A DNA stretch of 64,000 nucleotides from Paramecium tetraurelia (taxonomy: Eukaryota > Ciliophora > Oligohymenophorea > Peniculida > Parameciidae). Positions 1 to 64,000 of this stretch are shown piece after piece (positions within the stretch are counted from its first letter, which is position 1; each line of letters opens with the position of its first letter). A program made the translations under genes and the position numbers. A model generated the notes under the pieces. The model saw only the letters and a program-made list of their open reading frames with translations. It searched no databases and was not told the DNA's origin. The stretch covers positions 294,757-358,756 of the forward strand of contig NW_001799629.1 in the NCBI RefSeq assembly GCF_000165425.1, written 5' to 3'.

Positions 1-938
1 AGGAAAACACAAGAAGAGACTATATTGAAAATTGGGATGAAGCTTACCATAAATTGTTGGAAGGTAAATACACATTTTATAGAGAGATGTATTAAAATGA
101 TAATTTATGTATTGAATTTCCTAAACCTAAGAAAAATCTATCGTAGGAATAGATTTTATAACAAAATACTCATATTCAACAAAAAGTGTTAAAGAGAATA
201 AATGAGAAGAAATAAAATGAAGACTTTTAGCTAAATTTTGATTTATAAATAGATTCAAAACTATTTTATTTGTATGAAATCGTTCTCTCCATGCTTCAAA
301 AGAAAATTGAATAGATTGTTGGGCTTTTGGAAAATTAAATTAATATTTACATTTAAGATTGCGAAGATACACTAGAAAACAAAAAGTAACTAATTTAAAG
401 CTTAAAAATTTTTATTGGCAATGAAATTAATTAACAGAATGTAAAGGAGGTTTTAAAAAAAATTCTAGAATGGTGTAAGATTAATGAATTATTTAAAATT
501 AATTCTATCTTCTTATAAAATACAATAGATGACGTATTGTAATGTTTAATGATAGATGATTATTGCTAAATGAGAAAAATTTCCCCAATTAAAGTTGATT
601 CATCAAAGCTCAGAAAAAATGCAGATAAAATTATTAATATTATCTAGAATATTGAAAATATTGAATTAGGATTAAAGGCAACATTTATAATAGGGTCTAT
701 AGCCGCTGCAGTAACCTCTTTAGGCGCTGCACTACTTGCAGAAGGTGCAGGATTAGCTGCTACAGAGATTATAATTGCGCAGATTGCCTAGAGAGTAGCT
801 ATTAGAGCAGCTATTACTGGAGTAGGTGGAGCCAGTGCTTCAACCATTACATATATTGCATTTATTTTTAAGTAAAACATGTTAAAATAGAGATATTAGT
901 CTTATTTATATGAATAAGATTAAAGAATCAATACATGA
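1..938 (+). CDS. 3' part of a gene of unknown function, cut by the window start
   Basis: An open frame (codons in the phase of base 3) runs from the window edge to TGA at 936-938, about 311 codons, with TAA/TAG read as Gln throughout. The N-terminal two thirds is charged and helix-rich and looks like coiled coil. The last third has a long Ala/Gly-rich hydrophobic stretch at roughly 660-870 (for example IIGSIAAAVTSLGAALLAEG), which could be one or two membrane helices or an amphipathic membrane-inserting region. A short charged tail follows. The start codon lies outside the window. I recognise no family. The length of the TGA-free frame and its composition make it a real gene. Confidence 0.7.
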
Positions 939-1671
939 ATTAATATAAATAATTTAAGTCTATAATTATTGATAAAATATCATTTTTTAGTTAAAATCTA
1001 ATTCTGTATTTTTTCCATTTTTTAAATAACTTATTGTAATTTAAACGAATGGAATTTTTAAAATAAATTTACAACATATTTTAGTTAAATTAATTCATTA
1101 TAAACAATTCTTTATAGATACAATCAATGAAATTTCTATTATTTAAGATAACTAGAAAGTAGAATGGTTTGAAGATTAGAATTCAAATTTATAATTACAA
1201 GATTCATTATAGTTTATTTAAATAATTTAAAGTAAATAACGAAAAATTCAAAATATTTAATTTAAATCCTTCAGTTTATTGTTTTTCTTGTAAATCAACA
1301 AAATGTAAATGACCTATAATTCATATCAATCAATTTTATCGTTTCAAACAACCAGCATTAATTAAGTTTAGAGAATTGATTGAAATTTTCAGCCACAAAT
1401 TAAACTATTAATTAGATTCAAATTTAACTATTAATTAGATTCAAATTTTGAATTTTTATACTTATCAATAAGTTTAGAAAGAAAAACCTTCTCATAAATT
1501 ATATTCAGGTAATTTTAAAGTTTCATAATTACTTTCTATGTATTCCATCTAATTTCATAGATCATCGATTATTTACTTCAAAAATCAATCTTCAAATCAG
1601 TAATGAATGTCGAATTCTTCATTATTAAACATAATTAATTAGATAGGCTCTTTTTAAAATATTTTTATAAA
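939..1671. other. Intergenic, possibly with a gene relic
   Basis: No complete gene is visible. On the plus strand a TGA-free stretch of about 97 codons (1313-1606) reads like protein, and the same frame continues upstream of an in-frame TGA at about 1310. This fits a decayed gene or an exon whose intron I cannot find. A perfect 23-bp tandem duplication lies inside it. Confidence 0.35.
1403..1448. repeat. Perfect 23-bp tandem duplication
   Basis: Bases 1403-1425 are repeated exactly at 1426-1448 (unit begins AACTATTAATTAGATTC). Two copies only. The unit is not a multiple of three, so it would shift any frame running through it, which agrees with this being non-coding or decayed. Confidence 0.9.
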
Positions 1672-2055
1672 ATGGGTGCCACATGCAAGTTTAGAGAAAG
1701 AGATAGAGACAGAGATGTTCTTCTTTATAACTCAAATTCAAATTTGGCAAACTAAAGCTAATATTTAGATAATAAACTTAACTAAAAATACAGAATGTGT
1801 AGCAAGAGTAACAAATCCAGGAACGCTACTAACTCCCCAATCACTATTGAAAGGCCGCATTTCTTTATAATATATCCAAAAAATGAAAATTAACTAAATG
1901 ACTTAGTACTACAACTCTAAAACCTCAATCGAAATAACAATTATTTTATAGAAGAGTACTCATAAATGACAAGCTAATAGGAAGAATCGAAATATGAAAG
2001 CAATTTCGCTTTAGAAGGAATTTCTGAAGGATCGTTCAATGTTTTTCGTATATGA
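1672..2055 (+). CDS. Small protein with possible N-terminal lipidation signal
   Basis: Intronless frame of 127 codons from ATG 1672 to TGA 2053-2055. The product starts MGATCK: Gly at position 2 suits N-myristoylation and Cys5 could be palmitoylated, so membrane anchoring is plausible (inference). The rest is polar, Asn/Gln/Ser-rich and probably disordered, with an RERDRDRD tract near residue 9. No catalytic motif or family is recognised. The upstream 50 bases are almost pure A/T, as is usual just before starts here. Confidence 0.65.
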
Positions 2056-3504
2056 ACTTAACATACCGCACAATGAATATAGTTCTGAAAATGATGTAAT
2101 CCAATTTATTATTATAAAATAACAACTTTTTATAGTTTTCTTCAATAAAGCTAGCAATAATATTTTTGTTGGTTCATATACTTCCACCTATAAAATTATA
2201 CTTCTATAGAAACAATAAAATTATAGAGTATAATTAATTTATAATGGATTCCATATAATTTTTCATAATAATTAAGCCATATTAATATATTAATTGAAAT
2301 TACCAAATCTTCTAAAAATAAAAATCTGAATATACTTCAATTCATTACATTAAATAATTTATTAATATTTTTCTTATTATTTATTAATGATAATTTTAAT
2401 CTTTAATTGTAAGCTCGATAATTCAAAAATTAATAACAATATAATATTGTGTTGCTTTAAATAATTTCATTAAAACTAATTTAATAAAGCTAGCCAAGAT
2501 TTTTGTATATTTATGATTATCAATGTTGATAAATAATTTAGTTTTTCTAAATTTTATTTTTCATTTTTCAGCCCCTCATCCTAAATGTAGCTATTTATTA
2601 TTATAAAACAAATATTGCATGTTTTTAATTTTTTAGTTCAAATTTATAAAAATGCAAATTTATTATAGTTTATATCTTCCTTTATAACAACTCAAAATTA
2701 GATTCTTGAAAATTTATCCTTATATAAAATAATACGTAAATATCGAATAATGCTATAAATACTTTCAATTAAGATACAGCTTTTTTTTAAATCTAAAATG
2801 GATATAAGGGAAATACAACACAATATGCATTATTAATGAAATGAATAATAAAAATTGATTAATAGGTAACTCAGAAAAAATCTATCATCATAGATCAATA
2901 CTATTAATGTTTGCTCTAAAAGTATACATAAATTTTCTATTGGATAATTTTTGTATTTCAAACAATTGGATAGAAATTTGTATCGTCCATCTTAAATACT
3001 GAGAAATTTATCTAACTTAATGAAACTTGAATAAAATACTTATTTCAATTTTTAATTTATTAAGAAATCCTTACTGGATATTGTTCTTAGATTTAAATTA
3101 ACTCAATAAACCTTTGTAAAAATAATATTCAATTAATATTTACGATTTTTTTTTGACTTTTGTGTGTAATCCTGCTATTTTGTTTTCACTTAATAATTAG
3201 ATTGCTAATAAAATACAATAAATTTCAATATCTTTAATAATAATTTTATCAAAGATATTAATGTTCTAGTATTCATAAGCTTTTAAGGAATCTGAATGGT
3301 AATACTTGTAAATTATCTATGAAATATGCTAAACTCTATTTATTAATAAATGTTTATAATTTGTAAAAAAAATAAAAAATGGATTAATTTTAGACATGCG
3401 AAGGCAAGCTCTTGTTTATAACTTATTATTTATATAAATCTAATCGGATTGGAATAGAGTAAAAAAGTGAAATAAAAGGTGACATATATAATTAATTCAC
3501 AGAT
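2056..3504. other. A/T-rich stretch without a recognisable gene
   Basis: Both strands are broken by TGA at short intervals and I find no stretch with convincing protein composition. The motif ATAAAGCTAGC recurs near 2145 and 2484 with no obvious meaning. Confidence 0.5.
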
Positions 3505-5353
3505 ATGCTAATAGCAAAAGATTTTAGAATATAACAAGTGATGTAAGAAATAAGGAATGAAACCAATGTACAGAAAATTGAAAGAATGCTAGAAAACATT
3601 AATGTACGAAATATTAATAAACGATAGCCAGAGGAACATAGTCCCAGAGACATAGATGACAATTTGAGTCATACGTATAAGTAAAAAAGACCTAAGCTCT
3701 TTAAATTCTAAAAATCAAATTTCTCGAAATTTATAGAAGCAAAAGCAAATGAAGATACTGATACTTTCTCTTCAAACAAACAATTAGAGTTTAGACAGCG
3801 ATTATATTCATTAGCAGCAGATTCTTGTTGATGATATTATATAAAAATATGAATAATTTTTTCAAGCAAGGAAGGCCATTACAATATTTCTGATTGGCAG
3901 CATGAAATCTAAAAAGTATAAACTGGCTGCTTGGTATTAGTCTCTATTAGTGAGTTTCGATGACTATATATTTAAATACTTAAATTACTGTGGATACAAG
4001 TGATGTTTCCCAACCTAAGATCAAGAAAATTCCAGATAAAACTAAAACTTTTTCAAGTTTAAAAATCTAATCTCTTAAAATTATTGCGAGAACGATTCCT
4101 CCAATCGAAGAGTACATGATCTTTTTTGAAATGACAAAATAAGTCTATGCTACTTCTCTATAAACATCCTAAACATCAAAAAATGATTGTATTTTTTATT
4201 TGGTTAATTATAAAACTGATCTATTCTGGATAGCGTATTTATTATTTTCCTAAGATTAGTTAATATCATACTTGGAATAAATTTGAGTTAAGGTGTAATA
4301 AATATACTTGAGTATATAAAAGGAATAAAATGTGTGGTATCCAACTGGAGTGACTTTAACTAATACAATTTAGTAGTTCTTTCAAACAAATGAGAGCGAA
4401 GGAGCCATTAACCAATCTTTAAGTTGTAGATTTTGTTTCAAGCTACCATTACAAGCATTTTTGATTGAAATAAAAGAATCCCACAATTCCTATTTTATAT
4501 ATAAGTAATATTCTCAAATGGTAAAATAAATTACTATCTAATGAAATAAATGATAATAATACAATCTGATGATTTGATTTAGTGTGTGCACACCTAGATG
4601 AATAGACTCAAGAATGGGTATTGTATGTAATGGAAAAGTTTCTGTCTTTATTTCTAAAAATCTAATAGAAAAAAAGCTTACAAATAATTAGCAATTTCTA
4701 AAAACTGATTAAATAACCAACAATGCGGGGTAAATAAAGAAAGAAAAGTAATATAAGTTCGAATACACAGTGATATCTTAAGCTACGGAATTCTTCCAAA
4801 CTTCATATTGATTTTAGTCTTAATAATAGTAGGATGAATTGTAGTAGTAATAACTTTACCTGCATTTTTCATATTTAGAACAATATTCATCAAAAGTGAT
4901 CCCACTTCTTGGATAATGGGCGTATGAGTAGAAGAAGTATCTCTTAGTAGGTAAAAAGGTTGAAATCAAAATGACTGTCAATTATGTTAATAATAATCGG
5001 TAAAAATATTTTGGTTCTTCAGATTTACTTTTTTGAATGTCATCGGGATTTTCAGGTGTCTTCGCTTATGATATTTCTTTTGCTCGTTCATTTGGAGTAG
5101 TTTACTCTTATATATCTGACATAGATGTTTAAATATTTAATATAATTTATAATATAGTGTATAATATACTTTAGGATTTGAATGACGTGGCAACTTTTAA
5201 TATGATATGTAAATGTAAGATATTAACGGAGATAAGAATATTAACTGATAGTAAATTGGTATTAATAATAGAAATATTAAATAGCATTCTTCAATCATCG
5301 CTTTAAGGAGCTTCTTAATTCGATTCATCTTTTGGCACTCTGATCACTAAAAG
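3505..5353 (+). pseudogene. Decayed coding sequence with several frame breaks
   Basis: A frame from ATG 3505 gives about 109 codons of normal-looking charged protein and hits TGA near 3830. Coding-like sequence then continues in other plus-strand frames: about 3832-4000, about 4000-4290, past an in-frame TGA to about 4540, then about 4560-5350 in pieces. I could not place GT...AG introns of the usual 22-32 nt that join these segments. Several segments look convincingly protein-like (for example one containing ARTIPPIEEYMIFFEMTK). Best explanation: one or two eroded genes. Alternative: a live gene whose introns I missed or sequence indels. Family unknown. Confidence 0.45.
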
Positions 5354-5378
5354 AGGAACCTAATGATCTTTGACTTGA

Positions 5379-8300
5379 TCAAATTAACTGATGTTTCTTT
5401 AATTTGATTTCATTTGATTGATCCATCTAACTATGAATAATCACATACCTTAAATATTCCTTTTATACTATTGTGTATTCTTAATAAGCAATTTAGAGAT
5501 ACTTGAGATTTGAAGCTTTAAGTCCTGAGCTCTCAAACTCTAGTTCAGGGAATTTTCTAGTTAATATTTTCATATCTTGTTGTTTAGTGACATTTTTGGG
5601 GGAAAGACATCTATTAGATTATTTTTTAGGCAGCCGTCTTCTGTTCTCTTCATTTTCTTATTCCAATTCTACCTCTTAGAGTATTTTGTTTAGATCAATG
5701 AAGGAAGAGAAACTCTAATAGAATTCCGATTAGATGGGAGTATTGTCAGGTACTTATTCATCTTCTACTTTTTGATTGCCATCATCAAGAGATTTCATAG
5801 AGTTGTTTGGTTTTTCTGCAAATCCAATGGCACTTTAAGCTTTGCTGACTTAAGATTGGAAACTGATTTCTGGTAGTTCACTTTTTCTGGATGAATTCTT
5901 AAGAGTAGTTGAATCTTATTCATTTTGCTTATCATCAAGTATTTGCTATTCTTTTTTTTCTTTTGCTTTTTTTCTGATGAGCTTAGCCTTTAGACTTCTT
6001 TCTTAAATGACCTTCTGGACATATTGTTTACCTCCATTATACAATTAAAATTGATGGTAAATCTTCCTAATAATTTAAATGATGTATGAGTATTTGAGAT
6101 AGATCATATCATTGATTAATTGATCTCTTTCCTTTTAGGAGTAATCTTTAAAGAATGCATATTGCAGTTCTTTATTGATGTCTCTTATTTTTTCAAATCC
6201 TGATTGTAAAGATCTATGACGATGTTGTATTCTATAAATCAGTAGGTGTATAAATGTATTTCTGACTAAGGGACTCCAATGCATGAAAATCTTAAAAAAT
6301 AAATCAGTGCTAAATAAGAAATCACATAATTCCTTTTTGGGTTCAGCTAGTTTATTATTAATGAATGTTACTTGTAATGAGATGGAAATTATTATATAAG
6401 ATTTATAGACTCTTACTAATAGAGACAGCATGATCTCCATTCAAGATTAACTTGATTCCCTTGAAGAAAAAGGAATAGTCAAAATTAGTAGGTAAAACAT
6501 GGTAATTTTGATTGACTATCTGTAACCAAACGTCCACAATATTTAGAGTATTGAACACTTGGATTGCATCGTACAATTTTGTTTGATTGAACAAAATGTG
6601 AATGAATTTGCTAAGCAACATGGAATTGTTGATTATGGCACAAGATGCTTCAATGAATTTGTGATTCTTTAATTAAATATTGGATAATAATAATGAGACA
6701 ATCTCATCATATCCGTGTATGTTTTGCCAATTGACATTGAATCCAAACTTAGATTACACAAAATTGACCCATTAAATTACAAAAGGGTAATAGAAATGCA
6801 CAGTTTATTTATCTGGCATTTCTAGTTTCAATGATTCCAATTCTTTTTTCAATTATTATCCTTTTTCATTTTAGAATGCGAGATCATAAAATTTGTGAAT
6901 TGAGAGATTCTCAATCTCTGGAAACAGAGCTTGTTTAAATTGAGGTACTCTGAAGTAGGAGAGCACAGCAAATTTAACAAAAAAATCATGTTCTTTGTTT
7001 GAACAAGAAGTGTCAACGACTCTTTATAAACAAAGAGGCATAACTTTAATCATTAAAGTAACAAATAATTAAGCATTATGAATACGTTCTATTTAAGTAT
7101 CAATACTCAAATGATCTAAATCCATATCATCTCTATAAATGAGTTCACTCAGCACAGTGAAACATATTTCCTTAACCATTTCTGTTTATTACTTACTGCT
7201 CTATTCTAATAAGTATTTCCATAACTTTATTTACACTGATTAACTGTGTAACATATCATCAATGCTCTGATATTTAATATTGTGATTTTCGGCCAAAGTC
7301 GATAGAATTTCATTTTTCATTTTCTCAGAGTCTTTGATCTTTTTATCCCTCATGGTCTATGACAATGTTTCCACTTTAATTTACAATCCAATCAGCCAAT
7401 CAACTTCTTTATTTGTGTTATTTTTGGATTTGGCCTTCTTCAATAATAAAGTAGATTGATTGACAATTCCAGTTTCAGTTTTGATTCCACTGCATTGACT
7501 AACATATTGATTAGATTTGATGATAAATGTTCCTGCCCAATTTCCAATGTATGTGCCATCAGAAATCAATTGTTCATTTAACAATGCCTCTTAAATTAAG
7601 AGTGTATCAGTTTAAGCGATTTGAGAGGTATTATCATAAAAGAATTTATTAAAACTGATGTATGTACTACCAATTCGCTTATATTCTTCTAACTTAGTTT
7701 ATTTGTTTGCGTAAAGTACGAAAACAAAGGTAGTAATTTGAAAGTCATCTGCAAAAATGTCAAATTCCATGGATGGAGAATCTTCTGTTCTGAATTCCCA
7801 AAGGATTTCGTTCTTAGCTTCTAATGCTTTTTTAGTGGAGACATGTCTTTAGGAACCGCCTTTGATGTGTTGATACTTATAGGGAACATCGTCATTTTAT
7901 GAGTAGGTGGGATTCATATATTTTGGAGAGATTGCTGATTGAGATTCATTTTCTTGAGATTTGATTTTCAATAGAAAACTGTAGGCTATATCACCCAATT
8001 GTTCTTCCAGGATACAGCGGATGTGCTTGGTGTTGATCTTAAAATGCAATCTTTGAGCCACTTTGATGTCAAATATAATTGAGGATTTGTTCTAAAATAT
8101 TAAATAGTATTTACACTAAACAAAATGTCATGATGTTATGGTCCACTGGCGATTTCATAGATTGTATATTTGATTCTATAATGAACTTTGTCTGAATCGT
8201 CGAGGATTTGCTTGGGAGGATATTTGAATATTGTACTAGTGTAAAGAATTGAGTCTGCATACTTTGAGGATCGATGTGCAAATCAAAAGTAAAGGTTTAG

Positions 8301-8518
8301 GGCCACTATACTAAAGGAGTAAGAGTACATGTGGATTTTTGGTATATCTGATCATGGTGGTCTTATAGAGATGCTCATTCACTTTAACAATCACATATGC
8401 ACTTTACTGCTGTATATTTTTAACCTTAATACCAGAAATTACCATCCTAAACATCAGATTCTGCTATCCGAACCTAATGTCGTTGAGATGTTACTTTCTT
8501 GTCTAATGAGAATAACAT
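5379..8518 (-). CDS. Large C2-like / helical repeat protein, about 1,000 residues
   Basis: Start ATG 8518-8516, stop TGA at 5381-5379. Four small introns are needed: a 27-nt and a 26-nt one near the start, a 23-nt one near 8090 (GTAAATAC...TTTTAG) and a 25-nt one near 6365 (GTAACATT...AACTAG). The first 150 residues look like a C2 domain (QWPQTFTFDL then FFTLQILDDSDK). A middle section is beta-rich, and residues about 400-750 are an all-helical region with HWSPLVRNTFIHLLIYRI. The tail is charged and Gln/Ser-rich. The helical part reminds me of the DUF1765-type proteins, but that is weak. It starts only 39 bp downstream of the trichocyst gene on the same strand. Confidence 0.75.
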
Positions 8519-8557
8519 GCAGTTCCCATTATTAATTTATATTATATTTTGAATTAC

Positions 8558-9649
8558 TCAATATTTCAATTTGGAATAGCCTAACATTATCTTCTCCTCG
8601 TGTACTTCTTCAAATCTCTATTTGACCATCTCTTCGAGTTGATTCACCAACTGAATCTCGCTTCTTCTCGCTTGAGTGCCATAATTGTACTCAGTCTAAA
8701 AGGTGGAGCACAGAGCTTAAGCTTATTCCAACAATTATTGATTTCTTTATTATTTGGATGAGGCTGAATTCGATACTGCCGATTGAACTCCAATGCAAGC
8801 AGAAAACTTGTCTAATTTCACTTGTTGTCTCTCGTGTTATCCTTGTAATCTCGATAACACTTTGTTGACCTTCTCCTTTTGTAGATTGAACAAACCCACA
8901 CTTTGAGCATTTGATTCTGTAAATTGATCATATGCCTCTTGGATGGCAGATCTCAGATCTTTGAGTAAATGCTCCACTTATTGGAGGGAACTCAAATCAA
9001 TTGATTATCCTTGGGTTGCCAATTGAATGAATGCATTAAAAATGGGAGCATAAATTGGAGTTTTGTTAATGTCAAATGATGTTTATAACATTCTTTGACT
9101 CACTTTACTCAACTCAGAGAAACTTCTATAACCAAATGAAATTCCTTCCAAGATTGTCAACGCTTCGTCTATGGCATGCAATGAATCCTCATATTGTCTA
9201 CTTCTCCTCTTAAAATAGGCTGATTCTGATTCAGCTGTTGTAAGGATGGTGTTCAGATGTTACTAGAAGGTATTTTCTTATTATTGATTGACCTACTATT
9301 ATTCAATTGTTCTCTATTTTGAATATTGACAAGTGCTTAATTAAGCATTAGAGTCTCTCAGAGTGCTTTTGGCGTTTTGAATTTCAGCATTTCTAAATTC
9401 ATATTCAGCCTAACATTCTCTCAATTCCACATTAAAGATTTGGTCGTGATTGACTTATTCCTCATTGACAGAATCTCTAAACAAAGTGAGTACATTCAAA
9501 ACAGCATCCAATGGAGAATGAGATTTAATCTTCATTTCCACCTCAGCCATCACAGCTGTGATTGATCTCTACTTAGTGTAATTGAGTCTATGATGATGAT
9601 TAGCACCAGACACTATAACTAAGATCAACAAGAGAGCAAAGATCTTCAT
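8558..9649 (-). CDS. Trichocyst matrix protein (TMP/tmp family)
   Basis: Intronless frame of 364 codons, ATG 9649-9647 to TGA 8560-8558. The protein begins with a secretory signal (MKIFALLLILVIVSG), then a short pro-region, then long Gln/Glu-rich coiled coil. Family landmarks shared with the second copy at 43,750-44,844 include MAEVE, SPLDAVLNVL, EQVNHDQIFNVEL, YEDSLHAIDEAL and the C-terminal EYNYGTQARRSEIQLVNQLE. In Paramecium these proteins are processed from precursors and crystallise in the core of the trichocyst, a regulated secretory granule. The Cys residues and heptad pattern fit. Confidence in family is high; the exact paralogue group is not assigned. Confidence 0.93.
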
Positions 9650-9915
9650 TAAAAAAATTAGCCAAAAACGATATAATGCATTTCAATAAATAAATCAAAC
9701 CATTTAGTTTTATCTACTCCCTTTCTATTCAAACATTCAATCCTCAAAATATTAAATGTCATGCCTACTCACTCTTAGAGTAATCTACTACGAATGGATG
9801 ATTAAAAATTATGGAATAAATATACTATTAAGATTCTTAATTTGATTGAATTAATACGCTTGTTAAATTTATTTTATACATACATATTATACTAATTTAA
9901 ATATTTACCTCAAAT

Positions 9916-11041
9916 ATGTCAAATCTATAAGTATAACTAGTTAAGAAACCTGATGCCAAATATCCAAGAGTGAATGATGTGTTCCAGGTTAAGACAACAT
10001 CAACACCAACAGCCACTCAACTCAAAGATGGCGAAGTCTTGTTGGAAAATCTGTACTTCTCCATTGATGCAGCAATGAGAGTATGGATTAGTGGGTAATG
10101 ATGTCATTTTATATCATGTTAGTGCCAAGACTTATGTAGATCCTGTCCTCCCTGGTAATACTATGTTTGGACAAGCTGTATCAAGAGTTCTAGCTTCAAA
10201 GAGTGAGAAGTTCTAAAAAGGGGATTATGTGATTGGCATTGTCAATTGGACATTGTATCAAATCACTAGCGATGCCAAGTTGCATCTCGTTAAAAGAGGA
10301 GGTGACATTGATGACTTGACTGGATACTCCTTGTTAGGCCCACTCGGAATTAGTGGATTGACAGCTTTTGTTGGATTCGAAGCCATTGGAAAACCAAAGG
10401 AAGGAGAGACTGTAGTTATCTCTGCTGCTGCTGGGGCTGTTGGAGAAATTGCAGTCCAATTGGCTAAAACCTATTACAAGTGCAAAGTCATTGGAATTGC
10501 TGGTGGACCAGAAAAATGTGATTATGTCAAGAAACAATTGGGTGCACATGATTGCATCGACTACAAAAATGAAAATCTCAGTAAAAGACTCAGAGAATTG
10601 ACACCCAATGGAATACATGTCTATTTTGATAATGTAGGTGGAGAAATGCTCGATGAAATATTGATGCATATCACAGATCACACAAGAATTATTCTGTGCG
10701 GAGCCATTGCCACATACAACTAAACTGGAGGTATATTCCTTATCATTATCAATGTAGAACCATATAAGGTGAAGAATTACCCTAGATTAATTATAAAAAG
10801 AGCAGTCATGCAAGGATTCCTTTACTTTGATCATCCTGAATTGTTCAAGCCAGGATAAGCTACCATAACATAAATGCTCAAACAAGGCCAAATGAAAGTA
10901 CCACATTTCATATATTCTTAGATAAGATATGATGTTCAAAATGGACTAGAATAAGCTCCAAATGGATTGGCTAAACTCTTATTGGGCTAAAACAATGGCA
11001 AAGTTGTTGTCAAAGCCAAATCAGATCAACCAAAACTTTGA
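9916..11041 (+). CDS. Zinc-independent medium-chain reductase (prostaglandin reductase / NADP-dependent alkenal reductase type)
   Basis: ATG 9916, TGA 11039-11041, with introns 10095-10122 (28 nt) and 10731-10757 (27 nt). About 356 residues, the usual length. The nucleotide-binding fold is clear: GETVVISAAAGAVGEIAVQL followed by KVIGIAGGPEKCDYVK, then FDNVGGEMLDEILMH, and near the end PRLIIKRAVMQGF. These match the LTB4 12-hydroxydehydrogenase/PTGR family of the MDR superfamily, which reduces alpha,beta-unsaturated carbonyls with NADPH in the cytosol. There are no zinc ligands of the alcohol dehydrogenase type. The start is supported by the N-terminal strand pattern of the family. Confidence 0.9.
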
Positions 11042-11831
11042 TTAGTTGAGTATATATAACAAATGTTGGATTAATAATATTATTTTTATTTCTTAATATC
11101 AATTAAAATTGATATTGCGTATTAAAATTGATTAATATTGTAATTATTTAGTTATATTAATAATCAATATTAATTACTATAAATGGTTTGAAGAATTACG
11201 ATAGATTTTCATCATATCTTTTATTTTCACATTAGAGCAGCGAATTAAATGTTGTACACAAAACATCAAAAATACAATTCAAATTCTCGAAAATGTGAAT
11301 TATTTTAATTATATGAAATTCATTATAATAAATAATTATTAATATTAAATTAGATAAATTTCTGAAATTCTCTTTCTTTTGTTAATTAAAGGATTTTATA
11401 TTTTTATTAGATATTAAATCCAAGATTTTTCAGAGTTAATCAAAGAAAACGCGATTTCTATTAAATGGATAAGAAATAGCATTGTATTGAATCTCTATAT
11501 TCAAAATGTTACTGAAATATTTTTAGGTTGAGATTATTTTGAAAAAATCCTAATCTTCAATCGAAAAATCTTTAGTTGATTATAGAGCCTATTTAAAACA
11601 AAACCAACATTCAATACCAAGAAGGTAGTTATCCTATATGACATCATGAAACATATTATATATAAATAATTAAATAATTGCATTGATAAATTTACATATA
11701 AAAATCAGATAAGGTATACATAAAGTTGATAATGTTTTCATCAATAGAAATTCTCACAAAAAATGAAAGATAGAACTCTCGTCTAGGGACACAAAGAAAA
11801 AAATTCAAACTAACCGGAAATTCCATTTTGA
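11042..11831. other. Intergenic, A/T-rich
   Basis: No gene is recognised on either strand. An ATG at 11763 opens a short frame that ends in TGA after about 22 codons and is probably not used. Confidence 0.5.
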
Positions 11832-14230
11832 ATGGCGAACAACCTATAACTCATGATTTTTCTAAAAGACGAACTCATGAAAGTAACAATGTTAAATTAT
11901 ATCAAAGGTGATAAAGGAGACCACTAAGGTTTTCTTATGAAATTGGGTTATTCAGTATCTGATGATCCAAATTATTAAGAATATCAGAAGAAAAATAGGG
12001 GAAGCTCAAATTCAACAGATTTGTAATCAGGAAATAGACTGACAAGTCGCCAATCAAATAGTAACTCTGTTGCTACAAGAGTATAGAGTATAGAACTTAA
12101 TAACAATTACGAAAACTTGAACTGCCCAAGAACCAGTGTGTATAATCCAAGAACAATCAGAAAAACTTTTTAATCTGATAATTCTGATGGTGGACTCGAA
12201 AACTTCAGCGACCATTCACACCATATCAGCCTTGATAAAACTCCAAAACCTAACACAAGTGCCAGTTTCCCAAAAGAAAAGTCATCAATAATCCCAACCT
12301 TAATTCAATATAAATTTCAAAGGATTCGAAGATGTTTCTAAATGATTAAAGCCCTGTTACGAATGAAAAGTCTCTCCAAGTAATTTTTAGTTAAATAATC
12401 CTTAGCTAAAAGAAAACTTCTTGGTCGTTGAAGTAAGAGATTTTAAGAAGGAATCAGAAATCACTCAAATTTAATGAAAGTCTTACTATGATCAAGATTA
12501 AGTAATGGACATAAATGGTATTCTCAAAAATGATTTCTTTTATACAATAAAAAAGATTAGACAAGTGCAAATTAAACTTCATTGTAATTTATATAGTTAT
12601 CTTAATAGGACAATCCAGAGAGCATGACACAATTAGAGAAAGATTAGGCCATAATAGTTGTATCAAATATTTTCACTTTTGCTATGTCTAATCTAGTGAT
12701 TATGACATCATGCACTAATTTGATAAATGAATTATAAGTCATGATGTACCAAGAGTAATTCTATGATTACAGAAAACAATTTAGTAAATTTGTGAGTCAA
12801 AGAGCTAATTATATCAGTTCGGATTATTAAGTATTAACAGAATAAGAAAAATAAATCATTTTATCCGAATGTGTCATTATAAATAATCTGATCCCAAGCT
12901 TAGTAAAACTGACTGAAAGCTTGGATGTATTGAAATGCAATAAACCAAGCATTGAATTTTTAATTAGATCCTTAATTTCCTTAATTCAGTATTTTTTCAT
13001 ATAGAACTTTTCTAATTTTCCTAAAATTGCGATGAAAAAATAAAAAATTAATTTCTTTTAATATCAATTAGGCAAGATTGATACCTCTATGATAATTGTT
13101 TAAAATACTCAACTCAAGTCAGATGACATGATATTTGGTACTTACAACGAATAACAACTCAAAGATTTCATATCTAAAGAAAACTGGTCAGAGTCCAATA
13201 AAAGTAAAATGAACTAAGTAGCAAACAATTTAATCAGAATTTTCTGATTAAGGAAGGACTCAATATTTGTATATAACTTGATTATAACTTCAATTATCAT
13301 TGTATTCTATATCAATTATAAAATAATCTTCTTATAAATTCTTTATATTTATTGAAGAAAATGTGATAAATTGAAACTTTATTAATTGTAAATTAGTCTA
13401 CTTTATCATTCGCTATCAAAGTAATAAGGAACTAAACTAGCCATTCAAATTTTGTCTGGTTCTAACTTAAGATACATTCTATTGTCAATTTAAATTAAGT
13501 TGAAAGAAGGAGAGCAAGAAAATTAATCTAAACATTATCTTAAGTTTATACATAATCCAAGATGGTTATTAGAAGAATTCTTTAACTTGACAGTTTTTTT
13601 ATAAAATAATCATAACCACCAAATTTTCATCAAATAAATGGGTAAAGTTTAATTGTAGATGATTATTTGAATAATGTTACAAGAATTATAATCAATTTAT
13701 TAGATGAATATTAATTCTTCATTAAATATTACCTAAATTGAAGGAAATATTACATAACTATTTAAATTATTGTTTTTGTCTATATATTTATTTTAGGTGG
13801 TACATTTCTTACTCTAAATGATTTATTAAATTGATTAAATTAACTTTAAGAACTATAATAATCTTATATATTAAAAACAAAGGGCTAAACAGAAATTCAT
13901 ATTTATATGCAATCTCCATTATAATTCTGTCGTTATTTAGAGAATCTTAATTTTTCAACAGTTCTAAAGGTTTTATAAAATATAGAAGTTGAAAAGTGAA
14001 TTTAAAAATTTCTTTAATTGAATTATTGCCTTTAGATAGAGAAATAGAATCATTTAATATACTTAACAATTTTCGATAATAATTCAAGTTTGAATGTATG
14101 ATTTTACATTAAATTGTATAACATCTAGTTGAAATTATTGGATATTTTAAGAGTAAAATAGAATTAGAATGCAGTTCATGGTATCATTATGTTTGTGAAA
14201 TATAAATGGATTGGGTTTGCATTTTAGATT
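11832..14230 (+). CDS. Large gene of unknown function, exon structure unresolved
   Basis: A clean frame runs from ATG 11832 for about 180 codons: a short ordered start, then a Ser/Asn-rich disordered region, then a basic helical part (MIKALLRMKSLSKQFLVKQ). After a TGA near 12430 protein-like sequence continues in shifted frames to about 14230 (for example 12600-13230, 13370-13660, 13880-13990, 14030-14220). One junction near 12515-12552 can be an intron of 38 nt; others I could not solve, including in-frame TGAs near 13250 and 13670. The later part is helical with hydrophobic segments. Either an intron-rich live gene or a pseudogene. No family is recognised. It ends just before the Rpt5 start. 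Confidence 0.45.
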
Positions 14231-14335
14231 CAAGCAAATCGATACGATCTATTAATTCATATATTATATATATATCTAAAAGGGATTCTATTCAAAATTC
14301 TAAAATACATCAGTATTCTCATAATTTAAATTAAA

Positions 14336-15746
<1,411 letters not shown>

Positions 15747-15892
15747 ATTGTTTTTCAAAATATCAATATAAATATCTTAAATTTGCAATTTTTGTACTTT
15801 TTTAACTCAATTCCTTCTGTCTTACACACCTTGTTAAGCAGCATTTTTATATATAATATTTAATAAATATATATTTAAAAATATGGAGAAGC

Positions 15893-16196
15893 AATAAATC
15901 AGCAAATCATTTACCTACATTCCTACTGAGGAGAAACAGAAAGATCGGGAAAAATAATTGGATGTACATTAAAAATAACTCCTTCATCCCAAGCTTAAAT
16001 GGACAGCTATATTGTTAGCATTACTTTCAGTTATTCTATACTCAATTGGGTTAGTATAATTTACCACATTTAAAGAGCATTCATCCAAATCCACTTCGAA
16101 GAAGACTCTACAGCCCTTTATTTGATCGCCTCCATCTGTCTATTGCCTCTCACCTACTGCTTATTCAAAGTGTGTAAAAAGAAAGAAGATTTGTGA
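15893..16196 (+). CDS. Small membrane protein with two helices, TMEM230/TMEM134-like
   Basis: ATG 15893, TGA 16194-16196, with one 26-nt intron (about 16029-16054) that joins ...YSIG to AFIQIHFEED. About 91 residues: a charged Gln/Lys-rich cytosolic start, then two hydrophobic segments (TAILLALLSVILYSIGAFI and LYLIASICLLPLTYCLFKV) and a short basic tail. This size, the double helix and the proline in the second helix resemble the DUF872 family (TMEM230/TMEM134), endomembrane trafficking proteins. The match is from pattern only. Confidence 0.55.
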
Positions 16197-16751
16197 CTTA
16201 TCAATTTTACTTATTATTAATGATGTTCTTATATTCCAAACTACAAATATCATTTTATGGGCTTAACACAGCAAAATTTCAATTGATTCCAGAAAATTAA
16301 ACTGTAATTCACGCAATAATAACTAACATTATTATCATGAAGATATTAAATAATATTATTAAATTATATCATCAAATATATAAATTTAATTCCTCTGAAA
16401 AAAGATAGCCAATAACTATAAATACAATTAAATCCTACCTGTGCAGTCACATTTGAGATAAGCTTAATTAAAAATAATAGAATCTTCTTACCTTCTTATA
16501 ATTAATAAGTTACGACCTGAATAAAATAAAATATAAGCAAACCTAATGAGAATCTATCTATATATGTTAAATATACAATAAAAGATATAATTAAACATTC
16601 ATAAGTGTTTAAATCTTTTAGATTAAAATTTTTAGCTTATATTTTTTTAAGGTTATTTGCATCAAACATAATTATCTGTAGTAGTAATCAAATGATTAAT
16701 AACACATCCTTGAGTTCAATTTAATATAGTAGTGATTGTTAATAAAATTAT
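16197..16751. other. Intergenic, A/T-rich
   Basis: No gene is recognised between the small membrane protein and the tRNA. Confidence 0.5.
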
Positions 16752-16758
16752 AAAAAAA
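16752..16758 (-). terminator. Pol III terminator of the tRNA gene
   Basis: Seven T residues on the minus strand (A7 on the plus strand) two bases after the tRNA discriminator, the standard RNA polymerase III stop signal. Confidence 0.85.
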
Positions 16759-16759
16759 G

Positions 16760-16830
16760 TCTACCTAGGCGGAATCGAACCGCCATCCTAGGATCTACAG
16801 TCCTGTGCACTGCCATTGTGCTATAGGGAG
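16760..16830 (-). tRNA. tRNA-Tyr (anticodon GTA)
   Basis: The minus strand folds as a cloverleaf: acceptor CTCCCTA/TAGGTAG with one mismatch at 3:70, D stem GCAC/GTGC, anticodon loop CTGTAGA (anticodon GTA), T arm GGCGG-TTCGATT-CCGCC, discriminator A. C1:G72 and A73 are the known eukaryotic tyrosine identity elements. The core GGACTGTAGATCC matches nuclear tRNA-Tyr genes of other eukaryotes. There is no intron after position 37, which is unusual for a eukaryotic tRNA-Tyr. It is not one of the suppressor-type glutamine tRNAs (those have TTA or CTA anticodons). Confidence 0.9.
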
Positions 16831-17024
16831 ATATTAACATTAACAAGGACTTTAATCAGACTTTGTTTTTTTTGCTTTAATTTAAATAATAGTTTTAGTT
16901 CTTTTCAAGTTAAGAGATAATTTAACTCGAATTAGGTATTACTCTAGGGAATTAATAGATTATTTTTGATAATCAATTTTTGTAATTAGTATAATATAAT
17001 TTATAATCATATTTATTAAAAATT

Positions 17025-20000
17025 ATGAATAGAAGAATGTATGATTGTGGGTAATAATTAGCATTTAAAATCTTTTAGAATATGTTAGATGAGATTTGAA
17101 GACATAACAAGTTACTAGAATCACAAATAGAATGTAAATTTAGTTAATAATTCAAATTAGTTTTGTAATGGAACTAGTTTCAATGGTAATTTCAATGAGT
17201 AGTCAACGACTATGAATTTAGGGAAAAGTAAAGTAAATGTAATTTTAGGGTAGTAATAAGAAGCAAATTAATCATCTACGATGCTTTTAAATAATACAAC
17301 AGAACAATTGGAATTGAATGAGCAAGAATATAAAATATTGAGGAGTCGAATACTTGAAAGAGAAAACAATAGCAATATAAACATGAGTTAAATGATGAAT
17401 AATTCATTGACGTATTTGATATTCCGCATTCAATAGATATGACAAAGATCAATTGAGTCAGTTATAAGAATCAATGAATGCGTCAGTAAGAGTTGCACTC
17501 TTTGGGCAGGACTAAGAGAGAGAAATGATATTAAAGGAATTAAAGGATAGAACATGGAAAGAAAGAGAGTACCTCAAAGATCGAGATACAATAGACAGAG
17601 AAATAAAGAAGGCTAGGGATGCTTAGCGAGTACAAGAATTGAAATAGTTAGGTTCAGACAGAGATATCCTATTTGAGAGGTATGAAATATTAACAGTATA
17701 AAAGATATAACAATTTTATCGCATAGTGTAATGAAATCTTAAACAGTAAAAGTGGGTTATACAAGAAGGATAATTTAGATAGAGTGATTTAGTTAAATAA
17801 GATAAAGGAGTCAATAGAGTAGGATCGTATGAGAATAATGAGTAGTGTATTCAGCGATTTAATGAATTAAACGGGACATAGATCGAATGATGCTTCAAAG
17901 TATGCAGCACAATAGATATTATCCGATAATTCAGTTCAAGGTGCAGGTGCCAGTGATATTGCATAGCATTGGTAATTCCCTGATGATTAGAAAGTTGTTG
18001 AGTATGACCCTTAACAAATAAAATATGATTAAGATATGATTGAGAAGAATCTACAAGCAGCAACTCGATTATCTTAGGAGATTAAAATGCATATGGTTGG
18101 AATGGATCCTGCATTAAAACGATATGCAGAATCAAATGGTTATGGGAGTTTGGAGAGTATTTTTGCAGAGAAGAGTGAAGATTACAGTTCAATGACACCT
18201 GAACAAAAGAAATTAATAAATCTATTGGCTTAGGAGACTGATGCAAAAAGAGCGTTGGAAAGATTGCCTTATGGATTGGATTATTAGATCATGTAGAGTA
18301 AAGTGGATAAAATAACTTAAATGAGATTGGAATTGGAAAGAACTGTCTAAGAACAAAAGTATTATAAGATCAGGGAGAATTATGAGTAAACAGTGAAGGA
18401 TTCTGATTAAGAAAGGAAATAGAACATCAGAGATAGACTGTTGCATCAAATGGAATCATGGAGAGGAGAAAAGAAATACAATCCAACTGAGGGTTTGGTT
18501 ATTCATTGGGATTGGTGCTTAAATGTACCAAAAAAATATGATAGATGCCGATTGACATGGGGTATGTTCTTAAGAGGACAAACACTAAATAAGCCTTAGA
18601 TTGTTGAGGATCATATGTGTATTAGTGATGGATTTAGAGTTAATTATTGTATGTTCAATGAACATTAATATGTTTATGATGTGATACCAAATAAGGATAT
18701 AATTGTTGTAATTGAGTTGCAATGTTATTATCAAGAGGGTGGCAGAAAGAGATTAGATATATATGGTTGGACAGTCTTGGAAGTTTTTGATATTAATATG
18801 AATCTCATTAGGGGAAGGTTTAAACTACCATTTTATCCAACTGGAACCAATCCAAGTTAATTAGTTTCATCCGATAAGCCTTTGAAGAGTGTTTCAAATA
18901 CTCTGTTATTTTGCAGAATATCGTTCCCTTTTGATAATGAGTATTCGAAAATGGAACCATTGAATCCTAGCACTATGACCCAAGAATATTATATTACTGG
19001 AATTCACAGTAGAACAATCATCAAACACGATTATGATCATGTTCCATAAACAATTAGAAAGAGAGGGTATAATCCTTTAGCATTTGATGAGTTGTTCAAT
19101 CAAAAGAGAGAAATCGAACCTGAAGAGGTTGAGGTTGTGGAAGTAAAGGAACCTGAATGGTAAATGATGGAACTCGGAGAAAACAGAAGAGGACTTTACA
19201 TTAACATTCATGAATTGCTTAATTACTTTGTGAAAACTAAATCAAAAGTTAGATGTTTCTTAACTGATGTGAAGAGAGGAGTGTTAAAGGATGAAAAGGA
19301 TATACCTTGTTCATTTGAAACAGATCCATATGAAATGAATGAGTAACAATTAAAATCAGACTATTTCGGGGGACCTTTCGTATTCATCGAAGAAGAGTAT
19401 CAGTTCTTTGTTGATCTTGTCACATATGCTCATAATAATAGAGCATGGGATGATTTATATTTAATATTCTAAGTTTTCGATTATCCTCCAGAAAAAGTAG
19501 AATAGGAAGATGATAAGAAGGACAATAAGTCTGTGGTGTCTGAGTAATCAGTTACTGATGTTAAGCCTGTTGGTAAAAGATGGTATGCATTTAAGTTATT
19601 TGAGAATAACATACTTAAAATAGGCAGATTTTCAGAATTCATTTATGAACCACCTATTAAGAAACCTCCCTTTGATCCTTTCGAATGCAGAATCTCAAAT
19701 TCTTAAATAGATTTCAGTATCAACTTATTTGATTACAATATGGGCAATCTGAATGAATAAATGGAAAAATTTAAGCAATTGAGATAATTGAAGAGAAAGT
19801 AAAGAGGACATGGAAAACCTAAAATAAAGCCTAAGAAGGAGAAGAAAGAAAAATAAGTTGCTTATGATTGGTAGAATTTGCCATTGAGTGACAGACCATT
19901 TATTGAAAATATGAAATAGTAGTATTAAGATAGACCATTTGACAAAGGATTTGGAATAGATTTTTATATAGATTAAGCAAGATTCTTACCAGATAATGTG

Positions 20001-21618
20001 ACCGTGTGTAAGATCATTTTAACATTCATGAATACTAATTTAGAGAAGTTGTATCCTCCCAAATCTGTACTCCCTGACATTGCAGCAACCACCTATTCGC
20101 CTACATTTAATTACAAAAACGAATTGAGAAGTCCCCACTTTGATCCAACCACTATAGCATTCTTGACAATCCTAACTAAAGACAATACCTAAAAAGAAGT
20201 TAGAATAGTTGGATATTGTGCTATCAATTTGTTTTTATCCAAAGCCACCAAAATGTAACCAACCAATCCCTTGGAGAGAGATGTCGTCTTAATGAATGGT
20301 CTATATCAATTACCAATCCATTGCCAACATCCAGCTATGATAAAACCCTTCAATATGAATAGAGTCCAAAAACTTGATAGATTGCCTTGCTCAACTCTAC
20401 TTGTGCGTATTTTCCTAGCTCCCATGTCAGATGATGGATTCAAACCCTTGTCTATTAATGATTTTAGTTAAAAAGATTGGGAGGCCAAGAAAGTGTGGCA
20501 AAGAATGCCTCCATATGGTACTGGTCTGTACAATACTTAATTTTGTCCAATCAGGGAAACTGAAAAGCTGTTATACAATATCAGAGTGCAAAGAAAAGAC
20601 CCTAAACTAGTTGAAATTATGGAAAGGTTGTTGTCTATGGAGAACATCTAATAGACTATGACTGCTGCTCAATTTTTGTCCTGGCTAGATGGGGCATTGG
20701 TAAGAGATGCCTACACTGATCTCATCGAACTGACTTTCTTTGCCAAATATAAAGGATAAGTGGGATTCAAAGTAAGTTTGGATGGATTTCATAATGTGCC
20801 TGATACTGATCATCCATATGTGGCTATTTATTCGATTAATCCACCTGGAAGATTGTATCTATAACAGAATTAATAATAACAATAAAATGATATCAATTTA
20901 GCCAATGAAATTATCACTTGTACTTCATATAATTGGGAATCAGCATTGCAATCGCCATAATTCAATGAAGGGTATTTCAAATTTAAAGATATTCCATTTG
21001 ATAAAAATACTCATTTGGTATTTGATATTAGAAGAGTCAAATTTTCATAGAGGGGGACCAAGTCAATTGTGGAAAAGGTCGGATGGACAGTATTACCCAT
21101 TTTCACATAAAATGGATTTGTCAAAAGTGGAATCTATTAGGTGCCAGTGCTTGCTGGAGAAATTACTTTCAAGATAATAGAAGAATTCTAAAGAGGAGAA
21201 ATATGGGATTAAATAGACGAATTGACAAAATTAAAAAAGTAGCCACTTAAATATTTGGACAATATGTCAATCATTGTAAGATTATTGGATGGTCATAGAG
21301 AAGGTCACTTCTAAACTCCATTTGATCATTCAAGAATGATATACTCTTATATACCTAAAAATAGAATGTCTTCTTATGTATACAATGCAGGAGTAGATGC
21401 TAAATTGAAGACAGCTAAGAAATTGATATCAATTGCACCAAATAAATAATAATTAAATGAATTCAATGAAAAGATTTCCAATGCTTTGTATTAGGTAAAT
21501 ATCTATATTTTACATCTAGTCTTTGGGTCTCAAACCTCAAGATGCTGTGGCTGCCAAATTAGTACAAATTGAAAATCCAAATAATTAGACAAATTAAGAT
21601 GATTAATAAATATTATGA
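17025..21618 (+). CDS. Giant CCDC17-like protein: C2H2 finger, coiled coil, C2-like domains
   Basis: ATG 17025, TGA 21616-21618, about 1,490 residues. Introns: 28 nt near 17055, 25 nt near 17410 (GTATTTGA...CAATAG), 25 nt near 17680, and 25 nt near 21495. The start MNRRMYDCGICQMRFEDITS with a following His is a C2H2-type finger. Then come Asn/Gln-rich linker, coiled coil (about residues 130-480) and several beta-rich C2-like blocks, including GLVIHWDWCLNVPKKYDRC and VVIELQCYYQEGGRKRLDIYG, with a basic hinge in the middle. This order (finger, coiled coil, beta domains) matches metazoan CCDC17, linked to ciliated cells. That link is by architecture only. The reading frame between introns is continuous for over 3.7 kb. 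Confidence 0.75.
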
Positions 21619-21759
21619 TCAAAATTCATACTTTATTATAAATATAAGTTATATTTTGGTCAAATAGATAATTAATTAGTATCAATTTATTATAGGCAAC
21701 TTTATAATATTAGAAAATGATATTGTACAATTTTTAATTTAAATACAAAACTGATCATT

Positions 21760-22287
21760 TCAATTATTTGATTTTACTCTATTCTATTTCATGATTAGTT
21801 TTTCTTTATCCTCTAATTGTAGTCTGACCTTATTAAAATAAATATCAAGGAATCTTTAGTGAGCTTATTCAACAGATTTCTTTTGAGCAGTATAACAGGA
21901 TCTATCATATTAAAGGTTCTATTATTTTTCATCCAATTCAAATGAATCTATTAAGTTGTTTTAGCAATAAGAGTATTAGGATGGTTTTGTTTTATCCGAT
22001 GCTTCACTCGGACTTTGAGCCTACTTTTAAGCACACTTTTCAATTTTCTTAAATTGATATGATTATTTATTATTATTTCTCTTAATCACCTATTTCTTTT
22101 CAGAATTTTTGATAGTTCTTACAAACTCAAGTTCTGTTTAAATCTGTTTATCCGCAATTAATTTCTTTTTTATTACTCTTTATTATTCCACAATCTAAAT
22201 AGTCTCAATTTTGCAATCTTCCTCAAATTTGATAGGTTCTATAACTTGTATTTGTTATTTCTTTTATTATGAATATTTCAAGGACAT
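21760..22287 (-). CDS. Small basic protein, unknown
   Basis: Intronless frame of 176 codons from ATG 22287-22285 to TGA 21762-21760. The product is rich in Lys, Gln and Ser, with EFVRTIKNSEKKQVIKRNN in the middle and a helical C-terminal part containing AHQRFLDIYFNKVRLQLEDK. No membrane helix, signal peptide or known motif. The composition and the length without TGA support a real gene. Confidence 0.6.
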
Positions 22288-22487
22288 TATCACATTTTTA
22301 GGAATTGAAATAAGTTTTTAAAGGAATTCCATTAAATATTATATAATAATTTAAAGTGAAAATTTATTCTTAAATTCAATTTACGGTGTAATCATACTTT
22401 TAAGTAATCATTATACAATACCAATGAATAAAGTAATTAAATAATGAAAATAATTTATAAAAAACTACTTAAATTAATGCTATTATA

Positions 22488-23454
22488 TCATTTATCAATA
22501 TATTATGATTGCTGTTGTTTCTATTAACTAGATTATCTAGTAATTTTAGTTTTCTAACTAATTTGTGATTTTGTATCACTGATATTCTTTTCCGACTTAT
22601 TTATTTAAGAATCTGCTTCCTTGTAATTAGATCTCTTGATAATTTTATTGGGATTCTCTGTTATTATTCATAATATATTACCTTCCGGCTTTGGAATAGA
22701 TGGTACTTTGATGCCTATCACACCTTATGGGTAATTTTGGAGGAACTTTTCAATGCCTCCACTCAAGAGATATACATTCTCGAACCCTTTTTCAGCAAAG
22801 AGAGTGGCTGAAGGAATTCCATTCTTTTCATCAAAATGGTATATTATTATATGCTTGTCTTTTTAGTTTTTCTAATTAAATGATAAAACATACGAATCTA
22901 TGAATTTATTAAGTTAATTTGTCTTGTCTTAGGTTTGGAGCAGGGAAATTAACTGCCTCTTTAATATGATAAAGTTCAAATTCATCAGCATCTCGTAAGT
23001 CCAAAAGAAGAAATTCTGATTAATCTGTGATCCCCAATTATTCTGTAGCATAAGTAATTGCAGAGACTTGTGAGACTTCAGTAAATCTTGTCATTTAACT
23101 ATGTTGACTCTAAGTATCGAATTATTGTAATTGCTCTTAAGCTTATTGTTGTTAATCTGCTAACTTATAAATAGTCTCTTATTCTGTGTTTTCCTTTGAT
23201 AACATAAAAAGTATACGCTGATAAAGTTAAACACAGTCGAACACTTAATACGCTTAAATAATTCAGATCTTTTTTTTGCTATCTTGGCATTGCTTACTAC
23301 TTCAATGTCTCTTACAGTTGGCCCTGTATTTAAGGTTTGTTTGACATGATCATATTATTTGTTTTTGGGTACTTTTTTATCAAGGGGCTTGGGAATTCAA
23401 ATTCATAAATACATTTCCTTTTCCTTTAACATAACCTATTGGCAATTTGTCCAT
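22488..23454 (-). CDS. CEP41: CEP41-like centriolar/ciliary protein with rhodanese domain
   Basis: ATG 23454-23452, TGA 22490-22488. Several introns: 25 nt at the start (GTATTTATG...CCCAAG), about 41 nt after FKRIKCST, 22 nt in the rhodanese domain (GTATGTTT...AATTAG) and 24 nt after SIPKPE. The N-terminal part has the CEP41 signature RSELFKRI. The rhodanese part reads LLLDLRDADEFELYHIKEA, NFPAPN, HIIIYHFDE, ATLFAEKGFENVYLLSGGIE and FLQNYPQGVIG, lining up with human CEP41, which promotes tubulin glutamylation in cilia. The usual rhodanese Cys loop is replaced, as in CEP41, so sulfurtransfer is unlikely. A Ser/Lys/Gln tail follows. Confidence 0.85.
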
Positions 23455-23575
23455 ATTAATTAATTCAAATATTCTGTTAACTAATATATTAAATTTAACG
23501 AAAACATAATAGTGAATTTTAAGAATAATTGCAGTGATTATTAATATAAAAAAGCAAAAATAGATTGAATAGATA

Positions 23576-25768
23576 TCATTAATACTTTTTGAGTATTTAA
23601 ATTAACTATGATTCTTTGATTGGTTTAACTAAAAAGTCTGCCATTCCAGAATTTATACACTTTTCATATTCTTATTGATCCGTATAACCACTACAACCAA
23701 TTATTATCTAATTTGGAAAGCTTTTTAATATAATTTTGGTAGTTTATTAACCATTCATTTAAGGCATTTCAATATCCATGAAAACAATTTTATAGCCTGA
23801 ACAAGTGCTGCAACATTTTTTATTCTATATTTTTTTAATGGATTCGCTCCCAGACAAGGCTTAATCAACATCAAATTCACTTGTAAACAAGTACTTTTTA
23901 TTTTTATACAATTCCTATAATATTCCTTTAAATGCAAAAGTATTAAAACAATCATCATCAACAATCAAATAATGAAGACAAATTTATTGAGTAGATAAAT
24001 CCTCCTTCGTGTTTGAAGGTATTTTTTAAAAACTATTAATTTCATCAACTTCCTAAGGCTACAATGAAATTTCAGGTATCCTAAAACTAGAGACTTTCTT
24101 TTTGAAAAAGTCATCGATCAATAAATCAAAATAGAAATGGCAATAATGATTATTCTTTTCGTTTTTTGAATCTATATTCAGTCCAGCAGATCCAATATTT
24201 TAAACAATCTAATTACTTATAACCAAACCCAATCCAACTCCTTGTTAATTGAGTTTTCTACTTTCTTCAGAATTAACTTTGGAGAATGCCTTAAACAAAT
24301 TCAATTGATCTTCTTCTGATATCCCAATTCCTTCGTCTCTTACTCCAATTCTCAAATTCTTCGATTTTACCATCTCAAGCATTATTTTAATTTTACCACT
24401 TTATGTAAATTTAAAGGCATTACTCAGTAGATTAACGATTATTTGTTTAAGTCTGTTCCTATCCTAAAATATAAATTATGGAAGGGAAGAACTGTAATTG
24501 GTAGACAATTGAACCTATCTCAACTTAGCTTTTAATTCGAACATTTTTTAGCATTCTTCAATTAAAGTTGATAAATTAAATGGTACTTTCTCCACTTTGA
24601 ATTTACCGTTTTTAATTTAAGCCAAATCAAGCAGATCATTGGATAAATTTAAAATATAGTTTGAGTTATCTAAGGCTATTTGTAATTGTTCATTTATCTA
24701 AGGGTTGTTCTTAATTTGGGTTTATTTGAGTACTTATTCTAGCATTTAGATAATACAATTCAAAGGAGAACGGTATTCATGACTGACAAATGAAAGCATT
24801 TTTGACTTTTGTTTATCATATTCTTTTAGGTATCTAATTTTTTGTCTATGAGTTACATCTCTACAGATAATGATGATATTTTAATTTTTACTTAAAGTCA
24901 ATGTTAGTTCAAGCAGTTAATTATTATCTGCATTAATATAGGTTTGAGATACTTGTATTTATTGATTTGTAAAAACAGTTTATCTTAAATTTAATTGTGT
25001 TTAAACAACTATACAATCTTAATTTTTTTATTTTAATAACATGTCAATAATATATTTTATTTTGTACTTCTGACTCTTTTCTTAACCCTAAGACACATCT
25101 AAACTAAGATTTCTCTATTGTAAATAAGTTTAATCTTTGATTTCAGTCGTTTATTTGAAAAGATACAAAGAGGGTTACCTTTAAATCTGTGAAACAAATA
25201 ATAAGTCATCGTTTGCTTCTCCGTTAACTAATTAAAATGTATTCAAACTATCAATAAATTGAAGCACTTCTTGTTCAGACTCTCTATTGAATAGTGTTTT
25301 TGTGGCCTGGTTTAAATATTTGATAATATATGGAAAATTGGAAGAATTAGAGTCTGGAACTAGTAAAATTACTCCTTCTTTTAATAATTCTAAACATTGA
25401 ATAGTGGAATCAGAAATACCATTATCGGCCAAAGCTGATGTATCTCGTATACCTGCAGAATTGGGGTTTTGATCTAAATCAAATTATGAGACACCCCTCT
25501 TTGAATTCAACATTTCTTATTTATTAGTATTAGTAATTTCAGTTAAAATTGATGTAATTTGAGACGGCTTTTATTTCATCAATGAAGAGTTGAAGTAGAT
25601 TGATATCATTAAAGATATCAATAATTGTGGCTATTCTCTATCAAATTCAATTCTCACATATGAGTAAACCAGCAAAAATATTGAGATTATTGCTTATAAT
25701 GCCAATAATTGAGATTACAAACGCAACTTAAACTCTAAATACAGGTCTTTTATTAAGATTTAAGCCAT
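23576..25768 (-). CDS. Membrane hybrid histidine kinase with receiver domain
   Basis: ATG 25768-25766, TGA 23578-23576. Two membrane helices near the start (LLALQAIISIFLLVYSYVRI and LLISLMISIYF), then a PAS-like region (STIQCLELLKEGVILLV), a second sensor region, the H-box MLSFVSHEYRSPLN with the phospho-accepting His (near 24780), an ATPase domain with the G1 region GIGISEEDQ and the G2 box GVGLGLVIS, and a C-terminal receiver ending GMADFLVKPI with its conserved Lys. So sensing, autophosphorylation and phosphotransfer to Asp are in one chain. The receiver half uses short exons whose joins I did not all trace. Hybrid kinases are known in ciliates and other protists but absent from animals. 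Confidence 0.85.
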
Positions 25769-26890
25769 TATGATTTATGAAAAGGGTATCCTACCAAAAT
25801 TGTGCACATTCATTATTATTAAACATATCATATCTAATTGTATGCATATAATAGTTCCTTGTAACATGAACTTGTTAAAAACATTTTATAGCAATATTAA
25901 TGCCAAAGTAATTGAAGTTATAATTATTAATTGTATCAAATTGAGTAGGCATGAGCTTTCCAATTAGTGATATATTGAGTATGAGAGAATCATGCTTTGT
26001 AACAGGTTGACCATAAAGCATTTTTGATTTAACATAATTTAATATAAATACACTGTTTAAACTAAATTTCTATAATTTTCTTAATTTTTACAACCTTAAC
26101 TACAGCTAACTTTTCTCATGTTCATTCCTTTCAAGTACTCTCTCAGACTCATCTATGAATTTATTTATATTTTTAGTCACCCATAAAATAAATTTCGTAC
26201 ATATTATCTAGCATTTATTTATAATATACTTTAACTATTAATCATTAATATGAGTTGTAGAATGCAAAGTTATGATAAAAAACTTGAATACCTAGTTCGT
26301 TTCTAAAGGCAGTTCAATAGCAATTTATGGTTATTTGTTTCTAAAACTCTCATTATGTGCTTTTATTTATATTAATTCACAGTTTGAAAATTGTACTATA
26401 AACTATGGAAGAATTCAGTTGATCAAGTTATATATACAACAACATTCACTCAAACGATATTAAAGAGGGTAATAAAATGAATTCAATATTTTTACTCTGT
26501 ATAATCATAATAATAATATATCGATGAATAAATATGCATAAGATTAGAATTCTTACATCTCAAAACTGTATGATATTACTTATTAATAATAATATATCTT
26601 AGTTAAGCCCTTCTCAAATAAATATATATTGAGAACTATGAAAAATTATTAGTGTAAATGATTTTTAATCTCATATATAATTTAGTAATCTTAATAGTTA
26701 ACAATAAAAATATTCTAAAAATAATAAAATAATTAGTTTTCATGATATAATTAATTGAATTTGATATTTTGAATGGTAATAATAAGTCGATGGATGCTTC
26801 GATAAATTCAATCAATGTTAAGAATAAAACATCAAGCACTACTAATAATCATTATATATTATGCTAATTATCAATAAATATGATTGAACT
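25769..26890. other. Intergenic, A/T-rich
   Basis: Both strands carry frequent TGA in all frames. No gene or RNA is recognised. Confidence 0.5.
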
Positions 26891-27415
26891 ATGATGAATT
26901 CAAATGAATAACAGCCGTTCAAAGCTTAGCAATAATATGAGTTTATTGCCTTGATAAAAAATGAGGAAGTTTCTAAAAAATGGTTTATTTGATCATAATT
27001 AAAGCAGAATAGGAGAATTAAGGACAAATCTCAAAGCCAATCAAGATGTTAAGTACAAGTTTTTATAAGGCTTTATTGATACTAAAATGAAATACAAGAC
27101 AAGTATTTTATAGTAAATATATTATAATAAAATGAATTCGATTTTATGAATGGATTTTACGTTACTTTTTAATATATTTCATATTCATGTACTATATTCG
27201 TAATTCATAATAATACTTCCATAGAATACACGGTTGTTGTAAAATAAGGTTGGTTTAAGGCAGATGATCTTGTATTATTTCAAAAAATAAAAAATCGAAA
27301 CGAGGAGTCATCTAGACTGAGAAATCGAAGATTAATAATATTAACCCAAATTCTTTTGAGGGCATCTTTATCCATCAAGTCATAAGATGATACCTTAGTT
27401 ATTGAACATCATTGA
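26891..27415 (+). CDS. Unresolved small gene(s)
   Basis: From ATG 26891 a first exon of about 30 codons joins through a 22-nt intron (GTTTATTT...TTAAAG) to a second exon ending at TGA near 27148, giving roughly 90 residues with LRTNLKANQDVKYKFLQGFI. Directly after it a second TGA-free frame of about 95 codons (ATG 27147 to TGA near 27415) also looks like protein (GWFKADDLVLFQKIKNRN). I cannot join the two with a normal intron. They may be one gene with an unseen splice, two small genes or a relic. No family is recognised. Confidence 0.4.
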
Positions 27416-27505
27416 TACTCATATCAATTTAAAAGAAATAAGATGCAAAATATATACTATATAACAAAAGAACATTCCACAACTTTAAATCAATAACGAT
27501 AAAGT

Positions 27506-28420
27506 TCACGTAATGAGAAGGCTATATGATATCAATAATTGCATTAATATGAAAGACTATATTTATTTTAAATTAGTTGTTTCTTTTAAGTAAAATGAAA
27601 GAATAAATGAGAGAATCATCACCACATACCTCATTCTGTGTTGAGAATCGTGTGAAGTAGTTTACCAGGTTTGATATTGAAGTGGATTATGAATAATTAT
27701 TAAAATAGATAATGAATAATACTCTATATAAATTATGATAGGAGACATCAATACTTGAGTACAGAATTCTTAACTATAGCCTTGTTAGCCACATGACAAC
27801 TTTTCTGTTGGATTTTTGAATTATAAATATAGCTAACAGAGTCTTTTCTCAAAAAGTTATTACTAAAGTCGTTATTATAATGAATACCCTAATATCCTAA
27901 ACATCTATAAAAAGTTCTCTTGGTGAGTATATCTGGTGATGTGGGCTATATTCCTGAGCTTGTTCCTCAATCGGTTCATTAATTTCAGGAACTCTTAGGC
28001 TCCTGTTTCCCCCAAAATCTAGTAAATTAGATTTCTTTGTCGACATGCAAAAGATACAATTGCCTTTGCATAATTTTTTTGGATATTGGTAGATTTAACC
28101 AAGTAATTAGGCTTTTGTGACTTTTTTAAGAGATTATTCTTTTTTATCTTTTTCTGAATATTTGTCTCTTTAATTTCTTCTTAGTTGCTCGTCTATTCAG
28201 GTTTGCTTTCGGTTTCCGAGTAAGTTTTGTGCTATATAGCTTCTATAGAATGATTAGGTTCAATTGATGATATATTTTCTGAAATTTAAGTCTAAGGTTA
28301 AGCATAGTATTGCTGTTAATTTTGAACCGAGAATTATTATGGCATAATCAAATATTGATATCCATAGGGATACATAAGTTGATGTGGTACAAAATAAGCA
28401 TTAAAATTTGTATTAAGCAT
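27506..28420 (-). CDS. Unknown Gln-rich protein with a helical core
   Basis: One TGA-free frame from ATG 28420-28418 to TGA 27508-27506, 305 codons. The first 95 residues are Gln/Tyr/Ser-rich and disordered. Residues about 95-200 form a convincing helical domain (KNYAKAIVSFACRQRNLIYQ, EFLKLMNRLRNKLRN). The last 80 residues read poorly and lie opposite a plausible plus-strand frame, so the true C-terminus may lie earlier, through an intron of about 31 nt near 27720-27750. No known family is recognised. Confidence 0.55.
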
Positions 28421-28884
28421 ATTATTATTAAATATTTTATAAATCAATGTAAGACTAAATATTGTCGATAATAAATCAGTTTATTCACTTTTAATAAAGT
28501 ATAAATATCAATTATTTATTAAAAAGAAATATTTACATATTAAAATTGAAAGATCAGAGATTTAATATGATCTATTCATTTTTTAGGCCAACAAATAAAT
28601 TTTATAAATAAGCAAAATCAAAATAGATTAAGTTTTTGTATATTATAAATATTAGTTTGTCCCTGGGAATGCTAGTACTTCTAACAGTTTTCACTAATAG
28701 GTTGATAATATTGACAGATTAGTTCTTATTTTTACTTAGGATTTTTTGAAATTTAAAGTATTAATATTTATCAATTACAATAAAGAATAAAAAATTTATT
28801 ATTACTAAATTAATTTAATACGTCTAGGAATTATTATTTATTTTAGAGATTGCCATTTAATTGATAGTAGTATAAATTAATTAT
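28421..28884. other. Intergenic, A/T-rich
   Basis: No gene is seen. TGA is frequent on both strands. Confidence 0.5.
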
Positions 28885-30018
28885 TCAATTGTATTATTAA
28901 TATCTTAATAGTTATTATTCTTTCTCTTAGAGATTTCTAGACATTACTAAGAGGAGATTTTACAGGTCTCTTATTTATGGATTATCTTTTACATTTCTTT
29001 TATAATTATCAAGTTCCCTATGTAATCTATCAATTTCTATATCCTTTAATTCTAAATACTCCATAGCTTCCTTTAACTCATCCTCTTTATTGGTTTATTG
29101 CATGTGTTATTTGATTTCATCAATTTGATTGAGAACTTCTACTAATTATTACTCCTTGGCTTACAATTCAGATGCTAATTCTTTTAATCTCCTCTGTGTA
29201 AACAATAATTACTATTTAAGTTATGAGTTGTTGTAAGTCAGTTCCTGAATCTCAAGAGTTAAGGTTTCATAACACTTTGTAGGTCTTTTCAAAGATCCAC
29301 TATTCTTTCTGCTGACCTTCTATAACTCTGTTTCATATGTTCTATTCATATTTTGAGACATCTGTAAATTGATATCTTTACTCTTCAATTAATCATTGAG
29401 ACTCGACAATTCGGCTCTTTTTTATGTCAATTCTTTCTGGCACTTCTATAATTGCTTTTGGTACTCTTTAACTTATTAATCTTTCTTTATCAATAATGTT
29501 TCAGCTTCTGTTGATGTTTCAGTCAAAATTTGTATTTTATTTTTTAGAGTAGCCAATTCTATCATTACATCTTATTTAAAGGATGATTCATCAAGTCTTT
29601 TAAGACCTTCAAACTTCTTTTCTAATTAGGAGTAGCGTTGTCTCTCTTGAAAATACATCTTTTCGTATTGATCTTAATCAGTTTAGATACTTATAGATTT
29701 CATTTCTTTATTGTATTATTGAGTCTCCTTCAATTCAAGTGCTAATTGTTTTAATTCATACTTATATCGTTCAATAATCTACTTAAAACATTAAATTACT
29801 TTGATTTCTCCTTCTCTCAAATGATTAACTAATGTCATTATTTGATTAAGAATCGTGAGTATCTCTGAAGAGTTGCAATCCTCTTCATTCTCTAATATTA
29901 CAGGTAATTGATTCTCATCTGTTTCATCTGACAATTACTTAACTTCTTCCCAATATTCATTCTGATCTTATTTGAATTCTTCTAAACGTTAAAAGAGAAT
30001 TTGCAATTATTATTCCAT
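28885..30018 (-). CDS. Long coiled-coil protein
   Basis: ATG 30018-30016, 378 codons to TGA 28887-28885 in one frame. After an acidic start (EEVKQLSDETDENQ) the protein is almost entirely heptad-type coiled coil rich in Lys, Glu, Gln and Leu, so an elongated dimeric or structural role is likely. Near the end a 23-nt intron (GTAAAAGA...AATAAG) is possible and would change the last residues to RPVKSPLSNVQKS; the final 25 residues are therefore uncertain. The start codon is only 10 bp from that of the divergent gene at 30,029. Confidence 0.75.
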
Positions 30019-30028
30019 AAATTTATTT

Positions 30029-30397
30029 ATGGCTTAAAATTTTCACGGCAATCTACCAAAAGAGTTCGAAGGATTCCTCCATGAAGTCAAATCTGTGGTT
30101 TAGGCCAGACAACAAGCATTGAATGAAAACATTCAATAAGAATAAAGGAAGTGCATTGAAGGAAAGAAGGAATAAGACTTTTTGAAGTGTTAAACTCTAT
30201 TAGCAAAGAAGTTAGAGAAGAATGAAGCATTGTTTTGTATGTCCACATGATTTATCAAAGAGTTCAAGATGATATATTGGAGAGAGACATCAGTCTAATG
30301 TTTCAAGGCATAAGAATAAAAAGGTGCAGGAACTGATCAATGTAAGGCTGATTCTAAGAAATTGTTGGAGACTGTCTTTGATTCCTTTAAAATATGA
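30029..30397 (+). CDS. Small Cys-containing soluble protein, unknown
   Basis: ATG 30029, TGA 30395-30397 with one 24-nt intron (about 30238-30261). About 114 residues: MAQNFHGNLPKEFEGFLHEV, then helices with spaced cysteines (KCIEG...FLKC and QCFKA...DQC). Two pairs of Cys in helical hairpins recall small intermembrane-space proteins, but the spacing is not the standard CX3C or CX9C pattern, so I do not assign a family. No signal or membrane segment. Confidence 0.65.
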
Positions 30398-30485
30398 ATA
30401 TATGTATAAGCGAGTTTAATAAATTTTAGACTTATGGTTTTATTATTTTTATACAATACAAATTATAAAATTAAGGTAATAATTA

Positions 30486-32212
30486 TCATTAATCATCATC
30501 ATCAATTTTAAAATTGTTAACTATTTAATGAGCAGGAGGATGAGGAGTATCTTATCTAATACCATGTGATTCGCTGCCTTCTCCCTAAAACTTCTCATAT
30601 TTTTTAATTTATTCTTTAAATTGGATCAATTATGATTGAGTTTTCCTTCTATAACATGCAAATACAAGTATACTCAAAATGAGAGCCCCTCCTAAAGCTG
30701 CACAGATTATTATTAGAATATTTTATTAATATGACTAAATATCTTCAAGCACTTTAATATATAATTTTGTTTGGAATTGACAAACTAATAAATCTTTGCT
30801 TACAATATCATCCTTATATTCATTTTTTTAATCGCATTCACTTAAAGTAGCTTAGACATCATAAACAAAAGTCTTCAATTATTAATTTAACAATTACCTA
30901 GCCAATTAATGTTTCATCTTCTGTATAGCAGGAAATTTAACCTTCAAAGTTTTACCATTAATATAAGACGATTTAATTAGGATCGACTCCATATAAGATG
31001 TTCTTCGTTGAATTCTTGTACCAATTATGTACTGTATCATCTTAATGTTCAATATTCAATTCATGAAATCCCAATAAGACTGCATTTGATAACATAAACG
31101 GGTAATTATTGAATATTCGCTAAGTATATGATTAAATTGATACAGTGAAGATATTAGGTAAGGAATGTCTAATTATGTTATGAGTATCTACTCCTCTCAA
31201 TATTGCATATTTACCATTGATATACACTTCTTCTGCATTAATTTTTAGTTTATGTTGACTCTCTAATAGCCATACTCCTTTATCAAGGTTTATTTCAATA
31301 TCAACAAAAATAACATGTTTCTATGGACGAATCAATATGCTTAGACTTTCATCATTATCCTAATCAAATGCAATTCCGTAGTCAATTGGAATAATTGATA
31401 AATTGGGATGCTTAGTAAGGAGACCATCTTTGGTAATTTGATAAATATGAATTCCATCATTTTTTAACATGTATAATATTTCTCCATTCTCTCCACCCAA
31501 TGCAATATCGATTATATGTTATTTGTCCTCAATGGTCTGGTTAAAGATGATAGCCTTATTGGTTGGGTCAATTTTATAAATCATCAAACCTTTTTTGGTT
31601 GCCACATAAAGATACCCTAAACTACTCAGAACTTCATTGATTTCCATTTAAGTAATGTTCTAGGATACAACATTGTTTGTGTCATCTAAAATTAGAACAG
31701 TTTTTGTGTAAAATAAAATAGTTAAATTAGTTTCAATACTGTAGATTCCTGATTAATAAATTTGAGTCTAAGCCATGTGGGAGTTTAAAACCATAGTATT
31801 TTTGATGTCTAAAGATATAAAGTCAAATTCTATATAATTGTTTTGCTCTGTAACAAATCCCATAGTTGTTTTTTTATTGATTGCGGCAATAATTTAATCT
31901 GAAAGAGTGGTGTACATCTCCTAATCTTATTTTATTATCTGCTTTGATATATTTGTTGTTATTGAGATATAATCATGATTCACTCCACATAGGGTTGTTT
32001 TATTATCTGAGGTAATTGAGCTTTTCAGTATAGATCCCTATGGATATTGAAATAGCACTGCCTCCTCATTAATTTCCAAATCATAATGCTTTATTTCCTA
32101 TGCTAATATTCTAAACAATTCAAATACTTTGATTCAAAATAATGGCATAGTCACTCAGATTTTTAATATTGTCACCAAAGACAGTCACTATTCCCAATAA
32201 GAATATAATCAT
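30486..32212 (-). CDS. Type I membrane protein with large ectodomain
   Basis: ATG 32212-32210, TGA 30488-30486, about 560 residues. A signal peptide (MIIFLLGIVTVFG) leads into a long beta-rich ectodomain with repeated strand-turn units (LYVATKKGLMIYKID, GEILYMLKNDGIHIYQI, YVNGKYAILRG-type), which looks like a beta-propeller. Then one membrane helix (IIICAALGGALILSILVFAC), a basic stop-transfer stretch and a cytosolic tail ending in IDDDDQ. Introns: 25 nt near the start (GTATTTGAA...ATATTAG) and 25 nt before TFVYDVQATLSECD. A cell-surface or vacuolar receptor-like role is inferred. Its start is 11 bp from the divergent TBC gene. Confidence 0.75.
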
Positions 32213-32223
32213 TTTATTTAATT

Positions 32224-33425
32224 ATGAAAAAAAACACAATTAATCCAAGCAAATAGAATGAATGCATTTTTGATCTTCTACCTGAAGCATCTCCAACACT
32301 TTAGACTGAATTCAAGAAACAACAACCAATTAAATAAGAAACCTCAATAATTAATACTCAAGATTAAACAGATAAATATGGTTTCAAGTCACAAAAAGAA
32401 TTGAAACAGAAAAATGATCCAAAAACTCTGAATGCCAGAATACAAAAATGGAGAATCACGATAGATCTCTTTGATAAACAAGAAAAACCAGATAAAAAAT
32501 TACTTAAAAATAGAACTCGCAAAGTATTATACTGCTTATCAAAAGGGCATTCCTGATGGTTTCAGAAACTTAGCTTGGCCATATTTAGCTGGAGTACCAC
32601 AAGCAAAAATAGATTCCATCATTTATTTGAAATGTGGAAAATATGAGGAATTCCTCAAAAGTCAAGAATTTAATTTTGAACATTAAATCAGATTGGATGT
32701 TCTACGTACATTTCCTGATAATGTTAATTTTCAAGTATTCATATATATATAACTAAAAGGATTAAACTGTTTTATCTGAATCTCTTGTAAATGTTCTTAA
32801 AGCCTTATCTGTTGCCATCTCCGACATGGGCTATTGTCAAGGCTTAAACTTCTTAACAGCTGCCCTTATTATGGTGACAAATGATGAAAATGTAAAATAT
32901 AATTGTATTATATTAGGCATTTTGGATTTTATTTCGTCTAATGACTAAATATAATCAGGCAGAAAAATATAAAAATCCAAGTTCACTTCTGAGAGAATTC
33001 TTTATCTTGGATTGCTTGATAAATCAATACTATCCAACAACTGCCAAAATCTTAAAGAAGAATAATATTGATTTGTTCTATTTTGCAACTGAATGGTAGA
33101 ATATAGAATTATATTCTATAGGTTTATCACTCTATTTGCATCTACTTTACCAATAGATCTATTCTATAGAGTCTTTGAAATATTCCTACTTGAGGGGGAA
33201 AAAACTCTATTTAGATGCGCCTTGGCTATAATTCATTTTAAAGAGTAGAAATTAATTTAATTACAAAACAATTTTGAAATAAGTTTGAGACACTTAAAAT
33301 CTTTAGATGATTTCTTCACAATTGATAATGATCAATTTATAAACGTCATGTTTAATAAATTCAAATTCTCTAGATAGTTAATCTAGCAATTAGAAGAGAA
33401 GTACAAAAAATAGAAGAAAAAATGA
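32224..33425 (+). CDS. TBC-domain Rab GTPase-activating protein
   Basis: ATG 32224, TGA 33423-33425, with four introns of 22-25 nt (GTATTATAC...AAAAG, GTATTCAT...AAAAG, GTAAAATA...ATTAG, GTAGAATA...CTATAG). After an 80-residue disordered start comes a full TBC domain: KGIPDGFRNLAWPYLAG, FPDNVNFQ, then SDMGYCQGLNFLTA, which carries the glutamine finger (YxQ type), and FYFATEWFITLFASTLPIDL. The domain speeds GTP hydrolysis on a Rab protein, so a role in membrane traffic is expected. In the first finger motif (usually IxxDxxR) RLDVLRTFP carries the Arg, so catalysis should be intact. About 365 residues. Confidence 0.92.
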
Positions 33426-33482
33426 TCATAAATATTTAATTAATTATTTATACTTAAATATATCCTAAATATAATAAATTAC

Positions 33483-35303
33483 TCATTGTTTTTTAAAAAT
33501 ATTTAATTTGCCCCAGAATCCACCTTTCTTTGGCTCTTCCAATGTTGGATAGGTTAAGTATGAATGTGCCTATTAATTTAAATAATTTAATTACAATATC
33601 CAATTATATTGGTTTAGGTGGAATTGGTTGCATCAATGAAATTAAATCAGCTGGTTTATAAGATAACACATTGTCTAAAGTAATTTATTCAGGAGAGTCT
33701 AATAATTCAAACAAAGTCTTCTAATTTTATTTATCCTCCAAACCAATATTTTAAATTTCTTATCCAATTGTTTTCACTTGATCTTATTAAAGTTTCAATC
33801 CATTTAGTTTACTCTTATTTTATATTTATGTTGACAAAGGAACAAGCAATTTCAATAAACCATGAGGTTCCAATTTATTCTCAATATATTTCCTATCAGC
33901 CATTCTTGTTAAATCATCATGATATTTCAATAAACTGTAAGCCTCTCTATACTTTTCGTTGGTAAAGTAGAGACAGCCAACAAAGAAACAACGAAGTGCT
34001 TTACAGAAGAATTCTTTAGCATCTAGAATTTTGAATAATGTGATATCCTTATTGAAACGTTCTTCATCCATAATTTATCTCAGAATTTAGGAATAATTGT
34101 CACAATATTTAATGATTTCTTATGGAGTGGTTAATTTTAATTTAAGTGCCTTTTTAGTTTGTAAGTTCTAAAGATTATTGACTCCATCTTCCTTGATGAA
34201 TTTTTCAGTGTATTATTTGATATGCATTTCATTTCTATCTAATGTTGCAGATTATCTTTAATAATTTATATACCCTAACACCTTAGAGTGTATTTCCTTT
34301 TCTTGCTCAGATGTTGATTAATCCTTGTCTATCTTAACGTACTTGGATGCTTCATCATAAAGTGAGAATAAAGTTGTAAATGAATCCAAATCACCTATTA
34401 GTTTGCTTTCTTGAATCTTAAGAATCAATTTAACTACCTTTTCATTTTTGATAGGTAACTTAGAATCTTAGTATTCAATTTCGAAAGAACCTTATTATTG
34501 AGTCATCTTTGCTTGTCTCTATTCTTCAAGCATCTCTTAAAATTTGGCAATCATAATGGGATCGCTTTGATCTTTTAACATTTTTGTCAATTCATCAGCA
34601 GATAGAGTAGCCAATTTCTTTGCTTTAGCATTACAATATCTAATTTATTAATTTAATTATTCCAATCTCTCCTAATATACTCCAGAGCTAAATTAATCGC
34701 AGACTTTAATTATTTATTCATAAATAGTATAACATTTAGCAAATGATTCCAATGCTCTTTCCCATTTTTCAGTTTCAAAGTGATACAATCCTTATAAATA
34801 CCAATTATATGCTTCTGATTCTAATGAAGTTCTCTTTTCAGTTCTCTATTCACAAATTGTAGTTAATTATTTAGAATATTAGATTGCTCTCTTAAATTTC
34901 TTAACCAAATAAACCTTCACTTATCTTTTATTGATTTTCTTATTGACTCCACTATTAATCAATTATTTCAAAGTCATAGCATGTGCCCAATTCTTTTCAG
35001 CTTAATACAATAATACTTATAAAACACGTGGATCATTCTAATTTCAATATTTGGATTATACCTTGACCACATCTTAAATCACTTTCTTTTGAAATCTCTT
35101 TCCATGAGTAAATTGCATTTAGTGTCTTAGTTTGCTTATTTTATTATAGCAATATGTCCTATATCTTTAGTAATCTCCATGTTGTAGGCCATAATTTCTC
35201 TAAGTTTCTCTTATTCTTTAGAACACTAGTGAATATAAAGTCAATTAATACCGAACAAGGAACCCAAGTTTTATAATTGTTCTTATTATTCTTCCTCTTC
35301 CAT
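33483..35303 (-). CDS. SRP68: Signal recognition particle subunit SRP68
   Basis: ATG 35303-35301, TGA 33485-33483, about 580 residues with introns of 24-26 nt (GTATTAAT...CACTAG, GTATAATC...AATTAG, GTAATTAA...TAATAG near the end). The N-terminal RNA-binding domain is diagnostic: YGLQHGDYQRYRTYC, then NWAHAMTLKQ, AIQYSKQLTTICEQ and LYHFETEKWERALESFAKC. The C-terminal half has the TPR-like helices that bind SRP72, and the last segment YPTLEEPKKGGFWGKLNIF aligns with the end of SRP68 from other eukaryotes. With SRP72 it binds 7S RNA and helps target secretory proteins to the ER. Confidence 0.95.
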
Positions 35304-35354
35304 TTATTACATTTTTATTTATCAATAATATAATAAAAAAAAATAATATAAAAG

Positions 35355-35879
35355 TCAGTTATTGTCTTAATATACATCTTCGAGTTCTCCGACATTCTCA
35401 TAAAATTCACTAATTTATTTAATGCTTGAAAAACTCTCCATATTTTTTTATAAATTCTCTAATCCTTTTGATAAGGTTTCATTTTATTGTACTAATTCCA
35501 TCTATAAAATCGATAAATATAATACATTCTTCATCCTTAATTTCTCGGCATGGATTTCCCCCTCATTATAAACTCTTTTAACTAATAGTCGAAGGTCTTA
35601 AATCTAAATATAAATGTATTTATAAACCTCATTAACTAGTTCTTCTTGCTTAATTTCAAGCATATTCGCCTTCTCTTGCAATTTTTAATTATCTTCCTTC
35701 AATCTACTATTCTCGTTTAATAAAATTCTCTCTTTAGTTTAAGTACTGGAAATGTAATTAGTGAATGCCTATTATTGAAGTTATCTTAAAATCATCTATC
35801 AAATATGATTATTTTCTACCTCTTATATGTCTTATTAGTTGTCCTAAATAGGAAAGCTCTCAAATTGTGAGTCCATCAT
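35355..35879 (-). CDS. Short coiled-coil protein
   Basis: ATG 35879-35877, TGA 35357-35355, 165 residues after removal of a 24-nt intron (GTAGAAAA...TTGATAG). The first 20 residues are acidic and Gln-rich; then comes continuous coiled coil (LLNENSRLKEDNQKLQEKAN). No domain beyond that. It lies between SRP68 and the membrane protein, all on the minus strand with gaps of about 35-50 bp. Confidence 0.7.
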
Positions 35880-35912
35880 TTAAATATTATATATAAAAAT
35901 TAAAAATAATAC

Positions 35913-37545
35913 TCAATTTAATTTTACTTTCCAAGGTTTAACAAAGAAGTGTTATACCTTTTAATATTGCAGAAATAATAAGATTGCAATAATCACAATG
36001 AAACAGGTACTTCCGTAAAAGCATCCTTTTACCCATGGTTCTGTGTTTAAGTATGAATGCTCTGCAAATAATATTACTTCTTTAAAAGCCTATTACATTA
36101 GTTTTTAGAAATACATTTGTAATTCCTTCATCTATAAAACAATTATATTTTTGATATTCGTGATATATTCTATTCTGGCCATCAATTCCTTTTAGACCAT
36201 CGGCTTATGTGTAATAAATTATACCCAAAGCTATATTACTCATGGATAAAATAAAAGAAATCACCAATTAATACTCAATATGTTAAAATTTTGTAAAGTC
36301 TACGCTTATGAAAGTCACATCTCTGAGTAAATAAAACAACAAAGAAGTAATTAATAAAACAGTTGTTAACACTAAAGATATTTTGCCTACATAATGACTG
36401 TATGCAATGATAGTCTCTCCTTGTAATCTCAGCGTTTTAATACTATTTGGATCAACAAAATTACATTCTGGATGCGTTGAATTAATGGTTATTCGACTCA
36501 TTATTTATAGTGTGTAAGTATCCATACTATCAATATAATCTAAAAAGTATGGTATGGTTTAGAAATTAGTAAAATCATTATCATCATATACTATTTAAAC
36601 TAATAATCTGAATCTATTATTTTTGAGTAATTGAACGTATTTCCATATTTGTCACATCCTTTCTCAGGAACAATGTTTAAAGGATAATATTTACCACTTT
36701 AAAACTTAGGTTAAACTTGTGAATTTAAACACATAGAGTTAGGAGAAACACCTGGAACAATTTAAAAATTTATTAATGGTGTTGAACCGTTACGATACTT
36801 ATTGAAATATTTTGACCCAATTTTTATTTACTTTTCAGTTTGTGATTTTGTTTCAATTAAATCTGTAATTGGACATTTAGGATTCGATGATGATATACAT
36901 ATTCCATTTGCACATTTATAGTAATCATGTGGACAATCTTAATTCCCAACCCATTTCCATTTTTGCGCAAATTCCACACAATACATTTCTCCCTTCCAAT
37001 ACTAGAATTGTTGTCTTTTATAATACAGAACACTCTGGCAATCAGATTTAAAATGAGTATAACAATAGGATCTTTCTTTTAATTCGCCATTTGAACAGAG
37101 ACAACCTATGTCATTATCATTGTTTACCTGAGTTAATTCCTTCCCAAATACCAATGGTAGTAATTTCAAATCCATATGGGCAACTCTAATAGTGTCGATG
37201 GAGTCGATTGATTTCGATTGTGTTTTAAATATCGAGGATTGGTGATGAAGCTAAGTTTTCTTGGAGAGTTTTCAAGGTGGCAGAAGCACTGACTGGATCT
37301 TTTTAAGGTTGCTGTTGTTGATGCATTTGAATCATAAGAATGAAGATGAATGTGCCATAGATTAAGGGCATAAGAAATATAGGAAGTGAGAATGGACTAG
37401 ATGTTTCATTCAGTATTTCTGATGGAACATCTTCATAAAAATTGAGTCATGATTTACTTTGATGAATATCAATAGAAGGACTGTGGCTCTGTTCTTGCCA
37501 TTCACGTTTTTGAAGTTATAAAGATCTCTGAATTGACAATTTCAT
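35913..37545 (-). CDS. Multipass membrane protein with LDLa-like cysteine module
   Basis: ATG 37545-37543, TGA 35915-35913. Introns of 27, 22 and 25 nt are clear (GTAAATCA...ATGAAG, GTAAACAA...CATAG, GTATTTCT...AATAG). One join near 36,520-36,590 needs an unusually long intron of about 65 nt. Order: cytosolic start, helix 1 (LPIFLMPLIYGTFIFILMI), a Cys-rich loop with CPHDYYKCANGICI typical of LDL-receptor class A modules, then helices KISLVLTTVLLITSLLFYL, LVISFILSMSNIALGIIYY and FIVIIAILLFLQY. A channel or receptor role is possible but not shown. If the long intron is wrong this is two genes, the second starting at ATG 36501. Confidence 0.65.
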
Positions 37546-37763
37546 CTTTTAATAATTTGATATGTAAAAACATATTCATATATTTATAAGTATATCGAAT
37601 ATAAAGAATAGTCAATTAAAAATACTTTTATTGTTTATTGTCATATGATTAATAGTTATTAATTTGTTAGAAACCGTCTTAAATCACGATTTTTCGAGTA
37701 GAGTTAAGTTTGAATCATGTAAAAAACAAATGTTTAACGTTATCTATTTAATTAATAAATTAA

Positions 37764-39690
37764 ATGTAGAAGTCACACTTTAAGAACCTCAAGGACTTAC
37801 TTCAAAATAAGTATTCCTACTAGGAAGCCAAACCTAATTCTCGTACTTCCTCCATTGCTGAAGTCTTGTAGAATCTTAAGAAAAATAAGGATTCGACTCC
37901 AGTCTCCAGCATGAAGGAGGAAATCATCAATTTTACTAAAGCTATAGGTTTTGGAATATAGGCTCCTCCCTCTAAATCAAAATCTAAGGAGAAATAAGCA
38001 TTACCAAAGAGCATAGAGAAGTAATCATATAATTTTTGATTTTAGAAAACCGATTTTAAACAATATAGCACCTTAATCAAAGGGTAATAGTCGAAACAAT
38101 AGTTCTTAGAGTAGAAATACTTCGGCACATTCAATTGTTGTTGAAAAGTAAGTGAAATTAATATGTTAGCACAAATCGATCAATTGCCAGAGATCCAAAA
38201 ATACCAAAAGGATTTTAAACTGGGAGATTAAGAGAAAGACAAGAAATGAATTCAATAGTGGAATAATAAAAAATAAAAATACTTAATTAATCACAGGATC
38301 AATAAAAATAATCTCTCAACAACAGCAATGTAAGTAAATAAGGAACCATAGATCTAGTTAACTTATTAAAGCAATAGTAAAATCAAAAATAATAATAAAC
38401 AAATGAGACAATAAACGAAAGTAAAACTTTCGGTGAAGAATTCTGTGGATTGAATAAAGGACATTTCATTTATAATTATGTGATAGGAAAAGGAGGATTT
38501 GGAAAAGTATGGAAGGTAGAATTGAAGAAAAATAGATAACTGTTTGCTATGAAAGAAATGATGAAATCTAAAATCATAGCCAAGAGGAGTATCAACTCTG
38601 TAATGAATGAAAAAGAATTATTATCATAATTGAGACATCCATTCTTAGTCAACATGTGTTATGCCTTCTAAGATAGAGACAACCTCTATTTGATTATGGA
38701 TTTGTTAACAGGAGGAGATCTAAGATTCCATATTGGTAAAATGAAGAGATTTAAGGAACATTAAACAAGTATTGATATAATTAATTTAGAATTTTTCATT
38801 GCCTGCATTGTAAGTGGATTAGAATATCTTCATAACAATAACATTATTCATAGAGATATTAAACCAGAAAATATAGTACTTGACAAACGAGTAATCATTA
38901 AATATTAATTAAGGGTTATGCTAGAATTACAGATCTAGGCATTGCAAGAAAGGTTAGACCAGATAATTCATAAGACACTAGTGGTACTCCTGGTTATATG
39001 GGTAAATACTAATTTACTAATTCTTTTAGCACCTGAAGTTATGTGTAGATAAAATCATGGAATTGCAGTTGATTATTTCGCTTTAGGAGTTATCGCCTAT
39101 GAATTTATGATAGGAAAAGTAATCTTTATTTTTAATTAATCAAAAGAGACCTTACAATGGAAAGTCAAGGAAAGAGATTAGAGATTAGATACTTGCTAAA
39201 TAAGCATCTATCAAAAAAGAAGATCTACCAAATGGATGGTCTATTGAAGCTATGGATTTTGTAAATAAAGTAACTCTTCTATTTAACTCTAGTTATTACA
39301 AAGAAAACCATAAAATAGATTAGGATTCAATGGTCCTTCCGAAGTCAAGAATCATCCATGGTTGAAAGGAGTACCTTGGGAAAAATTGTATCATAAAACA
39401 ATTGAAGCACCTTATGTTCCTATTGTATTTATTAGAATAATAATATTAGAATGTCGAGGATATGTATAGGTAACAAATATCTGATGATGGAGAGGAATCA
39501 TAAGATGAATTGATTAAGGAAAACTAATTATTATTAAGAAAAAATAGTGTTTAAAGTATATTTAATAGTAGATTTAGATTTATTTGCCGGTTATGGATAT
39601 GATTGCAATTAAGATCCTACTTATAAAGGAACTAGGAGTACCGCTTCAACGCATAATACAAGTCAACAGAATGAGACAATCAAATTTTGA
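37764..39690 (+). CDS. AGC-group serine/threonine kinase, STK32/YANK-like
   Basis: ATG 37764, TGA 39688-39690, with seven or more introns of 22-32 nt. A disordered N-terminal region of about 190 residues precedes a complete kinase domain: [24 protein letters not shown] (catalytic Lys), [83 protein letters not shown] and [19 protein letters not shown]. The DLLxGGDLRFH and HPFLVN motifs are those of the YANK branch. The DFG motif is changed to DLG, though the Asp is kept, so activity is still possible. Ser/Gln-rich tail after the C-lobe extension. Confidence 0.88.
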
Positions 39691-39724
39691 AACAATTAAT
39701 TCATAATATATAAGTTCTATACAT

Positions 39725-40460
39725 TCATAATAATAAAATTAATAACAGAGCTTAGAATGTAATAACAGCAAACATGCACCATAACTTCTTTTTTCCAGTT
39801 TTTTATTATTCTTCTGTTTTTGTGAAACTAATTTTAATCAAATCGAATTAGTAGTCTTAATTAACTATTTCCAAAGCTAAATCTTGAGTAAACCTTTTAT
39901 TTTTATGCTTAATATTAGATTTAAACTAATTCCTCCTAATTTTTTCTAATGATTTCATTTTGCCTCTAATGTGGTTGAATTACTCAAATTATTAGACATC
40001 CATCATTTATAATTATGTACTATTTAAATCATTTTATTAATTATTAGATGAATAACTCAATGTACCATTTTATATATCTAAATTGATATCATTTTCATCA
40101 TTCGTTCAATATCCTTTAACAATTCCTTTAATTATTCTTATCCATAATCATTAATCATAATTTTATATAATTATTGAAGTCTTTAAAGTTGACTATTGTA
40201 TAAATCTCTTATTTTCTTGGTTCTACTTCTTTGTTCAACACCATTAGATGACTTTGAGTTATTGAGTAAAGTACTTATTCAAATTTATTATTATTTCTTT
40301 TATACTCAAATTATCTATTTAAAGAGCTTTCAATTATAGAAACACTTGATTAACATTATGCTAATCATTTTCTAATTCCCTGATATTGTGATATGAAGAT
40401 TAGAATAGTTTATGCTTTATTCATCAAAATAATAAAAATAATAGAACGAAGAACATAGTT
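39725..40460 (-). CDS. Probable coiled-coil protein, exons unresolved
   Basis: Coding-like minus-strand frames run from about 40,420 to TGA 39727-39725. One segment contains RSRTKKIRDLYNSQLQRLQQ followed by helical sequence; another gives NHIRGKMKSLEKIRRNQFK and KRFTQDLALEIVNQDYQ. They lie in different frames with an in-frame TGA between (near 40,100) and I could not place the intron. A short hydrophobic stretch ends the protein. No family is recognised; the gene is real in part, but its model should not be trusted. Confidence 0.45.
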
Positions 40461-40649
40461 TATTAATTTTGAAAATTGAAAATAAAAGCAGTAGTACTTG
40501 CAGTCCATCAACACTTTACTAGTAAATCTTAGAAGTGAGCACTAACTTTCTATGATATAATTTGCATAGGTATCTCATACAATTAATCAAAAAATGTTTT
40601 ATTATTAAATAATGAAGTATGAAGATCATTCATTTAATTAAATATTAAA

Positions 40650-41765
40650 TCAATCACACCATTAGATTCTTTTACCATTAATCCATTAACCCTTTCTCTT
40701 GCCTTACTAACAATTAACGTACTCTCCGATTCCATGTTATTTACCCATTTCCCATTATCCTGAATATTATCGAGAATCAGCTAACTAAATTACTAATAGG
40801 ATTACGCCATGTTATAGTTCCAAACCCATGTTTCTTATCATTCTTGTATTCTCCTTCATAAACCGTACCATTGGACCATGTCATCTTGCCCTTTCCATCC
40901 ATTTAATCGTTTAACCATTCCCCCTCATATTTTCTGCCATCATGCCAATAATAAATACTAGAACATATGGAGTTGAAAAATACCCTTATCCATTAAATTA
41001 ATTATTCTTAAACCAACCTTCATAAAGAGAACCATCTGGAAATTTATAAACGCCTTAACCATCACGTTTACCTAATTTAAATTAACCTGTATAACTAGAT
41101 TTATCAGAGAACAACTCAAAACCATATCCATTTTATAAATTCTCAAACCAATTTCCTTTGTACATGGCACCATCACCATGATAATACTCACCATATCCAT
41201 GATGTTGATCATCTGCCCATTCTCCTATATAATAATCTCCATCAGCATAAATCATTCTACCCTTTCCATTGGCCAATCCTCTAGAGAACTATCCTTCATA
41301 AATTGATCCATTTTTCATGATTTAAACTCCTTTTTATTTAATAACTGAATTTTACCTTTACTCCATTTTTGACCTTCTAACCATCCTCCTTTGTATAAAC
41401 TTCCATTATTTAATTCATAAACTCCATAAAAATAAGCATCTGTCTCTTCTACTTCATATGGTCCCAATCTATCTAATAGTTCCTGCATTAAAATCATCTC
41501 GTACTTTGACTTTGAACGAGGATGTCTAGAACAATTAAGATGTCAAACTGGCCTCTTTAATGTCTGGTCGATGGATTTCTAACAGTAAGGAATCTTCCGT
41601 TTATCTGGTTTTCGTTTATGATGAATTCTTCTCCAAATCCCCTTGTATCATAGGTTCATCTGTGATTGCTGCTCCTTCTCTAATTGTCTCTATATTGCTA
41701 GTAAAATTGAGTGGAGGTGCCTCACTCAGCACTGTTATTTGTTCAGAACATACACATTGTCCCAT
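40650..41765 (-). CDS. MORN-repeat protein with N-terminal acylation motif
   Basis: ATG 41765-41763, TGA 40652-40650. Introns of 22-28 nt (near 41,480, 41,335, 40,960 and 40,790) restore a continuous series of MORN repeats such as [113 protein letters not shown] and [19 protein letters not shown]: at least eight. The start MGQCVC is a good N-myristoylation plus palmitoylation signal, so membrane attachment is likely. MORN proteins organise membranes and the cytoskeleton in ciliates and other alveolates. About 330 residues. Confidence 0.9.
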
Positions 41766-41802
41766 TATTTAATTTATTTATAAGTAGATAACTATTAATT
41801 TT

Positions 41803-43688
41803 TCATTATTTTCTTATCAAATTGCCGTTTGCCTTAACTTCTTGCTCCATAAAATATAAAATTCTCATTTCCAAGTTCTGGTTCTTTTTAACCTATTGCT
41901 CAAATGCTGATTTGGTATTCTGTAATTCATCTATTTTTATTTAGCATTCCTTGTCCTTTCTTTAAATAATTTAATCTGAAAATTTAAATATAAAAACTAC
42001 TTAGTTGATTCATTTTCCATTGCAACTCCTGTATCTCCAAAGAGTTATTATTATAATTATTCATCTGCTCTAATTGTCTCTTATAGTTGTCCATTTCCAA
42101 TTAATTTTAACACACCTATGACTCTAGTTATCTACATAAATGAATAGATTACCTTGATTTTTATTCATAATGCAATAACATTTATTCATAGTCTTTAATT
42201 TTGTCATTCAAATTCTAAATTTAAGTTTCAAACAACGCCTTTTCTGCATTAGATAACATATTGTGACTATCTTCTTACATTTGTCTTTATTCTAAACGAT
42301 CTCTCATTTCAAATATCTCCTACCTTAATAACTAATACCTTGAATTCGCCTATTATAATTCATTTTATTAGAATTGAACCTATTAAATATAAGAATTCTA
42401 ATTAATAAATAGATTCATACTTCTGATTAATCTTTTTGTATTGATAATATACTAATTTATTCCTTTAATTAAGATACCGTATTACTGAGAGAAGTAATGG
42501 TTTAATGATTATTGTTTTTATCCTATCTAGCTTATTTTAGATCATTTTCTAATTAGTTAATATAGATGATATATTCGGTCTTTTGAGATTAGTCTTTTAA
42601 TTATGTCTCAAGACTTTATATTTTTTGATTGAGAAGGTCATTCTCTTATTAAAGTGCATCCTTCTAATTCAAGAGGCTTTCTGATTTTATTTCTAAGGAG
42701 GAAATGGTCTCCTTCAATTATTGAAATGTTTAATGATCTAATTGAGTATGCTGTAACTATTATCTTAGATTGTCATTGCTTATTTATAGTGTCAATAATT
42801 TAATTTCTGCTTATTCTAATTTATAACTAAGTTCTCTTTAAGTATAATTGTTTTTTGTATTTGATGAATTCGGATGAGTATTAATGTGTTTATATTGGCT
42901 TATGTTTGGATTCATGTTCTCTTTACTCAACCTATTTTAAGAAGACAATAACAAATCTTAATATCTTCTATCTGATTCAGATATTTATTATACTAATTTG
43001 TTATTCTCTTCCTGTTATATATTAATTTAATGATTTAATTTGGAATTATCGTTAACTAATACAGTAATCTTTTGTTGTAATTATTCCATTATTAATTTCA
43101 ACTTATCATACTCTGAATTACTTTGTTATGAATGTTATTGTTGTCTAAGTTGATTGTTATCATCAACTAATGAATTAGACAATTAGACAGATGATTTAAT
43201 AACTTATATCACTTGATCAAATTGACTCTAAACAGCTTTATCAAATGATTTCTTAAGATCTTCTAACTAGCAAATTGCGAATCTTAGTTGATCCTTTAAA
43301 ATTTCATAATTATTGATTTTCATTCCTTTTGGTATTGTAGAACCTTTTTTATCAAAATTACTCTCTTAAGTATAATTCAAAGTTGTATTAAAGCTAGTAG
43401 AATCTAATAATCTATTAGGTTGTGTTTTATTTGGCATTAAGGTAGTGGTTGACCCAGATTTACCTCTAACTTAATAGAAGGAACTTCTCTAACTTTAATT
43501 AACTGGCAAATCTTTTATGGGTGATAATTGATCAATAATGCTCCTTTGATATGGATATTGTTAAATTACATTCTCATTTTCTAGCAACTCATGTAATTGG
43601 GGTTGTTATGATGTCTCTAAAGTGGTGTAGCACTTGATTGGCGTACTTGATATGATGTGGCTGGTTTTTAAGTGAGTTACATACTCAT
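41803..43688 (-). CDS. Long coiled-coil protein, about 590 residues
   Basis: ATG 43688-43686, TGA 41805-41803. A 20-nt intron follows the first three codons; others of 23, 21 and 25 nt lie near 42,440, 42,150 and 42,000. After about 120 disordered residues, nearly all the rest is heptad coiled coil rich in Gln, Asn, Leu and Lys with breaks (KINNYEILKDQLRFAICQLE near the start, VKKNQNLEMRILYFMEQEVK at the end). Such proteins in ciliates are often basal-body or cytoskeletal, which is inference. It lies between the MORN gene and the trichocyst gene on the same strand, with a 61-bp gap to the latter. Confidence 0.75.
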
Positions 43689-43749
43689 TTTGCTGTTATA
43701 AAATTTGAATTATTAAATTTATATTTGTTTTATGAAAATGAAAACAAGA

Positions 43750-44844
43750 TCAAGCTTGGTTGGCAAGTCTTTGGTTTCTTTCGTGGTTTTCATCTTCAAC
43801 TTAGTTGAATCTGGCTTCAACCATCTCTTCTAATTCGGCAACCAATTAGAGTTCGTTTCTTCTGGCTTAGGTGGCATAGTTGTATTCGTTGGCGAAGGTT
43901 GAGCATAAAGCTTAGGCTTAATCCCAAAGTTATTGGTTTCTTTAGAGTTTTCCTGAGGCGGTTTATGCAATAGCTGATTGAGTTCCGATTTATTGGTTCA
44001 ATGAATCAAGTTTATTTTAGAGTCTTTCGTTTTAGGCTTCAAGTCTAGCGATGGTTTATCCAATTCTATCCTTTTAGTCATTGAAGGCAGCAACTGAAAC
44101 AGCGTTTGATTCAGTGAAGTCGTTGTAAGCTTCTTGGATGTTTCCTCTCAAGGTTTCCAAAAGTTAAGCAACTCTTTCAAGAGCTGATTCATCGAGTTAA
44201 CCTTCTTGGGCAGCCAATTAAGAAAAGGCATAGAAGACTGGGGCAAACTTGGCGGTTTCCTTGATGTTGAAGGCAGTTTAGAGCATGCTCTTTGAAACTC
44301 TGCTGATTTCAGCGAATGATCCTGATCCACTGTAGATGGCGGCTAAGATGTCTGAGGCTTCATCAATAGCATGGAGAGCGTCTTCATAATCTCTTCCTCT
44401 TCTCTTGAAGTATCCGGCTTCTGTTTCTGCAGCACTCAAAACACTGTTCAAGTGTTCTTAAGCTGAGAAGTATTATTATTAATTGACTTCTTATTAGTTG
44501 GTGGCTCTGATCTTTGAGGTTTAAGCAACATTCAAGGCAGCAGTTGAATCTCTGAGGACATTGCTGGCATCAGTGACTTCAGCTCTTCTGAAAGCATTTT
44601 CAGAATCACATTCTGTGACTTAGACATTGTAAATTTCGTCGTGATTAACTTATTCTGTGTTAACAGCATCTCTGAAGTCTCTCAATACGTTCAAAATAGC
44701 ATCGAGTGGTGATTTGTTCTTTAATTTGGCTTCAACTTCAGCCATAACTGCTGTCATTGATCTCTTCTTGGAGTAATCCAAGTTGAATTTTGGTGTAGCA
44801 CTGGCAACGGCTAAAATAACCAATAAGCACAAGGCAAGTCTCAT
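43750..44844 (-). CDS. Trichocyst matrix protein (second copy)
   Basis: Intronless, 364 residues from ATG 44844-44842 to TGA 43752-43750. I chose this ATG because it opens a proper signal peptide (MRLALCLLVILAVASA); the frame stays open upstream, but that part is A/T-rich leader. Landmarks are shared with the copy at 8,558-9,649: RSMTAVMAEVEAKLK, SPLDAILNVLRDF, EQVNHDEIYNVQ, YEDALHAIDEAS, and the end EYNYATQARRNELQLVAELE. Codon use is more G/C-rich than the neighbours, as expected for a highly expressed secretory protein. Core protein of the trichocyst. Confidence 0.94.
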
Positions 44845-45396
44845 TTTAATAATAATATTTTTTTTTTTTTTCTCCAAAGCATAAAACGTGCACAACAAAA
44901 ACGGATTTTTTAATAAAAACAACTAAATATATACAATTATCATTTTTATTCTCCATTCAGACACTCGACCAACTCTCCTTAGTCCAAGCTCCAATCTCAA
45001 ATTGCTACTCAATTCGAGAAGGTTACACACTCTTATTTCTTGTTCTTTAATTCATATTAGGCAATTCACTGTTCCCACTTTATTTAAGCATTATAGAACA
45101 ATTTCTAATCTTCATAAATGTTATCTGATTTTTATTCGGTCTCAAATACTTAATCCCACATTTATTGCCACAATCAATTATCATTCTTTTCAATCTATAA
45201 TCATAGCTTTAGTCTGTTTTTTTTACTATATCTTACCTTTTCAATTTATTCAATTACCTATTTTGGCAGAAAAAGGAACTGATATCAAAATCATCAGAAA
45301 ATAGATTAAGAATTGGATTTTGTTTAAACATTTAAATATGGTAAAATATTTATTAATCATATTATTTAATAATATTATATAACACTAATAACAAAT
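44845..45396. other. Intergenic leader and spacer
   Basis: Contains the promoter and leader of the trichocyst gene. A plus-strand open frame (from about 45,002) has poor protein composition and I do not accept it. On the minus strand near 44,955-44,985 a piece resembles the 5' arm and A box of a tRNA-Ser/Leu, but no matching 3' half follows. Confidence 0.5.
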
Positions 45397-45978
45397 TCAT
45401 TTAATAAACATTAATCCAACAATTACAATTAAAATGCATATTATTACAATCCGATATCCTATTTTTGTTTTTAAAGACTATTATGCCTTAATTAATTCTT
45501 AAGAAGCCTTTTCAGTTTTATTTTCTGCATAAGTATAATTCTCTTCGATTGTAAACATTTAATCAACTTATTAAGTTGCAACCTCATGGATTTTCTCATA
45601 GATATTTTTGACTGTTTCCATACTCTTATGAACATTTTATAATCTCTGTTTTCTTTATGTTACATTATCTTAAAACAATTACACTTCCACTTAATGATCA
45701 TCATGCAATAAACTTGTGTCTTCATCTACATTATTATATTCCATCTCCTGTAACCTCTTATTTTGTTGCGAGTAATATTTCATTAATTTCATTATCTAAT
45801 TCTCATCACCCTTTTTTATGCGTTTTTATATTTCCTTTTTAATATTTTCAGACATCTATTAGCATTTACTCAAATATTCAGATTTATGATTTCCTTCTAC
45901 TTCTTCATCAAGGAGATTTCGAAATTTTTCAATATCATTTTTTAATTTATCATCTTCATCCTAATTATCTTAATACAT
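45397..45978 (-). CDS. Syntaxin-type SNARE (t-SNARE)
   Basis: Intronless, 193 residues from ATG 45978-45976 to TGA 45399-45397. The first half is helical and acidic. The second half is a SNARE motif: LQNVHKSMETVKNIYEKIHE, VATQQVDQMFTIEENYTYA with the central Gln expected for a Q-SNARE, then KASQELIKAQQSLKTK. It ends in a C-terminal membrane anchor (IVIICILIVIVGLMFIK). The Habc region is shorter than in typical Qa syntaxins. It would work in vesicle fusion at an endomembrane or the plasma membrane; which one is not visible. Confidence 0.85.
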
Positions 45979-46078
45979 TTAATATATAAATCATAACAAA
46001 TATTATTCTTTATCTTAAAAATATATATATACTACTAATACTTATGAGGATTAATATAAATATGAATATCATTATTTA

Positions 46079-46705
46079 TATTATTAATTTAGTGGTCCTG
46101 CTTCATCCGAGCCTTGGAATTGTTACTAATAAAGGCTAAAACTTTAGGATTTTAGTTGAACCTCAGTATCCAAACAATTTATTAAAATACTCATACTATA
46201 ATAAAAATTAATATTTGATGTTTCTTGAATGATAAATTCTTTCATTGTAATATATGATTAAGCTTAATCTTTTAATTCAGCTTTAATTGTAGCATTCTTT
46301 TATGATGTTAACAATATTTTCTTACAAAAACATTTTTTCTTCTTATAAAATTAGTAGTTGATAGTTAAAGGCAATTTTTTTAAAAACTATTCCATTTCCA
46401 AAGATAATTTCACTTTTAGTAATTAAAAATTTGAATTAAAAATATTTTTTGTTTCTTTTTCTTACCAATCTTAAAACATTCTATTTTGTCTTTTCATAGA
46501 CATTTGATACTTCTTGTGATTTTTTATCTTACAACATATTTAAATGCATCCCATCATCTTAAATTGCACCAAGACAGCTTAAATTCTAACTTATAATTTT
46601 ATTATTCTTCCTTTTTCTTCAGTTAAAATAACAAATTAGTTTACATAAATTCTTCATGTTATTATCTATCTTAGAATACTTGAACACTCTACTAATTGTT
46701 ATCAT
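46079..46705 (-). CDS. Unknown basic protein
   Basis: ATG 46705-46703, TGA 46081-46079 with one 28-nt intron (GTAAACTA...CTGAAG) after NMKNL. About 198 residues, Lys- and Gln-rich, with a Cys-containing segment (MMGCIQICCKIKN), a helical region around RQNRMFQDWQEKETKN and an acidic end (QFQGSDEAGPLNQ). No known motif. The intron removes an in-frame TGA, which favours a real gene. Confidence 0.5.
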
Positions 46706-47113
46706 CAATATTACATCTTTTAGAAGAAATATAATAAATAATAAATGAAATTAGAGATTTCGTTTTTAATATACAATAAAAAATAAAATATATATGAAAA
46801 TCCTAAATTTTATTCTTTAATTAGTTTTCTTTTTAATTTTACATTTAACTCCTAATAGAAATAGATGATAGTAAATGACAAATTGACTTGATACCTTCGT
46901 TAATAAATTTGATTAGTTTATGAAAAATTGTATAGAAATACAAAAAATTATTCTACCGTCTCAAATTTTTTTTTAATAGATAACCTGAATAGCAGTGAGC
47001 ATTAATAATATTAGACATATGCCAGTAATGGATTGATGTCTGACATGAAAATAATGAAAATAAGATAAATTATTCCATTTTAAGAAATAAAAAATAAAAT
47101 TATTATGATAGAA
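46706..47113. other. Intergenic, A/T-rich
   Basis: No gene or RNA is recognised. Confidence 0.5.
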
Positions 47114-48592
47114 TCAACAACAGCCTCTTTTTTTTGTAGTTGTTATAATTTACTTATTAAATTAATTTAAATTATTATGTTAATTACTGCTTATTGTTGA
47201 AAAATACTCTTTGTTAGACTATTTCACTTATGAATTCTCGATGATGTTGGCTATATATTTTTAGATTTGAGGTACGTTATTAAATTCATAATTGATCATA
47301 ACTAAAAATAAGATCTCATTGACAGCACTAAAATAATTAGATAAAGTGTACCTCAAATCTGCTATTGAGATGGTTTTGTGGTTATATATGTATTTATATT
47401 TTCCTTCGTTTAGAAAGATTTTAACAAAAAATTATAACAATTAATCTATATTTTTTTATTTATCTTTTAACTCTTGTTCATTCTGATTCTTTTATGAACT
47501 CATAACAAATTCTGTGATTTATCTCATTTCACTCAGATGAAAATCAAGATAACTATCAATCTAGGCCTTAAGTCTTAAATTTTCTTATGGGTAAAAGTCT
47601 AATAGCATATATTATTCGCAAATATATTTTAAAATTGCGTGACTCTCAAAAAGAGTAAAGGTGCCTTATTTAATACAGGGAACTGTTTGATTCGGATTTA
47701 TTTAAGTGTAATTATCAGATTTGTTTTCAGATTTCAGGATGTCTATGACTTTTTCATTATATTCAATCTTAGCCATTAAAAATAAGGATCTTACAGCCCT
47801 TGATGGCGATGAAAGTGGATAAAAATATAAAGTGATTTGTTCTTATTTTATTTATTTAGTCAAAATTGATTAAATGAACTAATTTTTATATTTTTGTTTC
47901 TAAATTAAATTAAAATACTCCTTATGAGATTAGTATAAATCTGTAATTTTAAACATTCTCCAAATGTATTGTTCTAATATTGGAAACTTTTCAAAATCAA
48001 AATTACAAATAAATAATGAAGTCAAATCACAGACTGCTCTTCAAAATTATAAAATTGATTACCTAATATCTGCGAGAGTAAAACTGGGTTAATCATATAT
48101 ATAATTATATTGCCCGTTGTTTAAGAAAGTCTTGGTAAAAAAAACCAAAACTTCTTCTACGTCTACTAATCTTGAAACTCTGTTTTCAGGAATTTTGTTT
48201 CCTATCAACAACGGTTACAAATAACATTCTTTAGAGTAATCTAAAAGCTTAGTAAATTCGTTTTGATGCCAATCTAAATATGAATCTACTAAAGCCTTTT
48301 GTTATAATGTCTTATATAAATATTATATTTTTACATTAGGATATAATTTGTAATCAGGTTTGTTAATACAAATGTATTTAATAATCGCATGACTTTCAAA
48401 TAAACTGAAAAACCCTTCAGTAATTGCAGGAACGGTTTGATTAGGATTGATATTAGTGAATGCCTGTTTGACATTTTCTCCCTTTAAAACATCTATAATT
48501 TTTTCATTGAAGTCTGATTTTGTTAACAATAAGACTGTCTTTACAGATAAACATCTATGGGAATATGGATTAAAATAAAGTGTTATAGACAT
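47114..48592 (-). CDS. Fused double glutathione S-transferase with C-terminal GCC
   Basis: ATG 48592-48590, TGA 47116-47114, about 476 residues after removal of two 24-nt introns (GTAAAAAT...TATAAG, GTAATCAA...TTGAAG), both in the first half. First GST: MSITLYFNPYSHRCLSVKTV, NPNQTVPAI, FESHAIIKYI. Second GST: ITLYFYPLSSPSRAVRSLFL, NPNQTVPCIKQG, FESHAILKYICE. Each has the thioredoxin-like cis-Pro and the acidic E-S glutathione-binding pair, plus a helical C-terminal half. The second copy has no ATG of its own at the matching place; the frame runs through from the first, so this is one polypeptide. It ends KKRGCC, a prenylation-like tail. Closest to the theta-like class. Confidence 0.85.
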
Positions 48593-48665
48593 TGATTATT
48601 AAATTAAATATTATATAGTTATTAGACAATGAACTTAAATAGTAAAAAATATATAATTATTAATA

Positions 48666-49640
48666 ATGAAATATTAATCATTGAGCAATGATATAAAGAG
48701 AGTAAAGCAAATTGAAAAGAATAAGGAAGATTAGTTGAATAAGCTAATAACCAATATTGGATAAGAAATCTAATAGAAGTAACCACTTTAATTATAAAAA
48801 TAGCATAGATGATCCTTATAAATATTTAATCAAAAGAAACTATTCAATTGAAGATAGAACTATTAAAAAAAGGGACAACATTCAATAACGCAGACCATAA
48901 GGAAGTATGTCCATAGCTGAAATTTGGACAAAGAAGATGAAAAAGCAATGTGATAAAATTTTGGAAGAGATGAAAAAAAAGTAAAACAAATAAATGTATA
49001 TATAATCAATAAAATAGACTGGATTTATCAAAATAATAATCGATAGATAATAGATAAATTGAGGAGTCCATGTAATGTAATCAATTATTCTAAATATATT
49101 AGCTCCATAAATTGCAAGTGTGATAATTGAATAATTGGGACTTAAAGCTTTAATGGGTAAATCCAAACATAAAAATAAAAATAAACAAATTGCCTAGTCG
49201 CCACATCAAAAATAATTGTCTTAATCCTAAATTGTGAATCAATCACCTGATCCTATCAGAAATAGATTTGCTTCTAATTTTAATTTTGAACCAATCCAAT
49301 ATTCTCCTATTAAACAGTATCATCATAACAGCCAAAGTACCAGTAGTAGTACAAAAAATTTGTATAACGTAATAATATAAGTAATAGAATCAATAGCAAC
49401 TTTAGAAAGTACAGTATTAATAATGAAATTAAAAGAGAAGTCAATAAATGCATAAATGAATGTGATTCATTAATTCAAAATTATAAGGATGTTGATAAGT
49501 ATATATGATTAATAAGGTCTTATAGAAAGTTGAAACAGCCATAGAAAAGCCGTTTAGATATTTTTGTTGAAAAACAGAGAAAAGAAACATTAGAAGAACT
49601 AATATTTATTGAAAGAAATAAACCCAAAAAGATATATTGA
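48666..49640 (+). CDS. Unknown Lys/Gln/Ser-rich protein
   Basis: ATG 48666, TGA 49638-49640 with introns of 25, 22, about 26, 20 and 27 nt. Spliced, it gives about 285 residues: a charged helical start (NDIKRVKQIEKNKEDQLNKL), a segment SIAEIWTKKMKKQCDKILEE, a Ser/Gln-rich disordered middle, and a helical end with KCINECDSLIQNYKDVDK and EKQRKETLEELIFIER. No family is recognised. Every intron removes a TGA or restores the frame, which supports expression. It diverges from the GST gene with 73 bp between start codons. Confidence 0.6.
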
Positions 49641-50273
49641 TCTATATTTTCATATTTAATTTTCCATTTATTTTATTAATCATTATTGAATAAAAAATTG
49701 ATAATCTCAATTATTGTTCAAACCATTTCTTATGTTATTTATAATGCTTTATTCATAAGCTAGAACGATTATATCTTTCAGCTTTCTTGTAATACAACTT
49801 AAACATTAAGGTTTGATAATTGTACTCAAAAGCTTTTTATGAACTGAATTAAAACAATTGGTATATTTTCAAATTTGATTGAAATCCTAAATACTTAAAA
49901 TTAACATATAATTTTGATGGTTATTATTTTCAAATTCAACATGAATAAGTCAGAATATTCAGGTAACTATACTATGTCCAATAAAGAAATGATTAGAAAA
50001 AAAGTAATATCCCAAAAGTAAACTGAAAGATAACATAAATTTAGTTTTCAATTTGCTTTTATTTAATATTTCTGTCTATAATTAATAGATTCACTATTGA
50101 TGTAGCATAAATAATATGGCAATAATTAAACTACACTTTGGTTATCATGGTATTTTCAAGAAAATTTCTCTTCTTAATAATAAAATATATTAATCAAAGC
50201 AAAGTATGAATATTTTTAATTAGATTCTTTTCTAAGTTTAATTACAATATATATTATGACATATTAAAAATAA
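49641..50273. other. Intergenic; possible long 5' extension of the next gene
   Basis: No separate gene is seen. From ATG 49941 a plus-strand frame stays open and in phase with the hydrolase at 50,274 for 111 codons, but its composition is poor and it would bury the signal peptide. Confidence 0.45.
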
Positions 50274-51434
50274 ATGTATTCGCTAGGATTGATGTTGCTA
50301 ATGGTAAATTTAGCATTAGGGTAAGATTTTACTGCTCTTGATGATTATGTGGAATTATAAATAGAGTAGAAAAGATTTCCAGGAGCTGTCATTGGAATAC
50401 AAGATGGAAATTATCAATATACTTTTAAATATGGAAGAACTGAATATCCAGGAGATCCAGAAGACTAAGCTCTGTTGAAAACATCAATTTTTGATTTAGC
50501 AAGTGTAAGTAAAGTTGTTGGATGCACTACAGCAGCAATGTTGCTTTGGGAATAAGGTTATTGATTAATTAATCAATAGGCAGATTAAATGTCGAAGAGT
50601 CAGTTTAATATTACGTACCAGAGTTTCCTCATCCAACAGTTCGAATAAGACATCTATTACTACATAATTCAGGTTTGCCAGCTGATGCCCCCTTAGGAAA
50701 TAGAATATGGACTAAAGAAGAAGTGTTGGATTGGTTATACACAAAAAGTACTTTGTTGTCAACACCTGGCCAAAAATATCTCTATAGTGATTTGAGTATG
50801 GTGACATTACAACAAGTAATCGAAAGAATTACAGAAACAACTTTAGATGTTTATTTGGATGAGAATATTTTCAAACCTCTTGGTATGCAATCAACTATGT
50901 TCAATCCTTCTGCTGATTTAAAGTATTGAAAATAAGTAAATTAGATATCGTATACCTCCAACTTAAAGAGATGAAGTAGTCAGAAAAAGATTGATATGGG
51001 GGGAAGTACATGATCCAACAGCATTTTATTTAGAAGGAGTGTCTGGTAATGCAGGGTTATTTTCAACTGTTTATGATCTATTAAAATTTATGTAGATGAT
51101 GTTAGGAAAGAACTCATTGTTTAAATATGAGACATTACTATATTGGACCAAAGTAGAAGAAGGATTACCCTATGCAAATAGCAGAGCATTAGGTTGGGAC
51201 ACTGTTCCAATTTAGACTTACCCACCTTGTGGTAGTAAATTCTCAAAAAATTCATTTGGACACACTGGATACACTGGAACATCTGTTTGGGCTGATAGAG
51301 ATACTGATCTCATCGTTGTTATCCTAACCAATAGAGTCTATCCAGATGATAAAACCAGTGTTGTATAATTCAGATATGAAGTTACAAACATAATCGTCGA
51401 TATATTAAAAAAATAGCATGAATTAACATAATGA
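50274..51434 (+). CDS. Secreted serine beta-lactamase-like hydrolase (class C / LACTB-type fold)
   Basis: ATG 50274, TGA 51432-51434, introns of 23 nt (GTTATTGA...CAATAG) and 22 nt (GTATTGAA...ATTAG). A signal peptide ([16 protein letters not shown]) is followed by a domain with the catalytic SxxK in [17 protein letters not shown], then [11 protein letters not shown], the Tyr motif [10 protein letters not shown] (YSD in place of YxN), [20 protein letters not shown], and HTGYTG, which replaces the KTG box. About 370 residues. This fold covers eukaryotic esterases and peptidases as well as bacterial beta-lactamases, so resistance should not be assumed. The secreted form suggests digestive or extracellular use. 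Confidence 0.9.
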
Positions 51435-51488
51435 TATTACATTAATCACAATAATATTCATGTCTGATTTATAATATTAATAACTAAA

Positions 51489-52168
51489 ATGAATAATTCT
51501 CAAATTGACATATTCAAAACTCCATTTCGAAAGTTTAAACAAGACCTTTATTGATAGATTAATGTAAAGTATGATGAAAACACCTACCAAACCAATTCCC
51601 TCAAAAACTGTTTAATCTTTTAACATAGCTTATCCTACTGCCGCTACTGCCATTTAATTTAATCCAGTACCAGGCCCAGGAACTTACAATCCATCCAAGC
51701 CTAAACGAAACAACAAAATTAAGTATCAATTAAACTATCCTCAGTTTTTCTGCCTCCCAAAGATAACCTCTAATTTCCAAACAAAACTCTTAATTAGGCC
51801 CTGGCAGTTTTGAACCAAAAAAAATATCAGCAACTTCTGTTAAAATTGGAACATCAATAAGACCACCCTTGGCAATTCCTACTTCAGCTCCTTTACCTGG
51901 AAAATATGAATACTAATCAAAGATAATCGAATCTCAAGGTATTGTTTTCAAAGGAAGTTCTTATGATCCAATTATAAAAGAAATTCATTCAAGGCCTGGC
52001 CCAGGAATATATAATCCAGAAAAAAAGAGTTCATCACCTCAATATCTATTCCCTAAAAGTCAAAGGCATGATTTTACAAAACAAAAACGAGGGATTCCTG
52101 GACCAATTTATGAGATTGAAGAAAAACCTCAAACACCATAATATTCTTTTGGAAAATGCAAAAGATGA
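51489..52168 (+). CDS. SHIPPO/STPG-type repeat protein (microtubule-associated)
   Basis: ATG 51489, TGA 52166-52168 with introns of 25 nt (GTTTAAAC...TGATAG) and 22 nt (GTATCAAT...CTCAG). About 210 residues with repeated Pro-Gly-Pro-x-Tyr elements: NPVPGPGTYNP, LGPGSFEP, PLPGKYEY, RPGPGIYNP and GIPGPIYE, spaced by about 30-40 residues. This is the STPG/SHIPPO (ODF3-like) pattern found in proteins that bind the inside or outside of axonemal microtubules. Its role here is inferred from that. Confidence 0.85.
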
Positions 52169-52240
52169 ACTATATCAGCTTTATTTACAAACCAAAAATT
52201 TAATTTATACTCTTCTAATAAATGAATATCTCAAACTTTA

Positions 52241-52591
52241 TCAAGAAATCAATTTTTAAGTGCACCCTCTGATATTTAAATAAGTCTCCGCGCTTGCCTT
52301 TGGGCAATTTCTAATATAGTTGAAAACAATTGAATCACAATAATATAATTAAGTAACAGGATCCTTATATTTTGCCTAAATCATAGATTTATCATTACTT
52401 CAAATCCAGTCACATCGCAATATCTCTTTGCTGGTTTCAGAGATGGAGGTGCCTCAATTGAAAGATCTGATATATAATTATTATTACAATTAAATGCAGA
52501 ATTATTTATTTAGACCTAAGCTTTGATATTATTAAATTTTCTTGATTATGATTAACGTCTTGATTTCAACTCTTTTTTTCTAGCTTGCCAT
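52241..52591 (-). CDS. INO80C: INO80 complex subunit C / IES6 (YL1 C-terminal domain)
   Basis: ATG 52591-52589, TGA 52243-52241. A 23-nt intron (GTAATGAT...GATTTAG) joins DVTGFE to AKYKDP, and a longer intron of about 49 nt is needed near the start. About 92 residues ending in a YL1_C domain: APPSLKPAKRYCDVTGFEAK, DPVTQLYYCDSIVFNYIRN. This matches INO80C/IES6 almost position by position (PPSxKPAKxYxDVTG). The subunit belongs to the Arp5 module of the INO80 chromatin remodeller. The first 25 residues depend on the long intron and are uncertain. Confidence 0.87.
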
Positions 52592-52858
52592 TAAGAATTC
52601 TTAAATTAATATGACATATATCAACTAATTATATTATATATTAAATTATATATACATAGTTAACTATTAGGAATTAAAATAATTTATATTAAAATTATAT
52701 ATATATTAATTTATAATCATAGTAACTTTAGAAGAGATTCATTTATATTTTGTACATAGATAGTCCAATAATTATAAAAAAGAGGTTCAATAACTGTTCA
52801 AGACGTCCTCATATTCTCGTTAATTTATTTATATAAATCATTTATGAATCAAACTTTT

Positions 52859-53837
52859 AAGTTTACAATTAATTCAGTTTGATCTTTATTTGCAAGGGAC
52901 ACTAAATAATGACTTTACATAATATTCCATTCTTCCCATTCATCCATTAACTCTAATTTTTCAATTCTTTTTCTTTCTTCAGGATCAGTGGCAATTTGAT
53001 ACAATGTTTTCATATCATAAATTTCAACATAATTAAACCATTAATTTAATCTGTCCTTATGCGCTTGTAAAGAGGGGAATGCATCAATCCCAACCAATGG
53101 ACATCCTCTGTACTTTTAATTAAATAGAAATCTATACTTCAAAATTTCGCACCATCATTTTACCAAATTGGTCACTTGGATTAAACATTTCATAATTCAA
53201 AAATGTCAGATGTGGAAACCATTTCGTTAGTCCATCCAATAATCTAGTCGTGGCTTCACTTTTAATGTATGTTAATACACATTCTGCATACACCAAGGTT
53301 GGAATGGTAAAATCGAGAGATTATAATGATTAATGTAATTGCTCTGTGTTACATAAATCTTCTCCAAATAATAAATAATTCTTATTTTCTGATTTGGCTG
53401 ATAATTTATTTTATGATATAATATATTCTCCCAATAATGTTTTCAATTTATTAGATTCTTTAAGCTTTTTTATTTTTCTATCAACTACAACTGGTAAATC
53501 CACTTCAACAAATGTAAATTCTTTATTCTGATATGTTTGCCACATAATGTAGGGGAGAGTATCATAACCAGATCCAAGTGATATTACATTGCATTTTTAT
53601 TATTTGCTTATATAAGTAGAAACTATTCTATGAAAAATATTAAATCTGCACCAGTAGCCTCTGTGTATTAGAACATCTTTTTTAGATGTGCCCTTTACGA
53701 ATTCCTCAGAAAATTCGTCTTGGAAGTATTTGTGCTTAATTGCAGAACTATGATATTGAGTTTTGGTACATTTTTGCCATAGTTGCTTCTGCATTGGTGT
53801 CTTCAACGTGTATTTATATTGGATTGTGTTATTGCAT
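52859..53837 (-). CDS. LCMT1: Leucine carboxyl methyltransferase 1 (PP2A methyltransferase)
   Basis: ATG 53837-53835, TGA 52861-52859, introns of 22 nt (GTACCAAA...ATCATAG) and 25 nt (GTATAGAT...AAAAG). About 310 residues. Diagnostic parts in order: VEDTNAEATMAKISAIKHKY, RGYWCRFNIFHRIV, the SAM-binding loop NVISLGSGYDTLPY, FVEVDLPVVVDRK, LFGEDLCNTEQL, PTLVYAECVLTYI, and FLNYEMFNPSDQFGKMMVRN. The enzyme methylates the C-terminal Leu of the PP2A catalytic subunit and so steers holoenzyme assembly. I chose the upstream ATG because only that frame gives the conserved ATxAKxSAI block. Confidence 0.93.
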
Positions 53838-53884
53838 ATTCTTTTAGAAAAATATTGAATAATAAAATTAATTTTAAAATGAAG

Positions 53885-54684
53885 TCAAATGTCAACTTCA
53901 ATGTAATCGCAATTTTTGATCCAGGTTCCATCCTTTGGCTTACCTTCAGCATCAAATTAAGAAGCAGAAATTGTTTGTAAAAATCTAGAATGTGTCACAC
54001 AAACCACATTTTAGTTTCTATAAAATGACAATTCTAATTTTGCTTATTAAATCCTATTCATTGTGTCCATAAAGGTCTCAACAACAGAATCAGGTGGATA
54101 CTAAAATAAGTAATCTAAAATATGTTTAGGTCCTCTTGAATCTAAAGGTTATTAGGATAAGTACTTAAATCATCGCATTATTATTATAATAAATATTGCT
54201 TCATTTATTATTTTTATTCTTGATTCCAAAGATATTCCATAGTCCACATATTAGGATATTATTATAAAAATTCAGTATTCAAAGTTCTGCTGAAATCAAA
54301 TTGAGAATATTCATTCATCGTTGTTGTCAAATTACCTCCTATATCACAAGAAGATGATAGCATTTCTCTTAAAAATGGAACAACGATAAATTTAGGTTTA
54401 TTTGGATGATCTCTAAATAAGTAGTGTGCTGTCTATATCGCTCTTCTTAATGGAGACACAAGAACGATATCTACCTTAAATGAAGACATTTTTGTCGCCG
54501 ATTCTAAACATTATTGAATACCATATTATGTTAATCCACAATCTATAAGACTCTCATCTTGTTTGATTTTAAGTGATTCCTCTTTGAAATTTGTGACTTC
54601 CTTAGATGAATTTACAGCCAACCTAGCAGCAAGGTTATATTCAGATTCTGCATGTCTGATTAGGATAAATTTAGATTTATTCAT
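53885..54684 (-). CDS. Histidine phosphatase superfamily protein (phosphoglycerate mutase-like)
   Basis: ATG 54684-54682, TGA 53887-53885, one 23-nt intron (GTACTTAT...CCTTTAG). About 258 residues. It opens with FILIRHAESEYN, the RHxxS/T/N catalytic motif with the phospho-accepting His. Further on are DIVLVSPLRRAIQTAHY, FIVVPFLREM and VVCVTHSRFLQTI with the second catalytic His. This fits the branch that includes ecto- or cytosolic phosphatases rather than glycolytic mutase. No signal peptide, so cytosolic. It is tightly packed, 47 bp before the LCMT1 start. Confidence 0.88.
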
Positions 54685-55270
54685 TCAAAATGAATATTTA
54701 TCTTAAATATTTTTAGCAAATTAACAAATAAACAATACTCATCAATATACTTATCAAATCTACCTTTTATATTCTCAAATTTTCATTTTAAAATACCAAC
54801 TGTTGTATTTATTTGAATTTATTACTTTATTTATCTAATATAATTCATATCAATTTCATACAATAATTATTAGTAATTGTTCCGAAATAAAAATTATGAA
54901 GGGAAGCAAGTGCAGGTTATTCTATTTTGATTAAGATGAAAATTTTATAGTTTAATAATGAATAGTCTTTTAAATACAGTTAAAACCAAGTAATATATAA
55001 GTAATTAATTTTATTAATTTGAGTTTTTATTTTTTTGTAAATTATTACCTGTCCCCTGTTTACTTGATGATTCAATAGTGCGAACAACCCAATTCTCAAA
55101 GAATGCCTATCATATAGATTTTTGATCTTGGTATTTCTTTGAATATGTTGATTTAGATAGCACATTTAATTTTGAGTAATTATCCTAAGAATCTTAATAA
55201 AATTAAATAATAATATATATAAATCTTTCTCAAAAATAAAATGTAATTCATTTAGAAATAATGCAATGTT
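54685..55270. other. Intergenic, with one weak open frame
   Basis: A minus-strand TGA-free frame of 106 codons (55165-54845) starts with ATG but has no recognisable domain and mixed composition. I leave it uncalled. Confidence 0.4.
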
Positions 55271-56407
55271 TCAATCTTCTTCCAGTAAAACTTAATTCTT
55301 AGATTAAAGATATTTAATAATAAAAATCTCCTTATAAATTAGATTTCCAAGCACTAAAATGGAAAACCCAATTAATTCTATCAAATTAGCCAGATAAGAA
55401 GTGTTTTCCCATACCCTAGATGTAGTAGCTGTGACTACAAGCCCAATAGCCCAAATAAAAATTGTCCTCAGTGTGTCTACAACACTCCTAGTCAAGGATG
55501 AAGCATGCTTTGTGACATTAACACCAAAAATATTATACAATGTAATGCTAAATATACCCAAGATTACAGATAATGTTAACCAAAGATCGCTTCCTAATTA
55601 TTAGAAAAATAGATCTGTGCTTTCAAAATAACCTTTATCGTTTCTATACACACATCCATCTCTAAAATTACATGGAATAAAATTTAAAATTGGTATCAAA
55701 ATACCCAAAGTTAAAATACCCCACATTCCTTCCATACCAACAACATAGAATACATGATAGTTGTATTATAAAAATAGCTTTTCTTCATAAATATACGAGG
55801 TGGCTTAAGTAAATAAAGATAGAATAATTAACAAGATAGAAATCAATTTGATTTCCCAGCTGAAATCACTTTTTGATTATTCTCTATATATAAAATTGGA
55901 TAATCCAACAATGAAAATACCTAAAATAGCCAACAGAATTCCAAGTGATTGCTGTAATGATAATTTTTTCTTAAGCACAAATTTAGAAAATGCTGCTGTT
56001 ACAATCATAAGCTATTGTTGGTAATATTAATACTCCTCCTCTCATCATTTGGAAAATAGATGATGGAATAAAATTCAAAGCGACATTCTACAAAGAAGAT
56101 GTAATAACATCAAACAAAGCTGGTATTGCCAATCTTCTAAACCCTCCATTCTATTTATTAGGATCCTCTTCAACTTTCATATTAAATAAGAAATAAAACA
56201 CTAAACAAATTGCTTCCCCTATAAACATGCATAACCCCTAAAATTAGATTTGTAAATTACTTGCATATAAGGGTGTATAAATGATACTCCATCAATTATA
56301 GTAGTGTTTTAATACTTATAGACTAAAGTGTTAAGTGTACCTATTATAACCATTCCAATCAATAATAAATTGATAAAATGCTTGTTTTTCTATGCATTTT
56401 TCATCAT
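55271..56407 (-). CDS. SLC35F6-like multispan transporter (drug/metabolite transporter superfamily)
   Basis: ATG 56407-56405, TGA 55273-55271, introns of 23 nt (GTAATTTA...TTTTAG) and 22 nt (GTATTAAT...ACAATAG). About 360 residues with about ten hydrophobic helices. The second intron restores SSIFQMMRGGLMIVTAAFSK, which matches the conserved MxRGxxIxFTxxxS motif of SLC35F6 (a lysosomal/mitochondrial-associated DMT member). Other parts: LGILLAILGIFIVGLSNFIY, ATSYIYEEKLF and SSLTRSVVDTLRTIFIW. The substrate is unknown. Confidence 0.88.
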
Positions 56408-57119
56408 TTTTAATTCAAATAATTTTATTAATTAAATATAAATATTACTAATTTCTCTATTCATTAAAATTCTTATAGTAGAATAAAAGGTTCAGATTTG
56501 ATTAACTTAAATTGTATTATTTTTGCCATAGGAAATCTTACCATAAAATTGTATATAAGGGTTTCAAATTTTGATGATGATTACTTGAAATAAATTTGTA
56601 ATTTTATTATTTTTTCTAAAATATCTATAAAATTACATTTAAATATTAAGAGTTAATATCAAAAATGACTAATATATATAGTATATATTCATGTATTGAA
56701 AAATCAATGAGATTTATTAAAGTAAAATAACTAAGATTTAACTTCAACTATCTGATCTAAGTTGAATCATATTTGATATTTTAAAGTTAATTTTAAATAC
56801 AAATTTTTGATCAATCTTCATATTAAAATTTCTCAATACAATTAGATTTTCCCAACCTTGAATATAATGGGCCTTTGATTTATTTAAAAAAATGGAGTTA
56901 AGATTTATAGAATAAAAATGTACAAACTATTCAAAATTTAATATCCAAGAAAGTAATAATATAAACTCCTTTGAAAACAAATGATTTCTATAGACAAACT
57001 ATTCTTAATATATCAATGATATAATCTCACAAAATTATTAATTAATCTTGTTAAACCAAAATTCTAATCAAAATAATAAATATATAATTATTTGTCTTTT
57101 TTTAACAAGTTTCTTTTTG
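56408..57119. other. Intergenic, very A/T-rich
   Basis: No gene is seen. It includes the region upstream of the broken acid phosphatase, where no start codon in the right frame is found. Confidence 0.5.
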
Positions 57120-58144
57120 CTTAAGAGGATTTGAGATAAGTGCATGCAGTTTGGAGGCATGGAGCTAGAAATTATTATCATTGTAATTGGAATTTCATTA
57201 AAGATTAGATTAGAGGAGATGAAGCAATCTTAATCCAAATTGATACATAATGCCCAAAAATGAATGCAGATAATTAAAATACTCAGCTTTACAAGGAAGT
57301 TAATGCTGAAACTGCACAACTATATGATAACTTTAATATAGAATTTAAATTTATAAGGAGATGAAAAAGTTAATGATATCATAGAGTTATCACATAGGAG
57401 AGATACTATTATTTGTAATAGATACAATGGAGATCCATTACCTCCCAATCTAAAAGCATAGACTCTCTAATAACTTGCTAGCTTAGCATAATCTCTTGAA
57501 AAATTCTAAACCCAAAGTATAATACTAATGTTTAATTTGTTAAGTGAAAATCTAATCAACTCCTTATTTTAAAGGTTAATTGAAAATTTTGACACTGCTT
57601 TAGCTGGGGGGTTAAATTGTAAAAGTAGTTTGGATCATCTGCACATGATTCGTCTCCTTGGATGCCTATTATCGGCCTTAAATTTAAAGAGTGTATTGCT
57701 AGGCTGATATTTATTAAAATAATACTATCAAGTACAATAACTGTATAACTAAAGTATGTCTAATATCATTTCAATAGTATAGAGATTTGGTTGCAAATTT
57801 GATATTTGAATTCTGCAATAAATACTGGGACGTTTATTAAAGTGCTTTATAATTGAGAGTATGTTCCAATATATTCAGACTTTGCAAAGACTTTTAAATA
57901 CATAAGGTTTAGTTCATTTATCATTTGTTAATTACTAAATTACATTAAGGAATGTATTGAATCAAATGAGGAGATCAATCTTGTTCTTATGATTCATTTA
58001 TTTCCTTAGATTCATATTAAACTCCAAAATGGGCGTAATCTATTTTTCGGTATTTGTTGGTATTTACTGCAATATTAAAATTCAGATAAAAAATGGGTTT
58101 AAGATGAATATTATAAGAATCAAATCAATATTAAATTATACTGA
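57120..58144 (+). pseudogene. Histidine acid phosphatase pseudogene
   Basis: The frame opens with LRQVHAVWRHGARNYYHCNW, the RHGxR active-site motif of the histidine acid phosphatases, but without an ATG or signal peptide before it. It breaks near 57,360 (frameshift), resumes in another frame (ELSHRR...DPLPPNLKAQTL, then DHLHMIRLLGCLLSALNL, which corresponds to the second His region), breaks again near 57,710, then ANLIFEF is followed by a frameshift to FIKVLYN, an in-frame TGA and EYVPIYSDFAKTFKY. The segment that should follow the first exon (around VRSTD) seems missing. No GT...AG introns repair these breaks. It is a dead member of a family that is large in ciliates. Confidence 0.7.
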
Positions 58145-58256
58145 TTTGCAGTAATGCTGATAAATTTAAAAAAAAAAATATCATAGCAATTAAGTTTTTT
58201 AATTTGAATGATTATTATTTTAAACTAATATGATTTCATTCCTTTAGAATTTTTTC

Positions 58257-59764
58257 TCATATATTAACTTAGCCAATATTGTTGATACTCTGTTCGATTC
58301 TATTCACGATTTCTTTAAATCCAAGATAATCTCCGGAGATTTTGTATATATTTAACTTAATCATTTCATTATCGCAATCTAAAATCTAGACGGAGAACTT
58401 TATAGTTTCATCTATTTCATCTTCAGTTTGAAAATCAATCTAAAATATATAACAAAACAACATAATATTTTTTGTTATGGACTGAGCTCACTTTAGAGGA
58501 AAATCTTGAACATTCTTTTAAAAGAAAACAGAAAACAACCTTGGGATTATGATAAATGAGAATTTCATTTGGGAATCCTAACTCCCTACCTTTTGTTAAG
58601 ACTCTCTCCTAGAAATTTAACTAATATTGTTCAATAATTTATGAGTAACATTCTTATACCTTACTTTCGTCACTGCTTCTGAACTCATCTTTAATCCTTT
58701 AGGCTTGCCTTTTCATAAAAAAATCGGTTTTTTCGCCTTAAGTTTTTGGATATCTTCTTTGGAGTTCTTTTTGAATTTGCTATTCTGTAGCCATTGGTCC
58801 ATTAGTCCATGGCTGTTACATACATTAATCTAAACTAAATCTGTTATTAGGATTTAAAACTAGCATTCCACAAATAAGGTTTCTATTAGGATAATAATGT
58901 CAATTTAAGTACATCAAATCTTCTGAAATAGTCTAATTTTCTAAGATAATCTAATCCTCTTGGATTTACTAATCTCTCTATAAAATCTAATTTCTGTTTA
59001 AATTTTCATTTCGTTTTAGTAAATATTGTTTTAATTTTTGCTTGAATACAGCTTCATTGTTTGGTGGTGAACCAGTAACTAGGATATGTAAAATCATGCC
59101 AGCTGAATAAATATCCGCTTTTGTTCCATCATAAGGAATGTTTTGAAGACTTTCAGGTGCCGCATATTCTAAATTTTCACAATACATACATTTTGTTCCA
59201 ATAACACTATTTTAAGGATGTAAAAATGCGGCTAATCCAAAATCAGCAACTTTTAGATTAAAATTTTGATCAAGCAACAAATTTTCCAATTTCAGATCTC
59301 TATGGCAAATTCCTTTGTTTGCCATAAAAATCATGCTCACCAATAACTACTTAAAGTAGAATCTAGTAATTTCTTCAGAGAGACATCCAAAATTTTTAAT
59401 GTAATCAAAAAATTCTCCACCTTAAGCATATTCGAGTATAATGCAAATGCGATTTACAATTTATCCATTTCTTTTCTATTTAAATATTGATGAATTATTA
59501 CTCTGTATGGAAGTGCATCGCTGAAATCAATAAGTTTGATAATGTTAGGGTGAAGTATTAATTTAAGAATATTCACTTCATTTGCAAGGGTCATTATGTT
59601 TTAAGCCGTATCTTTGTCCTTCTTGAAAATTTTGATTGCCACGTATTATCCGTCCTTCTCAGCTAATTTGACTCTAATCTTGCACTTATAAATTACTTGG
59701 AAAAACCTCCCTTTCCTAATGTTCCTAGGATTATGTATTCACCACATTTTTTTTCTAATTCCAT
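58257..59764 (-). CDS. Serine/threonine protein kinase, CAMK/SNF1-like with C-terminal KA1-like tail
   Basis: ATG 59764-59762, TGA 58259-58257, introns of 22-38 nt (a 23-nt one interrupts the glycine loop; a 30-nt one removes the TGA near 58,915). Kinase landmarks: [23 protein letters not shown] (catalytic Lys), [46 protein letters not shown], then [20 protein letters not shown] and [15 protein letters not shown]. The HRDLKLEN and QGGEFFDYI forms are those of the CAMK/SNF1 branch. After about 90 linker residues the end ([18 protein letters not shown] then [14 protein letters not shown]) resembles a KA1-type membrane or regulatory domain. About 470 residues. Confidence 0.9.
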
Positions 59765-59889
59765 TTATTGCTAATCTTTTTATATACAAAAGCTCAACTC
59801 TAATTAAACTTATAAAGTCTGAAAAAATGTGAAAAAATAAATATATATTAAAGTACTTAGCAATTTAGTTTCTTTAATTCATTCAAAAA

Positions 59890-60590
59890 AAATAATGATT
59901 TTCAAAATTAGAGTTTTACATTTAAACTAAGAAAGCATATTAAGCTTGTGAAATGTAAGCATAAATATATCCAATTAGAGGAAAGAATTTCTCCGACTAT
60001 AAAATAGGGAAGAATGTCGCAGGCCTAAAAATTACGATATTTCCTGACTATTTTTAAAATATACAACATTTAAAAGAGAAATGTACAAAAAAGAAAACAC
60101 TTTTACAGGAGAATTATGTGGCAATGATCAAAATAATAGAACAAAAATATCATTAAATGCTTACTGAAGTCTGACTCTTGAACCTAATAAATATTTTATA
60201 ACGTTTTTTCGACAGTATGAGAATATATATACTCATATAATAAATAACAATTTTAAAAAGAAGACAAAATATTATTATTTTTAAATATTCATTAAAGCAA
60301 TTAAAATTTACGACCATTTATAATGCCTTGAAGAATCCCTTAATGACTACTACAAGTAACATAAAATTAACAAATATTTTGATAAGCTATTGGGAAGAGC
60401 TTAGCAAAGAAATAAAAACAATTAATCAGGAATCAACAAACACCATCTTTTAGACAATAAAAACAAGAAAATAGAATAAGAATCAATTTGCAAGAAGAAT
60501 TTGAATTTCAAAACATTTTTTAACTTGTAAAGTACTAATTTGATCGATTTTTTTTTTAGTGTAGAGGTTCTATTAAATACAAAGTATTGA
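59890..60590 (+). CDS. Unresolved gene or relic
   Basis: Two plus-strand TGA-free stretches look like protein: about 59,899-60,170 (DYKIGKNVAGLKITIFPDYF...) and about 60,175-60,590 (NKYFDKLLGRAQQRNKNN...). They are offset in frame at about 60,165-60,175, where TGA codons fall, and no intron fits. No start codon is clear. This may be a pseudogene or carry an indel. Helical, Lys/Asn-rich; no family. Confidence 0.4.
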
Positions 60591-60881
60591 CTTGTAAGAA
60601 ATAATAAATTTCTAGTAGTAGAAAAGATTCAGATTTGAAATAGAATTAAGTTTATATTTATCTCTTTAGTTTAAGCAGTATTTCTTTCATAAATTTTGAA
60701 AAAAATATAAGATAATTGCTATGTTATTTTATAAATCGTTATAATATTGATCTTTTGGTAGAAACTTCTTAAAGAACAATATTATAGCTTAGCTAAAGTT
60801 GTTTTAATCTAAATTGTGAATATACTAAAAAGAATTTAATTTTTTTAAAAGAGGCAATTTCTATCAAGTATTTAAATAGTA
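60591..60881. other. Intergenic
   Basis: A/T-rich spacer before the B-box gene; nothing recognised. Confidence 0.5.
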
Positions 60882-63527
60882 TGTAATGCACCTATCATCC
60901 TTAAAATTCAATAACAGTAATCTGTATAGCACCTCATATTTGTTAAAGGAAGCTTTGCGCAGAATGCCAATATGATCATAATGTGGATCTTAAAAAGATA
61001 ATCCCCATCAATATATTTAGACAATTAATGATTAAGAAATTCTAAGACTGTAAAATAGGTGGGACACTTGAATTTTAAGATATGAAAAATAGCTCGAAAT
61101 AAAGGCTGTCCAATTCTGAAAATGAATTTAAATCATTATTGGGCCATTTAACAGAATAAATAAAATAAACTTAGGAGATGTTAGAGAAATAAGAAGAATC
61201 ATACCTGGATCTCATATATTAAAATGAGAACTTTGTAGAATCATCTATAACTGTTTTACAATAGCTAGTGTAAATATTAAATGGTAGCATTTTGGATGAA
61301 TGGAATGATAAAAAAAAAAGCTATGTATCAAAAATGAAATTGGCACTTGATTAGTTTGATGTTTAAGTGTAGATTTGTTTTGAAAAACTTAAAGAAGAAA
61401 TGAAAATTATATAATAGATAATTTAGTAATTATTTAATTATTTTCTTATAGGATGGATAACGATGAAAAATTCAAATGGTAAGAAGGTATTTAAGAATAC
61501 AAATGTCGGCAATGGGATTATTATGGTCAGAAATTTATTAACACAAAATTTCTAATTAAATTTACCAAAGAAAAAGAAATTTAATATATCAGAGACGGTT
61601 CTATCCTCAGAAGGTATTAATTAAATATTAATTAATATTAAAAGCCAAAACATCAAAAATATTTATGTGAAACCTGAAGTTTTATCAAATTTAGAGTAAA
61701 TTCAATACCTTAGGTGGTTTGGAAAATATAACTACAATAATTAAAATGTTGGTAAGTGGATAGCTACATGGAGAGGAGAAGGTTTAAGGGATGTTGGAGG
61801 ATAGTACTCTGATGATGGGAAAAAAAAAGGTTTATGGAAAGAACTAATACCAGATTATTGGAAGTATATTAGGATATAATTAATTAATAGCAAAACTTAT
61901 TCATAGGGGTCTGGAGTATATATGGATGGCAAAAGAAGATAAACCTGGAAATATATTTACAAAGATTAAGAACTGTATAATGAGATAAAATTATGATAGT
62001 TGTGGGGGAGAATACAATGAGAATGGAGAGAAAAATGGAAATTGGAAAGAGTTTTGGTAAGGATTTTGGGAGAAATCATTTGTGATCAATAAGGGAGAAT
62101 ATAGAAATGGCAAAAAAATTGGTAAATGGGAAATGTTGTATAAGCCGGAGGATGATAATTAATATAAAAAAATGTAAGGAAAAATATATTGAAATTAATT
62201 AGCGGAGGCGGCTAATATGATTTAGAAGGTTCTGAGATTAAGACTGGAGAGTGGAATGAACTAAGAGAGGGATTTTGGGATAAATCCTAAGTAATCTATA
62301 GTGGGGTATACGATAATGGTAAAAAAGTTGGCAAATGGGAAATTTTTTATAAATAGTAAAAGATGTAAATATAATAATAATATCATAATTTAGAGGTGGT
62401 GGTGAATATGATAAAGGAAATGGAATTTAGATTGGGGAGTGGATAGAATTAAGCGAAGGATTTTGGGATAGATCTTAAGTCACTTATTCTGGGAATTATT
62501 AAAATGGCAAAAAGGCTGGTAGATGGAATATTTAGAATTAAACTAAATAGATGTACCAATTTGATTATTATTTAGTGGTGGTGGATCATATCATGAAGCA
62601 GGATCTGGGATTAAGGTTGGATAGTGGACTGAAATAAGAGAGGGATTTTGGGATAGATCATAAGTAACTGATAAAGGTGAATATAAAGAAGGCAAAAAAA
62701 TTGGTTAATGGGATACTTACTATGAAAATAAATAAATGTATTGCATTAATTTATATTTACAATTTATAGTGCTGGTGGAAAATATGATGAATAAGGGAAT
62801 CAACATAAGGTTGGATAATGGGTTGATTTGAGTGATGGATTTTATGAAGATTAATAGGTAACCTATTGTGGAGAATATAAAAACAATAAAAAGGTTGGTA
62901 AATGGGAGACTTCATATCAAAATAAAAAAATGTAAGCAAACATAAAAGATTTTAGCGGCGGGGGATAATATGATTTAGAAGGAGAAGGATTTAAGATTGG
63001 ATAATGGATTGATTTGAATGACGCATTTTAGTATTACTCATAAGTATCCTATAACGGGGAATATTAAAATGGAAAAAAAACTGGTAGATGGGATATTAAT
63101 TATTAAGGAACAAAGATGTAAGTATTATATTCGAGAAATAATATTGTAGAGGTGGAGGATCTTATGATGAAAAAGGGGATGGAACATAAGTAGGGTAGTG
63201 GATTGAGCTAGACGATGGATTCTGGGAGAAATCATAAATAACCTATGTTGGAATGTATAAAAACGGTAGAAAAATTAGCAAATGGGAAATTTTACATAAG
63301 GGCACTAAAATGTAAATATGATTTAAAAAAATATTAGTGGTGGAGGATATTACGATGGGGATAATGGCCTTAAGTTAGGTAAATGGACTGAGTTGAAGGA
63401 TGGGTTTTATTACATGAGTTAAATCGCTTATATAGGTGAATATGAATCTGGCAAAAAATTTGGTACTTGGGTGGAAATGGATTTAACTAGGAACTAGAAA
63501 TTAAACGAATACAAATTTTATCGATGA
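60882..63527 (+). CDS. B-box protein with one-exon-per-repeat MORN-like array
   Basis: ATG 60882, TGA 63525-63527, about 790 residues. It starts with a B-box type zinc finger (MQCTYHP...ICIAPHICQRKLCAECQYDH), then coiled coil (to about residue 190), a linker with KWQEGIQEYKCRQWDYYG, then repeats of about 54 residues such as GGGEYDKGNGIQIGEWIELS followed by EGFWDRSQ, YSGNYQNGKKAGRWN. Repeat exons: 62000-62173, 62203-62364, 62394-62552, 62576-62737, 62770-62931, 62956-63117, 63150-63311 and the last 63338-63527. Introns between them (61975-61999, 62174-62202, 62365-62393, 62553-62575, 62738-62769, 62932-62955, 63118-63149, 63312-63337) all split an ATN codon after its second base. Each repeat carries a Y-x-G-x-x-x-x-G-K-x-x-G-x-W element related to MORN. 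Confidence 0.9.
61975..63337 (+). repeat. Tandem array of intron-exon units
   Basis: Eight introns of 23-32 nt alternate with internal exons of 174, 162, 159, 162, 162, 162 and 162 nt. All exons are multiples of three, and after the first (which follows a CTG-type end) all introns begin in the sequence ATGTA and end in AG followed by a GGN-GGN-GGN-type codon run. The array is at DNA level a repeated intron+exon unit of about 190 bp, with introns diverged and exons held. Confidence 0.9.
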
Positions 63528-63832
63528 ATAATAATTAGAGTTATAAATAATATAAATATGCATTTATATAAAATAGTTCAAATAATAAATTTTTGTGAAA
63601 AGGCTTTTACAATCTTTTTTCTGGTTGAGTAGATTTTATTGAGCATTTTTAGAATCAATAAAATTGATTATTTATGAATTTATGCATTGTTTTTATTTTC
63701 ATTTTCTTAAATTCATTAATATCTAGGTAGTAGAAAAATAATTTTATCATGATTTTTTGATTTGAATGTCTATTCATATAAATAACTTAGACTATAATCT
63801 TTGATAATACAATAATTTATTTATTTATAAGA
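63528..63832. other. Intergenic, A/T-rich
   Basis: Spacer between convergent genes; nothing recognised. Confidence 0.5.
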
Positions 63833-64000
63833 TCATTTGTGGAAAGGCCTCGGTTACTTTTATTTCTTTTGAGGCTGTTCCGATTTTTCCTCTTGAATCT
63901 TTCCCTATTATTGTAGAGTGCGCCTCCATTGTTCAAGTATGAGCGCATCTATTTATTCCTCACTAAATTACGACATGACTACCTAGCCGCATTCTTTGTG
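63833..64000 (-). CDS. 3' end of a gene running off the window
   Basis: Minus-strand frame from the window edge to TGA 63835-63833, about 55 codons: ...CGQVVMSQFSEEQIDALILE then RRTLQQQ and a Lys/Gln-rich tail ending RPFHK. An intron may lie within it. G/C content is higher than in the spacer, which supports coding. Too little to name. Confidence 0.55.

Follow-up and report, generated by a model that had tools for sequence, protein, structure and literature searches.

How does a gene come to encode a tandem protein repeat in which each repeat is one exon and the introns lie at one position of the repeat? The question is raised by a gene in the final 64 kb of contig C210 (358,756 bases) of the Paramecium tetraurelia assembly (69.07 Mb, 231 contigs); this whole stretch of 64,000 nucleotides is called the window here. 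The gene (60881..63527, forward strand) is read in code 6 (TAA and TAG = Gln) from an ATG at 60881 to a TGA at 63525-63527, with a predicted product of 780 residues; of the bounds first proposed, 60882..63527, the end stood and the start is replaced by the ATG at 60881. We consider it probable that its array grew by way of modules of intron plus exon, at first encoding a single hairpin each, and that the intron in the middle of the present repeat was later lost in this gene.

Introns of the repeat array

Introns were located with a spliced profile scan using a 54-column profile of the repeat, in which an intron had equal cost at every column and phase, without positional preference. The maximum intron size in the scan was 40 nt and predicted introns were 21-40 nt; all introns described here, in the window gene and in its paralogues, are predictions from DNA sequence. 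In the window gene the scan called nine introns, all of them phase 2: eight fall at column 53 and one at column 25. When 82 introns were put at random into four coding sequences, 78 were placed exactly, with a single call at the two family sites. Zero introns were called in four coding sequences from which introns had been removed; this control is weak, as the caller itself had named the introns taken out. The array intron pattern of the window gene is not due to chance.

The most upstream repeat (VGGQYSDDG...) begins with half A (VGGQYSDDGKKKGLWKELIPDYW, 61793..61863), and its N-terminal junction has no intron, which corrects the original description. The only middle intron called in the window gene, between the two hairpins of the repeat, falls in this first repeat (61864..61890; 27 nt, phase 2, column 25); its length is a multiple of three and it is TGA-free. 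From there on, predicted junction introns, all phase 2, alternate with repeat exons: intron 1 (61975..61999, 25 nt) and an exon of 174 nt (62000..62173); intron 2 (62174..62202, 29 nt) and an exon of 162 nt (62203..62364); intron 3 (62365..62393, 29 nt) and an exon of 159 nt (62394..62552); intron 4 (62553..62575, 23 nt) and an exon of 162 nt (62576..62737); intron 5 (62738..62769, 32 nt) and an exon of 162 nt (62770..62931); intron 6 (62932..62955, 24 nt) and an exon of 162 nt (62956..63117); intron 7 (63118..63149, 32 nt) and an exon of 162 nt (63150..63311); and intron 8 (63312..63337, 26 nt), followed by the last exon (63338..63527), which holds the final repeat, a C-terminal tail and the TGA stop.

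The seven internal exon lengths of the original prediction (174, 162, 159, 162, 162, 162 and 162 nt) were thus exactly reproduced, as were its eight introns of 23-32 nt (61975 to 63337), 8/8 of which the scan placed at one repeat position, column 53, in phase 2. The split codon is the last of the repeat and is cut after its second base (CT/T once; AT/A, AT/C or AT/T seven times). For seven of the eight junction introns the length is not a multiple of three, and their removal is therefore required for the conserved frame. For the 24-nt intron (62932-62955), which is a multiple of three and TGA-free and would add eight residues in frame if retained, the call comes from repeat spacing alone.

The N-terminal part of the gene

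Read from the translation, the gene begins with a Cys/His-rich, B-box-like pattern (C3, H6, C15, C26, C29, H33; 60881..60982, forward strand). A B-box and a putative coiled coil had been proposed to precede the array; for the B-box, what was found is the Cys/His pattern, and the Pfam B-box was absent among matches with E up to 10. Pfam gave no family above its cut-off on the window protein, with no B-box, LRR or MORN match. N-termini resembling this Cys/His-rich one occur in 5 of 20 paralogue loci (L057, L059, L061, L062 and L063; loci carry L numbers and contigs C numbers).

Two upstream introns were predicted on the forward strand. The frame requires removal of the first (61426..61451, 26 nt); at this site L062 changes frame, and L057, L059, L061 and L063 align across in one frame. 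The second (61614..61644, 31 nt, with an AAG end) is the least certain: the frame could be restored by either of two GT-AG candidates, and this one was preferred because it keeps KPEVLSNLEQIQYL. A frame change near residue 235 is present in L058, L060, L072 and L076 and in none of L059, L062 and L063. Judging from this anatomy, the product might be an extended β-hairpin scaffold, possibly oligomerised via its N-terminal part, that binds proteins or membranes, a role we put forward only tentatively.

Elsewhere in the window, two mutually related ORFs on the reverse strand (8558-9649 and 43750-44943), with signal-like N-termini and long helix-like regions, resemble trichocyst matrix proteins and may encode such proteins. 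A long reverse-strand ORF (23576-26152) bears a resemblance to a hybrid histidine kinase with a receiver domain.

The paralogue family

A protein search of the gene's own genome returned at least 149 matches on 29 contigs, the window's included (of 175 candidates, 150 were scored), and one further contig came from a DNA search, bringing the contigs with family matches to at least 30. From this family, the window gene and 20 paralogue loci made up the set for the spliced scan. It yielded 276 predicted introns (158 junction, 74 middle, 44 elsewhere), of which 247 were in phase 2, 16 in phase 1 and 13 in phase 0. Two exact column-and-phase sites took up 213 of the 276, where a uniform distribution would put ~1.7 at each site. 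Junction and middle introns together numbered 232; 159 had lengths not divisible by 3, so that the frame needs their removal, and 73 were multiples of three. GTA..TAG borders were found in 165 of the 232.

Of the 44 off-site introns, 23 were in L057 and L061, where scan paths bridge genes or cross weak repeats; these two loci, with paths bridging several genes, were excluded from the unit counts and the unit tree. Among the 129 full internal units outside them, 114 had a junction intron and 57 a middle intron. The gene table comprised 20 family rows; it leaves out L066, whose path starts inside the array, and L059's second path.

Exon sizes in the nine loci examined formed two groups, hairpin exons of ~69-105 nt and two-hairpin exons of ~156-192 nt. 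Exon length had been said to be held while introns drifted. As a family rule this is unsupported: single-exon repeats of the paralogues span ~156-192 nt, and the near-constancy is peculiar to the window gene.

A probable one-hairpin module

In L074, L075 and L076 a phase-2 intron follows nearly each half repeat. After the first exon, half A is encoded by exons of 69-78 nt and half B by exons of 84-105 nt, in alternation; L074 has one fused exon, of 171 nt, amid its half-repeat exons. The pattern G-x-Y...G-x-W is common to the two halves. Compared by hhalign, their profiles matched with a probability of 89.6% (E 1.9e-6). When 80 sampled B halves were scored on the A profile, 69 did better than every one of the 15 shuffled versions made from them. 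At both sites the intron most often lies 9 codons from the conserved Trp (56 of the 70 middle introns and 50 of the 154 at the junction, without L057 and L061); for half B the second commonest was 15 codons (33 cases), through linker insertions. An AlphaFold2 model of one exon (8 rows, mean pLDDT 58.6), used for its strand pattern only, contained two hairpins (strands 4-8/15-22 and 28-37/40-49), and in this low-confidence model the junction and the middle intron sites both lay between hairpins. A model of two consecutive repeats, with the intron divisible by three read through, had a mean pLDDT of 40.6 and was discarded. Halves A and B look homologous on these comparisons, and the ancestral unit was likely one intron plus one hairpin exon of ~27 residues.

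Because half-repeat introns are found in L074, L075 and L076 and in the first repeat of the window gene, we take the hairpin to be the elementary unit and the 162-nt exon to be two such units fused. The equation of each repeat with one exon seems to be a derived state, judging from these three loci and from the window gene's own first-repeat middle intron. Both exon classes were observed within one gene in L069, a divergent locus in mid-contig on C166, with internal exons of one hairpin (75-84 nt) and of two hairpins (156-165 nt).

The middle intron could have been lost from fused repeats or gained by split ones, and loss is preferred on the apparent half homology and the first-repeat pattern. 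Had it been gained, the 54-residue exon would be the old unit and the second intron would have spread by unit copying or gene conversion. Such a history would suit the prevalence of fused repeats, which are in the majority in 12 of the 20 family rows, with middle introns prevailing in 8, and the gene tree does not polarise the direction of change. It is nonetheless rather unlikely, given that the first repeat carries the middle intron in 15 of 20 rows, the window gene and other fused-type genes included (it was uncalled in L059, L061, L063, L067 and L071), that lone fused units stand within otherwise split arrays (L068, L069), and that the apparently homologous halves agree in intron phase and in their most frequent Trp-to-intron spacing, which a single origin of both sites explains more simply.

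Two trees bear on this history. In the gene tree (20 rows, 77 columns) the middle-intron state changed 6 times (shuffled mean 6.5; 213/500 shuffles as low), and genes with and without middle introns were not separated. In the unit tree (136 units), which is poorly resolved, the middle-intron label was clustered (28 changes, shuffled mean 44.5, 0/500 as low). As the gene tree is unsorted and the unit tree poorly resolved, a single loss is unsupported by the trees, and recurrent loss or homogenisation is equally possible.

Probable joint duplication of exons and introns

Matching introns accompany matching exons in some young paralogue repeats. In L061, units 29 and 31 have exons 95.2% identical and introns identical at 29/29 positions, and units 19 and 31 have exons 89.6% identical with 27/29 intron positions shared. 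Units 6 and 7 of L067 (exon identity 76%) have 37- and 38-nt introns that are alike (z 6.9), and units 18 and 20 of L057 (80%) have an intron z of 6.6. The mean intron z climbs with exon identity, from at most ~0.5 below 60% through 1.2 at 70-75% within a gene and 2.4 at 75-80% to 4.9-7.4 above 80% (four pairs). In self-comparison, L061 showed multi-unit blocks that run across introns, and L057 a tandem pair of genes.

The window gene itself lacks this signature: its introns have no clear similarity inter se (36 pairs, best z 2.4, mean 0.26), and its best exon pair, 73% identical, is without intron similarity. Its own introns being dissimilar, joint duplication in the window gene is argued from their position and from the paralogues. 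The proposal that intron plus exon was the unit of duplication is therefore supported by the young copies of L061, L067 and L057, has no counterpart in clear intron similarity within the window gene, and changes in unit size, to the half repeat. Dating the duplications by exon and intron alignment picks out young copies among the paralogues, and the copies in the window gene are too old to date.

The equal position of the introns could also arise without joint duplication, had they been inserted separately at a favoured sequence in each repeat. The mutual dissimilarity of the window introns would agree with this, as would the flanking motif common to the repeats and two paralogue pairs near 80% exon identity without a clear intron match (L064 units 3 and 5, z 0.3; L057 units 19 and 21, z 2.0). 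Parallel gain is nevertheless very improbable in view of the matching introns in young duplicates of three loci and of the 213 introns that share two exact sites. We thus retain joint duplication of intron and exon.

The tandem array genes of L057 (2601-5245 and 5778-8372) are 70% identical over 2.68 kb, with 15 predicted introns each. L061 is a very long array, with ~40 units along a single scan path that may cover several genes; it occupies most of a contig of 12,046 bases (C106), and it is there that the family's youngest exon-plus-intron copies were found.

Exon skipping and intron retention

It had been proposed that single repeats could be skipped by splicing. The exons are multiples of three and symmetric, and the frame would survive a skip; omitting one repeat of the window gene would demand an intron of ~210-225 nt. 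An RNA-seq study of P. tetraurelia describes exon skipping as never observed, and only very short introns as being recognised, which precludes skipping (Saudemont et al., 2017; PMC5663052). In P. bursaria, the events reported as most often regulated are intron retention and alternative 3' sites (PMC12862383). Functional exon skipping of repeats is unlikely, and the idea that symmetric exons were kept for alternative splicing, with repeats skipped singly to give protein length variants, appears to us extremely doubtful. Because no skipping was seen in that RNA-seq study, exon symmetry is more likely to bear on how repeat number evolves than on isoforms.

Retention could be a real output for two of the nine array introns, 61864-61890 and 62932-62955, both of which are open to read-through without a TGA and would add 9 or 8 residues. 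Being multiples of three without an in-frame TGA, they would be invisible to nonsense-mediated decay when retained. Against such a role, splice variants in P. tetraurelia are mostly attributed to error, and decay-invisible introns are described as being spliced more accurately (PMC5663052); we hold it to be only a faint prospect. In the family, 57 of the 232 two-site introns are multiples of three and TGA-free, and 12,996 of 65,159 P. tetraurelia introns are given as decay-invisible (PMC5663052), the two classes not being identical.

Location near contig ends

In 20 of 30 contigs the family match lay at most 20 kb from a contig end, where 13.4% would be expected (binomial P 2.6e-11), and 14 of 19 stronger loci, picked by us, did so (P 3.5e-9). 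A weak second match on C229 (295882) did not enter this test, nor did additional rows from one contig. The window gene stops 473 bases short of the contig end. The closest cases could come from assembly breaks at repeats. In a strict telomere-repeat search of the 20 near-end contigs, C229 alone showed the repeat. Mixed CCCCAA/CCCAAA (C4A2/C3A3) telomere repeats, which are a mark of Paramecium, were found no more than 250 bases from a contig end in at least 12 of the 32 contigs holding the pattern. The pattern had 96 matches versus 231 for the backward pattern, which is the same repeat in another register and not an independent control.

Code 6, introns of 20-35 nt with GTA..TAG borders and mixed telomere repeats characterise the gene as a macronuclear Paramecium gene. 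The alternative that the short stretches are germline eliminated sequences (IES) was rejected on their GT-AG borders and on the contig-end telomere repeats, which suggest a macronuclear assembly.

Comparison with known systems

Repeat-sized symmetric exons occur in collagens, LRRs, kringles and others. Compared with these, the introns here are far shorter, and exon borders follow hairpins, with visible fusion. The nearest precedent is the Tetrahymena LRR genes, described as arrays of 90-bp phase-2 exons (Xiong et al., 2019; PMC6564038). That report proposes unequal crossing over, possibly with retrotransposition, suggests that arrays of the exactly 90-bp, phase-2 type may have a single origin, and describes thousands of genes, with one possible fused exon only; the youngest array genes are given as enriched near germline chromosome ends and centromeres (PMC6564038). 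Both systems are found in ciliates and combine tandem symmetric exons of about one module, an extreme phase-2 bias and young copies. Phase 2 at repeat-exon borders, as in Tetrahymena, holds for 8/8 window junction introns and 247/276 family introns, and clonal copies of exon plus intron were met in L061, L067 and L057 and are not visible in the window gene. In contrast to the 90-bp Tetrahymena exon, exon length in this family is variable (~69-105 and ~156-192 nt in nine loci), two-hairpin fused exons are common, introns are 21-40 nt, and matches are spread over at least 30 contigs. The repeat differs as well, being G/Y/W-rich and MORN-like with no Pfam LRR match. As to location, the Tetrahymena enrichment is subtelomeric and pericentromeric in the germline genome; the observation made here concerns assembly contig ends, at most 20 kb away from the match in 20 of the 30 contigs.

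The commonest weak Pfam match to single repeats was MORN (PF02493; 3 of 34, best E 0.026), which had no match above cut-off in the window protein or in three paralogue arrays. The likeness to MORN lies in the G-x-Y...G-x-W of both halves; the low-confidence model shows two hairpins. A canonical MORN ORF is present in the window on the reverse strand (40881-41384; PF02493, E 9.3e-26), with repeats that have no internal introns, unlike the split MORN-like array. In NCBIfam all matches were marginal, the best being to the LIC20035 adhesin (E 0.0061; 2 of 34 repeats). A PDB profile search had no significant match (Radial spoke protein 10 ranked first, at E 0.53), and with a larger alignment the best match was an unrelated-looking protein (E 0.21). 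A literature search, with most subscription journals outside its coverage, found no description of a Paramecium MORN-like exon-array family. Relative to the Tetrahymena arrays, this family has a different, MORN-like repeat, belongs to another ciliate genus and shows frequent exon fusion.

Proposed origin and significance of the array

We propose the following history for this macronuclear ciliate gene, whose product would join a Cys/His-rich N-terminus to an array of MORN-like β-hairpins. The array would have grown by tandem duplication of one tiny phase-2 intron together with one exon, the first module being a single hairpin of ~27 residues with its intron 9 codons past the conserved Trp. Hairpins A and B would then have diverged to form the 54-residue pair. 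In the window gene, the intron between A and B may have been precisely lost in all repeats save the first, leaving 162-nt two-hairpin exons, which would have expanded further or been homogenised as units. Since the exons are symmetric, with phase-2 borders on either side, in-register unequal exchange, presumably in the germline, would change repeat number with the frame intact, and the length of the scaffold could evolve in this way.

On a broader view, Paramecium may have independently evolved a Tetrahymena-like exon-array factory built from hairpin modules, with in-frame multiplication near macronuclear chromosome ends, introns lost singly, and exon quanta of one or two hairpins; we would give this even chances. 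The series of split hairpin exons, fused exons and young exact copies allows intron loss and module duplication to be followed within one family with very short introns. The family tests whether phase-2 arrays are a general ciliate source of repeat proteins near chromosome ends. If the proposal is true, ciliates would have arrived more than once at new repeat proteins by way of phase-2 exon arrays, which would then not be a singularity of Tetrahymena.
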